Assembly (NCBI GenBank): GCA_022361195.1
Contig: JAKSBJ010000232.1
Span: 62,001 to 126,000 of the forward strand
Source of the DNA: Flavobacteriales bacterium
GTDB lineage: Bacteria; Bacteroidota; Bacteroidia; Flavobacteriales_D; Crocinitomicaceae
DNA length: 64,000 bases
Direction: 5' to 3'
Within the stretch, counting starts at the first letter, position 1. Each line of letters begins with the position of its first letter. A program made the position numbers and the translations under genes. Positions 1 to 64,000 of the stretch are shown here, one piece after another. The notes beneath the pieces were generated by a model. That model worked only from the letters and a program-made list of their open reading frames with translations, was not told the DNA's origin and ran no database searches.

Positions 1-57
1 ATTGAATGGGCACAATGGGTAAAAGAAAAAGTTTACAAACTAAAAGAAAAGCCTTAG
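1..57 (+). CDS. 3' end of an unidentified upstream gene
   Basis: The window opens inside a reading frame that runs 18 codons to a TAG stop at 55-57. The visible tail is basic and ends in Lys-Glu-Lys-Pro. It lies only 4 bases before the next start codon, so the two genes are probably cotranscribed. In Bacteroidota the partner of a hemolysin-type N-acyltransferase is often a 1-acylglycerol-3-phosphate-type O-acyltransferase (GlsA-like). That would fit here, but 18 residues cannot identify it. Confidence 0.5.
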   Translation: MEWAQWVKEKVYKLKEKP

Positions 58-61
58 GTGT

Positions 62-1012
62 ATGGAAGATTCAAATTTGGACTATATCATTCCGAAAGTA
101 GATCGAGAGCTAATTCGCGCTGAATTAAATCGTGATCGTTGGGTTAGAGACACCAATAAAGGCAATAATCAAGTTTACATTGTCAATCACCACAATTCTC
201 CTAACGTAATGAGGGAAATTGGGCGATTGAGAGAACTTACGTTTGCCAAAGCCGGTGGAGGAACTGGACAAGCTTTGGATATTGATCATAATGACACATC
301 AGACAATTGCTACGAGCAACTCGTTGTTTGGTCTCCTGAAGACGAAGAAATTTCCGGTGGATATCGATTTATAGACTGTGCAAAGGCTATTAACAGTTGG
401 GAGGAAGATTTATCTACCGCTCATTATTTTGATTTCTCTGACAAATTTGTCAATGATTACCTGCCCTACTCCATTGAACTGGGCCGTTCATGGGTAAACC
501 CACTTTTTCAACCTACTGTTGATCCAAGAAAAGGATTATTTGCCTTAGATAATTTGTGGGATGGCTTAGGTGCTATTGTCCTAAAACATCCTAATATGCG
601 GTACTTTTTTGGAAAAGTGACCATGTACAGTAGCTTTAATGAAGAAGCAAAACGAGCTGTTCTTGGGTTTATGAAATCATATTTCCCTGATAAAGAAGAA
701 CTGGTTTTTCCTAAAGACCCTATTTATACTTCTGTTTTAACGCACGAAATAATTTCCTTGACTGAAGGACTTGATTTTAAAGAAGGTTTAAAAGTACTAC
801 AACGTTATTGTAGGGATCGTGGGGTAAATGTTCCCCCATTAATTTCAAATTATATGCAATTATCTCCCACCATGAAATCTTTTGGAACCACTCGTAATCC
901 TGATTTTGGAGGTGTTGAAGAAACAGGAATTTTAATTCGCCTAGAGGACATTTATGACTCTAAGAAAGAACGACATATTGAGGGATACCCTGATTCGATG
1001 ACTAAATCCTAA
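62..1012 (+). CDS. GNAT-type N-acyltransferase (OlsB/GlsB-like, Acetyltransf_5)
   Basis: A 316-residue protein of the family once called hemolysin-like and now known as OlsB/GlsB-type N-acyltransferases. These attach a 3-hydroxyacyl chain from acyl-ACP to an amino acid amine, giving ornithine or, in Bacteroides, glycine lipids. Around residues 55-160 the sequence follows the family pattern: RLRELTF, a acidic and Gly-rich stretch ending in D-IDHND, then GGYR and ELGRSWV. No signal peptide or membrane span is visible, so it should act at the cytoplasmic membrane face. It starts 4 bases after the preceding gene, which suggests an operon with an O-acyltransferase. The family call is firm; the amino acid substrate (glycine rather than ornithine) is inferred from phylum knowledge. 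Confidence 0.8.
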   Translation: MEDSNLDYIIPKVDRELIRAELNRDRWVRDTNKGNNQVYIVNHHNSPNVMREIGRLRELTFAKAGGGTGQALDIDHNDTSDNCYEQLVVWSPEDEEISGGYRFIDCAKAINSWEEDLSTAHYFDFSDKFVNDYLPYSIELGRSWVNPLFQPTVDPRKGLFALDNLWDGLGAIVLKHPNMRYFFGKVTMYSSFNEEAKRAVLGFMKSYFPDKEELVFPKDPIYTSVLTHEIISLTEGLDFKEGLKVLQRYCRDRGVNVPPLISNYMQLSPTMKSFGTTRNPDFGGVEETGILIRLEDIYDSKKERHIEGYPDSMTKS

Positions 1013-1079
1013 TTACCAACAATCTTCTGAGTGGTGGGTTTGAGTTAGTGAACGGTGAGGAAAACTATTTAATTATTAA

Positions 1080-1087
1080 TATTTTTG
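1080..1087 (+). promoter_or_regulatory. Bacteroidota -7 promoter box
   Basis: TATTTTTG matches the TAnnTTTG -7 consensus of Bacteroidota sigma-A promoters. It lies 15 bases before the ATG at 1103. No TTG was found at the expected 19-20 base spacing, so this is a half-site prediction. It makes the upstream in-frame TTG at 1085 an unlikely start, because that codon lies inside the box. Confidence 0.35.
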
Positions 1088-1102
1088 TACAAACTACATT
1101 TC

Positions 1103-2206
1103 ATGTTGAAGCGATTTTCTTTTTTGGCCATTTGCATCGCAGCTCTTGGTTTTAAATCTTGTCAAACCGAATTTAGCGTAAACGGTGCTTATGAAATTAC
1201 ACCTGTCGTAATGGGCCTTTTGGACCATGGAGATAGTGTACATATCATTAAAATTACCAAAGCGTTTTTAGGTGATGGAGACAATTTGGTTTATGCCAAA
1301 GAGCCAGACTCAAATTACTTCCAAAATGTAGATGCACGTGTTATTGAGTATGAAGGTGACGGTGAAACTAAAACGGGAAGAGAATGGCAACTGCAAGACT
1401 CTATGGTTTCTAATAAGGATACTGACGGAATTTTCTACGCGCCAGAGCAAAAGATATACTACTTTGAAGCCAATGACTTAAATGAAGAATATCAATATGA
1501 AATCGTTGCAGATTTGGATGAAGGAGCGCATTCTTTCAATGCCAAAACAGGTATGATTAATGGCTTTAGCATTAGTAGCCCAGCGGTATTCAGTAGTGAT
1601 CGTATTAACTTTAATGGAGCAACGGTTAACGGTGACGATGACTATAAAGCTTACAAATTCACTGTTAATGAAGCTCTTAATGCAGGTTTGTACAACTACA
1701 AATACATTTTTAGATGGCGTGAATATTATCTTGATGGAAGCAGTCAGGACTTTGAATTGGAACGAATTGACAAAGACGTTACTCAGGAAGTTCCGCAGCA
1801 AGCTAACTCTCACAGTGCATTCTTCCACGGGTTAGAATTCTTCCGTTGGTTAGGAGGTTATGAAAATACAGCTGGTCAACAACAACCAGGAGTTATTACC
1901 TATGACGAAAATGTAGATCGAAGAATGGTTTTAGGAATTGACATTAGAATATCAATTGCTCATTCTGATTTAGTACAATTCATGGAGGTAACTAAGCCTC
2001 AAACAGGTATTGCTCAGTCACAACCTGAATTCACCAATATTAATGGTGGTTTAGGTCTTTTTTCGAGCCGACATATATATGAATTGAAGAATTACCGTTT
2101 GAGCACCAACTCAATGAAAGAATTGTGTCAAGGACAATATACTGCTACACTTCAATTCTGTTCTCAATTTCCTGAAGACGCTTCTGAATCCTACGCTTGT
2201 CCTTGA
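1103..2206 (+). CDS. DUF4249-like outer-membrane lipoprotein
   Basis: A 367-residue lipoprotein. The N-terminus has basic residues, a hydrophobic stretch and a lipobox-like FKSC about 20 residues in, followed by a family-typical start of the mature protein. The repeated beta-rich pattern (VVMGLLDHGDSVHIIKITKAF, then 'A-V-E' strands) resembles DUF4249 proteins. These are common in Bacteroidota, often near TonB receptors, and their function is unknown. No TonB receptor is adjacent here. I chose ATG 1103 over the in-frame TTG at 1085 because the latter falls in a promoter box. The 3' end holds clustered Cys residues (LCQG, QFCSQF, YACP) that may form disulfides in the periplasm or at the surface. 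Confidence 0.65.
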   Translation: MLKRFSFLAICIAALGFKSCQTEFSVNGAYEITPVVMGLLDHGDSVHIIKITKAFLGDGDNLVYAKEPDSNYFQNVDARVIEYEGDGETKTGREWQLQDSMVSNKDTDGIFYAPEQKIYYFEANDLNEEYQYEIVADLDEGAHSFNAKTGMINGFSISSPAVFSSDRINFNGATVNGDDDYKAYKFTVNEALNAGLYNYKYIFRWREYYLDGSSQDFELERIDKDVTQEVPQQANSHSAFFHGLEFFRWLGGYENTAGQQQPGVITYDENVDRRMVLGIDIRISIAHSDLVQFMEVTKPQTGIAQSQPEFTNINGGLGLFSSRHIYELKNYRLSTNSMKELCQGQYTATLQFCSQFPEDASESYACP

Positions 2207-2378
2207 TAAAGTAGATTTCAAACACTTATTTCCTTTGACTACTGTTTTGTCCTTTAATAAGGGCAAATGGTATTGTCGTAAAAGTCCTTTTACGCACCAC
2301 CTTAACTAGTTAATGGTCAAAATCTGCATCTTCCTAATCAGAAGTTTCTATTGTTTTAAAACCATCAGATACTTGTAT

Positions 2379-2419
2379 AAAAAAATTGAGGACCCGATAC
2401 CGTTGTACCAAGTCCTCAA
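2379..2419 (-). terminator. Rho-independent terminator of the rhodanese gene
   Basis: TTGAGGAC at 2386-2393 pairs with GTCCTCAA at 2412-2419. Read on the minus strand the stem is followed by seven T residues. It lies 34 bases beyond the stop of the minus-strand gene at 2453 and separates it from the convergent DUF4249-like gene. Confidence 0.7.
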
Positions 2420-2452
2420 AATCATCAAACCTAACCGATTACCTCTTCTACA

Positions 2453-2890
2453 TTAGTACGGCCATTTGCCGTATCCTCCCTTCAAATTGTAAACTTCTTT
2501 AAATCCTTTCTCCTTCATCTTCTTCATTGCTTTTCCGCTTCTTCCACCTGACTGACAATACACATAAACCGGTTTGTTTTTATCTAACTCCTCTAGCCTA
2601 CTCTCAAAATCATCGCCCCAAAAGTCAATGTTCATTGCATCATTGATGTGTCCTCCTGCATACTCTCCAGCCGTTCTCACATCTAAAAGTTGTCCATTTC
2701 CAGAAGCGATCAGTTCATTAAACTCTTCTGCCGATACATCTTTTGCAATTGGAGCACTACTCTCTTCCTGATCATTTGCTACAACCTCTTGCTGTGTCTC
2801 TGCATCGCCTTCCACCTCATTAGTGTCTCCGCAAGACGTTGCCAAAAGAGCTGTAAATACTAAAGTGATTATCATATTGGTTTTATTCAT
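2453..2890 (-). CDS. Rhodanese-domain lipoprotein
   Basis: A 145-residue exported lipoprotein. Residues 1-20 form a signal peptide ending in the lipobox TSCG. An acidic, low-complexity linker follows (about residues 22-48), then a single rhodanese domain of about 90 residues. The active-site loop is intact: CQSGGRS, with the catalytic Cys and the Arg-Ser end typical of PspE/GlpE-size sulfurtransferases. The domain presumably transfers sulfane sulfur or binds thiols in the periplasm. Nothing in the context links it to a pathway. A TAnnTTTG box lies upstream at 2908-2915 and a terminator downstream, so it looks monocistronic. Confidence 0.88.
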   Translation of the reverse strand: MNKTNMIITLVFTALLATSCGDTNEVEGDAETQQEVVANDQEESSAPIAKDVSAEEFNELIASGNGQLLDVRTAGEYAGGHINDAMNIDFWGDDFESRLEELDKNKPVYVYCQSGGRSGKAMKKMKEKGFKEVYNLKGGYGKWPY

Positions 2891-2907
2891 TCAACTGATT
2901 TTTATTT

Positions 2908-2915
2908 CAAATTTA
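2908..2915 (-). promoter_or_regulatory. Promoter -7 box for the rhodanese gene
   Basis: The minus strand reads TAAATTTG, a perfect TAnnTTTG box, 17 bases before the ATG at 2890. No well-spaced TTG -33 element was found, so this is a half-site prediction. Confidence 0.35.
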
Positions 2916-2981
2916 GAGATCAAATCAAAAAAAGAATGTGACCAAAGTCACATTCAATCAATATCTCTATTTTATCAAAAT

Positions 2982-3653
2982 TTAGAAATTTGGTTTGAGC
3001 TGGTGAGAAGTATAGAAATCATTGATATGATTCACTGCTTCCTGAGGATCATCCGTAATTTTAATTAAATCCATATCTGCCAGAGAAATGTTTCCTTCAG
3101 CATCCAGCATTTGTTCTTTTATCCAAGCCACTAATCCTTCCCAATATGACCTTCCAAATAATACAACCGGACGTTTATCAATTTTATTGGTTTGCATTAG
3201 TGTCAAAGCTTCAAACAATTCATCCATAGTTCCAAATCCACCGGGGAAAGTGATAAATCCTTGCGTATATTTTACAAACATTACTTTACGAACAAAGAAA
3301 TAATCAAAATCTACTGGGTGATTAACGTACTGATTACAACTCTGCTCAAAAGGCAAAACGATATTTAGACCAACAGAACGTCCTTCGCCAGTTGCTGCAC
3401 CTTTATTTCCTGCTTCCATAATACCTGGACCACCTCCTGTAATAACTCCATATCCTGATTCAACCAATAATCTTGATGTTTCCTCAGCCTTTTGGTAATA
3501 AGGATTATCCTCTTTTGTTCGGGCCGAACCAAAAACTGAAATACAAGGACCAATTCGAGCCATTTTCTCATATCCCTCCACAAACTCCGCCATGATTTTA
3601 AAAATGGCCCAACTATCATTTGTTCTTATTTCATTCCAATCTTTATGTATCAT
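2982..3653 (-). CDS. LOG-family protein (TIGR00730, 'lysine decarboxylase-like')
   Basis: A 223-residue cytoplasmic Rossmann-fold protein. It shows the two LOG signatures: GGGPGIMEAGNKGA near residue 73 and PGGFGTMDELFE near residue 135 (the PGGxGTxxE motif). Related enzymes hydrolyse cytokinin or purine riboside 5'-monophosphates to free base and ribose 5-phosphate. The old name lysine decarboxylase is a misannotation. The length is usual for the Bacteroidota members. The gene stands alone between a rhodanese and a small divergent gene. The family is certain; the physiological nucleotide is unknown. Confidence 0.9.
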   Translation of the reverse strand: MIHKDWNEIRTNDSWAIFKIMAEFVEGYEKMARIGPCISVFGSARTKEDNPYYQKAEETSRLLVESGYGVITGGGPGIMEAGNKGAATGEGRSVGLNIVLPFEQSCNQYVNHPVDFDYFFVRKVMFVKYTQGFITFPGGFGTMDELFEALTLMQTNKIDKRPVVLFGRSYWEGLVAWIKEQMLDAEGNISLADMDLIKITDDPQEAVNHINDFYTSHQLKPNF

Positions 3654-3844
3654 TCTTTTTAATTGTTTTTTTAGTTTATCACAATATAATCATTTTGCTT
3701 TTCTATTACCAGTTGATCATTAACTCGTCTTTTACAACAACTTCAATGGGCGAAAATCGAACCAAAATCTCTATTAATTAGAATAAAATTGAACTGATTT
3801 AAAATATTGGCACTACATATTCGTCTTCAAGAAAAAATCAAGCT

Positions 3845-4066
3845 ATGGATATTCATATTTTTTCAACCAATGTTCAAAAAGTAAAAGATGCTTTAAATCT
3901 TACGAATTTACTTCGCCTTTATTTTAGATTAAGAGATGTTAATTTTGATTTGGGCGATTTTAGACAAGGAGAAGAAATGATTTTACGTATTGAATCCGAA
4001 AACTTACAGCCCGTTAGAATTGTACAAGCCATGAACGATTTAGGCTACGAATGTAAACCTCTTTAA
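3845..4066 (+). CDS. Small conserved-looking protein, possible ferredoxin-like (HMA-type) fold
   Basis: A 73-residue soluble protein. It reads like a beta-alpha-beta-beta-alpha-beta unit: a first strand IHIFST, a helix, a strand VNFDLGDF, a strand EEMILRIES, a helix RIVQAMNDLG and a last strand. This is the layout of heavy-metal-associated (HMA) domains, and similar small proteins occur in Bacteroidota. The metal-binding CxxC is absent and the only Cys is near the C-terminus, so metal binding is not supported. It converges on a minus-strand operon 11 bases away. The reading frame is plausible, but the function is unknown and the fold is inferred by eye. Confidence 0.55.
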   Translation: MDIHIFSTNVQKVKDALNLTNLLRLYFRLRDVNFDLGDFRQGEEMILRIESENLQPVRIVQAMNDLGYECKPL

Positions 4067-4077
4067 TTCACCTTTCT

Positions 4078-4740
4078 TTAAGGCTTAAAAATGTAATTGG
4101 AGTAATTGATCACAATTTCTCCTTTTTGTCGTTCGTTCGGATCTTCATCTGCATCATCGGCAGCCTCTAAATCACCAGTCATTGAAGCCGGAAGCTTTTG
4201 TTCCTTAACATCAAAAGTTATAGTTACACGCTTAGGTACAGCATATTCTTCATCACCATATTCTAATTTTAAATTATAATTTCCCTCGTCACGAGTAACA
4301 ATTACCATTTTTCGAACTCGGTCATCACTATCAATCCAAAACTGACCTAAAACTACCTCTGACTCAATGTCGTTAGGAATAACTTTTAGGATATTACAAT
4401 TTTTACCATCTACCTCTTCTTTTCCCAGAAAAATGGCAATATGATCATTCTCTGCTACTGAATAAGCATGGGAATTATATCCCTTTTTAGGCAAGAAAGC
4501 AAACCCTTTTATTTTGTATCGAATTGAATCGGGAGGTAAAAAGTAAACCTTTCCTTTTCGTTGACTGATGTTGATGAACTTAACATCTAAATCAACCGTA
4601 ATATCGCATTCATACTCTGGGATGGATTTCATTTTATCCATGGCTACAGAAACCAACGAATCTGCATTTACCTCTTCACTTTGCGAAAAAGTAGTAAAAG
4701 ACATCAGAAAAAATAAAATACTATATAATCGTTCAATCAT
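4078..4740 (-). CDS. LolA-like periplasmic protein coupled to an ABC exporter
   Basis: A 220-residue exported protein. A hydrophobic signal peptide ends near residue 20 (FTTFSQS). The rest is beta-rich and follows the pattern of LolA/LolB-fold or outer-membrane lipoprotein-sorting proteins: ITVDLDVKF, GKVYFLPPDSIRYKIKGF, then ILKVIPND and FWIDSDDRVRKMVI. Such proteins bind lipids or lipoproteins in the periplasm. Its start overlaps the stop of the ABC permease gene by 4 bases (ATGA), and the ATPase lies before that, so all three genes are one translationally coupled unit. A role as periplasmic acceptor for the exported molecule is an inference from this coupling. Confidence 0.7.
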   Translation of the reverse strand: MIERLYSILFFLMSFTTFSQSEEVNADSLVSVAMDKMKSIPEYECDITVDLDVKFINISQRKGKVYFLPPDSIRYKIKGFAFLPKKGYNSHAYSVAENDHIAIFLGKEEVDGKNCNILKVIPNDIESEVVLGQFWIDSDDRVRKMVIVTRDEGNYNLKLEYGDEEYAVPKRVTITFDVKEQKLPASMTGDLEAADDADEDPNERQKGEIVINYSNYIFKP

Positions 4741-5573
4741 GTCAAAATATCCTTTCGTTTAAAATTCCACCATCCAATTAGGGTAAAAACAACGATGTAA
4801 GCAATGAGCACAAAAATGGCATTGTAAATGCTCCCCCAATCAATTTCCGAATCAAAGAAATACTGCCATTTAATAAAGTGAGTTGTAAAAATGTATGGTA
4901 AAACCGGCTGTAACAAAGAGGTTAAAAGGGCACTCAATACGTTTAAAATAATGATAATCGCAATCGTTCCAACAATAGGCCCTATGGAATTATTGACAAA
5001 GCTAGAAATCATCATTGACAAAGAAGAAACCACTAGCATGGCCAATGTTCCCACCCCAAAACCACAAATAAACCTCCAGGCTACGTCGTTTGCCTCCAAA
5101 ACATTAATTCCCTTGCGGAAAACAATTAGGTCGCCACTTCCAAACAGCAAATATCCCAAAGCGTAGGTCATTATTGCAGCAAACAACAATAGAGCAATAG
5201 TATAAATAGCTCCTGCCAACCACTTTGCCATGAAAATTTGTCCCCGTGTGTAAGGCCTTTGAACCAATAAACGTAAGGAACCTTTACTTGCTTCACCTGA
5301 AATCATATCTCCTGTTACCAAACAAACCAAAATAGGAACATGAATGATAAGAGTCGTCATGAGCATGTAGGTCACAAAGTTTACCGTTATAATTTCTCCC
5401 TCAAAACGAAAAACCGACTTGAGATTTTGAATTCCCATACCAATAATAGCATCCCCCTCCGCAGCCAATGCAAACTGAAAAGCCAGAATGATGAACAATA
5501 TGGTTCCAAACCCAATGTAGGTTCGGGGGCGCTTCATAATCTTGAACAACTCTACCTTTAATAAATTTCTCAT
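4737..5573 (-). CDS. ABC-2 type transporter permease
   Basis: A 278-residue integral membrane protein with about six hydrophobic spans: one near residues 20-40, then a pair at 60-85, and four more spread over residues 110-275. It has the N-terminal MRNLLKVELFKIMKRPRTY segment typical of ABC-2/NatB-like permeases, and the GEASKGSLRLLVQRPYTRGQIFMAKW region that marks the coupling helix. It works with the adjacent ATPase, whose stop codon it overlaps by 4 bases. The exported substrate is not evident; lipids, peptides or a self-protection role are all possible for this family. Confidence 0.88.
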   Translation of the reverse strand: MRNLLKVELFKIMKRPRTYIGFGTILFIILAFQFALAAEGDAIIGMGIQNLKSVFRFEGEIITVNFVTYMLMTTLIIHVPILVCLVTGDMISGEASKGSLRLLVQRPYTRGQIFMAKWLAGAIYTIALLLFAAIMTYALGYLLFGSGDLIVFRKGINVLEANDVAWRFICGFGVGTLAMLVVSSLSMMISSFVNNSIGPIVGTIAIIIILNVLSALLTSLLQPVLPYIFTTHFIKWQYFFDSEIDWGSIYNAIFVLIAYIVVFTLIGWWNFKRKDILT

Positions 5574-6484
5574 TTCGTTAAGTTGATGAAATATTCTTCG
5601 AGGGTTCGTAATTGTTTTATTTCGTAGACAGAAAGACCTGAACTCCCTAACTTTTTCATTAGATCGGGAATTTCGTTCTCAGCTAGTTTCACCCGAATTT
5701 TAGAAGCCATTAGTTCCACATTATAGTTATGATCACCTAGCCATTGTTGGAGTTTTTCTGTGTCATTGGATTTAAGTTCGATCTTTAAATCATCTGCTCC
5801 CATTAGCTCATGTACACCACCTTCTTTTAACTTTTGTCCTTTGTTGATAATCAGCATACGATTAGCTATCAACTCAATTTCAGCTAAAATATGAGATGAT
5901 ATAATCACCGTGATTCCCATGTCCTTATTGATTCGTTTAATCAACTGTCGCATGTCTGATTGTCCTTGCGGATCAAGTCCGTTAGATGGTTCATCCAGAA
6001 TAATAAGTTCAGGCTTATGTAAAAGTGCCTGAGCAATACCCAAACGCTGTTTCATTCCTTGTGAATAGGATTTAACCCTAGACCCTCTCCTATCCCATAA
6101 TTTTACTTCCTCTAAGACTTCCTGAATGCGACTTTTACGATTTTCAACCTTAGCTAGTTGAGCAAATAAGTTGAGATTGTTCCAAGCAGATAGATTCTCA
6201 TAAAAATCAGGACGTTCAATCAAAGCTCCGATATGTTGTAAATACTTTCTGGAATTTTTCTGAATCACCTCTCCTCTAAATTTTATTTCACCCGAACTTG
6301 GATATATAAGTCCGAGAATCATTCGAAGAGTTGTACTTTTTCCTGCCCCGTTTGGACCAAGAAACCCATATACATCGCCTTTTTCAATTGAAAAACTAAG
6401 CTCTTTTACAGCTTGAAAGTCTTTAAAAGACTTACTGAGATTATTTACTTCTAATAAGTTCAGAATAAATGCTTTTACTACCAA
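5570..6484 (-). CDS. ABC transporter ATP-binding protein
   Basis: A 304-residue ATPase that powers the permease encoded directly downstream. All nucleotide-binding motifs are intact: Walker A GPNGAGKST near residue 45, signature SQGMKQR near 145, Walker B LIILDEP followed by the D-loop SNGLDP near 165, and the switch His in ISSHIL near 200. About 80 residues follow the core domain, as in CcmA/NatA-type exporters. The start is uncertain. The only upstream in-frame candidate is a TTG at 6484, and the usual family start would lie about ten residues later, at LLEVNNLSKSF, where no ATG occurs. Confidence 0.9.
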   Translation of the reverse strand: MVVKAFILNLLEVNNLSKSFKDFQAVKELSFSIEKGDVYGFLGPNGAGKSTTLRMILGLIYPSSGEIKFRGEVIQKNSRKYLQHIGALIERPDFYENLSAWNNLNLFAQLAKVENRKSRIQEVLEEVKLWDRRGSRVKSYSQGMKQRLGIAQALLHKPELIILDEPSNGLDPQGQSDMRQLIKRINKDMGITVIISSHILAEIELIANRMLIINKGQKLKEGGVHELMGADDLKIELKSNDTEKLQQWLGDHNYNVELMASKIRVKLAENEIPDLMKKLGSSGLSVYEIKQLRTLEEYFINLTK

Positions 6485-6581
6485 ATTTAGGACTCAATTC
6501 GGTCAAAATCCAGCAATACTAGTTTTTTTCAACCAACGTTCCCTTTACCTCTTCCAAAACAAGATTTTGTTCAAATTGTTC

Positions 6582-7382
6582 TCACTCTTGCCACTTTTCT
6601 TGCAGCAAATCGTTGCATTCATCATATGCAGCAAAACTTCTACTCATTCCGCTAGACCAAGATACAGGTGGATTAAAAACAATCCCTTTCTCGACAAAAG
6701 AAAAATTCATTTCATCCAAGCTTGACTCAAAATCTCCCCAAGCATTACCTTCCATGTTTTCGACTATCAAATTCACCAAATCAGATGAATCTTTGGATGT
6801 TTCCAGAACAAAGACATCATCCATTTTCAAAACCGAATTTGTTTCTTGATCATAGTTTACACTCCACCACTGGTAATTGTGATGATTTCCTCCTTCGGTA
6901 AAAACATCCTCTACAAAACACATACTAATTACCTTCTGATTTTCATAAAACTCAAAAGGCAACAATTCATACATATAAACTTGAGGGAATTCTGGTGCTG
7001 ATTTACTAATATACACCATGTCTTCATCCATTGTCTTTTCTGCTATTTGGTGCATCAAGTTGTTAAAGTCGGGGTCCTGATTTTGGAAATAATAGACTGT
7101 GTAAAAGGAATTAAACTCTTCAGAAAAAAAGTCTATCGAGTCCAAATAAGTTTCCTTGGGAAGCACCTCATAAAACTCATAATGATAGTCAGTATCATAA
7201 GGTCCTGCATTGGATTCAAAACTCCGATAATAAATTATGCCTTCAGCTTCAATCTCTTCTTCTGAATCAATTTTTGTTTCAGCTTCTGCGACCTCTGCTT
7301 CATCAGCACTTTCGCAAGAAAATAGAAAGTTCGTTAATGTAAGAGGTAATAACAAAATGAATGTGTGAGTGGATTTTATCAT
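6582..7382 (-). CDS. Lipoprotein with DUF3298/RsiV-like domain
   Basis: A 266-residue lipoprotein. The signal peptide ends in the lipobox FSCE near residue 23, followed by an acidic low-complexity linker. The middle and C-terminal part carries the pattern FTEGGNHHNYQWWSVNYD, then VLKMDDVF, which is the signature of DUF3298 domains (shared with RsiV and PdaC-type proteins). Around residue 175 in such proteins this stretch forms part of a lysozyme-binding or surface-recognition fold. No sigma factor is adjacent, so an anti-sigma role is not supported. Transcription probably starts from a near-consensus box (TACATTTA) about 35 bases upstream. Confidence 0.75.
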   Translation of the reverse strand: MIKSTHTFILLLPLTLTNFLFSCESADEAEVAEAETKIDSEEEIEAEGIIYYRSFESNAGPYDTDYHYEFYEVLPKETYLDSIDFFSEEFNSFYTVYYFQNQDPDFNNLMHQIAEKTMDEDMVYISKSAPEFPQVYMYELLPFEFYENQKVISMCFVEDVFTEGGNHHNYQWWSVNYDQETNSVLKMDDVFVLETSKDSSDLVNLIVENMEGNAWGDFESSLDEMNFSFVEKGIVFNPPVSWSSGMSRSFAAYDECNDLLQEKWQE

Positions 7383-7519
7383 TTTAATAGTAAATGCGAA
7401 CGCTGTAAGATATTAAATGTAAAGTTTTTGAAAATTTGAACAGAAAAGGACTTTAACAGTTTAACTTTTTTTCACATTATACTGTAATATCAAAAGGGAG
7501 TTTTCACACACCATTCCAC

Positions 7520-7551
7520 AAAAAAACCGACTTCTCAAAAAGAAAAGTCGG
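7520..7551 (-). terminator. Strong Rho-independent terminator (minus strand)
   Basis: CCGACTT at 7527-7533 pairs with AAGTCGG at 7545-7551. On the minus strand it is followed by seven T residues. The nearest recognised minus-strand gene, the AraC regulator, ends 436 bases upstream. The terminator therefore probably serves either a long 3' leader-like tail or a separate transcript from the interval 7552-7876. Confidence 0.8.
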
Positions 7552-7870
7552 CTTAATTAAGGTCGAAAATTCAGCTTGATCTCTTTTATCAGATCAGTTT
7601 TCTCTGTTTTGAAGAGAAATTATGTCTCATTAGCCTGTTTCTGCCTCTTATCAGTGTTGGAGCTGTAAAAGGAGATAAAGACTTCTTTGAGTCATTTTGA
7701 AAGGTATAATGCTCTGAATTTTCTGATAATGCGACTTTATTTTTCACGCCAGAGTCGCATTTGTTGTGCAAATCGACCTTTGAATCTCCGAAAGTGGTAA
7801 TAAGTCCAAATTCCAGAGTGCTTGAACAATAAAATTGCTTTTGAGCAATTCCGGTATTTTGTTGTACAAA
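7520..7870 (-). ncRNA. Candidate structured RNA between two minus-strand genes
   Basis: The interval holds four hairpins with perfect stems, besides its terminator. They are TGATCT/AGATCA (7577-7582 with 7591-7596), TTTCTCT/AGAGAAA (7599-7605 with 7613-7619), AATGCGACT/AGTCGCATT (7728-7736 with 7753-7761) and AATTGCT/AGCAATT (7833-7839 with 7844-7850, loop TTTG). It ends in a strong minus-strand terminator. A promoter-like GACCTTTGTAC lies at about 7864-7874 on the same strand. A 95-codon frame runs across the same bases. I do not see the conserved cores of RNase P RNA, tmRNA or SRP RNA. A dispersed repeat is an alternative. Confidence 0.35.
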
Positions 7871-7876
7871 GGTCAT
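7589..7876 (-). CDS. Doubtful 95-codon reading frame
   Basis: An open frame of 95 codons starting with ATG at 7876. The product is rich in Ser, Asn and Lys, has no signal peptide or membrane span, and matches no family I know. It overlaps the hairpin-rich interval and ends 37 bases before a strong terminator, so the region is probably transcribed on this strand. Whether it is translated is unclear. A frame of this length can occur by chance in AT-rich DNA, and the palindromes suggest the RNA itself may be the product. Confidence 0.2.
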   Translation of the reverse strand: MTFVQQNTGIAQKQFYCSSTLEFGLITTFGDSKVDLHNKCDSGVKNKVALSENSEHYTFQNDSKKSLSPFTAPTLIRGRNRLMRHNFSSKQRKLI

Positions 7877-7986
7877 TTTCGGCTGAGCGATTTAAGCAGA
7901 ATTAATTTACAAAATATTCTCTTAAAGCCTTAAGAAAAAAGTCGCTTATCGACCAGTTGTTGATTTTGTGCCACGAAGGAGGAATT

Positions 7987-8817
7987 TTATCCTTTTTGAA
8001 ATTCGGAGGGAGACAGACCAGACTGTTTTTTGAAGAATTTACTGAAGTGAGCAGGATCCTCAAACCCCAAATGATAGGCCACCTGTTTTGCCGACCAATC
8101 TGAATTCAAAAGCCGTTTAGCTTCAAGTGTTAACTGACGATAAATCACGGCACTGGTAGATAACCCTGTACGTTGCGAGACAATTTCGTTTAACTGTTTA
8201 TCAGACACTCCCAATTCCAAAGCATAGTCCTTTACCTTTCGCATTTCCCTGAACTTGTTAATCAGCATACGACGGAACTTCAAATAAACTTCCTGATTCT
8301 TATCCTGTTTCAATTGAATAGGTTTCATTGAACGCATACAGTGAATACACAAGAGTGATACATGATTAAGAATAAACTCATGTTTTAATGGGTTATCCGA
8401 ATCGTAATCCTTCCAAATGGTTGATGTTATGTCTAAAATTTGTCGTTCTACTTCAGGAGCGAATTCAAATGTAGGAGACAGCTCTTTTACGTCATAGCAA
8501 AGATGGTCATAAAGGAAATTTAACACCAGGCTGTTCGATTCAAAAACCGAGGTTTCAAAGAGGATTACATAACCATTCGTATCCAACTCTCTCTTAACTT
8601 GATGTGCTTGCCCTGGCGCTACTATATGAACACTATTGGATACAATTGGGAACGATTCAAAATCAATCCAATGCATTCCATCTCCTTTTTCAAAGACAAA
8701 TAATTCAAAATAATCATGGCGGTGCATTTCTGTAGTATCGTAATGCGAAAGTGCATCTAAACGAACCACTCTTATTTCTTTCGGATTTTTATTTTCAAAT
8801 CTGTGAATGGGAATCAT
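7987..8817 (-). CDS. AraC-family transcriptional regulator
   Basis: A 276-residue regulator. The N-terminal half is a cupin-type sensing domain with the pattern HYDTTEMHRHDYFELFVFEKGDG and later VAPGQAHQV. The C-terminal ~100 residues are an AraC double helix-turn-helix, with the typical second helix segment VAYHLGFEDPAHFSKFFKKQSGLSPSEF. I use ATG at 8817 rather than the in-frame TTG at 8826. It is divergent from the TPR/radical SAM/DUF547 cluster across a 138-base intergenic region, so that cluster is a reasonable but unproven target. Its effector is unknown. Confidence 0.88.
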   Translation of the reverse strand: MIPIHRFENKNPKEIRVVRLDALSHYDTTEMHRHDYFELFVFEKGDGMHWIDFESFPIVSNSVHIVAPGQAHQVKRELDTNGYVILFETSVFESNSLVLNFLYDHLCYDVKELSPTFEFAPEVERQILDITSTIWKDYDSDNPLKHEFILNHVSLLCIHCMRSMKPIQLKQDKNQEVYLKFRRMLINKFREMRKVKDYALELGVSDKQLNEIVSQRTGLSTSAVIYRQLTLEAKRLLNSDWSAKQVAYHLGFEDPAHFSKFFKKQSGLSPSEFQKG

Positions 8818-8955
8818 AGTATCCAATTGGCAAGTTATTGAATTAAATACAAATTATATCGTCCATTTTTGTAAAATATAGTAGCTAATCCGTAAAATCA
8901 CTTAGCCATTTATTAAAAGCAAAGCTTAATTTAGTTAAGTCAAAACCCTGTACAA

Positions 8956-10257
8956 ATGAAACACCTCTTCTATTTTCTTCCTTTTGTTGTCTTTATCTCT
9001 TTTGGACAAGAGTCAAAAGTAAAACAAGGTATTGCTGCCTACGAGCAGAAAAAATATAACAAGGCATTAAACCTTATTAATGAAGGTTTTGAAATAGTAG
9101 AAGATCTTAAACCAAAAGTTGCTGCAGAAGGTTTTTATTATCGTCATTTAAGTCGTCAGGGATTTGCATTGGAACTGGGGGAAAGATCCAATACCAAAGA
9201 TTTAACCGAACATGAAAAGTATATTCTTGAAAATTGGATTTTTAATGGATTCATTGATTTGAGAGCCGCTATCGATTACGACATTAAAGGAAAACTAACA
9301 GACCTAGCTCAATCTGAAATGGATCGTTTGATCGACTATGCTACTTTGGTTGGTTTAAATTATTTTCAAACCGCTTCATCCTATTCAGGAAAAGACAAAG
9401 AATCTTTTTTAGGTATATCCTCTCGGTACTTTAGAACCATCATTGAAGAACGACCAGAAAATTATTTGGCTCATGATATACTTGGACAAATACACATGGA
9501 ATTTAAACAATACAAGAAGGCCTTTCAAGAATTTAACTTAGCCATTGAAAACTACAATGAATTTCCCCCTACCGTACCGGATTACCTAATTGCTTATTCT
9601 TATTACAGAAAAGCATTAGTCAGCAGTTATTATTTGCCTGATGTGGGATATAATGCTAAAAATAGTTTAGCAACAATCCGTGAAGGACTAGTCACTCTGG
9701 ACAAAGTTCATTCACAGCTCGAAAGCACAAAAGGAGAAAACGACTCTAAATACAAGCCGGAACAGTATCGATCCATTAGAGCCGATTTAGAAACCTTTGA
9801 ACTGGATTTACTTCTTCAATTACCAGACAAATTGGACGAGACCATTAATCGTTTAGAAAAAGAAACTTCTGAAGAACCCAAGAACTATCTTAAGCATGTT
9901 GCTTATGCTCAATTGTTGGAGCAAAAAGACTTCTCAAAAGCTGAAGAAGTTTACTTAAAAGCAACTGAAATCGAACCCAAAAACATAGTTGCCTGGTACA
10001 ATTTAGGCGCAATGTATGTAAACAAAGCTGTAACTATTTATCAGGAGGCCAATGAGCTAGAAAATTTTACCGAAGCTGACAAAAAAACAAAAGAAGGCAA
10101 CGAATGGTACAAAAAAGCATTAGACCCCATGCAAAAAGCACATGCCATTGAACCTTGTGAGAAGGAAATTCTCCGAACTTTGCAAATGATCAGCATTCAG
10201 TTAAACGAATCAGATCTATACGCTGAATACAAAAAGAAAGCAGAAGATTGTCAGTAA
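8956..10257 (+). CDS. Exported TPR-repeat protein
   Basis: A 433-residue protein with a cleavable signal peptide (residues 1-18, ending FISFGQ). The rest is helical and contains tetratricopeptide repeats. Clear units occur near residues 20-50 (AAYEQKKYNKALNLINEG), 170-200 (AHDILGQIHMEFKQYKKAFQEF) and 310-350 (AYAQLLEQKDFSKAEEVYLKATEIEPKN). It is probably a periplasmic scaffold. Its last 10 bases overlap the start of the radical SAM gene, so the two are translationally coupled. A partner role for the radical SAM protein would require different compartments, which argues against direct contact. Confidence 0.8.
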   Translation: MKHLFYFLPFVVFISFGQESKVKQGIAAYEQKKYNKALNLINEGFEIVEDLKPKVAAEGFYYRHLSRQGFALELGERSNTKDLTEHEKYILENWIFNGFIDLRAAIDYDIKGKLTDLAQSEMDRLIDYATLVGLNYFQTASSYSGKDKESFLGISSRYFRTIIEERPENYLAHDILGQIHMEFKQYKKAFQEFNLAIENYNEFPPTVPDYLIAYSYYRKALVSSYYLPDVGYNAKNSLATIREGLVTLDKVHSQLESTKGENDSKYKPEQYRSIRADLETFELDLLLQLPDKLDETINRLEKETSEEPKNYLKHVAYAQLLEQKDFSKAEEVYLKATEIEPKNIVAWYNLGAMYVNKAVTIYQEANELENFTEADKKTKEGNEWYKKALDPMQKAHAIEPCEKEILRTLQMISIQLNESDLYAEYKKKAEDCQ

Positions 10258-11411
10258 AAGATAAAAAACAGCCCTATTGTTTAATGCCCTGGATTCATTT
10301 CCATTTGGGGCATAAAGGTCAGGTAAATGCCTGCTGTGTTGCCAATATTCCATATGGTAATATTAATCAGCAATCTTTTGATGAGATATGGAATTCTACC
10401 GAGATTAACAAACTCAGAGCTCAATTTGCCAAGGGGGAAAAAGACTCTCGTTGTGCTGTTTGTATTCAAAGAGAAAAAAGTGGAGCCAAAAGCATTCGGC
10501 AAGAAACCTTTGAAAAATTTCCAGATGTTGATTGGAAATCTCCCGAACCTACCCCCATTTACTTTGACATTCGGTTTTCCAATATTTGTAATTTCAGATG
10601 TCGTAGCTGTTGGCATGGAGCCAGTTCCAAGTGGTTTAATGATGCCAAAGCTTTAAGGCGAACGGCAGCTGCCACGGCAGTTGTTGAAAATGTAAAAGAT
10701 TTTGATTCATTTATTATAGAATATGGTTCCGCTTTAAAAAACGCTCGGGAAATTTATTTCGCGGGTGGAGAGCCATTGGTAACCCCCGAACATTATTTGC
10801 TACTGGAATGGCTAATCAATCAAGATACTTTTCCACGTTTACGCTATAATACCAACTTTTCGGTTTTGGATTTTAAAGGTTATGATTTATTAAAGCTTTG
10901 GAATTATTTCCCAGAGGTAGAAATTTTAGCTAGTGTGGATGCAATGGGAGAATTGGGTGAAATTATACGGAAAGAGATGAAATGGGATCAGTTTTTACTA
11001 AATCGTGAACGAATTCGAGAAGCCAAAAATATCCGATTCAAAATAGCACCAACCGTTTCCTTAATGAATATGGAACACCTCCCCCATTTCTATTTGGAGA
11101 TGGTTCGTAAAAAAATTGTTGAAGCTGAAGGATTTTATTTCAATTTACTTGAACGGCCTTACTACTACAACATCAAAGCTTTTCCCGCTGATAAAAAACG
11201 AGATATCATTCAACACTATGCCGCTTTTTTTAAAGAAAATCAGGTGCCTGAAAGCATTGAAAATGCCATGATGGAATGTTTAGGTTTTATGCTCGAAGAC
11301 GATCTTTCAGCCAAATATTGGCCGCAGTTTTTGAACGAAAGTCAAAAACTGGACGCTCTCCGCGGAGAGCACTATTTGGAACAAATAGCGGCCAAACCAA
11401 TGGCAAAATGA
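10248..11411 (+). CDS. Twitch-domain radical SAM protein
   Basis: A 387-residue cytoplasmic radical SAM enzyme. The cluster motif CxxxCxxC is intact at Cys114, Cys118 and Cys121 (CNFRCRSC), followed by the glycine-rich SAM contact FAGGEP near residue 175. An N-terminal Cys-rich twitch region (CLMPW at residue 11, ACC near 28, CAVC near 68) would bind an auxiliary iron-sulfur cluster. This order, twitch before the radical SAM core, is a known subfamily of unknown substrate. The start is the TTG at 10248: the next ATG would fall inside the conserved CLMPW motif and lose its Cys. It overlaps the TPR gene by 10 bases. No precursor peptide is recognisable nearby. Confidence 0.85.
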   Translation: MSVKDKKQPYCLMPWIHFHLGHKGQVNACCVANIPYGNINQQSFDEIWNSTEINKLRAQFAKGEKDSRCAVCIQREKSGAKSIRQETFEKFPDVDWKSPEPTPIYFDIRFSNICNFRCRSCWHGASSKWFNDAKALRRTAAATAVVENVKDFDSFIIEYGSALKNAREIYFAGGEPLVTPEHYLLLEWLINQDTFPRLRYNTNFSVLDFKGYDLLKLWNYFPEVEILASVDAMGELGEIIRKEMKWDQFLLNRERIREAKNIRFKIAPTVSLMNMEHLPHFYLEMVRKKIVEAEGFYFNLLERPYYYNIKAFPADKKRDIIQHYAAFFKENQVPESIENAMMECLGFMLEDDLSAKYWPQFLNESQKLDALRGEHYLEQIAAKPMAK

Positions 11412-11461
11412 AAGTAAATCTCCTTTTATTCGACTATAATGTTGAATAAACGCATCTTTTT

Positions 11462-12175
11462 ATGAGCATTTTATCCTACTCTGAGGAACTTTTTCAAACC
11501 GTCAAGAAGGCCGGACAACAGCGAAAAACTGAATTGAATCGAATATTGGTTTCTTCCAGTAACATGAAGGATGTTATTGACGAATTGGATACGGATGATA
11601 AAAAGAAAGCTTGTTGGATTAACTTATACAATTCTTTTAGTTACCTCAGTTTAAAAGAAAATCCGGAAGTACTTGAATCTAAAAACAGTCGCAGTAAACA
11701 TTTTACCAATCGAAAATTCTTGATTTTTGACGAAATGTTGAGTTTAGATAATATTGAACATGGAATTTTACGTCGAAAGAAAAATAAATACTCCCTAGGG
11801 TATTTAAACTCTCCCTTTTACCCCTCTTTCGTTTATAAACTGATGGTCGATTATGTAGATCCTCGGATTCATTTTGCTTTGAATTGTGGAGCTAAAAGCT
11901 GTCCACTAATTCGTTTTTACGATTGGGAAAATATTGATGAGCAATTGGATGAAGCAGCAAAATCTTACATCTCTCAATATTTTGTTCACGACAAAGAGCA
12001 AAACCAAATTACCATTTCCAAAATATTTTTCTGGTTTAGAGGAGACTTTGGAGGAAAAAGAGGCGTACTCAATTTCTTTAAACAGTATGGTTTCTTAGAT
12101 GAGAACGCTCAACCATCAATTACTTATCACAAATATGATTGGCGTATTTATTTACAGGACTTTAGAAACGATTAG
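11462..12175 (+). CDS. DUF547 protein
   Basis: A 237-residue protein of the DUF547 family. The diagnostic segments are present: WINLYNSFSYL near residue 53 and the Cys-containing ALNCGAKSCP near 140, followed by a helical region and KFFFWFRGDFGG-like residues near 195. Most DUF547 proteins are exported, but this one has no signal peptide and should be cytoplasmic. The family is structurally related to papain-like or transglutaminase-like folds, so Cys in NCGAKSC may be functional; this is uncertain. It follows the radical SAM gene by 50 bases and is probably in the same operon. Confidence 0.85.
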   Translation: MSILSYSEELFQTVKKAGQQRKTELNRILVSSSNMKDVIDELDTDDKKKACWINLYNSFSYLSLKENPEVLESKNSRSKHFTNRKFLIFDEMLSLDNIEHGILRRKKNKYSLGYLNSPFYPSFVYKLMVDYVDPRIHFALNCGAKSCPLIRFYDWENIDEQLDEAAKSYISQYFVHDKEQNQITISKIFFWFRGDFGGKRGVLNFFKQYGFLDENAQPSITYHKYDWRIYLQDFRND

Positions 12176-12189
12176 TTTAGATTTTATTA

Positions 12190-14262
12190 CTATCCTTTAA
12201 TGAATCGCTTAATTCCAACGCTTTCACCATTTTCGTTTGTTAATTGCAGTGAATAAACTCCCTCAGCAATTGTACTGATATCAATGGTTGATTCAAAACG
12301 ATCAGTTTGAATTACTCTTCCACTCATATCCATAATTTGGTATGAAGTAGCCTGAACACCTTCTAATAAAATATTCAATTCAGACTGAGCGGGATTTGGA
12401 TAAATAGAGAAATCAAGCTGCTCCTCATTTAAATTGGCTAATGAAGCAGGATATAGCTTAATATTATCCAAGAAAATGTTATTTCCGTTATCATTCGTGA
12501 ACTGGAATTTGTATTGGAAGTTCTCTACATAATAAGGCGATGTAATAGTTGTGATTACCTCGTTTGTCCACCAATCCGACCAAATAGCAAAATAAGGTGA
12601 TGATTTGGTATCATGCGCCATTTCATCTGAGTCCAAAATTTTTCGCAGTGTCCAGCTCTCTCCACAATCACTTGAAATATAAATTCTTAATTCTTCATCA
12701 TTTGAGCTATTTCGTTTATTGTAAGAATAATCAAACGAAAAGATCATATCTTCTGAAGCATCAACTCCACTTAAATCAATTGTTCCGGAAATTAATTCAT
12801 CTTGCATACCATCATCAACTCCAAAGTTGGATAGCATAGCTGATTTCGAGCTCAAAGATGCAGCTTCATCAGTCACCTCCCATGTTGAAGCATCATTTTC
12901 ATTCACTAAGGCAAAACGATTTCCATCCTGAATGTTTGTCATACTTTCAAATCCTTCAAAATACGGGATCTCATCACCTGTAGTACTAAATACAGAAATG
13001 TAGTTTGTTCGAGTCAAACTTTCAGTATCACCTCCATTAGCAACTTCTAAAGTCACTGAATAGATTCCAGGAGTATTATAAGTCACTACCGGATTTTCGT
13101 CTGATGAAGTAGATGGCGTTCCCCCTTCAAAAGTCCAGGTACGAGAAGTAACCTGATGATATGAATTATCATAAAAAGTTAAAGATTCACCACTACATAA
13201 GAGTGTTTTATCTGCTGAGAAATCAGCCTCACAAAGAATACCATTTACTCCTGTAGCCTCTAAGTTAGACGCTGACCATAAATTGTTTCTTCCAGCTAGT
13301 GAACTACTCAAAGCAGCATGAACTCTGGCCACTTGCCCTTCTGTGAACATGGTAGTACAGTATGAATATTCCAGAATATTTTGAACATTATCCAAACTCC
13401 CGCAAGTTTCTCCACTCAAAATACAACTTGACCAACCAATAGTATTTGGTGTATCATCCACTCCATCATCAGTATCACAATTATCAGCCTCCCCAGGAGA
13501 ATTTGTTGATCCCCATAAGTGAGCTAGATTTAACCAATGTCCTGCTTCATGACTTAAAGTATGCTCACGATATTCGGACGAAGTACCTATCGACCCCATA
13601 TAATCTGATCGCATATAAATTCCACCGTACATTCCTGTTAAAGGATACCAGTCAGACGGATAGTTAGTATATCCTGCTGCTCCACCAATATCAGAACAAA
13701 CAAAAACATTCATGTAACGGTTTTGAGGCCAGTTACCATGCTCCGCATTTACTAATGATACGATAGATTCACCATCGTGTTCGTGTGACAATTCCGACCA
13801 GGTTCGGGTAATTCCTTTATGGCAATTTCCATCAACATCTTTACCGGCCAAACGAAACTCAATTTCCATATCACCAATAATGGTATTAAATGGAGACACA
13901 GTGGTTGAATTATCTTCATTTGTCGCACTGTAGTCTTCGTTTAGTTGCTTAATAGCATCATAAATTTGTTCGTCTGAAATATTTTCAGGGCCACCAGTGT
14001 GGATGACATGAACAACAACAGGAATAATTTTAACCTCTCTCCCTCCTGGACTGTAAGTGGGTAAAAACTCCTCATAGTGCGCCTGAAATGCAGCCTGTTC
14101 GGCTTCGAACATTTCTTTGTACTCGGGATGTTTTTCAAAAAGTTCCTGCTGATGTTCAGTTGTACTACAGATATGAGGTTCAACTGTAGTTTCTTCTGTA
14201 AGCTGTGCATTCACAGCCCATGTTGCGCCTAAGCACAGTGTGAGGGATAGTAGATTTTTCAT
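12190..14262 (-). CDS. Secreted M43 (cytophagalysin-type) metalloprotease with PKD and T9SS domains
   Basis: A 690-residue secreted protease. Domains in order: signal peptide (1-19), propeptide, an M43 metalloprotease domain with the zinc site HEAGHWLNLAHLWG starting at His238, a PKD domain near residues 345-425 (TWTFEGGTPS, then GIYSVTLEV), a jelly-roll-like region around 430-605, and a T9SS type A sorting domain at the C-terminus (YPNPAQSELNI to the final Lys-Gly). Pappalysin-family enzymes cleave extracellular proteins. It would be exported by Sec and then T9SS and attached to or released from the surface. It converges on the DUF547 gene 14 bases away, and no terminator is visible between them. 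Confidence 0.92.
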   Translation of the reverse strand: MKNLLSLTLCLGATWAVNAQLTEETTVEPHICSTTEHQQELFEKHPEYKEMFEAEQAAFQAHYEEFLPTYSPGGREVKIIPVVVHVIHTGGPENISDEQIYDAIKQLNEDYSATNEDNSTTVSPFNTIIGDMEIEFRLAGKDVDGNCHKGITRTWSELSHEHDGESIVSLVNAEHGNWPQNRYMNVFVCSDIGGAAGYTNYPSDWYPLTGMYGGIYMRSDYMGSIGTSSEYREHTLSHEAGHWLNLAHLWGSTNSPGEADNCDTDDGVDDTPNTIGWSSCILSGETCGSLDNVQNILEYSYCTTMFTEGQVARVHAALSSSLAGRNNLWSASNLEATGVNGILCEADFSADKTLLCSGESLTFYDNSYHQVTSRTWTFEGGTPSTSSDENPVVTYNTPGIYSVTLEVANGGDTESLTRTNYISVFSTTGDEIPYFEGFESMTNIQDGNRFALVNENDASTWEVTDEAASLSSKSAMLSNFGVDDGMQDELISGTIDLSGVDASEDMIFSFDYSYNKRNSSNDEELRIYISSDCGESWTLRKILDSDEMAHDTKSSPYFAIWSDWWTNEVITTITSPYYVENFQYKFQFTNDNGNNIFLDNIKLYPASLANLNEEQLDFSIYPNPAQSELNILLEGVQATSYQIMDMSGRVIQTDRFESTIDISTIAEGVYSLQLTNENGESVGIKRFIKG

Positions 14263-14401
14263 GGGATCGTTATTGTTTCTATTCGTCTAATCCGAAAACG
14301 AATGTAAGCCAATGTTAGCTGTAAAGTTAAATAATTTTAAAGGATTTGTAAAATCAGATGTCAATCGTTTGATTTAACGGTTTAATCCACTGATTGAATG
14401 G

Positions 14402-14436
14402 CATAAAACCAAAGCCCCGCCTTTCAGCGGGGCTTT
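14402..14436 (-). terminator. GC-rich terminator hairpin
   Basis: AAAGCCCCGC at 14411-14420 pairs perfectly with GCGGGGCTTT at 14427-14436, with a six-base loop. On the minus strand it runs into TTT-GG-TTTT. It lies about 150 bases upstream of the protease start, so it ends a transcript coming from further upstream, not the protease gene. Confidence 0.65.
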
Positions 14437-14547
14437 GCTTGCTACTTAATGTTATACGCTCGATAAGACACTTACTTCAATTAAGAACGGAGCGCAAACC
14501 CAAAAGAACCTCTAAGAGTGTTCTTTTAAATTACCTGTCGTTACAGA
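14405..14547 (-). ncRNA. Candidate small structured RNA (6S-like or unknown)
   Basis: Read on the minus strand this interval starts just after a TACATTTG promoter-like box (14553-14560) and ends at the GC-rich terminator (14411-14436). In between it can form CTGT/ACAG (14535-14538 with 14543-14546), a long hairpin AAAAGAACCTC/GAG-GTTCTTTT (14502-14512 with 14516-14527, one bulge, loop TAA), and CGCTC/GAGCG (14457-14461 with 14490-14494). It lies between lpdA and the protease gene, each with its own ends. The length of about 140 bases fits a small RNA such as 6S-Flavo, but I cannot confirm the family. Confidence 0.4.
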
Positions 14548-14696
14548 TATTACAAATGTAGATCACATTAACTAATCAAAATACCGACTTTATACCTATT
14601 TCGAAAAAAATATGCTAGTAATTTTACTTATGTAAAATCTGTATTTTCAACCTATTAGACCTACACACCTAAAGTAACATTCTGAGTTCTTTAACA

Positions 14697-14725
14697 CGCA
14701 AAAAGGCCCGGAAAACCGGGCCTTT
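14697..14725 (-). terminator. Rho-independent terminator of lpdA
   Basis: AAAGGCCCGG at 14702-14711 pairs with CCGGGCCTTT at 14716-14725 around a four-base loop. On the minus strand a run of five T residues follows. It lies 25 bases past the lpdA stop. Confidence 0.85.
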
Positions 14726-14749
14726 CATGAATTTTATGTTATCTCAATC

Positions 14750-16141
14750 TTAAAGATGAATCACTTCATCGTAAGCAGCAGCTGCCGCTTCCATTACTGC
14801 TTCACTCAAAGTTGGATGAGGGTGAACTGTTTTAATCAATTCATGTCCTGTCGTCTCTAATTTTCTTACTGCAACAATTTCAGCAATCATTTCAGTAACA
14901 TTCATTCCAATCATATGTCCCCCTAACAACTCACCATATTTTGCATCAAAGATGAGTTTTACGAAACCATCATTTGCTCCGGCAGCACTTGCTTTACCAG
15001 AAGCAGAGAAAGGGAATTTACCTACTTTAACATCATATCCTGCTTCTTTAGCAGCTTTCTCGGTCATACCTACTGAAGCCACCTCAGGAGAACAATAAGT
15101 ACATCCAGGAATGTTTCCATAATCCAACGGATGAACGTCCATTCCAGAAATTTTCTCAACACAAATAATTCCCTCAGCCGAAGCCACGTGCGCTAAAGCT
15201 GGTCCAGGAACGATATCTCCAATTGCATAATATCCAGGAATATTTGTTTGATAAAAATCGTTCACCAAAACTTTTCCTTTATCTGTCGCAATTCCTACAT
15301 CTTCCAGTCCAATACCTTCAATATTCGTTTCAATTCCAACTGCAGAAAGTACCACATCACAATCAATTACTTCTTCTCCTTTTTTAGTCTTTACAGTCAC
15401 TTTACATCCTTTTCCAGATGTGTCAACCGACTCAACCGAAGAGTTTGTCATGATCTTTAACCCTTGCTTCTTAAACGAACGCTCCAATTGTTTTGAAACT
15501 TCTTCGTCTTCAACCGGAACGATGTTAGGCATGTACTCTACTACTGTTACTTCAACTCCAATTGTATTATAGAAATAAGCAAACTCTACACCAATAGCTC
15601 CAGAACCAACAACTACCATTTTCTTTGGTAATTTAGGAAGCACCAAAGCCTCACGATATCCAATGATCTTTTTTCCATCCTGAGGAAGATTAGGCAATAC
15701 TCTTGAACGAGCTCCTGTTGCCAAAATAATTCCTTTTGAAGCCGAATATTCAGTTACTTTTCCTTTTTCGTCAGTAACATCAATTTTTTTCCCAGCCTTA
15801 ACTTTTCCAGTTCCTTTTAAAACATCAATCTTGTTCTTTTTCATCAAGAACTGAATTCCACCACTCATTTTATCCGCTACTCCACGGCTTCTTTTCACCA
15901 TAGCATCCAAATCAGCATCTGCCGATTTTACGTTTATACCATAGTCAGCCGCATGGTTGATGTATTCAAAAACATTTGCACTTTTTAACAATGCCTTGGT
16001 TGGGATACATCCCCAGTTAAGACAAATTCCACCTAGCTCTGATCGCTCAACAACCGCAGTTTTCATTCCTAACTGAGAAGCTCTGATCGCAGCTACATAA
16101 CCGCCAGGACCACTTCCAACAACTATAATATCGTATGCCAT
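14750..16141 (-). CDS. lpdA: Dihydrolipoyl dehydrogenase (E3)
   Basis: A 463-residue flavoenzyme that reoxidises dihydrolipoamide in the pyruvate, 2-oxoglutarate or branched-chain dehydrogenase complexes and passes electrons to NAD+. FAD-binding VVGSGPGGYVAA is at the N-terminus. The redox-active disulfide is intact in GGICLNWGCIPTKAL near residue 37. The NAD-binding VVVGSGAIGVEF is near residue 175, and the C-terminal His-Glu pair is in HPHPTLSE near residue 440. The length is normal. It is a single gene with its own terminator. The E1 and E2 genes are not in this window. Confidence 0.96.
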   Translation of the reverse strand: MAYDIIVVGSGPGGYVAAIRASQLGMKTAVVERSELGGICLNWGCIPTKALLKSANVFEYINHAADYGINVKSADADLDAMVKRSRGVADKMSGGIQFLMKKNKIDVLKGTGKVKAGKKIDVTDEKGKVTEYSASKGIILATGARSRVLPNLPQDGKKIIGYREALVLPKLPKKMVVVGSGAIGVEFAYFYNTIGVEVTVVEYMPNIVPVEDEEVSKQLERSFKKQGLKIMTNSSVESVDTSGKGCKVTVKTKKGEEVIDCDVVLSAVGIETNIEGIGLEDVGIATDKGKVLVNDFYQTNIPGYYAIGDIVPGPALAHVASAEGIICVEKISGMDVHPLDYGNIPGCTYCSPEVASVGMTEKAAKEAGYDVKVGKFPFSASGKASAAGANDGFVKLIFDAKYGELLGGHMIGMNVTEMIAEIVAVRKLETTGHELIKTVHPHPTLSEAVMEAAAAAYDEVIHL

Positions 16142-16189
16142 AATATTTAATTTTTTGCCTTGCGAATTTAAGTAAATATCAATGAATAT

Positions 16190-16219
16190 TTGAAAGAGAG
16201 TCAGATTATTTTATTTTTG
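16190..16219 (+). promoter_or_regulatory. Consensus Bacteroidota promoter
   Basis: TTG at 16190-16192 and TATTTTTG at 16212-16219 are separated by exactly 19 bases, a full match to TTG-N19-TAnnTTTG. The start codon (TTG at 16237) follows 17 bases later. This supports the choice of that start and the transcription of the glycine-rich lipoprotein, M61 peptidase and membrane protein genes as one unit. Confidence 0.6.
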
Positions 16220-16236
16220 AGCCTCATTCAAAAAAA

Positions 16237-17256
16237 TTGGTTTTTAAACATCTCCCAATAGTCGCCATTGTCCTGCTTTTTATGAGTTCCTGTGGACTTA
16301 TGAAAAATGGAAAAAAACTGGATCATATTCGCTTTGAATACGATCAAAATTCGAATATTAATTACGGTTATACTTTTCCTTTAAAGACAATAGCTGTATA
16401 TAGTAATGGAAAAGAAAAGGACATTACTTCCAAGTCAAGTTTAGAGGTTCAATGTTCAGGAGCAAAATACTCTAATGGTAAAATATCCATTAATGCCTAT
16501 CCCACTCAATTTGATACTAATGTGATTCATCTTTCAGCTAAGTACACGCAAAAGGAGCAGGTTTTTGAACACAAAATTGATATTCCGTTTAATTACCTTG
16601 GACAACTAAAGCTCAATTTATCTGGCAATAGAGGAGCTAAAGGAACAGACGGAGCTGATGGTAAGACTGCCATTCTTTTCAGAGATGGAAAAGATGGTGA
16701 AATCGGAGCTGTTGGGCAAAATGGGGAAAATGGTCATGATCTTTCTGTTTATATATGGAAAGATGAAACAAGTGGGTTGCTAAGGATGAAGGTAGAAGAC
16801 TTGAGTGATCCTAAAAGTTATTATTACCAATATAAAAATACAGGGGGCGGTGTTCTTTTTACCGTTAACGGAGGAACTGGTGGTAAGGGCGGAGCCGGAG
16901 GTGAAGGAGGTGACGGCAAGGATGGACGAAAAACAGAAAAAAAGATAAAAAGTCCAGGTGATGGTGGTAATGGTGGCCAGGGTGGTGATGGTGGTACCGG
17001 AGGAAACGGTGGAAGCGTTTATGTTTTTATTCACCCTTCTGCGGCAGAAATGGAACGAAAAATTTCGGTTTATAGTTTTGGTGGACAAGGAGGAGAAGGT
17101 GGAACAGCCGGAGCTGCTGGAAAAGCTGGTGATCCCTTAGAAGGTCAGGAAGCAGCTGAGGATGGCACTGTTGGCATCCCTGGCTCAACAGGAGTACCTG
17201 GACAAGCCGGTGAAATATTTGAAATTGTTATTGAAGAATTTGATATTGATTCATGA
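16237..17256 (+). CDS. Collagen-like, glycine-rich lipoprotein
   Basis: A 339-residue lipoprotein starting at TTG. The signal peptide ends in the lipobox SSCG near residue 19. A beta-rich domain (residues 25-130) is followed by collagen-like Gly-X-Y triplets (about 135-165), a short insert, a dense Gly-Gly-X tract (about 205-265) broken by a Lys-rich patch, the strand SVYVFIHP, and more Gly-rich and Gly-X-Y repeats to the acidic end. Gly-X-Y regions form triple helices, and Gly-Gly-X tracts can pack as polyproline-II bundles, so it is likely an extended surface structure. Its stop overlaps the M61 peptidase start by 4 bases. Function unknown. Confidence 0.75.
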   Translation: MVFKHLPIVAIVLLFMSSCGLMKNGKKLDHIRFEYDQNSNINYGYTFPLKTIAVYSNGKEKDITSKSSLEVQCSGAKYSNGKISINAYPTQFDTNVIHLSAKYTQKEQVFEHKIDIPFNYLGQLKLNLSGNRGAKGTDGADGKTAILFRDGKDGEIGAVGQNGENGHDLSVYIWKDETSGLLRMKVEDLSDPKSYYYQYKNTGGGVLFTVNGGTGGKGGAGGEGGDGKDGRKTEKKIKSPGDGGNGGQGGDGGTGGNGGSVYVFIHPSAAEMERKISVYSFGGQGGEGGTAGAAGKAGDPLEGQEAAEDGTVGIPGSTGVPGQAGEIFEIVIEEFDIDS

Positions 17257-19007
17257 AGTATAAAGTAATTTATCAAAACCCAACTAGTCAGTACATTCCA
17301 ATTGAAGCATCCATTCCTACGAAGGGAAAAGAGCAAATGGAACTTCAATTTCCAGCATGGCGTCCTGGAAGGTATGAGCTAGGGAATTTTGCTAAAAACA
17401 TTCACGGTTTTAGAATTGAAAACGAAAACGGGAAACGTGTCGAGTTCAAAAAAATCACCAAAGACAAGTGGCTAGTAAACTGTAATGGAGCTACAGACTT
17501 AAAGGTGTATTATAAATACTTCGCAGCCGAGCTCAATGCAGGATCTACCTTTATGGATGATGAGCAGCTCTATATCAACCCTGTTAACTGTTTAATTTAT
17601 GCTGATGATCAACAGGAGGAGGCCTGTGAGATGGCTATTGAAGTACCTTCCAACTTTCAAATTGCATGTGGAGCTGAATTAAAAGAAAATACGATTTATA
17701 CTTCATCCTACCATCAATTAGTTGATACTCCTTTCATCGCTTCGGCCAATTTAAAGCACAAAACATTTGAAGTATGGGATGTCCTCTTCCACATTTGGAT
17801 TCAAGGAGAACTTGAAATGGAATGGGAAAGAGTAATAAATGACTTTACAGCCTATACTCTTAAACAATTTGAAAAATTCGGAAATCTTCGAAAAAGAGAA
17901 AGTGGCTTTCCAGTGAAAGAATACCATTACCTCTTTCAATTTCCCGCCGTCCCTACTTACCATGGTGTTGAACATCAAGACAGCACCGTTATAGCATTAG
18001 GCCCAGCTAAGGACTTAATGGGTAAAATGTACGACGAATTCCTTCACATTAGTTCTCACGAACTTTATCACAGTTGGAACATTAAAGCTATTCGACCAGT
18101 TGAAATGTACCCATATGATTATTCAAAAGAAAATTACAGCCCATTAGGATACGTTGCTGAGGGAGTAACCACTTATTTGGGAGATTTGTTTTTAGTTGAA
18201 TCTCAGGTAAAGGATTTTAAATGGTATAAACAAACACTTGAAAAGGCCTTTCAGCGCCACTTTGACAACTTTGGTCGATTTAATTACTCGGTTGCAGAGT
18301 CGAGCTGGGACACCTGGCTGGACGGTTATGTAGCTGGAGCTCCTAACCGAAAGGTTTCCATCTATAATGAAGGTGCCATTTTAGCACTTATCTCTGATTT
18401 AAACATTAGAAACGGTAGTGAAAATAGAGCTTCTTTACATCATGTAATGCGTGATCTTTACGAAAATTTTGCTTTACAGAACAAAGGATATACTGAGGTC
18501 GATTATCAAAGACTCTTAGAAGAATACAGCCAGGAAGTATTAGAAGATCATTTTGCTCATTATTATCACGGAACTCATTCTTACGAACCCATTTTAGTAG
18601 AGGCTTTGAATCAAGCTGGTTTGGATTTGAAGATGAAACAAAATTCTGACTTTGCTCAGGCTATTGTGGGAATTAAAACTTTAGAGCACAATTCAAAAAC
18701 CATCGTTTCTCAAATTTATCCTGGTTCAACTGCAGAATTAGGTGGTTTAATGTTAGGAGATGAAGTGACACAGGTGAATGGACAAAAAATTGAACAGAAT
18801 TTGTCCAAGTTAATTGAACAACATCAGGATGATCAGCTGGAATTCCACATTCTACGTAAAGGTCGATCTTTACATATTATCTGTCCTCATACCAATAAAA
18901 GTTATTTTCCGCAGTATGAAATCATAAAAGTTAAGACCCCATCTAACCTTAACAAACGAATCTTTAAAAAGTGGTGTTCTTTTGATTGGGATACCGTTGA
19001 ATTTTAA
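17253..19007 (+). CDS. M61 family peptidase with C-terminal PDZ domain
   Basis: A 584-residue zinc aminopeptidase-type protein of family M61 (glycyl aminopeptidase). The zinc motif HELYH starts at His269 and is followed by SWN; the third ligand Glu is in VAEGVTTY about 30 residues later. An N-terminal beta domain (about 1-160) and a C-terminal PDZ domain (about 480-560: IYPGSTAELGGLMLGDEV) complete the family layout. No signal peptide is visible, although many relatives are exported. It is translationally coupled to the glycine-rich lipoprotein by a 4-base overlap. The enzyme family prefers N-terminal Gly or Ala; a link with the Gly-rich neighbour is suggestive only. Confidence 0.9.
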   Translation: MKYKVIYQNPTSQYIPIEASIPTKGKEQMELQFPAWRPGRYELGNFAKNIHGFRIENENGKRVEFKKITKDKWLVNCNGATDLKVYYKYFAAELNAGSTFMDDEQLYINPVNCLIYADDQQEEACEMAIEVPSNFQIACGAELKENTIYTSSYHQLVDTPFIASANLKHKTFEVWDVLFHIWIQGELEMEWERVINDFTAYTLKQFEKFGNLRKRESGFPVKEYHYLFQFPAVPTYHGVEHQDSTVIALGPAKDLMGKMYDEFLHISSHELYHSWNIKAIRPVEMYPYDYSKENYSPLGYVAEGVTTYLGDLFLVESQVKDFKWYKQTLEKAFQRHFDNFGRFNYSVAESSWDTWLDGYVAGAPNRKVSIYNEGAILALISDLNIRNGSENRASLHHVMRDLYENFALQNKGYTEVDYQRLLEEYSQEVLEDHFAHYYHGTHSYEPILVEALNQAGLDLKMKQNSDFAQAIVGIKTLEHNSKTIVSQIYPGSTAELGGLMLGDEVTQVNGQKIEQNLSKLIEQHQDDQLEFHILRKGRSLHIICPHTNKSYFPQYEIIKVKTPSNLNKRIFKKWCSFDWDTVEF

Positions 19008-19043
19008 TAAATTCATCCTCAAACAAGCTAAAAAAACAAAACT

Positions 19044-19571
19044 ATGGCTCTAGCTGCCGTCGAACCAAAAAATTTACTTGGGAAAATACGAACCCTCATC
19101 ATGGGGAAAGAAAAACCCAACTTTCTTACCCGAGTTTCGGTGGGTGTTGGATTTGTTTTGTGGGTTTATTTAGTTTCCTGGCATATATTAACCTTTGTTG
19201 CACTAATGCTCTTCTCTACACTAAAGGGTACACAACAAATCAGAGCTAGTTTTCAGCGTGTTGGAGGACGTTATAATTTAGGCGACCCTATTAATTTATT
19301 AAAAGGTCATTCTGCAGTACAAATTGTTCTTTACCTTTTAATTCTAGTTGGATTAGTTCTAATTTACCGAAAAAAGAAAATTGGTTTTCTCTTTTATGTT
19401 TTTGCAGGTTTAGGAACTGTCTTCGTTACCTTTTTATTGATGGGGTATTCCTACCTTGTCAATGAAGTTTCAGCTGTAGACATGAGTCTTTTGGGAGCTT
19501 CTATTGCCTATTTTGGAATTGGGGCCCTCCTCTTCTATCGCAAAAAAGACGAAGACAAACAGTCTGGTTAA
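19044..19571 (+). CDS. Four-span membrane protein of unknown function
   Basis: A 175-residue membrane protein with about four hydrophobic spans: near residues 30-58, 90-108, 112-135 and 143-163. It has a basic cytoplasmic N-terminus and a charged tail ending in Lys-Gln-Ser-Gly. No family is recognised. It follows the M61 peptidase by 36 bases on the same strand and may belong to that operon. It converges on ridA 18 bases away. Confidence 0.7.
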   Translation: MALAAVEPKNLLGKIRTLIMGKEKPNFLTRVSVGVGFVLWVYLVSWHILTFVALMLFSTLKGTQQIRASFQRVGGRYNLGDPINLLKGHSAVQIVLYLLILVGLVLIYRKKKIGFLFYVFAGLGTVFVTFLLMGYSYLVNEVSAVDMSLLGASIAYFGIGALLFYRKKDEDKQSG

Positions 19572-19589
19572 AATCTAAGTTTCTTAGAA

Positions 19590-19970
19590 CTACTTTCCTG
19601 CAATCATCGAAATTTCTACGTTCACATCTTTTGGTAAACGTGCTACCTGAACAGTTTCTCTAGCAGGATAATCTGCTGAAAAGTAAGAAGCATAAACCTC
19701 ATTAACTCTGGCAAAGTCATCCATATTTTTGAGGAAAATACTGGTCTTGATCACATTTGAGAAATCCAATCCCTCCTCAGCCAATACGGCAGTAAGGTTT
19801 TTCATAACCTGATGCGTTTCTGCCTCAACGGAATCCATTATCAATTCACCAGTAGCAGGGTCAATTGCTATTTGTCCTGAAGTAAACACCATGTTTCCGT
19901 AAGCAACAGCCTGACTATAAGGTCCAATTGCAGATGGAGCTTTTTCTGTAGAAATAATTTTTTTTGCCAT
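19590..19970 (-). CDS. ridA: RidA family enamine/imine deaminase
   Basis: A 126-residue cytosolic protein that hydrolyses reactive 2-aminoacrylate and related enamines released by PLP enzymes. It follows the family sequence throughout: APSAIGPYSQAV at the N-terminus, FTSGQIAIDPATGEL near residue 30, and the catalytic Arg in PARETVQVARLPK near residue 103, ending EISMIAGK. The length is typical. It is a single gene whose start lies 166 bases from the divergent glycine-rich protein gene. Confidence 0.95.
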   Translation of the reverse strand: MAKKIISTEKAPSAIGPYSQAVAYGNMVFTSGQIAIDPATGELIMDSVEAETHQVMKNLTAVLAEEGLDFSNVIKTSIFLKNMDDFARVNEVYASYFSADYPARETVQVARLPKDVNVEISMIAGK

Positions 19971-20088
19971 GTGCTAAAAGTAAGAGATTTTTCAATCTTT
20001 TGACATTCTTCCAAAGCCTTTTCTCAGTTCCATTTCTTAAGATTTTTCGACCAATTACAATCAAATAAAGCCCAATTGATCTTTTTGA

Positions 20089-20119
20089 TTGATAAATGAA
20101 ATTAAAACAGCTATATTTA
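20089..20119 (+). promoter_or_regulatory. Near-consensus promoter
   Basis: TTG at 20089-20091 and TATATTTA at 20112-20119 are spaced by 20 bases, close to TTG-N19-TAnnTTTG. The start ATG at 20137 follows 17 bases later. The longer in-frame extension to 20089 would begin inside the promoter and is rejected. Confidence 0.5.
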
Positions 20120-20136
20120 CACAAAATTTAAACTTT

Positions 20137-21906
20137 ATGAGACGAAATTACTTGGCTAAAACGGCCTTGGCCCTAGGTCTTGTACTTCCCCTTGGTGCAG
20201 ACTCTTACGCTCAGACCGTTACAACCTTTAGTTACACAGGAGCAGTACAAACCTACATCGTACCTCCGGGAGTAACAGAAATCAACATTGAAGCCTGGGG
20301 AGGGCAAGGAGAAGATGTTACTGAATTGTATGATCCACAAACTGGAGGTTTGGGAGGTTATGCAACCGGAAATCTTTCTGTAACTCCAGGTGAGACTCTT
20401 TACATTTATGTAGGAGGACAAGGAACTGATGGAGCTGGAGGCTTCAACGGTGGTGGAACTGGAGGATTATCTACTGCTGGTGGTGGTGGTACCGGAGGGT
20501 ACGCCGGATCAGGTGGTGGAGCTTCTGACGTTCGACAAGGTGGAATGGATTTAGCTGACCGTGTAATCGTTGCCGGAGGTGGTGGCGGTGCCGGAAGAGA
20601 CTACGTAAACGGTTCTTGCGTACCATGTGGTACTGGAGGAAACGGTGGTGCCGGTGGTGGAACTACTGGAACTGATGGAGATGATCCTAACTGGTCAGGA
20701 CTTTTGGGAACATTCCCTAATCCTGGTGCTGGTGGTGAAGGAGGAACTCCAACTACAGGTGGTGCTGGTGGAGCCGGAACTGAAGGAACTCCAGGAGGTG
20801 CTGGTGTATTGGGTATTGGTGGAGACGGAGTACCAGGTTCACAAGACGTTGCCAGTGGTGGTGGCGGTGGAGGATACTACGGAGGTGGTGCCGGTGGTGG
20901 CGCTAACGGTGGTTCCGGAGCTGCTGCAGGTGGTGGTGCCGGAGGATCTTCATACACTGGATCTTTGGCTATGGCTTCTACAACTGCTGGGGTAAAAGTA
21001 GGTGAAGGAGAAATCATCATTACCGAATTATGTATTGGATTAGATATTTCAGTTTCTTCTGATTCCATTTGTAATGGAGAAGAAGTTACTTTAAGTGCTA
21101 CTTCAACCGAAGGTGGTACAGTAACATGGGACGGAGGCGTAATCAATGGTGAAGCTTTCACTCCTACTGCTACAACTACTTATACTGCTACTTCTGATGA
21201 TCCAGGTGACTGTGCATTTGAAGTAGAAATTGTTGTATTTGATCTTCCTACAGTTGATGCAGGAATGGATCAAGATGTTTGTGCTGGTGATTCTACTATG
21301 GTATCTGCTAGCGGAACAGCTACTGATTGGAGCTGGGATGGAGGAATTACTGATGGAGTAAACTTCATGCCTTCTGCAGGAACAACTACTTACACTGTAA
21401 CTGGAACTATCGATTCTACAGGATGTATGGCTACTGATGAAGTAGATATAACTGTTATCGAGGTTGACAATTCAATTTCAATTATCCCTGGAAGTCTTGT
21501 ATCTAACCAAGATGGTGCAACTTACCAATGGTTAGAGTGCCCTGATTTAACTCCGGTTGCTGGAGCTACTGATCAAGAATTCACTCCTACTGCTGATGGT
21601 GATTACGCTGTTGCAGTTGACTTAGGTGGATGTATGGATACTTCTGCTTGTCAATTAGTTCATGTTGGACTTGATGAGTCTGAATTAGGATTTGGACTTT
21701 ACCCTAACCCTGCAAATGATGTAGTTACTGTTCAATACGACCAACCTTACACTTATGCAATCATCAACCAATTGGGAGAGGTTGTTTTAAGCGGAAATGC
21801 TGTTGGAACTACTTTAATTGACTTAACAACTCTTGCTAATGGTGCTTATGTAGTTCGTTTAACTTCAGACGACAAAACAGGAAGTACTCAATTGATTAAG
21901 CAATAG
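20137..21906 (+). CDS. Secreted glycine-rich protein with Ig-like domains and T9SS sorting domain
   Basis: A 589-residue surface protein. It has a signal peptide (1-25, ending SYAQ), a first beta strand segment, a glycine-rich domain of about 240 residues (repeated Gly-Gly-X with the motif GGYATGNLSVTPGETLYIYVGGQG and VIVAGGGGGAG, as in animal ALK-type Gly-rich domains), at least two Ig/PKD-like domains (ISVSSDSICNGEEVTLSA and VDAGMDQDVCAGDSTMVSA) and a T9SS type A domain at the end (YPNPANDVVTVQYD). It is likely an adhesin or matrix component. Gly codons are almost all GGT and GGA, giving a local rise in GC and a repeat-like DNA pattern. It has its own promoter and terminator. Confidence 0.88.
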   Translation: MRRNYLAKTALALGLVLPLGADSYAQTVTTFSYTGAVQTYIVPPGVTEINIEAWGGQGEDVTELYDPQTGGLGGYATGNLSVTPGETLYIYVGGQGTDGAGGFNGGGTGGLSTAGGGGTGGYAGSGGGASDVRQGGMDLADRVIVAGGGGGAGRDYVNGSCVPCGTGGNGGAGGGTTGTDGDDPNWSGLLGTFPNPGAGGEGGTPTTGGAGGAGTEGTPGGAGVLGIGGDGVPGSQDVASGGGGGGYYGGGAGGGANGGSGAAAGGGAGGSSYTGSLAMASTTAGVKVGEGEIIITELCIGLDISVSSDSICNGEEVTLSATSTEGGTVTWDGGVINGEAFTPTATTTYTATSDDPGDCAFEVEIVVFDLPTVDAGMDQDVCAGDSTMVSASGTATDWSWDGGITDGVNFMPSAGTTTYTVTGTIDSTGCMATDEVDITVIEVDNSISIIPGSLVSNQDGATYQWLECPDLTPVAGATDQEFTPTADGDYAVAVDLGGCMDTSACQLVHVGLDESELGFGLYPNPANDVVTVQYDQPYTYAIINQLGEVVLSGNAVGTTLIDLTTLANGAYVVRLTSDDKTGSTQLIKQ

Positions 21907-21928
21907 AACAATTTAAATAATTAATATG

Positions 21929-21963
21929 AGCCGTCTCGATAACTCGGGACGGCTTTTTTTTTT
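21929..21963 (+). terminator. Rho-independent terminator
   Basis: AGCCGTC at 21929-21935 pairs with GACGGCT at 21948-21954 and is followed by a run of ten T residues to 21963. It ends the transcript of the glycine-rich T9SS protein. An in-frame extension of the next gene would cross it, which is why the internal ATG at 21989 is used for that gene. Confidence 0.9.
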
Positions 21964-21988
21964 CATCTTTGTGCACCAAATTTTTTGC

Positions 21989-22558
21989 ATGAAAATTCTA
22001 ATCATCGACAATTACGATTCATTTACCTATAACCTCGTTCATTATTTTGAAGGCTTTGATGTTGACGTTAAGGTTTTAAGAAATGACGAAGTTGAGTTTG
22101 AAGATGTAGAAAATGCAGATAAGCTGGTTTTTTCTCCTGGACCAGGATTACCTACAAAAGCGGGCAAAATGCCTTTGCTCATTCACTCTTTTGCTGGAAA
22201 AAAACCAATGTTAGGTGTATGTTTAGGTTTTCAGGCAATTGTGGAGTTCTACCATGGTGTAATTTATAATCAGGAAATAGTTAAGCATGGTAAAGCAGAA
22301 AATTGCTCTGTTTCAGTTGACTCTAAATTGTTTCAGGATGTTTCTCCGGAAATTAAAGTCGGATTATATCATTCTTGGGCCGCTCAAATAGATCGTTTTC
22401 CGAGAGAATTAATTGTTACCGCTAAATCTGAAAATGGAGTAATCATGGCCTTTGAACACAAAAGACTTCCTATTGCAGGAGTTCAATTTCATCCCGAATC
22501 TGTGTTAACCGAAGAAGGACATCAGATTATCGAAAATTTCATCAAACATTTTAATTAA
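21989..22558 (+). CDS. pabA: Glutamine amidotransferase, anthranilate/aminodeoxychorismate synthase component II
   Basis: A 189-residue class I glutamine amidotransferase that supplies ammonia to chorismate for anthranilate (TrpG) or 4-amino-4-deoxychorismate (PabA). The start is IDNYDSFTYNLVHY, the oxyanion region is FSPGPG, the nucleophile lies in GVCLGFQA near residue 78, and the His-Glu pair is in FHPESVLT near residue 168. It starts at 21989, after the upstream terminator. No trpE, pabB or other tryptophan gene is adjacent. A lone copy is more often pabA or a shared TrpG/PabA, but the sequence alone does not decide. It is followed at once by the structured intergenic RNA. Confidence 0.85.
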   Translation: MKILIIDNYDSFTYNLVHYFEGFDVDVKVLRNDEVEFEDVENADKLVFSPGPGLPTKAGKMPLLIHSFAGKKPMLGVCLGFQAIVEFYHGVIYNQEIVKHGKAENCSVSVDSKLFQDVSPEIKVGLYHSWAAQIDRFPRELIVTAKSENGVIMAFEHKRLPIAGVQFHPESVLTEEGHQIIENFIKHFN

Positions 22559-22564
22559 TAGCCG

Positions 22565-22572
22565 TATCTTTG
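22565..22572 (+). promoter_or_regulatory. Promoter -7 box for the intergenic RNA
   Basis: TATCTTTG is a perfect TAnnTTTG box located 7 bases after the pabA stop. It is placed so that transcription would start near 22578, at the 5' edge of the folded region. No TTG occurs at the ideal spacing. Confidence 0.4.
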
Positions 22573-22576
22573 AGCT

Positions 22577-22821
22577 ACAAACCCCAACACAAAAGGTGAT
22601 TCGGTGGTTTTAATTCGTTTCGACGAGTGCCCATATAGTAAGTTTTTGGTTCTTAACGATTTTTATATTAGGGCAATCTTAGTTGCTCACCGATGACAGG
22701 CCTCATCTGCTTTGGCAGACATTAGGAAACTAATGATAACAGTGGATTTCAGAACTGAGCCGGTAGCCCTAACCATGTTCACTTGAAGATTTCCAAAAAT
22801 GGAAAGCTATATGGGTTTTTT
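22577..22821 (+). ncRNA. Candidate structured noncoding RNA of about 245 bases
   Basis: The whole gap between pabA and the convergent lytic transglycosylase gene folds by eye into nested helices. The outer helix is CCCATATAG/CTATATGGG (22630-22638 with 22807-22815). Inside it are TTAGGGC/GCCCTAA (22668-22674 with 22766-22772), hairpin GATGA/TCATC (22692-22696 with 22703-22707), TCTGC/GCAGA (22706-22710 with 22715-22719), CATTAG/CTAATG closed by a GAAA tetraloop (22720-22735), and TTTCCA/TGGAAA (22790-22805). Before it is TCGT/ACGA with a TTCG loop (22615-22626). A possible extra pairing TCGGTG/CACCGA joins 22601-22606 to 22688-22693. Six T residues follow the outer helix. It lacks the diagnostic cores of RNase P, tmRNA and SRP RNA. 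Confidence 0.6.
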
Positions 22822-23803
22822 AATTTATTATCTCCGGATTTTCGTAATCGCAAATCTCTACACACTTAGAGTAGATCAAATCATCCAAAACAATTAGGGC
22901 TGCTAATGCCAATTGGGAGTAATTTTGAGAAGCATTACCAAATCCACCATACTCTGATTGCCAAATTGTAGTAATTAGCCCTTTTCCACCCTCTTTTGGT
23001 TTAACCACATTCGTCAAGACATTGTTCACGTTTCCAGCTCCTGCATGATAAATGTGTAAAACCAATAGTCTAAACCACAAACTGTATTCTTCATCCCCTT
23101 CTACATTTACTCCAAATTTTCTCATGATCCTTTTCCCTTCTGGGATACAAGCTGTTCGAATTAAATGAGATGAGCCATAAGCTGATTTATCAAAATCCTT
23201 TCGCTCATCAACATATTTGTCAACTCTAAGACCATGATTACGCGCAACTGATTTCATAAGTTGGAATGGTCCATAGGCCCCGGCATTAGAATAAGCTATC
23301 CTGCCCGGGCTTTCAATCATCAAAATAGCTTGCGCATACCAGGGATCAGTATCATTCAAGATAAATTGTTCCACTCCCCTACTAATACTTGGAAAAACTT
23401 TCTCAAACTGATAAAAGTTATTTTTCCCAGTCGTCATAAAAATTCGTGCATCCGCTGCTAAACCATGACGTTTTCGTAAGGTATCCCGATAAGCTTCTTT
23501 TTCTTTATCCGTTTGTTTATTCCACTCTTCTAACGATTGAATTTCAAGAATTTCACGAGTTTCTTTGACATTTAAGATGCTCGTTTCAGGTGTAGAACTC
23601 ATCACAAATTGCCAAAAATTGGGCTGTGCTAAAGTGTCCCATTGGTAATCAAATAACTCTGGGGTTTTCACAAATGTTAAATCCGTACTGTCATTGATAC
23701 GAACATCAATTAAATGTCTGTCAAACTTGGTTGTTTGTGCCTGAGTTCCGGCTGAAATAGCCATAACTCCCAAAAATAGTATCTCTCTTAGCTTCAATCT
23801 CAT
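22820..23803 (-). CDS. Lytic transglycosylase (SLT-type)
   Basis: A 327-residue exported murein hydrolase. The start is ATG 23803, which opens a basic N-terminus plus a hydrophobic signal ending in GTQAQ; the longer upstream frame lacks such features. The transglycosylase domain lies around residues 150-290. It has the catalytic Glu164 in MIESPG, the GAYGPFQLM motif about 12 residues later, and YHAGAGNV near residue 255, all as in SLT/MltE-type enzymes. These cleave peptidoglycan glycan chains to 1,6-anhydromuropeptides in the periplasm. The stop codon overlaps the T run of the convergent RNA candidate. Confidence 0.87.
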   Translation of the reverse strand: MRLKLREILFLGVMAISAGTQAQTTKFDRHLIDVRINDSTDLTFVKTPELFDYQWDTLAQPNFWQFVMSSTPETSILNVKETREILEIQSLEEWNKQTDKEKEAYRDTLRKRHGLAADARIFMTTGKNNFYQFEKVFPSISRGVEQFILNDTDPWYAQAILMIESPGRIAYSNAGAYGPFQLMKSVARNHGLRVDKYVDERKDFDKSAYGSSHLIRTACIPEGKRIMRKFGVNVEGDEEYSLWFRLLVLHIYHAGAGNVNNVLTNVVKPKEGGKGLITTIWQSEYGGFGNASQNYSQLALAALIVLDDLIYSKCVEICDYENPEIIN

Positions 23804-24013
23804 TGGTGGTATAACGCAAATATGTAACGAAGTTAAATGAGAAAGAAGTATTTCTGAATCCCCCTCCTCATAATTTATCTTAATTCTTTTGTTGAAATCT
23901 AATAAATTAAACTTCAAGCAATTCCTCTCCTTTTAATTCAACAAAATTCAAGCCGAATTATTATTTGATACAATAAGGGAATTATTATCAGATATAAAAA
24001 AGCACCAAAGCTT

Positions 24014-24469
24014 CTAACGCTTAATGTTGGCTTCGTAAATTGAAATCCACTCTTCTGAACTCATCCTGCGTACAAGTTCTCCTATGAGTTCAAAAGGAAT
24101 TTTTTCAGGCTTTTTAAAGCGAATACAACTTTTTCCCATATCCAATTTGGTAGAACAATGTTTTGGATATTCCGCCACAAACCACTCCATCAATTCAGGG
24201 TTTGCATAGAGTCCCATATGATATAAAGCCACAAAGTTTTTTTGAGAAGCATAGCTGATAAACGGCAATGGTTCTTCTTTTTTACAGTGATAACCATCTG
24301 GATAAACAGACAAAGGAACCACCCATGCAGGGAAACCATATGAAAATCCCTCTTCAAAACCATCGGGAATGTTGTTTTGAATTACTTCCCTCATTTTTAG
24401 CAGATATGGTCTTCTTTCTTCCGGAGCTTTTTGGATATACTCCTCTGGGTCGTTAGCTTCAATCCTCAT
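24014..24469 (-). CDS. DUF1801 (YdhG-like) protein
   Basis: A 151-residue soluble protein of the DUF1801 family. It shows the family order: a helical N-terminus with RPYLLKMREVI, then EEGFSYGFPAW, FISYASQKNFVALYHMGLYA, and a C-terminal MGKSCIRFKKPEKIPFELI. The fold is widespread in Bacteroidota and Firmicutes and its role is unknown. No signal peptide is present. It is a single gene, with about 87 bases to the T9SS gene downstream. Confidence 0.88.
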   Translation of the reverse strand: MRIEANDPEEYIQKAPEERRPYLLKMREVIQNNIPDGFEEGFSYGFPAWVVPLSVYPDGYHCKKEEPLPFISYASQKNFVALYHMGLYANPELMEWFVAEYPKHCSTKLDMGKSCIRFKKPEKIPFELIGELVRRMSSEEWISIYEANIKR

Positions 24470-24556
24470 TCAATTGTGTTTTTTTGTTCAACTAAAAATA
24501 CAAAAAAAGAGTAGCTTAAATAGACACTCCTAATTATAAGTTGATTTACCTATCAT

Positions 24557-26587
24557 TTATTCAATGACCAATTTCTCAGTACTTACCTCATCACCAATGG
24601 TGATTTGAACCGAATAAAGACCCGCTTCAAAATAATTTACGTCCAGTGGTAAAAGTAATTTGCCATTTTGTTCTCCGTAATTTCTTTCAGAAACCAATTT
24701 GCCGTTAATATCAAAGATTTTAACCATTACATTTTCGCTTGTTGCTTCACCAATTGCAAGGGTAATAATATCCCGAGCAGGATTTGGGAATAAGTCAATT
24801 TTAGCTGATACAGCTTCATCTTCAATTCCTACATAACCGTTGTTAATAGCTTCCTGGACAGTAGATTTACAAGCATTATCAATTTGTCCTGTTGTATTAT
24901 TGATTAACATTCCAATGATGTGTAAACTATCCACATCCCACTCTTCTGGAATGGATATTACGAAGTTTTCAGTTACCACATCGCTTACTGAAACTGAAGC
25001 AGGGAATATTCCCGAAGCTCCATCAAAATCAGGCATAATAGTTCTGGCAACATGATCATATACCATATTGTCAGCTGGAACTGGATTTGGAAGATACTCA
25101 TAGCCTCCCATTGGTGTCCCCGTCGAATAATAATTCGCTTGATCATATCCTGAATCATTTCCAATAACACCATCTTCTGTAATTACTAATGCCAAATTAA
25201 AATCAGAACCTGTAGTAGCCATTTGGAACTCTGAACTAATTGAAACTAAGAGCTCATTTGTACCCATGTTGTAAAATGCTCCAGGAGTCAAAATTGCAGT
25301 TGGCAATGTTGATATTCGATCCAAAAACTCATCCTCAAAATATACAGGATCGGCACTATTCACTCTATCAATCATCCCATTTGGAAAACCTTCTGTAACC
25401 AATGTTCCCATTCCTGTATCATAATCAAAAACGGTCATAGGATCATCATTATGAACAGCTATACCAGCCCAAAAATCAGCATATTTATCATCCATAAATT
25501 CCATAAACACATGACCTCTTGGACACCATCCGCACCACGTCCCGGTCATCTCTTCCCCTACAACAACTCTTCCTTCGGCTGGTACAATTGGATTAAGGAG
25601 TATCGATTTTGAATCATCTGTTACATCATTATCTGCTCCGGTACCATTGACATTAGAAACAGTAGCAATAATTGGATTTTCTCCTCCAGCTAAAATGAAT
25701 GTTTCGGAAAGAGCGACATAACTATATGCCAAAGGATTAATGCTCAAGCCACTTATGCTTTCGGAAATTGTTGTACCATTATAAGAAACATCTATATCAA
25801 AAGAAGTAATTGTGGTAGTCCCCAAATTTCTTACTTTAACTCCAGGTTGAATCTCTGCTGAGGCCATACCTTTTAATTCATCAATTCCGGCCACAGCTGC
25901 ATTAACTAATGGTAATGAATAAGGGGTGTGATTGTAACTTATATCGTCAATATAATAACTAGCATATCCGTTTCCTCCGTCTGTAATACTATTAAAAGGT
26001 TGAATTTTGATTGCTGATATTTCGCTAATATTAGTTTGTACAATGCCTTGTGAAACTCCATCAATCAACAATTCCCAATCGTTGGTATTCAAATCAACTT
26101 CAAAACCTAACGTAAACCAAGTATCTGCCGGATAAGCTGTTGTTATTAAATCATCTCCGCCATTTTTTATCACCATTGTTTCGTCCTGGAATAATTGACA
26201 ACTCAGGAAAGTGTAATAATAATCAGCCCCCAGTTGAAAGCTAAAATATGCTCCCTCACCACTCTCTACGAACAATTTCATTTCAAAGCTAAAGTCACCC
26301 GTAGTATAAACATCATCAAAAGGAATTAAAACCTTTTGAGGGCCTCCAAATGGTTCGGCTGGAGTTGTTTGAAAATAAATAGATTTTGTCCCTGAAAAGG
26401 CATTTGCATCAGTTACTTGAACATCTACCTCACTTCCCGGAACTCCATCCCAGGTGGTCCAATCAGGCGATACAACTCCCATATAGTCACCTACAGCATA
26501 AGATTCAAAACTTTCAGACAAGAATTGTGCATTAGCTTTTCCTATTGGAAAAAGAATAAAAAGTATGATTACTAAGTTTCTTCTCAT
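24557..26587 (-). CDS. Omp28-like T9SS surface protein (copy 1)
   Basis: A 676-residue secreted protein. It has a signal peptide (ending KANAQF), a jelly-roll/lectin-like region (about 20-220: FESYAVGDYMGVVSPDW), an Ig-like linker, an Omp28-related thioredoxin-like region with WCGWCPRG near residue 355, and a C-terminal T9SS type A sorting domain (FPNPARDIITLAIGE). The CxxC is followed by the conserved FWAGIAVHNDDPM segment. I start at ATG 26587 rather than 27 bases upstream. It is a tandem paralogue of the gene at 26647-28671. A perfect terminator hairpin lies directly before it, so it is transcribed separately. The role of Omp28 proteins is not established. Confidence 0.85.
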   Translation of the reverse strand: MRRNLVIILFILFPIGKANAQFLSESFESYAVGDYMGVVSPDWTTWDGVPGSEVDVQVTDANAFSGTKSIYFQTTPAEPFGGPQKVLIPFDDVYTTGDFSFEMKLFVESGEGAYFSFQLGADYYYTFLSCQLFQDETMVIKNGGDDLITTAYPADTWFTLGFEVDLNTNDWELLIDGVSQGIVQTNISEISAIKIQPFNSITDGGNGYASYYIDDISYNHTPYSLPLVNAAVAGIDELKGMASAEIQPGVKVRNLGTTTITSFDIDVSYNGTTISESISGLSINPLAYSYVALSETFILAGGENPIIATVSNVNGTGADNDVTDDSKSILLNPIVPAEGRVVVGEEMTGTWCGWCPRGHVFMEFMDDKYADFWAGIAVHNDDPMTVFDYDTGMGTLVTEGFPNGMIDRVNSADPVYFEDEFLDRISTLPTAILTPGAFYNMGTNELLVSISSEFQMATTGSDFNLALVITEDGVIGNDSGYDQANYYSTGTPMGGYEYLPNPVPADNMVYDHVARTIMPDFDGASGIFPASVSVSDVVTENFVISIPEEWDVDSLHIIGMLINNTTGQIDNACKSTVQEAINNGYVGIEDEAVSAKIDLFPNPARDIITLAIGEATSENVMVKIFDINGKLVSERNYGEQNGKLLLPLDVNYFEAGLYSVQITIGDEVSTEKLVIE

Positions 26588-26595
26588 TACAAAAT

Positions 26596-26625
26596 AAAAA
26601 AGGGAATCAATCATGATTGATTCCC
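26596..26625 (-). terminator. Rho-independent terminator between the Omp28-like paralogues
   Basis: GGGAATCAAT at 26602-26611 pairs perfectly with ATTGATTCCC at 26616-26625 around CATG. Six T residues follow on the minus strand. It lies 21 bases beyond the stop of the second paralogue. Confidence 0.88.
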
Positions 26626-26646
26626 CAATTTAAAGACAATTTTGGT

Positions 26647-28671
26647 TTATTCAATAACCAATTTCTCAGTACTTATTTTATCACCAATGGTGATTTGAAC
26701 CGAATAAACACCAGCTCCAAAATAGTTTACGTCAAGTGGTAAAAGTAATTCACCATTTTGTTCTCCGTAATTTCTTTCGGAAACCAATTTTCCGTTAATA
26801 TCAAATATTTTAACCGTTACATTTTCGCCTGTTGCCTCACCAATTGCAAGGGTAGTTATATCCCGAGCAGGATTTGGGAACAAGTCAATTTTAGCTGATA
26901 CAGCCTCATCTTCAATTCCTACATACCCATTGTGAATTGCTTCCTGGACAGTAGATTTACAGGCATTATCAATTCGTCCTGTTGTAGTATTGATCAACAT
27001 TCCAATGATGTGTAATTTATCCACATTCCATTCTTCCGGAATAGTAATTACAAAGCTCTCGGTTACTACATCACTTGCCGAAACTGAAGCAGGGAATACA
27101 CCCGAAGCTCCATCAAAATCTGGCATAATGGTTCTTGCAACATGATCATACACCATATCGGCAGCTGGAACCGGATTTGGAAGAGACTCATATCCTCCCA
27201 TTTCTCCACTTCCTCCACCTGCATAATAGTTTGCCTGACTATAACCTGATCCTGTTCCAGTAATACTGTCTTCTGTAATTACCAGAGCTAAATTAAAATC
27301 AGTTCCAGTAGCTGCCATTTGGAATTCAGAGCTAATAGAAATCAATAACTCTCCTGTAGCAACATTATGGAATGCTCCTGGAGTTAAAATTGCCGTTGGA
27401 GGAATCACAACCCTCTCAAGGAAATCGAACTCAAATCCTGAAGGGTCCAGATCTGAACCTCTATCAACCAATCCACTTGGATAACCAGAAATTAAAGCTC
27501 CCATTCCGGCATCATATACTTCATGTACCATTGGATCTCCATTGTGAACGGCTACACCTGCCCAAAACTCTGAATATCTATCTTCCATTTCGTCCATAAA
27601 TACAGCCCCTCTTGGACACCATCCACACCAGGTACCTGTTCCTTCTTCACCAACAACCACCTTACCCTCGGCTGGTACAACCGGATCAAGTGTTATCGTT
27701 TTGGTATCGTCATCAGCATCTCCATCAGCACCTGCACCATTTACATTAGAAATAGTTGCGGTTAAATCCTTTTCTCCTGCAACCAAAGTCAAAGCATCAT
27801 TAAAAGGAACATCGTAAAACTCTAATGAAGCAATACTTACTCCTGTAATGTTCTCGGTAATTGTAGAACCATTATAAGAAACCTCCAAATCAAAAGAAGT
27901 AATGGTAGTTGTACCTAAGTTTCTAATTTTAACGGTTGGAACAACCTCCTGCGTAGCCAGGCCATTTAAGTCTTTAATTTGCGTTACAGCTCCATTAACA
28001 GCTGGCAAAACATAAGGTGTATGTGTGTACTGAATGTCATCTATATAGTAGCTAGCCAAGTCATTTCCTCCGTAGTTTGTATTAACTGGATACAGGTCTA
28101 AAGATGCAACTTGATTCACCTCATTCTGCACTACCCCTTGAGAAACTCCATCAATCAGCACTTCCCAATCATTTGTATTTAGGTTGATGTCTAAAGTCAA
28201 CGTAAACCAAGTATCCGTTGGGTAAGTAGTTGTCATCAAAACAGAAACACCATCGTCAATCACCATACTTCCATCTTGAATCATTGAACAATTCAATGCC
28301 CAAACAGCTCCAATTGTCGATTCAGCCTGAAAGTTGAAATACGCACCTTGTCCTGCATCAACGAAAATATCCGTTTCAAAAAAGAAGTCTCCTGTATTGT
28401 ATTCACCTCCAAAAGGAACAACAACATCTTGCGGTCCTCCCGTACTTGCGGTGGTAGAAAAATAAATTGATTTAGTTCCTGAAGAAGCATTTGCATCCGT
28501 CACCTGAACATCTTCCGCTCCACCTGTAGAACCACTCCATGTTGTCCAATCGGGAGAAGCTACTCCCATATAATCTCCTACACCATAGGATTCAAAATCT
28601 TCGGACATAGATTGTGCATAGATACCTCCAGTAAGTAAGGTAGCACCTACTAATGCGTAAATTTTTTTCAT
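26647..28671 (-). CDS. Omp28-like T9SS surface protein (copy 2)
   Basis: A 674-residue paralogue of the preceding gene with the same domain order: signal peptide (residues 1-19), jelly-roll region, Ig-like linker, Omp28 thioredoxin-like region with WCGWCPRG near residue 350 and AVHNGDPM, and a T9SS sorting domain FPNPARDITTLAIGE. The C-terminal quarter is close to identical to copy 1 in both protein and DNA, while the N-terminal half is more diverged, as expected from duplication followed by gene conversion or uneven selection. Function of the family is unknown; extracellular or outer-membrane location is supported by the signal and sorting domains. Confidence 0.85.
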   Translation of the reverse strand: MKKIYALVGATLLTGGIYAQSMSEDFESYGVGDYMGVASPDWTTWSGSTGGAEDVQVTDANASSGTKSIYFSTTASTGGPQDVVVPFGGEYNTGDFFFETDIFVDAGQGAYFNFQAESTIGAVWALNCSMIQDGSMVIDDGVSVLMTTTYPTDTWFTLTLDINLNTNDWEVLIDGVSQGVVQNEVNQVASLDLYPVNTNYGGNDLASYYIDDIQYTHTPYVLPAVNGAVTQIKDLNGLATQEVVPTVKIRNLGTTTITSFDLEVSYNGSTITENITGVSIASLEFYDVPFNDALTLVAGEKDLTATISNVNGAGADGDADDDTKTITLDPVVPAEGKVVVGEEGTGTWCGWCPRGAVFMDEMEDRYSEFWAGVAVHNGDPMVHEVYDAGMGALISGYPSGLVDRGSDLDPSGFEFDFLERVVIPPTAILTPGAFHNVATGELLISISSEFQMAATGTDFNLALVITEDSITGTGSGYSQANYYAGGGSGEMGGYESLPNPVPAADMVYDHVARTIMPDFDGASGVFPASVSASDVVTESFVITIPEEWNVDKLHIIGMLINTTTGRIDNACKSTVQEAIHNGYVGIEDEAVSAKIDLFPNPARDITTLAIGEATGENVTVKIFDINGKLVSERNYGEQNGELLLPLDVNYFGAGVYSVQITIGDKISTEKLVIE

Positions 28672-28814
28672 GTTTAATATTTTTTAAATTACAGCAAAAG
28701 TCAGATCGTTTAATGATTCGCCAATTTTACCGATCCAACTCAGAAATAGATAGATACCAAATCTATGAAATTAAATGTTCTATTACACCTTTAAAGAATA
28801 GGACTCTTGAATTC

Positions 28815-29561
28815 TTACCTTTTAATAAACTGTCCTATTTTAGAAATAGGTTTTCGGATAAAGGTCAATTTAGATGCTTTCAAGCCATTCATTTCCCAGG
28901 CTCTTCTATCTTCTTTATTCGCTTTAAGGCGATTTCCAATACTCACATTACTCTTCCCTCCTACTCGCATTTTAACGATGATTTTTGAAAGGTATTTGAT
29001 TGGAATCTTATGCTTATGAATGCTTCGGAGCATGAATTCATAATCTGCCGCTGATTTAAGCTCGAGTGTGTAGGCTCCAAATTTTTCGTAAACTTCTCTT
29101 TTAACGAAAAATGTTGGGTGCGGTGGCATCCAGCCCTTTACAAATGATCCTGGGACATAATCACCCGAAATCCACGTCCGTTTGACCTTAGTGGTATCTT
29201 GCTGATCGACATATACCAAATCGGCATACACCCCCATTGTATCTCCCCGAAATTTCTCCACAACAGCCTGCAATACCTCATCATCCGCATAAAAATCGTC
29301 TGAGTTTAAAATCCCGATAATATCTCCAGTCGCCAATGCTACCCCTTTGTTCATAGCATCATAAATACCTTGATCAGGCTCTGAAACCAGTTGTTGAACC
29401 TGATCTCCGAAAGACTTGATTATTTGTAAAGTATTGTCTGTTGAGGCTCCATCGACAATAATATATTCCAACTCAACTCCCTTTTGGGACAGAACAGACT
29501 CAATAGTATCTTTTATGGTTTCAGCCGAATTATAGGCTACTGTTATGATCGACACTTTCAT
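28815..29561 (-). CDS. Family 2 glycosyltransferase
   Basis: A 248-residue GT-A enzyme. The N-terminal nucleotide-sugar motif VSIITVAYNSAETIKDTIESV is followed by the first acidic motif YIIVDGASTDNT, DQGIYDAMNKGVALATGDIIGILNSDDFY (metal-binding DxD type), and a C-terminal acceptor region. It lacks a signal peptide and membrane spans. It is the last gene of the minus-strand polysaccharide operon and adds one sugar to a growing oligosaccharide; donor and acceptor are not predictable. Confidence 0.92.
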   Translation of the reverse strand: MKVSIITVAYNSAETIKDTIESVLSQKGVELEYIIVDGASTDNTLQIIKSFGDQVQQLVSEPDQGIYDAMNKGVALATGDIIGILNSDDFYADDEVLQAVVEKFRGDTMGVYADLVYVDQQDTTKVKRTWISGDYVPGSFVKGWMPPHPTFFVKREVYEKFGAYTLELKSAADYEFMLRSIHKHKIPIKYLSKIIVKMRVGGKSNVSIGNRLKANKEDRRAWEMNGLKASKLTFIRKPISKIGQFIKR

Positions 29562-29566
29562 TTCCC

Positions 29567-30115
29567 CTACTCCTCCATTTTTCGATCTCGAACATATTCG
29601 GCCGGATTTCCTCTGTAAATCTTATACGCATCCAAATCACTACTCGTCACTGAAGCTGTTGCCAAAATGGAATGAGAATGACATGTCACTCCACCTGTTA
29701 CAATTGATTTAGCACCAATCCAAACTCCATCTTCCAACTTAATATCTCCTACCATTAAATCGAATGAAGCCTTCTTATAATCATGATTCCCACAAAGCAG
29801 TAATGCTCCTTGCGAAATACATACATTTGAACCTATTTCCACCTCCCCTAAATTATCTATCCAAACTCCTTCTCCAATCCAGGTATAGTCTCCCACTTTC
29901 AACTTCCAAGGATACTTAATATTCACGCGAGGTTTAATAACAACTCCTTTACCTATTTTGGCTCCAAACAATCTTAAGACGAACTTCCTTAAACCTCCTA
30001 AAGGATTATAAGGATTGAGGATATAAAAGGCATTGAAAAAATACCATAATCCACGTTTCAATGGATTTCCAGGCTTGTACCAATCGTTGTTAAAGCTTGA
30101 AAGATCAGACGGCAT
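29567..30115 (-). CDS. WcaF/WcaB-like left-handed beta-helix acetyltransferase
   Basis: A 182-residue acetyltransferase of the hexapeptide-repeat family that O-acetylates a sugar in surface polysaccharides. The repeat region (about 50-110) shows the I/V-x-x-x-x-x steps, e.g. VVIKPRVNIKYP and GEVEIGSNVCISQGAL, then the active-site His in GNHDY and a C-terminal DLMVGDIKLEDGVWIGAKSIV. It follows the WcaF pattern of colanic acid gene clusters. The in-frame TTG at 30121 is rejected in favour of ATG 30115. It overlaps the next gene upstream by 11 bases. Confidence 0.88.
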   Translation of the reverse strand: MPSDLSSFNNDWYKPGNPLKRGLWYFFNAFYILNPYNPLGGLRKFVLRLFGAKIGKGVVIKPRVNIKYPWKLKVGDYTWIGEGVWIDNLGEVEIGSNVCISQGALLLCGNHDYKKASFDLMVGDIKLEDGVWIGAKSIVTGGVTCHSHSILATASVTSSDLDAYKIYRGNPAEYVRDRKMEE

Positions 30116-31256
30116 TTTCAAATAATTTTTTATTTGCCAACATTACTTCAGAATCAGAAATATGATCTTTAAAGTAATTGTAGCTGGCCCTTACCATGGT
30201 AATATAAGAAGTAAAATCCAGATCAATTCCTTCCTGAAGTGCTTTCACAAGGTTTTCAGGGTCATCAATATTCACATCCCAACCTACATCTTTAATTCGC
30301 AAATTCTTCCATGGAGTATTGGTTGATATAATTACCGGACAACCATTACTCCAGGCTTCGACAATAGCGTGGCCATAATTTTCATGCAAAGTTGGCAGCA
30401 CTAAAAAATCAGCATCAGCATAAACATGATGTAATTCACTAGGTCTTAAAACTCCTTTATAGGCAATTTTTATTTGGCCATGATCCTTAATCTCTTCTTT
30501 AAAGGAATCGTAATAGTCCTTTTCTTCGATATTACCATAGATATCAAAATAAGCTTCTGTATCTGTTTTACACTTTTTAAGACATTCGATAGCCAGTTTC
30601 AGATTCTTTTTACGGGCAATACGCGAAATAAAAACAAAGCGAATAACACCTGTCTTTTTTCGGTCCATGATATAATCTAAAGACAGCTTTTGACTCATCG
30701 GAATATTTTGAGCAATCACCACCTTGACACGATTTCCAAAGGCTTTTTTGATTTCTGCTTCCTCTTCAGTTGTAGAAGCATGCCAGGTTATTTTTCGATA
30801 AAGGCCTACCAATCTACTTAAACTTAAGAAAACCTTCTTTTTGGTTGCTTTAATCTGCAGTGCTCCTTTTCCTAACATTCCTCTTGGAGCAAGGATAACA
30901 GCAATATTTTTTCGACGGGCAATAGAAAGTGGAGTAAGCGTAAACAGCTTTGAAAAAAGGCTATTTAAATAAATAGCATCTGGCTGAATTTCCTTGATAT
31001 TTCCTTTGATGGATGAAGTATTGAGATTCTTTTTACTCATATACTTGATAAAAATATCCCCCTGGTCCATCCACTTATCGGTCTCAATTCCCTCATAAGG
31101 CTCCGTTTCCCCTAAATCGTAGGCAGAAGTGAGAATATAAAACTCAAAATCGTCCTTTAAAGCCGCAACAATATTTACGACCGAACGAATTGGACCTCCC
31201 GCCTTAAAGCCAGGTTCATACCAATCTATGCAAATAAGGATCTTTTTTTTATCCAT
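30105..31256 (-). CDS. Family 4 glycosyltransferase
   Basis: A 383-residue GT-B enzyme. The N-terminal donor-gate region is ICIDWYEPGFKAGGPIRSVVNI. The C-terminal nucleotide-sugar domain contains RIARKKNLKLAIE and the E-x7-E pattern HENYGHAIVEA. The genomic setting (upstream asnB and epimerase, downstream acetyltransferase and GT2) places it in surface polysaccharide assembly. It overlaps asnB by 8 bases. The ATG at 31256 is preferred to the in-frame TTG at 31259. Donor sugar unknown. Confidence 0.9.
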   Translation of the reverse strand: MDKKKILICIDWYEPGFKAGGPIRSVVNIVAALKDDFEFYILTSAYDLGETEPYEGIETDKWMDQGDIFIKYMSKKNLNTSSIKGNIKEIQPDAIYLNSLFSKLFTLTPLSIARRKNIAVILAPRGMLGKGALQIKATKKKVFLSLSRLVGLYRKITWHASTTEEEAEIKKAFGNRVKVVIAQNIPMSQKLSLDYIMDRKKTGVIRFVFISRIARKKNLKLAIECLKKCKTDTEAYFDIYGNIEEKDYYDSFKEEIKDHGQIKIAYKGVLRPSELHHVYADADFLVLPTLHENYGHAIVEAWSNGCPVIISTNTPWKNLRIKDVGWDVNIDDPENLVKALQEGIDLDFTSYITMVRASYNYFKDHISDSEVMLANKKLFENAV

Positions 31257-33120
31257 CAATTTGATTCTCCTTAATCCAATATCCTAAAACAACTAATGGC
31301 CAAAGTCTTGACCAACTTATGCTTTTGTGACCGGCGAGGAATTTTTTCCAGAGTTTGTCAAGCTCAGGAGCCGAAATATAATTGATCTTTTTAAGAACTT
31401 CAAGTTGTTCTTCACAGTACGACCTAAGTTCTTCTTTCATCCATTTTTCGTACGGCAGGACAAAGCCCATTTTTTCCCGATTATAAATACTCTCAGGAAT
31501 AAGGTCTTTGCAAGAATCAACCAAAAGTTTTTTAGGTGTAATCGGTTTCTTAATTTTATCTGAAACACCCAAAACATAACTGACCAATTCATGGTCGAGA
31601 AAAGGAACTCTTAATTCCAATCCATTTGCCATACTCATTTGATCTGCATCTCTCAACAAGACATTTTGCATATAAGTTGACATCTCTGCCACTGAAATTC
31701 GGGCCAAAGGCTGGAGGTTCCAACCTTCCGTTTTATAACCTACCAAATCGTGGACAATATTAAAACTACGATTTGGTGTTAATGGCGTTGACACCAATTT
31801 TTTGATTTGATCATCCATCAAAACTTGTCGATAAAATTGATAGATGTATTCCAAATCAAAGTACTGTAGTTTCAAAATCTCCTTAATCTTGGCCGATTCA
31901 ATAGTTCCCTTTAGTCCATGATATATTCCTGCCAAAGGCTTTCTCATGTAATATGGAAAACTATCCAACCACTTTTTAGCCTGTAGTTCAGGAATTTGGT
32001 TAAACACACTATAACCACCAAATAACTCATCACCTCCTAAACCAGAAAGTGCCATTTTAATTCCAGCCTCACGCGTCTTTTTAGAAACAACAAAGGTATT
32101 AGGTCCATCACCACTTGGGTGATCCATAAACGAAAGTGCGGTTGGAATCAAATCTTTAAATTCCGTTACACTTAATTCAATTTCGTGATGATTAGTTTGA
32201 TATCGTTGAGCTATTTCACGCGCAAAAGGAGCTTCACTAAAATCGTCCTCTTTAAATACCACTGAGAAAGTATCGACCTTATCCAACTGTTCTGCCATCA
32301 TGGCTACAATAATCGAACTATCGATTCCTCCCGACAAAAAGGCCCCAAAAGGGACATCAGCCGTAAGTCGACGTTCAACACTCTCGCTCAATTTGGTTCT
32401 CACTTTCTCCTGAACATCCGAAAGGGATAAACTCGCCTTTTCAAAATCTCGTGTTGGTGACCAATAAGTTCTAAATACCGTTCCCTCCTCTTCATTCAGG
32501 GTCATGGTTTGTCCCGGCATGAGCATATAAACTCCCTCAATGATAGTTTGTGGAGCATGCACCGTTTGATAACGCATGTAATCAATCAAACTTTCTTTTG
32601 AAAGTTTTTTGGGAATTAAACCCGTATTTAAAATTGATTTAATGGAGGAAGAAAATATTAATCGATCATCTGTTCGGTAGTAATAAAGTGGTTTAATTCC
32701 CAAACGGTCTCTGGCGATAAAGAGTTTTTTATCCAAAGAATCCCAAATGGCAAATGCAAACATTCCGTTAAACATCCGCAGGCAATTTTCTCCATATTTT
32801 ATATAAGCAGCTAGTACTACCTCTGTATCTCCTTTGGTTTGGTACGGATAATCGGCCAACTGAGATTTGATTTCCCGGTAATTATAAATTTCACCGTTAA
32901 AAACCATCACATAACGTCCATCGGCTGATTTAAAGGGCTGATTTGATCCTTTTTCAGGATCAATAATAGAAAGTCTTCGATGTCCTAAAACAATATGCGC
33001 ATCATCATACAACCCTTCGGCATCCGGACCGCGATGAGCCAGTGTTTCGTTCATTTTTTGAACAATGCTCGTATCAAACGAACGACCAGCATATTGGTAA
33101 ATTCCGTTAATTCCGCACAT
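31249..33120 (-). CDS. asnB: Asparagine synthase (glutamine-hydrolysing)
   Basis: A 623-residue AsnB-type enzyme. The Ntn amidotransferase domain begins with Met-Cys2 (MCGINGIYQ), so Cys2 is the nucleophile. The synthetase domain contains the PP-loop SGGIDSS near residue 265 and downstream SGLGGDELFGGY near residue 345. It makes an amide from an aspartate-like carboxyl group using ATP and glutamine. In polysaccharide clusters, homologues amidate sugar acids (for example a uronic acid) rather than make asparagine, which is likely here but not provable. The start abuts the epimerase stop with zero spacing. Confidence 0.92.
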   Translation of the reverse strand: MCGINGIYQYAGRSFDTSIVQKMNETLAHRGPDAEGLYDDAHIVLGHRRLSIIDPEKGSNQPFKSADGRYVMVFNGEIYNYREIKSQLADYPYQTKGDTEVVLAAYIKYGENCLRMFNGMFAFAIWDSLDKKLFIARDRLGIKPLYYYRTDDRLIFSSSIKSILNTGLIPKKLSKESLIDYMRYQTVHAPQTIIEGVYMLMPGQTMTLNEEEGTVFRTYWSPTRDFEKASLSLSDVQEKVRTKLSESVERRLTADVPFGAFLSGGIDSSIIVAMMAEQLDKVDTFSVVFKEDDFSEAPFAREIAQRYQTNHHEIELSVTEFKDLIPTALSFMDHPSGDGPNTFVVSKKTREAGIKMALSGLGGDELFGGYSVFNQIPELQAKKWLDSFPYYMRKPLAGIYHGLKGTIESAKIKEILKLQYFDLEYIYQFYRQVLMDDQIKKLVSTPLTPNRSFNIVHDLVGYKTEGWNLQPLARISVAEMSTYMQNVLLRDADQMSMANGLELRVPFLDHELVSYVLGVSDKIKKPITPKKLLVDSCKDLIPESIYNREKMGFVLPYEKWMKEELRSYCEEQLEVLKKINYISAPELDKLWKKFLAGHKSISWSRLWPLVVLGYWIKENQIDG

Positions 33121-34068
33121 CTAATCCAGATTCATCTGTGTTAAGAAAGTTGGCTCCTCAATCATTTTTCGGATACCTTCTTCAATCGTTACTAAATCAC
33201 GATCCAGGATACTTTTCATTTTTGAATTATCCGGTTGTCGTCGAGTCATATCACCATCTGGTAATGGATCCAAATGAATAATACGAGATTTACTGTTGGT
33301 AATTTCAATAATGAGTTTTGCCAAATCAATAATCTTAACAATTCTAGCTCCACCAATATTTACCACGTCGTTGACAAACAAGTTTTCATCTAACGATCGA
33401 ACTGTTGCTTCAATATTATCATCAACATAACAAAACGTTCTACTCTGCGATCCATCACCATAAATGGTCAAATCTTCATTCTTCATTGCAGAGTAAATGA
33501 AACGACTCATTACAAAGTCTTTTGTTTGATGTGGACCATAAGTATTAAAGAAACGGAAAACAGTATAATTTAGACCATACTCCTGGTGGTACGAACGACA
33601 AAAGGATTCCCCCACATTTTTTACAACTGCATAAGGAACTCTTGAGTTCAAAGGAGTTGTTTCTTCGTTTTGTGGAATAGTAACCGGCTCTCCGTATACC
33701 TCTGAAGAAGAGGAATAGAAAAAGCGTTTAACGCCTGTATCTTTAGAAAGTTCCAGTGTATTTTTAATTCCCTCAATATCTTCTAACACCAACAAAGGTT
33801 TAGCTTGTGTTCGCTTAACACCAACCACTGCAGCATAGTGAAAAACATAATCAAATTGCTTTGATTTCATCAAATCTGAGATCTGTTTGAAATCGTTAAT
33901 ATCAATTTGGTGAAAATCGAGATTGGGATGATTTAATTGAACTTTGGAAATGTCCCCGGTTGATAGATTGTCGGCTACGGTAACTTGTGTGTTTTGATCT
34001 TCTAACAACTTATTGGCCAATGCACTTCCAATATTTCCGGCACCTCCGGTAATCAGAATTTTTCTCAT
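33121..34068 (-). CDS. NAD-dependent sugar-nucleotide epimerase/dehydratase
   Basis: A 315-residue extended SDR enzyme. It has the N-terminal Rossmann motif ILITGGAGNIGSAL, a Ser-Ser-Ser triplet near residue 121 (FYSSSSEVYGEP) and the catalytic Tyr-x3-Lys in PYAVVKNVGE near residue 150. Enzymes of this type epimerise or dehydrate UDP- or dTDP-sugars. It is the first gene of the operon, and its stop lies directly against the start of asnB. Exact substrate cannot be fixed from sequence. Confidence 0.9.
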   Translation of the reverse strand: MRKILITGGAGNIGSALANKLLEDQNTQVTVADNLSTGDISKVQLNHPNLDFHQIDINDFKQISDLMKSKQFDYVFHYAAVVGVKRTQAKPLLVLEDIEGIKNTLELSKDTGVKRFFYSSSSEVYGEPVTIPQNEETTPLNSRVPYAVVKNVGESFCRSYHQEYGLNYTVFRFFNTYGPHQTKDFVMSRFIYSAMKNEDLTIYGDGSQSRTFCYVDDNIEATVRSLDENLFVNDVVNIGGARIVKIIDLAKLIIEITNSKSRIIHLDPLPDGDMTRRQPDNSKMKSILDRDLVTIEEGIRKMIEEPTFLTQMNLD

Positions 34069-34160
34069 TATCTATTGCAAATTCAGTCTAAAGGTAAGAT
34101 TTATCCGGCAACGCTCCGAATTAGTACCATAAATATTCCACAGAATATGTATCTTTCATT

Positions 34161-34191
34161 TTGATGGAATTGATAAATTTCCTTATTTTCG
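34161..34191 (+). promoter_or_regulatory. Promoter-like pair for the mannoside operon
   Basis: TTG at 34161-34163 and TATTTTCG at 34184-34191 are spaced by 20 bases. The -7 box differs from TAnnTTTG at one base. The GTG start at 34219 follows 27 bases later. Confidence 0.4.
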
Positions 34192-34218
34192 ACTCCCCTA
34201 CTAAACCGATTTAAATTC

Positions 34219-35634
34219 GTGTCTAAAACTAAACAGAACTATACGTTTGCATTCACCATTCTGACTTCACTTTTCTTCTTGTGGGGCTTTACAACAGTGA
34301 ACAATGACATTCTGATTCCTTATTTCAAAGAGGAGTTTGTTTTGAATGATACACAATCCATGTTAGTTAACTTATCTTTCTTTGGATCATATGGTATTGG
34401 GGCCTTTGTTTATTTCCTTTTTTCTCATTTAAAAGGAGACCCTATTAATAAAATGGGATATAAAAACGGAATTATTGCGGGACTCATTACTTCGGGATTA
34501 GCCTGTTTACTTTTTTACCCTTTGGCCGAATTAAATAACTACTACATCATGCTAGTTCCGTTATTTATTTTGGGGTTAGGTTTTACGCTATTACAAATTT
34601 CCTGTAATCCTTATGTGGCTATTTTGGGATCGGAAGAAACAGCAAGTAGTCGATTAAATTTATCACAAGGATTCAATTCTTTAGGAACCACTATTGGTCC
34701 AATGTTAATTGGTTTTATCATCCTCTCTTATTTTGAAGGAAAGGCCGCCATTCAAATTCCATACATGTTCCTAGGGCTGTTTTTCCTGGCCTGGGCTTTG
34801 TTTTTATTCTTTATTAAAATCCCGGATTACAAACAAGAAGAAAGTCCAAAATTGGAGGGTAACGCTTTACGTTTTGGACATGTGCGTTTTGGTATGTTTG
34901 CCATCTTTGCATATGTTGGAGCTGAAGTGGCCATTGGTAGCAAACTCATTGAATATGTTCAATTACCCGAAATAGCTTCCATTAAGGAGCATATTGCCCC
35001 AAGTTTTGTGGGAACCTACTGGGGAGGAATGATGATTGGACGATTAACCATTTCAGTTGTCAGTAGCGCTAAGTACAAATTATCCGATAAAATCATTTAC
35101 GGACTTCTAACCGCTTTAGGAACCTTCTTATTATTGATTATTGCAGTAACCATTTCTAACCGCTTAAGTACAAAAGGATTTGGTTTAAGTCTGGCGGAGA
35201 TAGAAGCTACTTTCCACATGATTTGGCCTTTGCTGCCTTTCATGTTTCTTCAATTCCTATTAATGATCTTGTTCAGAGATTCATCTCGAAAAGCTTTGAC
35301 TTCCTTTTCGGTAGTCGTTGTTATTTTATTGATTGTTGCTTATGCTACGCAAGGTACAACCGCATTGTGGTGTATTATCGCCATTGGTTTATTTAACTCC
35401 ATTATGTGGTCTAACATTTTTACTTTGTCTATTGAAGGCTTAAAAGAATATACCAGTCAGGCCTCTTCCCTTTTAATTATTATGATTGTTGGTGGAGCAG
35501 TTATCCCACTGATTATGGGATGGATATCTGACGCAACTGATTTAATTACTGCTTATCTGATTCCGATAATTTCCTACCTTTACATCGCGTTTTTTGGAAT
35601 TTTCGGAACCAAAAAACAAAATCCTACTCTATGA
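34219..35634 (+). CDS. FucP/GluP-type MFS sugar:proton symporter
   Basis: A 471-residue inner-membrane transporter with about 12 spans. It starts at GTG and shows family features: FFLWGFTTVNNDILIP, QISCNPYVAILGSEETASSRLNLSQGFNSLG (the FucP-like helix 4-5 region) and FLLMILF-type spans in the second half. FucP, GlcP, NagP and mannose transporters share these. In an operon with a ROK kinase and GH92 mannosidase, mannose is the probable substrate (inference). It overlaps the kinase gene by 4 bases. Confidence 0.88.
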   Translation: MSKTKQNYTFAFTILTSLFFLWGFTTVNNDILIPYFKEEFVLNDTQSMLVNLSFFGSYGIGAFVYFLFSHLKGDPINKMGYKNGIIAGLITSGLACLLFYPLAELNNYYIMLVPLFILGLGFTLLQISCNPYVAILGSEETASSRLNLSQGFNSLGTTIGPMLIGFIILSYFEGKAAIQIPYMFLGLFFLAWALFLFFIKIPDYKQEESPKLEGNALRFGHVRFGMFAIFAYVGAEVAIGSKLIEYVQLPEIASIKEHIAPSFVGTYWGGMMIGRLTISVVSSAKYKLSDKIIYGLLTALGTFLLLIIAVTISNRLSTKGFGLSLAEIEATFHMIWPLLPFMFLQFLLMILFRDSSRKALTSFSVVVVILLIVAYATQGTTALWCIIAIGLFNSIMWSNIFTLSIEGLKEYTSQASSLLIIMIVGGAVIPLIMGWISDATDLITAYLIPIISYLYIAFFGIFGTKKQNPTL

Positions 35635-36575
35635 GCAAATTTCTTGGTATTGATATTGGTGGAACAAATGTTTCCTACGCTATCGTTGATGAAAATGGAG
35701 AGTTCGCCAATGAAAACTCAATTATGACCTCAACCATTGGTTCAGTTGAGGAATTGGCTGATACAATTTATGAAGCCATCAAATCTGACTTAAAAGGATT
35801 GGAAGGTATTGGTATTGGTGCACCATCTGTCAACATTCAAACTCAACAAATTGAGTATGCTCCCAATTTAAATTGGGGGGACGTCATTCCAATCAAAGAC
35901 ATTTTTCAAAGTCGGTTTGACTTACCTGTTGTTGTGATTAACGATGCAAATGCAGCTGCTTACGGCGAAAAGTTTTTCGGTGGCGCTGTAGATATGGATC
36001 ATTTTGCCGTGATTACCTTAGGAACCGGAATTGGTTTAGGAATGTTTATCAATGGTGAAATTGTAAATGGTTCAAATGGTTTGGCCGGAGAAATTGGGCA
36101 TTCAATTGTTCAATTAGATGGTAGAGAATGTAATTGTGGTAAGTTTGGATGCCTTGAGACCTATATTGCCAAAGATGGAATCATTCAAACCGCAAAAGAG
36201 TTGTTAGAATTTAGTAGCGGAGGTTCCTTACTTCAAAAGATATCTCCATCAGATATTACTCCCCTGGAAATTTTTAAAGCTGCACGTAAAGAAGATCCCG
36301 TTTCGTTAGAAGTGGTAGACGCAGTCACTAAATACCTTGCATTAGGTGTTTCTAACCTAATAAACATTCTGGACATTGAGCACGTATTTTTGTCAGGAGG
36401 AATTGCGAAGAGTGGAAACATTCTAAAACGTAAAACAGATAAATACTTAAAGACTTTTGTCCTTCCTAACTTACGTGACAAATTTGACTTGAGAATTTCT
36501 GAAATCAATGATAAAAACGGTGCCATTTTAGGATCTGCGGCATTGGCTAAACAAAAATTTGAAGCTGTTCATTAA
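35631..36575 (+). CDS. ROK family sugar kinase (predicted mannokinase/glucokinase)
   Basis: A 314-residue kinase. The ATP/phosphate loop LGIDIGGTNVS is N-terminal; the sugar-binding NDANAAAYGE is near residue 103; ITLGTGIGLGMF near residue 125; and the zinc motif GECNCGKFGCLE-like (CNCGKFGC) near residue 170, preceded by GEIGH. All the usual ROK residues are present. It phosphorylates a hexose at O6 after uptake. Its substrate is inferred from context: a transporter precedes it and an alpha-mannosidase follows it, suggesting mannose. Confidence 0.92.
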   Translation: MSKFLGIDIGGTNVSYAIVDENGEFANENSIMTSTIGSVEELADTIYEAIKSDLKGLEGIGIGAPSVNIQTQQIEYAPNLNWGDVIPIKDIFQSRFDLPVVVINDANAAAYGEKFFGGAVDMDHFAVITLGTGIGLGMFINGEIVNGSNGLAGEIGHSIVQLDGRECNCGKFGCLETYIAKDGIIQTAKELLEFSSGGSLLQKISPSDITPLEIFKAARKEDPVSLEVVDAVTKYLALGVSNLINILDIEHVFLSGGIAKSGNILKRKTDKYLKTFVLPNLRDKFDLRISEINDKNGAILGSAALAKQKFEAVH

Positions 36576-36587
36576 GATTATTGAAGC

Positions 36588-39497
36588 ATGAAAAAGCTCA
36601 TCGCTCTTCTTTTTGTATCCATTTCTCTTTTTTCGTTTTCTCAACAAAAGGCCAAACATGAATTGGTAAATCCTTTTATTGGTACCGGAGGGCATGGTCA
36701 TACTTATCCTGGAGCTGCTTATCCGTTTGGAATGGTTCAATTGTCTCCCGATAGCCGTTTAGAGGGATGGGATGGTTGCGGAGGATATCACTATTCCGAC
36801 AAACACATTTATGGCTTCAGTCATACTCATTTAAGTGGAACCGGAGTTTCGGATTATGGTGATTTGCTCATTATGCCATTCACGGGCAAGAACATTTGGG
36901 AAAATGGGAGCAAAAACAATCATGCAAATGGCTATAGCTCCGCCTTTTCACATGACAACGAAAAAGCAGAAGCAGGCTATTATTCCGTTTTATTAGACGA
37001 TCATCAAATTAAAGTTCAACTAACAACCTCCGCTCGTTGTGGATTCCATCAATACGAATATCCACAAGGATCAACCAAAAAAATCATCATCGATTTGGAG
37101 CATCGTGATAAGTTGCTAGAATCGGATTTAGCTTTTTTGAATGACTCAACACTTATTGGAAAGCGAGTTTCAACAGAATGGGCAAGAGAACAACATTTTT
37201 ACTTTGCACTTCAATTGTCTGAAATTCCAACTCAACGCTACTTCAAAAAAAATGAAAATGGTAAACCATCTAAACTCATTTTAGAATTTGAAAGCGAAAA
37301 TCCTATCCTAAAAATTAAAGTTGGCGTTTCAGCAGTTGATATGAAGGGCGCAAAACAAAATCTCAAAACCGAAATGCCTCATTGGGATTTTGAAAAATAC
37401 CTTGAACAAAATCAAAGTGAATGGGATCGTGAATTGGGGAAAATTGACATTACAACTTCTAACGCCAAAAACACCACCATTTTTTATACAGCGCTCTACC
37501 ACTCTTTCCTAAACCCTAACTTGTTTTCGGACGTTGATGGAAGGTATCGTGGTATGGATATGAAAATCCATCAGAGTGATGCTTATAAGCAATACACTGT
37601 TTTTTCGCTGTGGGATACATTTAGAGGAACTCATCCCCTATTTACCATTACCCAACGTGATAGAACGGTTGAATTTATTCGGACTTTTCTAAATCAATAT
37701 GATCAAGGAGGAGCTTTACCTATTTGGGAACTATCCGCTAACTATACGGGGTGTATGATCGGTTACCATTCCATTCCGGTAATTGTTGACGCCTATGTAA
37801 AAGGGATCAGAGGTTTTGATACGAAAAAAGCCTTAAAGGCGATGCTACAGTCTGCCGAAGACACTAAATTAGGTTTAGAAGCCTATAAAAAACGAGGCTA
37901 TATCTCCTCTGAAGATGAATCTGAGTCAGTCTCGAAAACATTAGAGTATGCTTATGACGATTGGTGTATTGCTGTTTTTGCGGACTCTTTGGGTGAAAAG
38001 GAGATTGCAGATACTTACTATAAACGAGCTCAGTTTTATAAAAACATCTACAATCCTGAAACCGGATTTATGCAAGCCCGATATAACGGAGGTTGGCGAG
38101 ATAATTTTAAACCGGAAGAAGTTACTTTTGATTATACAGAAGCCAATTCATGGCAATATTCACTTTTTGTTCCGCACGACATTCCAGGCTTAACGGACTT
38201 ATTAGGCGGTCCTGATGAGCTCCAAAATTGGCTGGATAGTTTATTCCATACTTCATCAGAAACTTCTGGCAGACATCAGGTTGATATTACAGGCCTAATA
38301 GGTCAATATGCACATGGAAATGAACCCAGTCATCACATGGCTTATTTATACAACTTTACCAAACATCCTTTTGTCACTCAACACTACGTAAATCAAATTT
38401 TAACTACACTTTACAGTGATCAGCCAGACGGCTTAAGTGGTAATGAAGATTGCGGACAAATGTCATCCTGGTATGTTTTAAGTTCAATGGGCTTTTATTC
38501 TCTCTGTCCCGGAACAGATAAATATTCTCTAGGAAAGCCAATGTTTGATACTACTGCCATTCATTTAGAAAATGGGAATACCTTCACCATTATCGCCAAA
38601 AATTTAAGTGATGAAAATATTTACTCCAGAGCTGTTTATTTGAATGGAGAGCCTCTAAAAACCCACTATATATGTCATCAGGATATCATGTCTGGGGGAG
38701 AATTAGTATTTGAAATGGAACGCTTACCAAATGTTCCTGGAGTATTGGATACCAATATCTATTACTATTCCAACCATACCATGGATCACCTGGTTCCTTC
38801 GCCTTATGTCAATAACTCCCTCCCAACATTTGATAAAAAGCGAAAAATTGCACTTCAAAATAATTCGGAAGATACCATTTACTACACCTTAGACGGAAGT
38901 ATTCCCACAGCAGACTCCAAACGTTATAAAAAACCAATCAAGATTAAAAAGTCCACCGAAATCAAGGCCGTTTCCATCAAAAACGGACGCAAAAGTTATT
39001 TGATGGAAAGTAGTTTTAAACGTTCTTACCATGGTTGGGATATTCAACTCAATTCTACTTATGAAAATCAATACGCCGCCGGAGGGGACAAAGCTTTAAT
39101 TGATCAGGTTTATGGTAGTAGAGACTTTAGAACTGGATCATGGCAAGGATTCATAGGCAAAGATTTAGACGTACAAATCGATCTAAAAAAGAAAACCAAA
39201 ATACAATCCATTGAACTGAGTTTATTGCAGGATGTCAAATCCTGGATTTGGTTTCCGGCAGAGGTACAGTTCATGATCTCTCAAAATGGAGAAGATTGGT
39301 TCACTACCGATGTGGTTAAAAATGAGATTCCACGTGACCAGTATGGGTCTGTTACTCAAACCATCAAATCATCTAAGGCTATCAATAGCCGTTACATTCG
39401 TATTGTGGCCACTTCAATTGGCCCTTGTCCCAAATGGCATCCAGGAGCGGGAAATGCAGGCTGGATCTTCGCTGATGAGGTTATTATTAACCTTTAA
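36588..39497 (+). CDS. GH92 alpha-mannosidase with chitobiase-like and F5/8C domains
   Basis: A 969-residue secreted glycoside hydrolase. It has a signal peptide (1-18, ending FSFSQQ), a GH92 beta-sandwich and catalytic domain (about 20-740), a CHB_HEX_C-like strand domain near 745-800 (YYTLDGSIPTADSKRY), and an F5/8 type C carbohydrate-binding domain at the C-terminus (about 800-960). Diagnostic GH92 stretches are PFIGTGGHGHTYPGA, SLWDTFRGTHPLF, and GNEDCGQMSSWYVLSSMGFY, which holds catalytic-site acidic residues. GH92 enzymes are calcium-dependent exo-alpha-mannosidases. The F5/8C module probably anchors it on a glycan. Expression is with the transporter and ROK kinase; no SusC/SusD is present. 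Confidence 0.93.
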   Translation: MKKLIALLFVSISLFSFSQQKAKHELVNPFIGTGGHGHTYPGAAYPFGMVQLSPDSRLEGWDGCGGYHYSDKHIYGFSHTHLSGTGVSDYGDLLIMPFTGKNIWENGSKNNHANGYSSAFSHDNEKAEAGYYSVLLDDHQIKVQLTTSARCGFHQYEYPQGSTKKIIIDLEHRDKLLESDLAFLNDSTLIGKRVSTEWAREQHFYFALQLSEIPTQRYFKKNENGKPSKLILEFESENPILKIKVGVSAVDMKGAKQNLKTEMPHWDFEKYLEQNQSEWDRELGKIDITTSNAKNTTIFYTALYHSFLNPNLFSDVDGRYRGMDMKIHQSDAYKQYTVFSLWDTFRGTHPLFTITQRDRTVEFIRTFLNQYDQGGALPIWELSANYTGCMIGYHSIPVIVDAYVKGIRGFDTKKALKAMLQSAEDTKLGLEAYKKRGYISSEDESESVSKTLEYAYDDWCIAVFADSLGEKEIADTYYKRAQFYKNIYNPETGFMQARYNGGWRDNFKPEEVTFDYTEANSWQYSLFVPHDIPGLTDLLGGPDELQNWLDSLFHTSSETSGRHQVDITGLIGQYAHGNEPSHHMAYLYNFTKHPFVTQHYVNQILTTLYSDQPDGLSGNEDCGQMSSWYVLSSMGFYSLCPGTDKYSLGKPMFDTTAIHLENGNTFTIIAKNLSDENIYSRAVYLNGEPLKTHYICHQDIMSGGELVFEMERLPNVPGVLDTNIYYYSNHTMDHLVPSPYVNNSLPTFDKKRKIALQNNSEDTIYYTLDGSIPTADSKRYKKPIKIKKSTEIKAVSIKNGRKSYLMESSFKRSYHGWDIQLNSTYENQYAAGGDKALIDQVYGSRDFRTGSWQGFIGKDLDVQIDLKKKTKIQSIELSLLQDVKSWIWFPAEVQFMISQNGEDWFTTDVVKNEIPRDQYGSVTQTIKSSKAINSRYIRIVATSIGPCPKWHPGAGNAGWIFADEVIINL

Positions 39498-39507
39498 AAA
39501 AATGCAA

Positions 39508-39527
39508 AATACCACAAAAGTGGTATT
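39508..39527. other. AATACCAC/GTGGTATT inverted repeat overlapping a promoter
   Basis: A perfect 8-base inverted repeat with an AAAA loop lies between the GH92 gene and the DUF4856 operon. The -33 TTG of the next promoter sits inside its right arm. On the minus strand a T run follows, but no minus-strand gene ends here. It could be a terminator remnant, a protein-binding operator, or both. Confidence 0.5.
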
Positions 39528-39556
39528 GTAGAAAATTCGATTCAGGAGTAGCTTTG
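39526..39556 (+). promoter_or_regulatory. Promoter of the DUF4856-imelysin operon
   Basis: TTG at 39526-39528 and TAGCTTTG at 39549-39556 are separated by 20 bases, a full match to TAnnTTTG. The ATG at 39595 follows 38 bases later. The -33 element is inside the 39508-39527 palindrome, so a repressor binding there would block it. Confidence 0.55.
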
Positions 39557-39594
39557 CGGCGCAACATTTATTGTATTCAAAAAAACGATCAAAA

Positions 39595-40749
39595 ATGAAT
39601 AAATCAAAGCTATTACTCTTTGTGTTCGCAGGAGCTTTAACGTTTACTGCTTGTAAGAAAAAAGGATGTACTGATCCGGATGCTGAAAACTTCAATTCAG
39701 AGGCAGAAAAGGACGATGGGACTTGTACTTTCGCTGAACTAAACGTTCCTTCTACTTATGCATATACTAATGATGCAGGAAACAGTACTGTAAGTTACTC
39801 TGGACAAACAGATCGTCTGAACCAGTTAGAAGAAATGACATCTTACATGAAGTCAGGAACTGGAGAAGAAATTAGTGCTGCTGTTCTAAAAGATATGTTT
39901 GCGAATACAGATGATAATGGAGGAGGTAACTTCACTTTCTCATCTTCTAAGCAATTAGAAAGCAAGTGTTTTGAGTCTGACGTAGATATGTTTAAAGAGT
40001 GGATGGATAGTCTTGCTGTTGCATCGGCAGATTTTGCTACAACGGCAACTGATGGTCAAGCTGGTATTTTAAACTCAGGAAGTTCTACTTACTTATTTGC
40101 TGCTAACGGAATTGAATACACTCAATTAATCGAAAAAGGATTAATGGGAGCTGTTTTCATGTATCAAGCTACTCAAGTATATATGGGATCAGGAAAAATG
40201 AATGTAGATAACACTACTGCAGTTGATGCTGCTGGAGGAAAACATTACACTGAAATGGAACATCATTGGGATGAAGCATTTGGTTACTTTGGTGCACCTG
40301 TTGATTTCTTGACTAACACAACGGATATTCGTTTCTGGGCTAAATATTGCAATAGCAGAAATGATCAATTAGGATCTAACGCTACAATGATGAACGCCTT
40401 CCTAAAAGGTAGAGCTTTAATTAGCCAAGGGTTCGATTTAACCTTGAGAGATGCTGAAATCAAAACATTAAGACAAACGTGGGAAAGAATTAGTGCTGCT
40501 CAAGCTGTTGCTTACTTAGAAGGTGCAAAAGAAAACTTTGGAACCGATAATGGAAAATTCTTGCATGAATTGTCAGAAGCTTATGCGTTCATTTTAAACC
40601 TAAAGTATGCTCCGCTTGAAACAAGAGTAATTACTTTTGCAGAAATTGATGATTTATTGGAGAACACCATCGGAGACAACTTCTGGGCTGTTACTTCAGC
40701 TGACTTAACGGCAGCCATTAATACCATCAATAGCATTTACGGATTTTAA
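39595..40749 (+). CDS. DUF4856 lipoprotein
   Basis: A 384-residue lipoprotein of the DUF4856 family. The signal peptide ends in TACKKKGC near residue 19 (lipobox Thr-Ala-Cys). Next come DPDAENFNSEAEKDDGTC, then the family's long helical domain with GVEYTQLIEKGLMGAVF-like (FAANGIEYTQLIEKGL) near residue 185 and a C-terminal helix region ending INSIYGF. The start is ATG 39595, after the promoter. DUF4856 proteins occur in Bacteroidota next to imelysin and TonB genes and are linked to iron use, by association only. Gene order is the same here. Confidence 0.82.
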   Translation: MNKSKLLLFVFAGALTFTACKKKGCTDPDAENFNSEAEKDDGTCTFAELNVPSTYAYTNDAGNSTVSYSGQTDRLNQLEEMTSYMKSGTGEEISAAVLKDMFANTDDNGGGNFTFSSSKQLESKCFESDVDMFKEWMDSLAVASADFATTATDGQAGILNSGSSTYLFAANGIEYTQLIEKGLMGAVFMYQATQVYMGSGKMNVDNTTAVDAAGGKHYTEMEHHWDEAFGYFGAPVDFLTNTTDIRFWAKYCNSRNDQLGSNATMMNAFLKGRALISQGFDLTLRDAEIKTLRQTWERISAAQAVAYLEGAKENFGTDNGKFLHELSEAYAFILNLKYAPLETRVITFAEIDDLLENTIGDNFWAVTSADLTAAINTINSIYGF

Positions 40750-40757
40750 TAGAACCA

Positions 40758-41825
40758 ATGAAAAAATTACTTTTTGTACTACTTGCTCCTCTTGCTTTAA
40801 TTGGATGTAAAAAGGATAAAAAAGAAGATTTCGACCGTGGAGCCATGTTGAACAACATGGCTTCGGCCGTTATTATACCTTCCATTAATAGTATGAACCA
40901 GGCACTCATTAATTTGGATGGCTCGGCAGATGAATTCATTGCGAATCCAAATGCTACAAACCTTACTACACTGCAATCCACCTTCATTGGAACGTACAAA
41001 AACTTTGAACGTTGTAAAATGTATGATTTTGGACCAATGATGGACAATGGTGTGAAAGCTGCCATGAATACCTATCCGGTTGATACGGCAAAAATTGAGG
41101 ACAATGTTGAAAGTGGTTCTTATACCTTAGGTTCACTCTCAAATACAGATGCCATTGGACTTCCAGCAATGGATTATCTTCTCTATTTTGAAGGCTCAGG
41201 CTCTATTTTAGATCGTTTTACAACAGACGCCTTAGCTGAAAATCGTAAAACCTACCTGGGTGATTTAACCGAGAAGATGAAAACTGAATTTGCTCCGGTA
41301 TTAACTGCTTGGAATGCAACTTACAAAAGTGAGTTTATTGCGGCTGACGGAACGGATGTAGGATCTTCAACTGGAATAATGTTCAATGAATTTGTAAAAG
41401 ATGTTGAATTACTTAAAAATGCCAAAGTTGGGATTCCTGCAGGACAATTTAGTGGTGGAGAACCTCTTCCAGAAATGACTGAGGCACACTTTTCAAAGCA
41501 ATCTAAAGTTTTGGCATTAGAAAATGTTACTGCCTTACTGAATTGTTTTAAAGGTGGTGAAGGAATTGGGTTTGATGATTATATCATTGATGTTCAAGGA
41601 GAAGATGCCGATCCTTCATTAAGTAATAACATCATTGCTCAATTTGGAACTATTCAAACTAAAATTAACGCATTAGGTAATGATTTTAATGCTGATGTAT
41701 TAACCAATTTTAGTGGATTTACAGAGGCTTTTCAGGAAATAAAGAAACTCGTTACTTACACTAAAACCGATATGGCATCTACACTGGGATTACAAATTAC
41801 CTTCTCAGATAGTGACGGCGATTAA
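40758..41825 (+). CDS. Imelysin family lipoprotein
   Basis: A 355-residue lipoprotein. A short signal peptide ends in LIGCKKD (lipobox Gly-Cys near residue 17). The body is helical and has imelysin-type repeats: FERCKMYDFGPMMDNG, then IGLPAMDYLLYFEG near residue 135, which is the Bacteroidota form of the family GxHxxExLLW motif with the metal-site His and Glu changed. The family is tied to iron or haem acquisition. With the GxHxxE site altered, it is better seen as a binding protein than as a peptidase. It follows DUF4856 by 8 bases and overlaps the HTTM gene by 14 bases. Confidence 0.85.
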   Translation: MKKLLFVLLAPLALIGCKKDKKEDFDRGAMLNNMASAVIIPSINSMNQALINLDGSADEFIANPNATNLTTLQSTFIGTYKNFERCKMYDFGPMMDNGVKAAMNTYPVDTAKIEDNVESGSYTLGSLSNTDAIGLPAMDYLLYFEGSGSILDRFTTDALAENRKTYLGDLTEKMKTEFAPVLTAWNATYKSEFIAADGTDVGSSTGIMFNEFVKDVELLKNAKVGIPAGQFSGGEPLPEMTEAHFSKQSKVLALENVTALLNCFKGGEGIGFDDYIIDVQGEDADPSLSNNIIAQFGTIQTKINALGNDFNADVLTNFSGFTEAFQEIKKLVTYTKTDMASTLGLQITFSDSDGD

Positions 41826-43209
41826 AAACTATATCGCATCTTTTTTTGATTGGCACAAAACCATTCCTGCCAATGGATTGGCTTTTTTCCGAATTTGCTT
41901 TGGAGTTTTAATGACCTTTAGTACCATTCGTTTCATGTCTTACGGATGGGTGAACGACTTTTATGTCGCTCCTGAATTTCATTTCAGCTACTACGGCTTT
42001 GATTGGCTTCCCTACCCTTCAGAGATGGCAATTTACGCTATGTTTTATGGGATGTTAGCCTGTGCCATACTTATTACACTGGGGCTTTTTTATCGCTTTG
42101 CCTCAATTGGCTTTTTTATTCTCTTTACATATATTGAATTACTTGATAAGACCACTTACTTAAACCACTATTACTTTGTCAGTCTGGTGGCCCTTTTACT
42201 CATCTTTTTACCGGCGAACCGCTACTTTTCGCTGGATGTTAGATTAGGTCTGGTAAGAGAGTCCGAAACAGTAAAAGCCTGGCATACTGGAATTTTAAAA
42301 TTCCAGATGGCAATTGTTTACATTTTTGCCGGAATTGCCAAATTAGAAAGTGATTGGTTGTTTGAAGCACAACCTTTAAAATACTGGTTACACACGGCAC
42401 ACCACTGGCCAATTGTAGGAGACTTATTCACGCAAGACTGGGTGGCTTATCTTTTCAGCTGGGCAGGATGCATTTATGATTTGTTCATTGTATTCTTCCT
42501 CCTCAATGCTAAAACAAGAAACTTTGCCTATGGCTTTGTGATCCTTTTCCATTTTTTAACCTGGATGCTATTCCCAATTGGAGTTTTCCCTTGGGTAATG
42601 ATGGTTGGAACACTCATCTTTTTGTCGGACAATTTACATAAACGTGCTTTGGACGTTTTACGAAATATTTTGGCATTTATTCCATTTCCGAACTTTAAAT
42701 CAGAAAGGAAAAATATCAACCCACAATCTGGATTTAGAATTGCCAATGTCTTGTTAGCTTCTTATATCAGCTTTCAAATTTTGTTCCCATTCCGTTACCT
42801 TCTCTACCCTGGAGATTTATTTTGGACTGAAGAAGGTTTTCGTTTTAGTTGGAGAGTAATGCTCATGGAGAAAGCAGGACATGGATATTTTTATTTGCAT
42901 GATCCCGAAACCGGGATAGAATGGGAAGTTCCAACTTGCAATCACCTAACGTATATGCAGGAAAAGCAAATGAGTCATCAACCTGATATGATTTTGCAAT
43001 ACGCTTCCTACCTCGAAGAAACCTACCAAGACACAACCATTAGTACCGGACATGTTGATCTAAAATTTAAGAATCCGGAAATTCGAGCTGAAGTTTTTGT
43101 GACACTTAATGGTAGGCCCAGTCAACTTTTTATTGATAAAAAGCATAATTTAGCGGCCCTTGAAAATAATTTAAGCCATCGTTACTGGCTAGAACCTTAT
43201 AATAAGTGA
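41812..43209 (+). CDS. HTTM-domain membrane protein
   Basis: A 465-residue membrane protein of the HTTM family (horizontally transferred transmembrane; related to vitamin K-dependent gamma-carboxylase). Around nine hydrophobic spans fill residues 1-330: FFRICFGVLMTFSTIRF, YYFVSLVALLLIFLP, FQMAIVYIFAGIAKL, and others. A soluble C-terminus of about 130 residues follows. It starts at GTG 41812, overlapping the imelysin stop by 14 bases, and its stop overlaps the TonB receptor GTG. The enzymatic carboxylase residues cannot be assigned by eye. Function in this locus is unknown. Confidence 0.85.
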   Translation: MTAIKNYIASFFDWHKTIPANGLAFFRICFGVLMTFSTIRFMSYGWVNDFYVAPEFHFSYYGFDWLPYPSEMAIYAMFYGMLACAILITLGLFYRFASIGFFILFTYIELLDKTTYLNHYYFVSLVALLLIFLPANRYFSLDVRLGLVRESETVKAWHTGILKFQMAIVYIFAGIAKLESDWLFEAQPLKYWLHTAHHWPIVGDLFTQDWVAYLFSWAGCIYDLFIVFFLLNAKTRNFAYGFVILFHFLTWMLFPIGVFPWVMMVGTLIFLSDNLHKRALDVLRNILAFIPFPNFKSERKNINPQSGFRIANVLLASYISFQILFPFRYLLYPGDLFWTEEGFRFSWRVMLMEKAGHGYFYLHDPETGIEWEVPTCNHLTYMQEKQMSHQPDMILQYASYLEETYQDTTISTGHVDLKFKNPEIRAEVFVTLNGRPSQLFIDKKHNLAALENNLSHRYWLEPYNK

Positions 43210-45629
43210 AAGCACTTGCCTTAACATATCTATTTGTTTTCTGTGCCCTTACGGCATTGACACAGGTGGATATTTATGGTATTGCAAAAAACACAGAGGG
43301 AGATCGGCTTTCCTATTCAAAAGTTACCCTAATCAATCATCATAACCCTTCGGACTTTATTAAAATGGAAACTTTGGCCGATGAGCACGGTCGTTTTTAT
43401 TTTGAAGACATTCCAAAAGGAGAATATTCATTAGAAATAAAATCACTCTATCACAAAACACTCACTAAGCGTTTTGAATTAAAAGATGAGTCAATTGAAA
43501 TGAATTTTGAACTCCAGGCTGATTCGGAATTAAAAAAAGTGGTTGTTTACGGTGATGATTCAGAATTTGAAGGTTCTTCTATGCGAATGGTAGAGGGAGT
43601 AACTGTTACCCATGGTAAAAAAACACAGTTGGTAGATTTGAATAAAGTCAATGCTAACAAATCCATTAATAATGCCCGCGAATTATACGCTACCGTACCA
43701 GGATTAAACATCTGGGAATCGGACGGAGGAGGTTTACAGTTGGGAATTGGAGCAAGAGGATTAAGTCCAAGCAGAACGGCCCATTTTAATACTCGTCAAA
43801 ACGGATACGATATCTCAGCAGATGCCTTAGGATATCCTGAAAGTTACTATACTCCACCTGCTGAAGCCATTGAAAAAATTCAATTAATTAGAGGAGCAGC
43901 ATCCTTGCAGTTTGGGCCTCAATTTGGCGGAATGCTGAATTTTAAATTGATGGAGCCTTCCAAAAAGCCAATCTCTTACAAAGGTTCACATACCTATGGA
44001 GCCTATAATTTAGTTAACACCTTTAATGCCGTTTCAGGAACCATCAAAAAACGTATTACCTATTTAGGGTATTATCAATACAAACAGGGAGATGGATGGC
44101 GTGAAAATTCAGGTTTTCACCAGCACCAGGCATTTGGTCAAATCGGAATTCATTTCTCCGATAATCTTCGTTTGAGATTAGAACATACCTACATGTCTTA
44201 TTTGGCTCAACAAGCCGGGGGGCTAACTGACGCCCTGTTTGAACAGAATCCTAGACAATCTATTCGAGAAAGAAATTGGTTTGCAGTAGACTGGAATATT
44301 ACAGCTTTGAATTTGAATTGGCAGCCGAAAAACAAAACGACTATCGACCTAAAAGCTTTTAGAGTGGATGCCAGAAGACAAGCATTGGGTAATCTTGAAA
44401 AAATTTCTCGAATTGATGATTTATCAGAAAGAGATTTAATTGACGGAAATTTTAACAACTTTGGAGCCGAACTGCGCCTGCTACAACGTTACCCTATAGG
44501 AAAAAAGATGTTTGGTGCTTTGGCCGGTGGAGTTCGTTATTATCAAGGTTTGACTAGTAGTAAACAAGGTAAAGCAGATGATGGATATGATGCCAATTTT
44601 GAGTTTTTGAATCCAGATAACTTAGAAGGTTCTGACTATGATTTTCCTTCGCAGAATGCTGCTGCTTTTGTAGAGAACATCTTATGGCTCAATAAAAAAC
44701 TCTCCATTTCTGGTGGATTACGATACGAATACATTCAAACAAAAGCTGAAGGATATTATCGTGAAATGGTTTTTCACCCATTGACAGGAACCTTAATTTT
44801 TGACACTACTTATACTGAGACTAAAAGCAATAGCCGATCTATTTTACTTGGAGGAATAGGTTTTTCATACCACCCATCAAAAAAGACTGAAGTGTACGGA
44901 AACATTGCTCAAAATTACCGTGGAATTAACTTTTCAGACATTCGTTTATCAAATCCAAATCAAGTAGTTGATCCGGATATTTCTGACGAAAAAGGCTTTA
45001 ATGCTGATTTTGGATATCGAGGAAGAACTAAAAACCTTCTATTTGATGTTAGTGCCTTCTTTTTATTTTATGACAATAAAATAGGAATCATCAACCACAA
45101 GATTAATGATTATGAATTTGTTCGTTTAAGAACAAATGTTGGACGTGCCTACAGCACAGGTGTGGAGCTTTATGGTGAACAAAAATTCAAGAAAACAGAT
45201 AGCTCAGAAACCTATTTCTCTGTTTTTGCAAACTGTTCATTCGTTTATGCCCGATATGGTAAACATGAAGAAACAGCTTTGAGTCAAAAATGGGTTGAAC
45301 TGGTTCCTCCTCTTTCAGCAAAAATGGGACTTCGTTTCCATCATAAAAAGTGGAACTTCTCTGTACTAGCTTCCTATATTCATGAACATTACACTGACGG
45401 AACTAATGCCCAGTTTGATCCTAATGCTATTGCCGGCATAATCCCATCCTATTATGTTTTGGATTATGCCATGAACTACAAGTTGAACAAAATTTTCACC
45501 TTTAGTGGAGGAGTAAATAACTTTACCAACAATAAGTACTTTTCTCGCCGTGCAACAGGTTATCCAGGACCGGGAATTATACCTTCGGATGGAATTAGTT
45601 TTTATCTGACATTGGGTATTCAGCTCTAA
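43206..45629 (+). CDS. TonB-dependent receptor (FecA-like)
   Basis: An 807-residue outer-membrane receptor. The signal peptide ends ALTQ near residue 20. A carboxypeptidase-regulatory-like domain (about 20-115) precedes a plug domain near 120-245 (NNARELYATVPGLNIWE, then ARGLSPSRTAHFNTRQNGYDI and EKIQLIRGAASLQFGPQ), then a 22-strand-type barrel ends in a terminal aromatic pattern at SFYLTLGIQL. It resembles FecA/HmuR-type iron or ferric-citrate receptors. It starts at GTG 43206, which overlaps the HTTM stop. With the lipoproteins before it, this is probably an iron-uptake locus. No TonB/ExbBD is present here. Confidence 0.9.
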   Translation: MKALALTYLFVFCALTALTQVDIYGIAKNTEGDRLSYSKVTLINHHNPSDFIKMETLADEHGRFYFEDIPKGEYSLEIKSLYHKTLTKRFELKDESIEMNFELQADSELKKVVVYGDDSEFEGSSMRMVEGVTVTHGKKTQLVDLNKVNANKSINNARELYATVPGLNIWESDGGGLQLGIGARGLSPSRTAHFNTRQNGYDISADALGYPESYYTPPAEAIEKIQLIRGAASLQFGPQFGGMLNFKLMEPSKKPISYKGSHTYGAYNLVNTFNAVSGTIKKRITYLGYYQYKQGDGWRENSGFHQHQAFGQIGIHFSDNLRLRLEHTYMSYLAQQAGGLTDALFEQNPRQSIRERNWFAVDWNITALNLNWQPKNKTTIDLKAFRVDARRQALGNLEKISRIDDLSERDLIDGNFNNFGAELRLLQRYPIGKKMFGALAGGVRYYQGLTSSKQGKADDGYDANFEFLNPDNLEGSDYDFPSQNAAAFVENILWLNKKLSISGGLRYEYIQTKAEGYYREMVFHPLTGTLIFDTTYTETKSNSRSILLGGIGFSYHPSKKTEVYGNIAQNYRGINFSDIRLSNPNQVVDPDISDEKGFNADFGYRGRTKNLLFDVSAFFLFYDNKIGIINHKINDYEFVRLRTNVGRAYSTGVELYGEQKFKKTDSSETYFSVFANCSFVYARYGKHEETALSQKWVELVPPLSAKMGLRFHHKKWNFSVLASYIHEHYTDGTNAQFDPNAIAGIIPSYYVLDYAMNYKLNKIFTFSGGVNNFTNNKYFSRRATGYPGPGIIPSDGISFYLTLGIQL

Positions 45630-45729
45630 ACACATCTTCCATTTACTCATAAAACATCCCAAATAATCAAAAGAATGGTTCTTCGGCCTTCATTTGACTA
45701 TCTTCGTTTAAACCTCAACGCTACGCTTC

Positions 45730-46431
45730 ATGGGAATTGGGAAATATTTTGGGACGCTTTGGAAACTCTTTGCTAAGATAACGCTGACGTTGTTTATTAT
45801 TAGCGTTATTATTTACGGCTTAGATATAACTGTAAGTCAGCCAGAAACAAACAAAAAAACCATTTACAGTCATCTTCAAAACGAACGTTCTACCCATCAT
45901 TATTTTGCACTTAACGATTCCGTTTGTTTCTTAGTGAATACTGCTGAGGCCGAAGGTGAAGAGGTTTTAATGATTCGATCTTACACCCGAAATCACATCC
46001 CTTTTTGCTTTTTCTGCGGCTGGAACAGAGACACCTATGGTTACGAAGGAGGGGTTCATTTATATGAACCTCATATGTATGGTGACCTCATCTATACACA
46101 GGAAGCTTATGAATATGAAGACGGAGAATTTCCTTTAAACAGTTACCAAACTTATAACACCAAAACCGGCGAAAGTAGCTATGTCAACGATTTGACTGAA
46201 ATTGCTCCTGATGCACATTCGGACAAATACAGAGTCCGGGAAGCGGATTTATTGGAAAACTATGGCCTACTTTCTTTTTATCAAAGCGAATCCTGTCAAA
46301 TAGCCTTTGCAGTTATCTTTGTTCTTACAGCAGGTTTAATTCTTGGAGCCATGATAGGAGTTCCTATTAGAGTTTATAAGTTCAAGAAAGAAGCGAAAAG
46401 AAATCAAAGGTTTCCTAAGCAAAACAGATAA
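45730..46431 (+). CDS. Two-span membrane protein of unknown function
   Basis: A 233-residue protein with one membrane span near residues 14-32 and another near 195-218, a periplasmic middle of about 160 residues and a basic cytoplasmic tail (ending Gln-Asn-Arg). The middle is rich in Tyr, Glu and Asp and includes CFFCGW near residue 92. No family is recognised. It is an isolated plus-strand gene with a promoter-like TATCTTCG about 25 bases upstream of the start. Confidence 0.6.
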   Translation: MGIGKYFGTLWKLFAKITLTLFIISVIIYGLDITVSQPETNKKTIYSHLQNERSTHHYFALNDSVCFLVNTAEAEGEEVLMIRSYTRNHIPFCFFCGWNRDTYGYEGGVHLYEPHMYGDLIYTQEAYEYEDGEFPLNSYQTYNTKTGESSYVNDLTEIAPDAHSDKYRVREADLLENYGLLSFYQSESCQIAFAVIFVLTAGLILGAMIGVPIRVYKFKKEAKRNQRFPKQNR

Positions 46432-46446
46432 AAGCGGTAAAGTAAA

Positions 46447-47352
46447 TTATTGCTTAATAAAACTGGCATTTTGAACACCACTTATGCTTCTAAGCTGTAA
46501 ATGGTAACTTCCAGTTTCGAGGGTAGTTAAATCAATGATTCCGTTAGTATTCTCAACCTCCATGATGGTTCTTCCTAACTGATCATAAACCACAATTTTG
46601 TGCTTATCAGGAAGAACACCTCCTAATCGAAGCCAATTAGATGCTGGATTTGGAAATAACAATAAAGAATTATCAGAGTCAATCGGATCAATTGATGCAA
46701 CAAATTCACAATCCTCGGTTGCAACATCATTGAACCATTCTATATTACCATAAAGCGAATAACAACCGTGAGTATACTTACAATCTTCAGTGGTATACAT
46801 AGGCTCAAGAAATCCTCTATCGTGCCCTACTCCTTCTATAATAAACTCTATTTCTTCAGAATCAACTTCAAAAGTACGATGCCAAATACCTGATATCATG
46901 ATACTATCTAAATCGGTTACCACAACATCTTCATAAATTTGAATAGAAGTTACAGGAAGCGTATCCCCTTCCTCCAAACCAAAATCGTACAAAATCTCTT
47001 CGGTTTCATCATCAAAATTATAGGCTACAATTCTTCGTTCGTCCTGGCGTAATAAGGCTACCAAAATGTCGGACTCAAAATGACCTTCACAAAAAGAAGG
47101 GATAATCGTATCTTCTAATACAAAGGTACTTTCTCCATATTTTCGGATTTTCCAATACAACTCTCCTGTTGCAACAACATCTGTATCTCCATCAACATAA
47201 TAAACACTATTTGTTTCAAGCTTACATTGCGGTAAACCTTCTATACAGCTGGAATGTTGTAACCATTCCGGACTATTACCAAAATAATCTGGAATCTGCC
47301 CAAACAAGCTGGTAAACAGAAAAATAGAGAATATGGAAATTAAAAATTTCAT
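46447..47352 (-). CDS. T9SS-sorted secreted protein
   Basis: A 301-residue secreted protein. It has a signal peptide (1-18, ending FTSLFGQ), an N-terminal Cys-rich region (SSCIEGLPQCKL), a beta-rich body of about 200 residues with no recognised fold, and a T9SS type A sorting domain at the end (LFPNPASNWLRLGG to the final Gln). It is exported by Sec and T9SS to the surface. Its function is unknown. It converges on the two-span protein gene, with 15 bases between them. Confidence 0.75.
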   Translation of the reverse strand: MKFLISIFSIFLFTSLFGQIPDYFGNSPEWLQHSSCIEGLPQCKLETNSVYYVDGDTDVVATGELYWKIRKYGESTFVLEDTIIPSFCEGHFESDILVALLRQDERRIVAYNFDDETEEILYDFGLEEGDTLPVTSIQIYEDVVVTDLDSIMISGIWHRTFEVDSEEIEFIIEGVGHDRGFLEPMYTTEDCKYTHGCYSLYGNIEWFNDVATEDCEFVASIDPIDSDNSLLLFPNPASNWLRLGGVLPDKHKIVVYDQLGRTIMEVENTNGIIDLTTLETGSYHLQLRSISGVQNASFIKQ

Positions 47353-47427
47353 TAAAAAAGCGATACAAATCTAATACCTATAACGGAAAGAGCTTCCAAT
47401 TCGTTTGGAATAATTGCGAATTAATTC

Positions 47428-47458
47428 AAAAAAAAAGCCCTCTCGTAATGAGAAGGCT
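47428..47458 (-). terminator. Terminator of the small secreted protein gene
   Basis: AGCCcTCTC at 47436-47444 pairs with GAGAaGGCT at 47450-47458 with one internal mismatch. On the minus strand nine T residues follow. It lies 22 bases past the stop of the gene at 47481. Confidence 0.85.
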
Positions 47459-47480
47459 CCTGAAATATCTTGAAATTTAA

Positions 47481-47762
47481 TTAGTCAATGGTAATGCAAC
47501 CATCTTTAATTGTTACTTTTTGACCGTTATTAACTTTCACCCAGCCACAGCTTGACTCAATCTCCGCCACATCAGCTGTTGGAGGACAGTGAGCAGTACC
47601 TGTGGTACTTCCTTTAAACGTAATTTCACGTGTTGATCCGTTGATCTTTACTTTGAAAGTATACGTCTTTGAATCCTTATTGTAATAAGGTACTGAGTAT
47701 GCACTTGCAATTGTTGTAACCAACATAAGCGCTAATGTCAAAAAAGCAAATTTCAATTTCAT
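47481..47762 (-). CDS. Small secreted Cys-containing protein
   Basis: A 93-residue protein with a signal peptide (residues 1-21, ending ASAYS). The mature part is beta-rich and holds three Cys: HCPPTAD, ESSCGWV and DGCITID. At least one disulfide is possible. No family is recognised. It has its own terminator and lies between a T9SS protein and the A2M gene. Confidence 0.65.
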   Translation of the reverse strand: MKLKFAFLTLALMLVTTIASAYSVPYYNKDSKTYTFKVKINGSTREITFKGSTTGTAHCPPTADVAEIESSCGWVKVNNGQKVTIKDGCITID

Positions 47763-47853
47763 AGTTTAGTTTTAAATCCAAATAAAATTACAAATTCAAA
47801 GTCTTTGCAGATAAAAAAATTGAGAATTGGGTCGATTCCTATGAGAATTAGGT

Positions 47854-47887
47854 AAAACACCAATCGAAAACTATTTCCGATTGGTGT
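47854..47887 (-). terminator. Terminator of the A2M gene
   Basis: ACACCAATCG at 47857-47866 pairs perfectly with CGATTGGTGT at 47878-47887. On the minus strand the stem is followed by TTTT. It begins 9 bases past the A2M stop. Confidence 0.75.
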
Positions 47888-47895
47888 CCATTATA

Positions 47896-50800
47896 TTAAT
47901 TGATGATATCCTGATCAACCACTTCAACCCATTTTCCTCTTACACGGCTATAAACCGTATTATCATACATCGCTTCAACACTTATTCCTGGCAAATAGTA
48001 TCTACCTAAATAAGCTGAGTTTAGTTGAACCCTGAAGGTTTTAGTTTTACCCGCACTCAGATTAAAATAGGTGTATAAACGATCATCTCTAATATCCTGA
48101 TAAGTGAAGTATGATGATTTATTAGACTGGTATTCATCCATTCGCGAATTATGAATTTCCCAACCTGAAGGAACAATGTGAGAAAGCGCCAACTCTTTCA
48201 AAGTACCCCTGGTACCAGGATTACTCACCTTTATCTCTGCAACAAAGTCAGTTCCCTGCTTCATCCGATCAACCGAAATAGGTTGATTTTTCATGTTGTA
48301 ATAATTCACCGTCAACTGAACATTCTTAGCCTCTTCTCTCTCCTCTCCTCCTAACGGAACTCCTTTGGTGATAAGACGAACATACAAAATTCCCTTTCCG
48401 GTATTCTTCACCGAAACATTCTTTGTTTTTCCTTTCAAATCAAAACTCACCATAGTCATCTCAGAATTTCGGCTACCGGATTGTCCATTGATCGTATAAG
48501 CGAATTTTAGTTTTTTCTCAGCATTGTTTACGCCCACAAATTTGCTTACTGCCAACAAAGCATAAGCTGTAGTTTGTGTACTCATCCAATTATCCTGATT
48601 AAGGCGATTAGCAATTTTCTTTGCCAATTCTGCTCCTTCTACTTTTTTACCCATCAATACTAGCGTTTCCAAAATCATAGCCTCATCACGAGTATTAGAA
48701 CCGTAGGTATAAGATAACTCTACATATTCAGGAACAAAAGTTGCCCTACCTGAGATTAGCTTTTCGGCAATCTCCTTTTGACCAGCCAGTTTATACGCTC
48801 CTGCCAATCGCCATCTTGCTGGTAGTGAAAGGTCATTTCGTTCACGAAGACGGTTCATTAATCCAATTTCCGGTTTTCCTGCTAAGGCTAGAGTAAATAG
48901 TCGATAGGCTTGCGTAAGGTCATCATAGTGTGCACCATCTGTTCCCTGATTCGCTTTATTCCAGTTCTTGGCTTGTTTTTTCTGATACTTAATCCATCTA
49001 CTTTTTAAGTTTGATGGAACTGCATATCCCTTCTTCTCAGCCTCAATAAGGAAATGTCCAGCATAATTGGTTCCCCACTCATTATCATAAGTTCCTCCCG
49101 GCCAATAAGAGAACCCTCCATTCGATGTTTGGAATAACTTAATTCGATTAATACCTGCATTTACGTTGGCTTGAATCATTGATTGGCGATTTCCATCCAG
49201 TTCCATTAAATCAGAAAGAAACAACTGAGGGAATACCGAAGAAGTAGTTTGTTCAATACATCCATGCGGATATCCAATCAAATAATCCAAACGTCTCCCC
49301 AAATCAACTGGAGGGAAGTTAGACACCTCCAAATAAGCCTGATTGGTTCCTCTAATTCCGAAATAATCAACTGCATCTGAATAAGATTCACCAGCGTTTA
49401 ACACCTTTTCTACTGTCTTAGTTTGCTCAGTATTTGGAGTTCTTACGTCAATTTCAAATTCGTATTTCGCTTTTTCTTTTCCACTTGAAGCAATGATGGT
49501 GACTTTCCCCAACCCAATTTTCTTCGCCACTTTTAAATTAAAGTTCACGATTTTGTCTCCAATCTTATTGAAGGTAACTGATCGCTGGCTCTTACCTTGA
49601 ATGCTGAACATTTTATTGGTTTTTACCGTCACTGAAACATTCTTTACATGCTTTTCCATTGCAAAAACGTTCACCGGTAAGGTCACATCCTCTCCTGGTC
49701 CGAGTACACGAGGTAAAGTTCCTAATACCATTAATGGATTTCGGACTGGAACTGTTTTTTCAGCATTTCCATAAGCATTATCCTCTCCGGCAATCACCAT
49801 TACCCTAACTGACCCCACATAATTTGGAATGTCTATTTTGTGTGAACGACTATTTCCGTCAATTTCAAATGGCCCTAAAAACTCCACCATTGGTTTAAAA
49901 CGATTGGCTTTAGCTGCTTTCTTACCATTTCCATCAGCATCACCACCAATAGCTAACATTTTATCTAGTTCCTCACCATAAGCTCCCATCACATAATCGT
50001 ACATATCCCAGGTTTTAACTCCTAAAGCTTCACGAGCATTAAAATGTGTCCACGGATCAGGTGTTTTGAAATTAGTAAGGTCCAATAATCCTTCATCAAC
50101 AATGGCCAAAGTATAACTCATTGGTTTGTTGTTTTTCTCAGAAACCTTAATAGTTGTTGAGGTCTCTGGTCGTAAGACAGAAGGCATATTAATGACCGGT
50201 TTTAAATGTGAAGCAGGATCTTCAACATAAATTGGTACTACTCCATACATTCTGATAGGCATGTCATTAGCCGTAGTTTGATATGGCTGCAGAAGCGTTA
50301 CATGAACGAACACATTTGGATCCATTTCATCCGTAGTAACAAACTCACAAGACGTTTCCCCTTTTTTGGTATCTACCCAAAACTTATCAACGATTTTCGT
50401 TCCACTCTCCAAACTAATCAAAGCCTTTCCTTCTTCAGGGGTTGGAATAGATAGTTTAACGGTTTCGCCCTTAGTATACTTCTCTTTATCGGTAGAAAAG
50501 TTGAGCATGGTAGAATTTTCACCGCTTGATCGGCTTGAACGAGCATAATAAGGCCAATCTACGTAAACCACTTTACCGGTAGTATGCCCAGATTCTTTAT
50601 TTTCAACCAGGATAAGATATCTTCCCCAATCTTCTTTGTCCACATGGAATTTATAACGTGCTTTTCCGCCTGAAGTAGAAATAGATTTAGAATCCATGGC
50701 AATGGTGCTGGATCGAGATATATAGCTTGCCAGATCATTGTCGTAGCTATCCCACCACCATCTCCATTCTAACTTATAGACTTTCACACTGACATCATTA

Positions 50801-53436
50801 TTGACAAACTTTCCGTTTTCATTTACAGTAATAATATCTACATAATGATCTTCATCCGTTACTAAAGTTCCACCATACATGTCCCCTTCCGGAACTCTAA
50901 TTCCCGTATAAGAAGAGTAAGGCGAATAAGTCACTGAAGTACGATCAATACTGAAGTCCCCTCCTTTTTCAAATACTTTAGTTGTGAAATAAGCTTTCAA
51001 CATTCCTGGAGCAGCACTGTTTAAACGAATTCCATGATCGAAAATAATTTTCCCATTACTGTTCAAATTTCCTTCAAACACTGTTTTATCCTCAGCTGTA
51101 AAGTCCTTTAAAGGATCGTCAAAAATAAAGCCATTGAGTTTTTTAAACTGGGTACGGGTATCCACCAAATGAACATCTACTTTGGTTTTTAAACCATCTG
51201 CTACCGCACCGTGCAACCATTTTACCTCCAGATTAACATCTCGTCCAGACTCTTGTGTTAGCATCTCTCCATCAAAAGACATGTTAATTTTGAGACGATT
51301 AGGTTTAACACTTTCAACCTTTAATGATTTGTAGAAAGTTCTGTTCCCTATTGTTACTCTAGCACTATAGTTACCAGTAATGGCTTCGGGATCGGTAGCT
51401 GTTCTGAAATCATACAAGCCATTTACCGAATGAGCTCTGATTTTTTCATCTACCACAATTCCCTTAGGATTAATGAATTCAAATTTAACAGGATGAGAAG
51501 CTGGTAAAATATCATCTTTATCTTCCAACATAAAAGAGATATACAAACTATCCCCTGGACGCCAAACACCACGTTCAGTGTAAATAAATCCTTTTACACC
51601 CCTTTGTACGGTTTCTCCTGAAACGTCAAACTTTGACAACGATAAACTTTCTCCATCATTTAGCTTTAAATACCCTTTTTGACCATCTTTTTCAGCAATT
51701 ACAACAAATGGTTTACGATTGAGGTGCATATCACACATCCCGTTCTCATCGGTCTTAGTTTCTCCTAATAACTGCTGTTGGTAATCATAAAACTTGACAT
51801 TGGCAGAAGCCATCGGTTCCGTCGAATTCAAATCGGTAAGTATCACGTGCATTTTTTTGTCAGAGCCTGCTTTGGCAATGATTCCAATATCAGAGATTAA
51901 CACATTACGACTAATGCTTTTGTTTTGATAAAAATAGTCGCTGCATGGATCATACCGATCTGAGTAATCGTAGTCGTAATCATAGTAGTAATAATCGTAA
52001 TCATAGTAATAATCATTCCAGTCACGCTCATGCCATTCTTCATCTTTAGCCGTAAAAGCAAAAGTGGTTAATTCCTCATCGATCGTTTTTCCAGCGTTAC
52101 AATCATACAGTGAATACTCTTTTCGAGCCGAGAGTTCAACACGATAAATAGCTCCTGGATCCATATCAACATACTTGGATAAATCAATGGAGAAGTTATT
52201 CCAATCATGCAAGTTCATTTGTCCTTCGGGATCTAACTCTACACGTTCCTCATGTACTTCTCTTCCTACCCTTCTCAATTGATAAGTTCCGTCATAACTA
52301 TTAACCTGTAAAAATTGAATGACGTTTTCTTCAAAAATCTTGGTTATGGTAATGTCTACCGCGGTGAGATTGATAGCCGAGAATGGAAAGTGAGCTTTTC
52401 CTGCACGTGGAACGATATTTCCTTCTCCCAACAACTCAAAGTCAGGAGCAATGTCATCAAAATGCAAACTCATGGATGTTGATGCCGTCAGTTTTTTATT
52501 ATTGACATTTCGTACTCCTTGAGCAATTTTAATTTTGTCATATCCAACAATTCGTTCATTCGGATACAGTAGAACCACCTGATCGTCGGCTACGATAGAA
52601 ACGTCATTATCTTGTAAATAAATGAGTCCTTCTAAAAACTGATTCTGCTCTAAAGGATCGGAAAAATGAACTCTTACGAATTGTTCAGGAGCGTGATTTA
52701 CTTCAACGTCCATCACTACAAATTCATCTTTTCTTGGAATTTTAATACTCTTATTACCACTTTTTTCAATACCAACAGGATCTCCATTCCATTCAACATA
52801 TAAAGTTGAACGACTTGTTTTTCGTTCGATATTGTGTATAACAAAGTGATAATTTTGCTGATTTTCCTGAATGGTTTGAATCTTTAAATCTCTTCCATCT
52901 TGAGTGGCGGTAACCATTTTTTTAACCGCATTAGAATCTACCTTTTCAGAAAAAGTCAATTTTCCGATCATTTTTTGCTTGCTGAAATCGGAAGAACTAT
53001 AAGAAGTAAAACGTTCTATTTCAAACTGAAAGCTTTTTCGTTGTGTTCTGAAATTAAATTCAAAGGTTTCCAAACCATCTTTTACGTCCATCAACTCTGA
53101 TATTTCTACAGAAGCTTTATAAAGTGTTCCTGAATTCAAAGCTTCCTCAGGAGTAAACTGAAGGGTTCTATCATCCACCCAGCTTACATCTCCTTCCGCT
53201 TCAGGATAAAGCACAAAAATGTCTTCTAAATCTTCCCTTTCACGAGCATCTTTAGGCATTTCTTCATTAAACTGAACTTTAATAGCTCCGTCAGAAGGGA
53301 TAACTCCACCAGTAAAAGCAGATATATACTCAGAGAATTCGGGATTGATTTGAACTTTTTCAGCTTGTGCGCCATCTTTGCTTCCGGAACAGGCTACTAA
53401 AAACGAAATAAGGAAAAGAGGGATTAACTTTTTCAT
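47896..53436 (-). CDS. Alpha-2-macroglobulin-family lipoprotein
   Basis: An 1846-residue lipoprotein of the bacterial alpha-2-macroglobulin (A2M) family. The signal peptide ends in the lipobox LVAC (Cys16). MG-type beta domains follow. The thioester motif CIEQ starts at Cys1393, in GYPHGCIEQTTSS, and would form the internal thioester used to trap proteases. A helical thioester domain and further beta domains complete the chain. Residues near 471-500 form an odd Tyr/Asp-rich tract (DYYYDYDYYYYDYDYDYS). Bacterial A2Ms are periplasmic defence proteins against host or rival proteases, often paired with penicillin-binding protein 1C. No PbpC gene is adjacent. A TAnnTTTG box at 53471-53478 precedes it and a terminator follows. 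Confidence 0.9.
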   Translation of the reverse strand: MKKLIPLFLISFLVACSGSKDGAQAEKVQINPEFSEYISAFTGGVIPSDGAIKVQFNEEMPKDAREREDLEDIFVLYPEAEGDVSWVDDRTLQFTPEEALNSGTLYKASVEISELMDVKDGLETFEFNFRTQRKSFQFEIERFTSYSSSDFSKQKMIGKLTFSEKVDSNAVKKMVTATQDGRDLKIQTIQENQQNYHFVIHNIERKTSRSTLYVEWNGDPVGIEKSGNKSIKIPRKDEFVVMDVEVNHAPEQFVRVHFSDPLEQNQFLEGLIYLQDNDVSIVADDQVVLLYPNERIVGYDKIKIAQGVRNVNNKKLTASTSMSLHFDDIAPDFELLGEGNIVPRAGKAHFPFSAINLTAVDITITKIFEENVIQFLQVNSYDGTYQLRRVGREVHEERVELDPEGQMNLHDWNNFSIDLSKYVDMDPGAIYRVELSARKEYSLYDCNAGKTIDEELTTFAFTAKDEEWHERDWNDYYYDYDYYYYDYDYDYSDRYDPCSDYFYQNKSISRNVLISDIGIIAKAGSDKKMHVILTDLNSTEPMASANVKFYDYQQQLLGETKTDENGMCDMHLNRKPFVVIAEKDGQKGYLKLNDGESLSLSKFDVSGETVQRGVKGFIYTERGVWRPGDSLYISFMLEDKDDILPASHPVKFEFINPKGIVVDEKIRAHSVNGLYDFRTATDPEAITGNYSARVTIGNRTFYKSLKVESVKPNRLKINMSFDGEMLTQESGRDVNLEVKWLHGAVADGLKTKVDVHLVDTRTQFKKLNGFIFDDPLKDFTAEDKTVFEGNLNSNGKIIFDHGIRLNSAAPGMLKAYFTTKVFEKGGDFSIDRTSVTYSPYSSYTGIRVPEGDMYGGTLVTDEDHYVDIITVNENGKFVNNDVSVKVYKLEWRWWWDSYDNDLASYISRSSTIAMDSKSISTSGGKARYKFHVDKEDWGRYLILVENKESGHTTGKVVYVDWPYYARSSRSSGENSTMLNFSTDKEKYTKGETVKLSIPTPEEGKALISLESGTKIVDKFWVDTKKGETSCEFVTTDEMDPNVFVHVTLLQPYQTTANDMPIRMYGVVPIYVEDPASHLKPVINMPSVLRPETSTTIKVSEKNNKPMSYTLAIVDEGLLDLTNFKTPDPWTHFNAREALGVKTWDMYDYVMGAYGEELDKMLAIGGDADGNGKKAAKANRFKPMVEFLGPFEIDGNSRSHKIDIPNYVGSVRVMVIAGEDNAYGNAEKTVPVRNPLMVLGTLPRVLGPGEDVTLPVNVFAMEKHVKNVSVTVKTNKMFSIQGKSQRSVTFNKIGDKIVNFNLKVAKKIGLGKVTIIASSGKEKAKYEFEIDVRTPNTEQTKTVEKVLNAGESYSDAVDYFGIRGTNQAYLEVSNFPPVDLGRRLDYLIGYPHGCIEQTTSSVFPQLFLSDLMELDGNRQSMIQANVNAGINRIKLFQTSNGGFSYWPGGTYDNEWGTNYAGHFLIEAEKKGYAVPSNLKSRWIKYQKKQAKNWNKANQGTDGAHYDDLTQAYRLFTLALAGKPEIGLMNRLRERNDLSLPARWRLAGAYKLAGQKEIAEKLISGRATFVPEYVELSYTYGSNTRDEAMILETLVLMGKKVEGAELAKKIANRLNQDNWMSTQTTAYALLAVSKFVGVNNAEKKLKFAYTINGQSGSRNSEMTMVSFDLKGKTKNVSVKNTGKGILYVRLITKGVPLGGEEREEAKNVQLTVNYYNMKNQPISVDRMKQGTDFVAEIKVSNPGTRGTLKELALSHIVPSGWEIHNSRMDEYQSNKSSYFTYQDIRDDRLYTYFNLSAGKTKTFRVQLNSAYLGRYYLPGISVEAMYDNTVYSRVRGKWVEVVDQDIIN
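51937..52025 (-). repeat. Tyr/Asp-coding short repeat inside the A2M gene
   Basis: A run of imperfect six-base units (TAATCG, TAGTAA and similar on the plus strand) encodes a patch of alternating Tyr and Asp in the A2M protein. It lies in a beta-domain region well before the thioester. Such microsatellite-like DNA can change length and so vary the surface of the protein. Confidence 0.6.
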
Positions 53437-53470
53437 GATAAGGATTCAATTTGAGATCATAATACTAAAT

Positions 53471-53478
53471 CAAATTTA
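53471..53478 (-). promoter_or_regulatory. Promoter -7 box of the A2M gene
   Basis: The minus strand reads TAAATTTG, a perfect TAnnTTTG, 34 bases before the A2M start. No TTG at ideal spacing was found. Confidence 0.35.
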
Positions 53479-53590
53479 GATTTTAAATTGAGCAAATGGG
53501 GTTAAATAATCATCAATTAAGTGACGTCTTATTATCCGCAAAAAGTTTTTGATTATTTGTTATAGGAAATAGAAAGGTATGTGAAAGGGT

Positions 53591-53956
53591 TTATTTTTGA
53601 GAATAAGACTCTATTCCATCTTCAGTAATAATGTAAGTTTTCCGTTTACCTGCTTCACGTGAAAATAGAATTTCAAATTCAATTTCCGTATCTACCTTCA
53701 TGATTAATAACGCAAAGTTTTCGTATTGGTCCGAATGAACTGCCTGCTTACAATGTTCACAGTAAAAGTCAACAATTTCTCCCTTATCAAATTCTACATC
53801 CGGTTCGTGCTCGTAATTGTAATTTCCGATAGAAATGTTTAATCGAATAACACCTTTATCACCGTTAGACCTTAACGTATTAAGTTCTACAACTTCCGCT
53901 TTGCTCAGGCACACTGAACAAGATGGACAATGAAAACTGTATTTTTCAATTTGCAT
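53591..53956 (-). CDS. Zinc-ribbon-like small protein
   Basis: A 121-residue soluble protein with two Cys pairs, CPSC (near residue 10) and CEHC (near residue 68), spaced as in split zinc ribbons. A further Cys at CLS follows the first pair. The rest is beta-rich. No known family is assigned. It probably binds zinc and may have a housekeeping role, as similar proteins are common in Bacteroidota. It is a single gene on the minus strand. Confidence 0.65.
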   Translation of the reverse strand: MQIEKYSFHCPSCSVCLSKAEVVELNTLRSNGDKGVIRLNISIGNYNYEHEPDVEFDKGEIVDFYCEHCKQAVHSDQYENFALLIMKVDTEIEFEILFSREAGKRKTYIITEDGIESYSQK

Positions 53957-54092
53957 AGGAAAATGGGGCTATCTCCTTTCAATTTAGGGCAATATTTTGG
54001 AAAACGCAACTTTATTTTTTGCAAAGAAGGGGTTTCCTAAGTATTAATACCTACAAAATTACCTAAATCGTTTGAATTTTAAAAAGTTAAGA

Positions 54093-55070
54093 TCAAATTA
54101 TAATTTCGCTTTCGCGAACCTCACTTTGATATTTCCCTCCGGGATAGGCATCATTATAGTCGAAATTAAGCCAAATAAACCCTTTGCTATCTTGAAAGTA
54201 AAAAATGGATTTTTCCTTTGACTCTTCCGGAAAATAGATGTTCTTGATTAGATAAACAACCGTTTCCAAGTCCTTGGTGTCTCCAAACTTAACCTCAGGA
54301 TACATGTGCCCTATTTCTTTTCCGTTTTGGTTAACAATTGTTCGTACCAACCTCACTTCTCCCCCAATGGCTTTTATACAGGAAGCCATCATAATAGAAT
54401 AGTCATCACAATCTCCTTTGAAATATTCATCATATTCAAGTTGCGACAACGTCTCGCTAGATTTAGAATAATAGTCTTCATTTATTGGGTCGTAGACATA
54501 TTTCCACTGCGAATAAACCTCTTTAAATACAGAGAAAAACTGTACCCATTTACGATTTTTGGAAAGGTAAGCCCTATCGTCAAAATGTTTAATGGCAATG
54601 CTTGCCGAATAATTTCTTAGATCAGGATTATTATAATCAATAGCCGCTCTCAATTCATCTTCTTTCTTAAAGTCAGCCTCTTGGGATGAAAACTTTTGAC
54701 GAAGCGAATGCTGACTTAAATCGTACAAAAATTCAGAATAATCATGATAGAGATTATCCAACGTATAAATTCCAGAAAAATTGGTTATTGTCAGAGCTAC
54801 CAAGCCTGCTATAAGAGCAATATAAACTACCATTCGCAGCTTTTTCACCAAATAGTAGGTTAAGAAGAAAATAGCCAGGAATAAAATGATGTGATCGAGT
54901 CGTAGAATTCTATCACCTAAATTGATAGATAAGGTGGGAAAATACTTATATAAAAGCATGAAAAGTGGCATTGTCAAAATAGCCGACACTACCCCCAGCA
55001 AAATTACTGAGTAGCCTGGATTCTTTTCCCTTTTCGGAACTTCCTCTCTTTCCACCTTTTCTTCAATCAT
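54093..55070 (-). CDS. Membrane protein with transglutaminase-like domain
   Basis: A 325-residue protein. Residues 1-110 hold about three to four membrane spans. The C-terminal half is a transglutaminase-like (papain-fold) domain: Cys221 in KGDCDDYSIMMASC, His in IGHMYPEV about 30 residues later, and Asp in the last part (IWLNFDYNDAYPGG). This Cys-His-Asp triad is intact. Such domains act on peptide bonds or Gln side chains, often as peptidases. The long polar C-terminal part is probably periplasmic. It is a single gene with no obvious partner. Confidence 0.78.
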   Translation of the reverse strand: MIEEKVEREEVPKREKNPGYSVILLGVVSAILTMPLFMLLYKYFPTLSINLGDRILRLDHIILFLAIFFLTYYLVKKLRMVVYIALIAGLVALTITNFSGIYTLDNLYHDYSEFLYDLSQHSLRQKFSSQEADFKKEDELRAAIDYNNPDLRNYSASIAIKHFDDRAYLSKNRKWVQFFSVFKEVYSQWKYVYDPINEDYYSKSSETLSQLEYDEYFKGDCDDYSIMMASCIKAIGGEVRLVRTIVNQNGKEIGHMYPEVKFGDTKDLETVVYLIKNIYFPEESKEKSIFYFQDSKGFIWLNFDYNDAYPGGKYQSEVRESEIII

Positions 55071-55188
55071 ATAACGAAGCTACGAATTAAGTCTATTGAA
55101 TTAATGACAAAATTTAGAAAAGAAACTAATCTTTCTTAAAAAAATTGTGCCTGTTTATTTTTTGAAACGTTGAAAGACCTTTTGGTGA

Positions 55189-55231
55189 CAAAAAAAGCAG
55201 GAGGTCCGTTAAACGAACCTCCTGTTTTTTT
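55189..55231. terminator. Bidirectional terminator between divergent genes
   Basis: CAGGAGGT at 55198-55205 pairs with ACCTCCTG at 55217-55224, with an inner CGT/ACG. Seven T residues follow on the plus strand and seven to eight on the minus strand. The flanking genes (transglutaminase-like at 54093-55070, hydroxyacyl-CoA dehydrogenase from 55361) point away from each other, so neither needs it. It may terminate an unrecognised short transcript. Confidence 0.8.
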
Positions 55232-55297
55232 CATTTCAAAAGTTGAAGTAGCCAATTTATGCTTTCAGTGGGTAGAACGCAAACACTCAAAAAATGG

Positions 55298-55327
55298 TTG
55301 GGTGCAGCTTTAAAATAATTATATTTA
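55298..55327 (+). promoter_or_regulatory. Promoter of the hydroxyacyl-CoA dehydrogenase gene
   Basis: TTG at 55298-55300 and TATATTTA at 55320-55327 are spaced by exactly 19 bases, one base off the full TAnnTTTG. The ATG at 55361 follows 33 bases later, preceded by a purine-rich AAGGAAA. Confidence 0.5.
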
Positions 55328-55360
55328 GCCTTTAATTTTATAAGGAAAAAACAAACAATA

Positions 55361-56248
55361 ATGGAGAATATAACCGTGATTGGAGCTGGAACAATGGGTA
55401 ATGGAATTGCTCATACTTTTGCTCAATTTGGATACAAGGTACAATTAGTAGATGTTTCGCAGGATGCTTTAGACAAAGCTGTTGCTAAGATTTCAAAAAA
55501 CCTTGACAGAATGATCGCTAAAGAAAAGATCACTGAAGAGGATAAAAACAATACACTTGCTAATATTACAACCGGAACTGATTTAAAAACTGGTGTTAGT
55601 AATGCTGAATTGGTTGTAGAAGCAGCAACAGAAAATGTTGATTTGAAATTGAAAATTTTCAGGGACATTGACGAGCATACTTCGGACGATTGTATTTTAG
55701 GAACCAATACATCTTCTATTTCCATTACAAAAATTGCGGCAGTTACTTCTAAACCTCAAAATGTAATTGGAATGCACTTTATGAATCCAGTTCCAGTAAT
55801 GAAGTTGGTAGAAGTTATTCGTGGTTATTCGACTTCTGATGAAGTGACCAATACCATTATGGAAGTTTCAAAATCGTTAAGTAAAGTTCCGGTTGAGGTA
55901 AACGATTATCCAGGGTTTGTAGCCAACCGAATTTTAATGCCAATGATTAATGAAGCAATCATTACACTTAACGAAGGAGTTGCTGGAGTTGAGGAAATTG
56001 ATACTGTAATGAAATTAGGAATGGCTCATCCAATGGGACCACTTCAACTAGCGGACTTTATTGGTTTGGATGTTTGTTTGGCTATTATGAACGTTCTTTA
56101 TGAAGGTTTAGGAAACGATAAATATGCTCCTTGCCCATTATTGGTAAATATGGTTACTGCCGGTAAATTGGGAGTTAAATCAGGTGAAGGGTTCTACTCT
56201 TGGGGACACGGAACAAAAGATTTGATTGTTGCTGACAACTTTAAGTAA
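55361..56248 (+). CDS. 3-Hydroxyacyl-CoA (3-hydroxybutyryl-CoA) dehydrogenase
   Basis: A 295-residue cytosolic enzyme that oxidises (S)-3-hydroxyacyl-CoA with NAD+. The N-terminal Rossmann motif is VIGAGTMGNGIAHTFAQFGY. The catalytic His is in GMHFMNPVPVMKLVEVI near residue 138, followed by the family helix PGFVANRILMPMINEAI. The length equals free-standing PaaH/Hbd-type enzymes rather than the fused FadB. It is a single gene with its own promoter and terminator, so the chain length preference is not decided. Confidence 0.93.
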   Translation: MENITVIGAGTMGNGIAHTFAQFGYKVQLVDVSQDALDKAVAKISKNLDRMIAKEKITEEDKNNTLANITTGTDLKTGVSNAELVVEAATENVDLKLKIFRDIDEHTSDDCILGTNTSSISITKIAAVTSKPQNVIGMHFMNPVPVMKLVEVIRGYSTSDEVTNTIMEVSKSLSKVPVEVNDYPGFVANRILMPMINEAIITLNEGVAGVEEIDTVMKLGMAHPMGPLQLADFIGLDVCLAIMNVLYEGLGNDKYAPCPLLVNMVTAGKLGVKSGEGFYSWGHGTKDLIVADNFK

Positions 56249-56274
56249 CAAATACTCTTTTCAGAATATTAAAG

Positions 56275-56307
56275 ACCGATTTGGATAAGTTCCGGATCGG
56301 TTTTTTT
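56275..56307 (+). terminator. Terminator of the hydroxyacyl-CoA dehydrogenase gene
   Basis: ACCGAT at 56275-56280 pairs with ATCGGT at 56296-56301, with an inner GGA/TCC pairing, and is followed by seven T residues. It lies 27 bases past the stop and overlaps the last bases of the convergent gene. Confidence 0.85.
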
Positions 56308-56728
56308 ATTTCATTAAATGAATAGCCTGTCCAGCATCGGTGCTAAACTCTTTTAAAAACGGACATCCTTTACTTTGCATTTCCAGATTTTTTCGTCCTC
56401 TATAAGTTCTTTTGTATCGTTTGTTTAATAAAGGTCGGTTTTCATAAATCAACAAATTACGGCAGTCATAGACAAAATCCTTATCCAGCTTCGCTCTTGT
56501 GGAACAATTATAATCCACAAAACCTAACCAGATTGTCAATTCCAAATAATCTAGTTTTAATTGTTCGATGCTTTTCCTGATCTCGATATGAGCACTGCTG
56601 TTAAATGTTGATCCAATAAATAACAGCTCGTTATTTTTTACAATTACATAAAAAGGAGCTTCATCGGAATCTCTTTTTTCCCAACCAATCGAATTGATTG
56701 ATACCCAATTGATACATACAGTGTCCAT
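56306..56728 (-). CDS. GIY-YIG-like domain protein
   Basis: A 140-residue soluble protein that resembles a GIY-YIG nuclease domain. The segment PFYVIVKNNELLFIGST at residues 25-41 matches the GIY...YIG strands in position, and the later YENRPLLNKRYK matches the family's C-terminal E-x-P-x-N segment. The normal GIY and YIG sequences are replaced by YVI and FIG, and His/Arg are present only in HIEIRKS. It may be a divergent nuclease or an inactive relative. The assignment is by pattern only. It is a single gene with no clear partner. Confidence 0.5.
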   Translation of the reverse strand: MDTVCINWVSINSIGWEKRDSDEAPFYVIVKNNELLFIGSTFNSSAHIEIRKSIEQLKLDYLELTIWLGFVDYNCSTRAKLDKDFVYDCRNLLIYENRPLLNKRYKRTYRGRKNLEMQSKGCPFLKEFSTDAGQAIHLMK

Positions 56729-56867
56729 AGCAAAAAGTTTGGCTAATGTAAATTACGACTTTGTACGGATAATCAATTGCGTATTTTTACGGTTTCCACA
56801 CCGTATTTTTACTGTTTTTTTTAATGAAGAGAATTTAAACACTCATTGCAAGCATCAGATAAACAAC

Positions 56868-59800
56868 CTACTTAGGAAAGGTTATTTTGGTTCCCATAAT
56901 ACAAACATCATCAGTTTGATCTCGATCTCCCTTCCACTCTTCAATCGTTTCTTCAAGTACTTCCAACTGCTCTTGTACAGGTTTCAAGTGGATATCTATT
57001 AACAAATCCCCAAAGCGCTTATATGTGAATTTTTTGTTACGATCACCTCCAAATTGATCCGGATATCCGTCAGAGAAAAGATAAATCATATCTCCCTCTT
57101 CAATATCCATTTCAACGTTATTATAACCACCAAATGCCTGGTATTGAGCACTAATACCTACTTTATCCCCTTTAACAATCTCTAATTCCTCATCTCGGAT
57201 GATGTAAAGCGGATTATTAGCTCCAGCAAACTCTAATTTATGATTCGCCAAATCAATGCAACATAAAGAGATGTCCATTCCGTCAAAGACGTCAGACTTT
57301 TCGTTTTCTGTTTGTCCAAAAGCAACCATTAATCCTACCTGCAGGAAATTGAGAATTTGAGAAGGCATCGTCAAGCCTTTTTCGTTCACGGCCTGATCAA
57401 GAAGATTACGGCCAATAATACTCATCATAGCTCCCGGTACACCATGTCCGGTACAATCTACCACTGCCATCAGAATTTTGGCTCTATAGCGATCCATCCA
57501 ATAAAAGTCCCCACTAACGATATCTCTTGGTTTAAACAACACAAAAGTATCCTGAAGCAATTGTTCCATGAAGCTTTGCGAAGGAAGCATTCCTGTTTGA
57601 ATTCTTTTGGCATAGTTAATACTAGCCGTAATGTCTTTGTTTTTCTGACGGACTTCCAACGTACGTTCTCTTACCTTTTGCTCAAGAGTTTCATACAATA
57701 CAGCATTGTCAATGGCCGTACCAATATAAGATGAAAGGGTTTTTAGAATATCGAGGTGATAATTCTGATATGCATTCTTTTTAAAGCTTTGAACCGTAAT
57801 TACTCCAATCACTTTATTATCCACAATCATTGGATAAAAGAGAAGTGATTCAGGCTGTTTACCAGAAGGTACCTTTATTTCGTCAACGTACTTTTTATAA
57901 TCAACCGCATTATCGTTGATGATAATCTTCTTTTGATTCTTGACGCACCAAACGGTATAATTATCCTTTTCGTCCATTGAAATCCTTAATTCAGGATCTC
58001 GAACTCCACTTTCAATTTCGTATTTATAAAGTACTGAGTTATTCTCCTCTTCATAAAGACGAACACCAAATATTTCGGCGTCCATCATCTTAACAATACT
58101 CTCATGAACTTCGTCAAAGATATCTCCAAAATCGAGCGTAGTGGAAACCAACAAACCGATATTACTCAGAATTTTGGTATTCGCATAATTAATCTCTAAC
58201 TCTTCTTTTTGTCTGCGTACTTCGATAGTTCTACGTTCTACCCTCTCCTCCATTGTTTGGTAAAGTCCAGCATTATCAATTGCAATAGAGGCAAAACTAG
58301 CAATGGATCGGACCATATCTACCTGGTATTCATCATAGGCATTACGTTCAAAACTTTGTACCGTAATTACCCCTATAATATGATCCTTCAAAATAAGCGG
58401 TAAATAAATAGTAGAATCTGGTAAACCACCAGCTACAGGAGTCGCTACTTCATTGGTTGGTAAAAACTTTGAAACTTCTTTAACGTAATCTCCGATGACG
58501 ATCTCCTTACGTTCTTTAAAACAGAGCACACCTAAACGAGTCTCATCATCTAAATCAAAGGCAACATCTCCTAACTTCTCATTATTCTCCACAATGGCCG
58601 GAAAACGCAATTCATTTGAATCTGGATAATGAATAGCAATACCAAAGACATTTGCATCCATCAACTTATTGATATTCTCGTAAACCTTATCAATAATATC
58701 GTTGACCGAAAGTGAAGAAGTAATTTGTTTTCCAATTTCACTGAGTAGACGTGTATTATCATGCGTCTTGTTCAGTTTATCTTCAGCTAGTTTTTTCTCT
58801 GTGATGTTACGGGCAATCATTTGATAACCACATACTCGTCCATTGTCCGATTGGATTTGCAATTGTGCATTTTGGCCAATCCAGTACTCTTTTCCACTCT
58901 TGGCAATTAATGGATATTCAATATAACTACTCGGCTCCTTTGAAAAGAACTGCTCAGAATAGAATTTCCGTACCTTCTCAACATGATCTTCATGAATGAG
59001 CTCAGTATAATGCATTTCCTTAAGCTCTTCTTTACTGTATTGAGTTACAGCGGCCATTTTATCATTGACAAAAGAGAAATTCCCATTCAAATTCAACTCA
59101 TAGATTGCATCAGAAGATCCTTCGACCAAACTCTCATACTGCTCTTCCAAATTAACTAGTTCCGTAATATTGGTACCAACACTAATGAATTTAGCTAACT
59201 CTCCCTGCTCATCAAGAACTGGAGTAATACTCATCGAAACCCAATATTTACTTCCATCTTTATGGTAAGCAGCCGCATCGCGGGTAAAAGGCACTTTTGA
59301 ATCAAACAAAACCTTCAATTGACGTAATTCTTCCTCTCCCATTTCAGAAACATTAGGAAAGTCGAACATACTTCTACCCTTAACATCTTCAAACTTTAAA
59401 CCACTCAGTTGCTCAAAACCATTGTTTACCCATAGCACTCTAACATCAGGATCAAAAATGATAATGGAATTGGTTGTATTACTAGCTACCAGCGATAATT
59501 CTGTTAATTCGACTTTTTGCGTCTCTAGCTGAGCATTGATTTTACTTTTATGACGTATTCTTAAAAAGAGTAAGAAAGCGATAAAAAGTGCCGCTACAGT
59601 AGCTCCAATAGCCAAATCCATCATCAAGGCACTATTCTGATTTTCTAAATCAGTTCTAGCCTTTTCCGCCTTCATCATTTTTAACTCATTCTGCTCAATG
59701 ACATTTTCAAAGTTTGATTGGAACATTTCTGTCTGTTCCGTCATTCGAGAGGTTAAAATGGAATCCTTTAAAACACTGTATTTCTTATAATATATTAGAG

Positions 59801-60746
59801 AAGTTTCAAAATCCCCTAAAGAGTCGTGCACCACAGCCAGAATCATGAAATTATCCAGCTTTTCCTTCTTAAGATTATGTGAACTGGCCAAATTCAATCC
59901 CATTTGACCTTGCAAAATAGCCTGTTCATACTCTTTCATTCCCAGGTAAACCCCACCTAATTGAGAATGGACGTATGAAGACCAACGGACATTTCCTTCT
60001 GCATTAAAGTTTTTTAGCGCCCTTCTGAAAAAGTAAAGTGACTTGGGATAATCATCCTGCAAGCGATGAAATTTACCCATTGTAACCAGCGCATAAGGTG
60101 TTGATTTCTCAAAATCATTTTGGGTTTCAATGTCAAATACCATCTGGTAATAATCCATCCCCTTTTTAATGTCCCCCATTTCAATGTAGAGATCACCGAT
60201 ATAGGCATAGATTTCAGACAATTCTTCATACTTGCCTCTATCCTCAGCAATATCCAACGCTCTGAAGTTAAATTCAATCGCCTTGTCATATTGACCCAAT
60301 AAGGAATTCAAGTAAGCGAACTGACGATACACCTGCATTACTTTTTGCTGGTCGTCAATTGATTCGGCTACCTCAAGCGCTTTTGTTAAATGTGGAAGAC
60401 CTTTATAATAATTTAGAGAATAGTTGATATAGATATTTCCGATACCAATAGAAGCCTGAACAACTCCCTCCTGATAATTCAACTTTTCAGCCAAATTAAG
60501 GGCTAGTTCGGAATACTCAAGTGATTTTTTGTAGTCGACATTTAAGAATTCGGTAGAAATTGAATTAAGAACATCCACCTTATCTGCATTTTCCTCCGAA
60601 TAGGACAAAACCATGATTAATGAATCAATTTTCTTTTGATTCATCGGTTCATCCTCTTGCGCAAATCCAGTTTGGAAAAATCCAAGCAACAAGAAAAATA
60701 CTAGCTGAGTTAGCCGCAAATAAGAAGTAGCCAAAGCAGAGCACAT
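56868..60746 (-). CDS. TPR-PAS-GAF-SpoIIE phosphatase signalling protein
   Basis: A 1292-residue membrane signalling protein. Domains in order: signal-anchor (residues 1-28), about six to seven TPR repeats in the periplasm (about 35-330), one membrane span near residue 380 (LAIGATVAALFIAFLLFLRI), two PAS domains (about 415-640), two GAF domains (about 665-1020), and a C-terminal SpoIIE/PP2C-type phosphatase with PRDIVSGDFYWMD, VVDCTGHGVPGAMMSII and SDGYPDQFGG. PP2C acidic residues are present. It likely senses an external or cytoplasmic signal and dephosphorylates a partner, often an anti-anti-sigma factor, but no such gene is next to it. Start at ATG 60746; the TTG at 60755 is less likely. 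Confidence 0.9.
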   Translation of the reverse strand: MCSALATSYLRLTQLVFFLLLGFFQTGFAQEDEPMNQKKIDSLIMVLSYSEENADKVDVLNSISTEFLNVDYKKSLEYSELALNLAEKLNYQEGVVQASIGIGNIYINYSLNYYKGLPHLTKALEVAESIDDQQKVMQVYRQFAYLNSLLGQYDKAIEFNFRALDIAEDRGKYEELSEIYAYIGDLYIEMGDIKKGMDYYQMVFDIETQNDFEKSTPYALVTMGKFHRLQDDYPKSLYFFRRALKNFNAEGNVRWSSYVHSQLGGVYLGMKEYEQAILQGQMGLNLASSHNLKKEKLDNFMILAVVHDSLGDFETSLIYYKKYSVLKDSILTSRMTEQTEMFQSNFENVIEQNELKMMKAEKARTDLENQNSALMMDLAIGATVAALFIAFLLFLRIRHKSKINAQLETQKVELTELSLVASNTTNSIIIFDPDVRVLWVNNGFEQLSGLKFEDVKGRSMFDFPNVSEMGEEELRQLKVLFDSKVPFTRDAAAYHKDGSKYWVSMSITPVLDEQGELAKFISVGTNITELVNLEEQYESLVEGSSDAIYELNLNGNFSFVNDKMAAVTQYSKEELKEMHYTELIHEDHVEKVRKFYSEQFFSKEPSSYIEYPLIAKSGKEYWIGQNAQLQIQSDNGRVCGYQMIARNITEKKLAEDKLNKTHDNTRLLSEIGKQITSSLSVNDIIDKVYENINKLMDANVFGIAIHYPDSNELRFPAIVENNEKLGDVAFDLDDETRLGVLCFKERKEIVIGDYVKEVSKFLPTNEVATPVAGGLPDSTIYLPLILKDHIIGVITVQSFERNAYDEYQVDMVRSIASFASIAIDNAGLYQTMEERVERRTIEVRRQKEELEINYANTKILSNIGLLVSTTLDFGDIFDEVHESIVKMMDAEIFGVRLYEEENNSVLYKYEIESGVRDPELRISMDEKDNYTVWCVKNQKKIIINDNAVDYKKYVDEIKVPSGKQPESLLFYPMIVDNKVIGVITVQSFKKNAYQNYHLDILKTLSSYIGTAIDNAVLYETLEQKVRERTLEVRQKNKDITASINYAKRIQTGMLPSQSFMEQLLQDTFVLFKPRDIVSGDFYWMDRYRAKILMAVVDCTGHGVPGAMMSIIGRNLLDQAVNEKGLTMPSQILNFLQVGLMVAFGQTENEKSDVFDGMDISLCCIDLANHKLEFAGANNPLYIIRDEELEIVKGDKVGISAQYQAFGGYNNVEMDIEEGDMIYLFSDGYPDQFGGDRNKKFTYKRFGDLLIDIHLKPVQEQLEVLEETIEEWKGDRDQTDDVCIMGTKITFPK

Positions 60747-60896
60747 GTCAGTCAAATTTCATCTTAGGGGTCAGCTTAAAGATAGTAATTAGAATTACAG
60801 ACTAAGGCTCGATTGAAAGGAATTCGATTAATGGCATTTTTTGAGCTATTAAGCTCTTGTTTTAGCTTTCTAAAACATTAAAACAGTGTAATTAAC

Positions 60897-60930
60897 AAAA
60901 AAACCCGCCGGATAAAATCCAAGCGGGTTT
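60897..60930 (-). terminator. Terminator of the rpsF-rpsR-rplI operon
   Basis: AAACCCGC at 60901-60908 pairs with GCGGGTTT at 60923-60930. Seven T residues follow on the minus strand. It lies 23 bases past the rplI stop. Confidence 0.88.
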
Positions 60931-60952
60931 CAATACTAATTTCAAAGAAATA

Positions 60953-61399
60953 TTACTCTTCTACTACCTGAAATTCAAATTCTCTTTGAACCTCTTTGTG
61001 AAGGTTTACAGTAGCTTTGTAAGTTCCCAATTCTTTGATTGCATCTCCTAAAATTGTGATGGATTTACGATCAACATCAACATCCTGAGCTTTGATAGCA
61101 TCTGCTAAAGCAATTGTGTTGATTGAACCGAAGATCTTTCCACTTTCTCCAACTTTGGCAGTAACTTTAATTTCAAGTCCTTCCAATTTAGCTGCGATAG
61201 CTTCTGCTTCTTCTTTGATTTTTGATTCTTTATGGCTTCTTTGCTTCATTACCTCTGCGTGAGCTTTTTTAGCTGATTCAGTTGCAATTACCGCATAACC
61301 TTGAGGAATAAGGAAGTTACGTCCGTACCCAGCTTTTACTGTTACGATTTCATCCTTGTATCCTAATTTATCTACGTTTTTCTTTAATATCACTTCCAT
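60953..61399 (-). CDS. rplI: Ribosomal protein L9
   Basis: A 148-residue large-subunit protein. The N-terminal RNA-binding domain begins MEVILKKNVDKLGYKDEIVTVKAGYGRNFLIPQGYA, a long central helix follows, and the C-terminal domain holds GKIFGSINTIALADAI. L9 binds 23S rRNA and is the last gene of the operon. Length and sequence are normal. Confidence 0.98.
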   Translation of the reverse strand: MEVILKKNVDKLGYKDEIVTVKAGYGRNFLIPQGYAVIATESAKKAHAEVMKQRSHKESKIKEEAEAIAAKLEGLEIKVTAKVGESGKIFGSINTIALADAIKAQDVDVDRKSITILGDAIKELGTYKATVNLHKEVQREFEFQVVEE

Positions 61400-61429
61400 A
61401 ACACTGGATTTAATTCGTTTAAATAATTT

Positions 61430-61693
61430 CTACTTCATCAAATCCGCTACATACGGAAGAATTGCAAGGTGTCTTGCTCTCTTAACGGCTTTGTTGACTT
61501 TTTTCTGAAATTTTTGAGAAGTACCGGTTACTCTTCGAGGCAAGATTTTTCCTTGCTCGTTAATGAATTTGATCAAGAAGTCAGGATTTTTGTAATCCAC
61601 ATATTTGATCCCACTCTTTTTGAATCGACAATATTTCTCCTTTTTAATCTCAATGTTAATCGGAGTTAAATATCTAATTTCTGTATTTGACAT
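61430..61693 (-). CDS. rpsR: Ribosomal protein S18
   Basis: An 87-residue small-subunit protein with the family core [27 protein letters not shown] and the [11 protein letters not shown]-terminus. It forms a heterodimer with S6 on 16S rRNA. It lies between rpsF and rplI; no ssb or priB is present in the operon. Confidence 0.98.
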
Positions 61694-61727
61694 TGGAATT
61701 TTTTTTTAGATTAAACAATCAGGTTTC

Positions 61728-62090
61728 TTAAGCTTCTGCTTTTTCGTCAGAAGGTTTAGCGTTTTTCGCCGCTTTTCTTGTTTTTTCAGCAAAAGCAATG
61801 TGATCCTTGTCCATTTTTACAGTTAAGAATCGCATGATTCGCTCATCACGCTTAAATTCAACTTCAAGCTTTTGGATCAATGATCCGTCGCATTCGAACT
61901 CCACAAGATTGTAGAAACCAGTTGATTTTTTCTGGATTTGATAAGCCATTTTTCTAAGGCCCCAGAACTCATTGTGTTTAATCGCCCCACCATTTTTAGT
62001 GATGAAGTCTTCGTACACTTTTACTGCTTCCTTTGCCTGCTCTTCAGACAAAACGGGAGTTAAAATGAAAACAGTTTCGTACCTATTCAT
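61728..62090 (-). CDS. rpsF: Ribosomal protein S6
   Basis: A 120-residue protein that binds 16S rRNA together with S18. It shows YETVFILTPVLSE at the N-terminus, FWGLRKMAYQIQKKSTGFYNLVEF and ERIMRFLTVKMDKD. The last ~20 residues are a charged Ala/Lys tail common in Bacteroidota. It is the first gene of the operon, under the promoter and leader at 62093-62178. Confidence 0.98.
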   Translation of the reverse strand: MNRYETVFILTPVLSEEQAKEAVKVYEDFITKNGGAIKHNEFWGLRKMAYQIQKKSTGFYNLVEFECDGSLIQKLEVEFKRDERIMRFLTVKMDKDHIAFAEKTRKAAKNAKPSDEKAEA

Positions 62091-62092
62091 AA

Positions 62093-62145
62093 TGTATAAA
62101 AAATTAAATTTATGTCCACCGGCGCACTATGCTATGGCGAACGAG
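62093..62145 (-). promoter_or_regulatory. Possible S6:S18 autoregulatory leader
   Basis: The rpsF leader contains GCACT/AGTGC (62124-62128 with 62146-62150) enclosing a loop, and directly downstream on the minus strand GCCGGTGG (62116-62123). A hairpin with nearby CCGG in the rpsF leader is known in several phyla as the site where S6:S18 represses its own operon. I see the general layout but cannot confirm the motif base by base. Confidence 0.35.
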
Positions 62146-62149
62146 AGTG

Positions 62150-62178
62150 CAAAGATACGGTTATTCCCGAAAATACAA
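62150..62178 (-). promoter_or_regulatory. Promoter of the rpsF operon
   Basis: The minus strand reads TTG (62176-62178), 18 bases, then TATCTTTG (62150-62157), a perfect -7 box with spacing one base short of ideal. Transcription would start near 62143 and give a leader of about 50 bases. Confidence 0.5.
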
Positions 62179-62306
62179 GGCCAAAGTCCTAAAAATTTGA
62201 TCTGATTTAATTGTGTCGTAATACCTTTCAAAAACAGAGAGGATAAATTCTGCAAAATGTTAATAAGTACTCTCGCTTCATTTGGGTTTTAGCCTTCGCT
62301 ATATTG

Positions 62307-62314
62307 TATATTTG
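62307..62314 (+). promoter_or_regulatory. Promoter -7 box of dnaX
   Basis: TATATTTG is a perfect TAnnTTTG box 16 bases before the dnaX ATG at 62331. The nearest TTG is 22 bases upstream, slightly too far. The position shows that an earlier in-frame start at 62304 would fall in the promoter. Confidence 0.4.
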
Positions 62315-62330
62315 TGTTTCAACTTTTTTT

Positions 62331-63449
62331 ATGAGCAATTACGTTGTTTCAGCACGAAAATACAGACCGCAAACCTTTGATACGGTTGTGGGCCAGTCGG
62401 CCATTACCACTACTTTAAAAAACGCCATAAAGAACGATCATTTGGCACAAGCCTTTTTGTTCTTTGGCTCAAGAGGAGTTGGTAAAACCACAACTGCCCG
62501 AATTTTGGCTAAGACAATTAACTGTCTCAATTTATCGGAAAATACCGAACCGTGCAACAATTGCGAATCCTGTACTTCATTTAACGAGGGCCATTCGTTT
62601 AACATTCTGGAGTTAGATGCCGCTTCAAATAACTCGGTAGATGATATCCGAAATTTGATTGATCAGGTTAGGATTGCTCCTCAGTTAGGAAATCATAAAA
62701 TCTTCATCATCGATGAGGTTCATATGCTCTCTCAATCGGCCTTTAATGCCTTTCTAAAGACCTTGGAAGAGCCACCTGAGCATGCAGTTTTTATTCTGGC
62801 AACTACCGAAAAACATAAGATTCTTCCAACTATTCTATCTCGTTGTCAAATTTTTGATTTTCATCGAATTCAAATCGAAGACATTGTAGGACACTTAAAG
62901 AATATTGCTCAAAAAGAATCCATTAAAGTCGATGATAAAGCCCTTCATATCATTGGACAAAAAGCTGACGGGGCCTTGAGAGATGCACTTTCTATCTTCG
63001 ATCAGATTGCTTCATTTAGTAATAATAATTTGACCTATGAAGCGGTTCTGGAGAATCTGAATGTTTTGGATTACGACTATTACTTTAAGTTAGTTGAATT
63101 TGCTTTAGCTTCTAACATTGCTGAAGCTTTACTTTTATACGATGATATTTTATCCAAAGGATTTGACGGTAGTCAATTCTTAATTGGTTTATCGGAACAT
63201 TTAAGAGACCTTTTGGTTTGTAAAGATCCTAAAACGGTGGACCTATTAGACGTTCCAGCCGATATAAAGGGACGTTATTCGGAACAAGCTGCTCAAACTG
63301 AAAGTGAGTTTATTTTAGTAGCTCTGGATTTAATTAGAGATACGGAGATTAACTATCGTGCCAGTAAAAACAAGCGATTGAGTGTAGAGATTTGCCTCAT
63401 GAAATTTTGTTCGATCATGGCTAACATAAAAAAGGAGGTTGTATCCTAG
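62331..63449 (+). CDS. dnaX: DNA polymerase III gamma/tau subunit, zero-frame (short) product
   Basis: The zero frame encodes 372 residues of the clamp-loader motor, starting at ATG 62331. AAA+ features are complete: Walker A GSRGVGKTTTAR near residue 45, a four-Cys zinc module (INC...CNNCESC near 65-82), Walker B IFIIDEVHM near 122, the sensor/Ser-Arg-Cys arginine-finger segment ILSRCQIFDF near 170, and domain III up to about residue 360. It stops at TAG 63447-63449, which is where gamma-like proteins end. A slippery A-AAA-AAG at 63428-63434 precedes the stop and opens a -1 frame with the missing C-terminal part. A genuine frameshift mutation is the alternative. Confidence 0.92.
   Translation: MSNYVVSARKYRPQTFDTVVGQSAITTTLKNAIKNDHLAQAFLFFGSRGVGKTTTARILAKTINCLNLSENTEPCNNCESCTSFNEGHSFNILELDAASNNSVDDIRNLIDQVRIAPQLGNHKIFIIDEVHMLSQSAFNAFLKTLEEPPEHAVFILATTEKHKILPTILSRCQIFDFHRIQIEDIVGHLKNIAQKESIKVDDKALHIIGQKADGALRDALSIFDQIASFSNNNLTYEAVLENLNVLDYDYYFKLVEFALASNIAEALLLYDDILSKGFDGSQFLIGLSEHLRDLLVCKDPKTVDLLDVPADIKGRYSEQAAQTESEFILVALDLIRDTEINYRASKNKRLSVEICLMKFCSIMANIKKEVVS
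63428..63434 (+). other. Slippery heptamer A-AAA-AAG for -1 frameshifting
   Basis: The zero frame reads ATA AAA AAG GAG, so the heptamer A AAA AAG is in the exact X-XXY-YYZ register used by E. coli dnaX. GGAGG follows at once, and a small AGGA/TCCT hairpin (63433-63436 with 63444-63447) overlaps it. The zero frame ends 13 bases after the heptamer. A seventh A in the run would make one continuous frame, so an indel is the simple alternative. Confidence 0.6.
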
Positions 63450-64000
63450 ACTTTAGAAACATAGTAATCATTCCTTTTGAAGGTCAGGCTGAAAAGGGGG
63501 CTACGACTGCTGCAGCGCAACCAGCCGTTCAAACGCAAAGAGCTATTGTCTCAGCTCATACCGCTCCAGCCCAGGCGAATCGTCCCAAATTAACAGCTGT
63601 TCGGACTTCAGCCAAGCTAAAAACTACCCATTTAGGAATCAAGGATATTCTTGAACCTAAAAAAGCCACTAGTGAACAAAATGCGATAAAGAAGGAACTT
63701 CGTTCAAACGACTTCACCTTTGAAGACTTAAAACTGGCATGGCATGGATATGCCTTAAAGGTCAAACGTGAAGGTAGAAATAGAATTCACGCTACTTTAA
63801 CCACCTCCCCCCTCACCATGACCTCTGATTATCGTTTGAAATTAGAGATCGGTTCTGCTCAAAAGCATGACATTGAAAACGAAAAAATTCCTTTGGTTGA
63901 ATACCTTAGAAATGAAGTTAAAAATGATCATCTATCTTTTGAATACGAAGTAATTGAGTTGGAAAAAATTGTAGTAAACGACAGCAAATCAACTTTTGAC
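63434..64000 (+). CDS. dnaX: DnaX C-terminal (tau) part in the -1 frame, cut by window edge
   Basis: After the slip the frame continues with GGA GGT TGT and stays open for 189 codons to the end of the window. The product is a Ala/Pro/Gln-rich linker (AAAQPAVQTQRAIV, AQANRPKL) followed by a segment that looks like the DnaX domain V region: LRSNDFTFEDLKLAWHGYAL, then DYRLKLEIGSAQKHDIENEKI. In relatives these parts follow the motor domain in one frame. No start codon suits separate translation, so it is best read as the tau tail reached by -1 frameshifting. It is truncated at 64000. Confidence 0.75.

Follow-up and report, generated by a model that had tools for sequence, protein, structure and literature searches.

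A probable diverged 6S RNA with a two-hairpin 5′ domain next to pabA in a Crocinitomix-related member of the Bacteroidota

We analysed a 64,000-nt stretch of a Flavobacteriales genome (the window), in which a gap lies between two convergent genes, one for a class-I glutamine amidotransferase of the pabA/trpG type, the other for a lytic transglycosylase with an SLT domain; judged by the latter, the nearest named relatives are Crocinitomix and other Crocinitomicaceae. A TAnnTTTG promoter box lies 7 nt past the pabA stop codon, and six T residues (22816–22821) close a structured RNA at the point where the convergent gene also ends. The RNA probably begins a few bases past the box, at about 22577–22579, and ends in the T run. 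The locus comprises the following features:

22565–22572, + strand: −7 promoter box TATCTTTG of the Bacteroidota TAnnTTTG type (sequence; spacing in relatives; consensus in PMC7366714)
22577–22821, + strand: whole RNA, probable 6S RNA homologue with a 5′ extension, ends approximate (fold; RF01685, 31.8 bits; models R1 and R2)
22579–22610, + strand: extra 5′ hairpin 1, bipartite and bulged (fold; two-hairpin architecture in relatives)
22613–22628, + strand: extra 5′ hairpin 2, TTCG loop, immediately 5′ of the closing stem (fold; relatives)
22629–22638, + strand: closing stem, 5′ arm, pairing with 22807–22816 (paired in 99.4% of cells; two-sided changes in 6 of 10 pairs)
22640–22657, + strand: predicted pRNA template, pRNA 5′-GUUAAGAACCAAAAACUU (conserved 5′ bubble strand and downstream helix; position by 6S analogy, PMC8876501)
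22642–22654, + strand: downstream helix, 5′ arm (GTTTTTGG and TCTT), pairing with 22786–22800 (fold and covariation)
22655–22667, + strand: central bubble, 5′ strand (unpaired in the consensus of 32–33 sequences)
22668–22674, + strand: start of the apical arm, TTAGGGC, pairing with 22766–22772 (helix 4; 7 of 10 pairs changed on both sides)
22675–22765, + strand: apical arm and variable terminal hairpins with TTTG and GAAA loops (fold, covariation; conserved ATG.CrGGCC and GGATTxCAG motifs)
22770–22777, + strand: 3′ bubble strand motif TAACCATG (TAnnnnTG), kept in most of 33 sequences
22773–22785, + strand: central bubble, 3′ strand (consensus structure in the structural and independent alignments)
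22786–22800, + strand: downstream helix, 3′ arm (fold and covariation)
22807–22821, + strand: closing stem, 3′ arm, running into the T run; likely intrinsic terminator (relatives have an invariant GGG and then a T run)

Direct reading of the sequence showed that CCCATATAG (22630–22638) pairs perfectly with CTATATGGG (22807–22815) and TTAGGGC with GCCCTAA (22766–22772), and that hairpins ATTCGT-TTCG-ACGAGT and CATTAG-GAAA-CTAATG stand at 22613–22628 and 22720–22735. The helices, promoter box and T run reported in the initial annotation were thus all present at their coordinates, and the minimum-energy fold of 22577–22821 holds all of the named helices simultaneously. This fold has an energy of −67.3 kcal/mol compared with a mean of −53.5 kcal/mol for 200 dinucleotide shuffles of the same interval (z = −3.06), only one of which folded as low. 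The earlier view that so dense a set of helices was unlikely by chance is borne out by this score together with helix-by-helix compensatory changes in relatives.

A default Rfam scan of the window returned no family at its cut-off, whereas a permissive scan of 601 bases around the gap gave a full-length match to RF01685 (6S-Flavo RNA; Weinberg et al. 2010, PMC2864571) of 31.8 bits (E = 0.0085), the top match in this region and higher than any other RF01685 match across the 5.4-Mb genome. The curated gathering scores are 85 bits for RF01685, 60 bits for RF01693 and 46.4 bits for RF00013; the default scan was empty because 31.8 bits falls under the first of these, and the match alone is therefore a lead and no proof. 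The RNA falls outside RF01685 as Rfam delimits that family, and by the reciprocal model matches to its members (below) is a relative of it beyond the curated bounds. Canonical 6S RNA (RF00013) had no match in the genome at E values up to 10, and the gap locus was absent from the RF01693 matches at the same limit, which places it outside RF01693 as well. None of the three models (RF00013, RF01685 or RF01693) revealed a second 6S RNA in the genome. L028, a second RF01685 match of 27.0 bits, falls on a protein-coding frame and was taken as chance, as were the unrelated matches of the permissive scan to mir-644, Vimentin3, snoZ112, Ocean-V and bxd_6, which lie far under their cut-offs. RNase P RNA, the diagnostic core of which the initial annotation had found lacking here, is encoded elsewhere; the RF00010 match of the genome (230.6 bits) sits on another contig. 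A scan for sigma-70 consensus promoters gave nothing relevant, as expected for Bacteroidota, which use another box.

Relatives were gathered by BLAST, which reached three other genera, and by the RF01685 search, which added more; a relative in culture, Crocinitomix algicola, carries the locus too (L087). An alignment of six relatives (A3) gave a rod of the same architecture, in which both partners of 9 pairs have changed. Model R1, built from these six close relatives without any Flavobacteriaceae-type sequence, matched 104 of the 249 genomes sampled in the order, with a single match in all but one of them; the ~58% of sampled genomes that had no R1 match under strict filters may reflect either divergence or loss. 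In one genome of the same family, R1 gave an additional partial match of 31.7 bits (G068:C2:163226–163342) ~2 kb from the main 6S copy, possibly a 6S paralogue or remnant. R1 also reached L062, a canonical Flavobacteriaceae-type locus that itself scores 96.8 bits to RF01685, with 43.5 bits (E = 7.5e-11); other canonical loci were matched more weakly than this one, among them L064 with 27.4 bits.

Model R2, built from 33 sequences and applied to 297 genomes across the phylum, gave one strong match in the genome of origin and matches in 27 further genomes. Among its 16 best matches outside the genome of origin, 12 are RF01685 loci and 2 are RF01693 loci above the curated cut-offs, and the remaining 2 coincide in place with sub-cut-off RF01685 matches. 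RF01693 is listed as Bacteroidales-1 RNA, with the remark ‘6S-Bacteroidales RNA suggested’; these two R2 loci score 166–184 bits to it, and several relatives of the window’s RNA reach 35–58 bits over its full length (best 57.7 bits, cut-off 60), those of intermediate sequence scoring 53–58 bits. One locus (L045) weakly matches both families. Because R2 matches both, relatives score to RF01693 and L045 to each of the two, the group to which the window’s RNA belongs bridges two Bacteroidota 6S families.

Covariation across the relatives supports the same structure. A structural alignment of 33 sequences, itself fitted to the structure, shows two-sided changes at 27 of 37 pairs, with 87.5% of cells paired, values that none of 500 shuffles reached by any measure; structures slid along the alignment gave 9–13 pairs with two-sided changes, with paired cells down to 33–48%. 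An independent MAFFT alignment analysed with RNAalifold had 22 of 31 pairs changed on both sides. Compensatory base changes, which the initial annotation had proposed to seek with a covariance model of related gaps, are thus present, and fold and covariation agree on a discrete structured RNA.

The gap very probably holds the gene for a diverged 6S RNA of the Bacteroidota 6S-Flavo/6S-Bacteroidales group. The anatomy known for 6S RNA consists of a closing stem, a central bubble and an apical arm, with a −10-like element in the 3′ bubble strand (PMC8876501). The RNA has the rod of ~160–200 nt typical of 6S RNA, with closing stem, central bubble and apical arm (core 22629–22821, ~190 nt); covariance-model homology is provided by the reciprocal matches to RF01685 and RF01693 loci; and the R1 counts, promoter box and T run mark an independent single-copy gene with its own promoter and terminator. 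That a 6S system works in Bacteroidota follows from reports of 6S RNA among the transcripts of Flavobacterium psychrophilum (PMC9723704) and of 6S RNA with pRNAs in Bacteroides thetaiotaomicron (PMC7366714). Of the two options left by the initial annotation, a known Bacteroidota class is the one that held, in the form of a strongly diverged 6S-Flavo-type RNA, while the sub-threshold RF01685 match and the reciprocal model searches point away from a new class; its Rfam check was negative at curated cut-offs and positive through these searches combined.

Upstream of the rod, this lineage has a conserved 5′ domain of ~50 nt with two hairpins before the closing stem, as evident from folding and promoter spacing. 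In 39 of 42 related loci (the window’s family and some sister families, f3, f7 and f11), a TAnnTTTG box lies 50–62 nt 5′ of the closing stem, counting boxes whose TTTG part deviates at one position at most; other 12-nt bins hold 0–7 of the 42. Families f2, f4 and f5 have their best-matching box ~21–31 nt before the closing stem, and two Bacteroidales-1 loci have a TAnnTTTG box only 17 nt before it, which leaves no room for a 5′ domain. When each sequence was folded alone, 37 of the 42 domains formed two successive hairpins (200 shuffled sets: mean 2.7, maximum 9), an arrangement found by the same criterion in 2 of 14 canonical loci. RNAalifold missed these hairpins on the sequence alignment, because the 5′ part aligns poorly; individual folding showed them. 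As a side observation, Flavobacteriaceae-type 6S-Flavo loci (L137–L152) have a conserved AAGTTCTTTAAAATA-like stretch 5′ of the closing stem instead of TAnnTTTG, hinting at a different 6S promoter in Flavobacteriaceae.

The functional RNA could nevertheless be an ordinary rod of ~189 nt (22629–22821) from which the 5′ domain, as a precursor leader, is cut away, a version of the 6S reading that we take seriously while leaning somewhat against it. The core alone matches the usual 6S length, and maturation from longer precursors is known for other 6S RNAs; however, fold and spacing are kept across several families, beyond what a discarded leader would need, although a processing signal would likewise be kept. 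The role of the domain is a matter for guesswork, perhaps 5′-end stability or maturation. That Crocinitomix-type 6S RNAs form a distinct subclass, in which a retained 5′ domain adds a function such as protein recruitment or control of polymerase release, appears rather unlikely. The two-hairpin domain lies outside the RF01685 and RF01693 models and seems to be the novel part of the RNA; no mention of it was found in the literature searched, a search outside which the 6S survey of Wehner et al. 2014 fell.

It is very improbable that the RNA represents a new structured class that shares with 6S RNA nothing beyond a resemblance of rod and bubble: the window has no Rfam family at cut-off and 6S models lack the two-hairpin domain, but the reciprocal matches coincide in position with canonical loci of 6S-Flavo and Bacteroidales-1, and intermediates score to both RF01685 and RF01693. 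An element or attenuator in the pabA 3′ UTR, or a terminator serving both pabA and the convergent lytic transglycosylase gene, has a negligible chance of being correct, because the position of the RNA directly between both genes, with its box so close to the pabA stop, and the recurrence of these flanks in its closest relatives are outweighed by the other loci, where, outside the only 7 examined relatives with pabA upstream, the same RNA lies in different surroundings away from pabA with its own promoter box at the same fixed distance.

For the diverged 6S RNA, a mode of action can be proposed by analogy. Transcription would start from its own TAnnTTTG promoter just past pabA and end at the T run, and the rod—closing stem, downstream helix, central bubble and apical arm—would imitate an open promoter. 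The motif TAACCATG adjoins the apical arm, and its TA and TG stand as far apart as those in TAnnTTTG, the consensus of the Bacteroidota promoter box (PMC7366714), so that TAnnnnTG in the 3′ bubble strand possibly mimics this box. The housekeeping RNA polymerase would bind the RNA, probably by reading TAnnnnTG as a −7 box, and, as 6S biology suggests, would thereby be kept off real promoters. In 6S RNA, the pRNA template consists of the 5′ bubble strand and downstream helix (PMC8876501), and here the 5′ bubble strand would serve as the template of a product RNA 5′-GUUAAGAACC. With plentiful nucleotides, the polymerase would copy this strand into a short pRNA, predicted as 5′-GUUAAGAACCAAAAACUU, which would open the downstream helix and free the enzyme. 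The predicted pRNA is mostly GUUAAGCUUCAAAA in the relatives, and the likeness of GUUAAGAACCAAAAACU, which the window’s RNA would template, to the 6S-1 pRNA of Bacillus subtilis, GUUCGGUCAAAACU (PMC8876501), is suggestive only. For the organism of the window, we infer both polymerase binding and pRNA synthesis from known 6S systems. Both the predicted pRNA and the TAnnnnTG motif offer a direct way to test how 6S RNA acts on the unusual sigma factor of Bacteroidota.

Compared with the known families, the RNA shares with 6S-Flavo the central architecture, bubble strands and flanking helices, in line with the reciprocal R1 and R2 matches, but scores only 31.8 bits against the cut-off of 85, has a longer apical part and carries, 5′ of the closing stem, a two-hairpin addition of ~50 nt, its promoter box being shifted upstream. 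Likeness to Bacteroidales-1 RNA lies in the R2 loci and relatives that score to RF01693, whereas the window’s own copy has no RF01693 score and the box of the two Bacteroidales-1 loci stands 17 nt from the closing stem. With canonical 6S RNA (RF00013; E. coli ssrS and B. subtilis 6S-1), it has in common the rod of closing stem, central bubble and apical arm; it differs in the absence of an RF00013 match in the genome and in the Bacteroidota promoter box (TAnnTTTG). The locus adds no new RNA class; it shows a clade-specific 5′ domain and closes an annotation gap—a large Crocinitomix-related group of Bacteroidota has a 6S RNA missed by standard models at their cut-offs—and the alignment joins the separately listed 6S-Flavo and Bacteroidales-1 RNAs as one 6S lineage. 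The intermediates suggest that RF01685 and RF01693 could be merged, or share one clan with 6S.

Several protein genes around the locus also deserve mention. A glycine-rich secreted protein of 605 amino acids with a sorting-type C terminus is encoded just 5′ of pabA (20089–21906, + strand), and a further glycine-rich repeat protein at 16237–17256. On the − strand, 24557–26614 and 26647–28671 encode closely similar proteins of 685 and 674 amino acids in tandem, the near-identical C-terminal ends of which resemble secretion-sorting domains, indicating a recent duplication.
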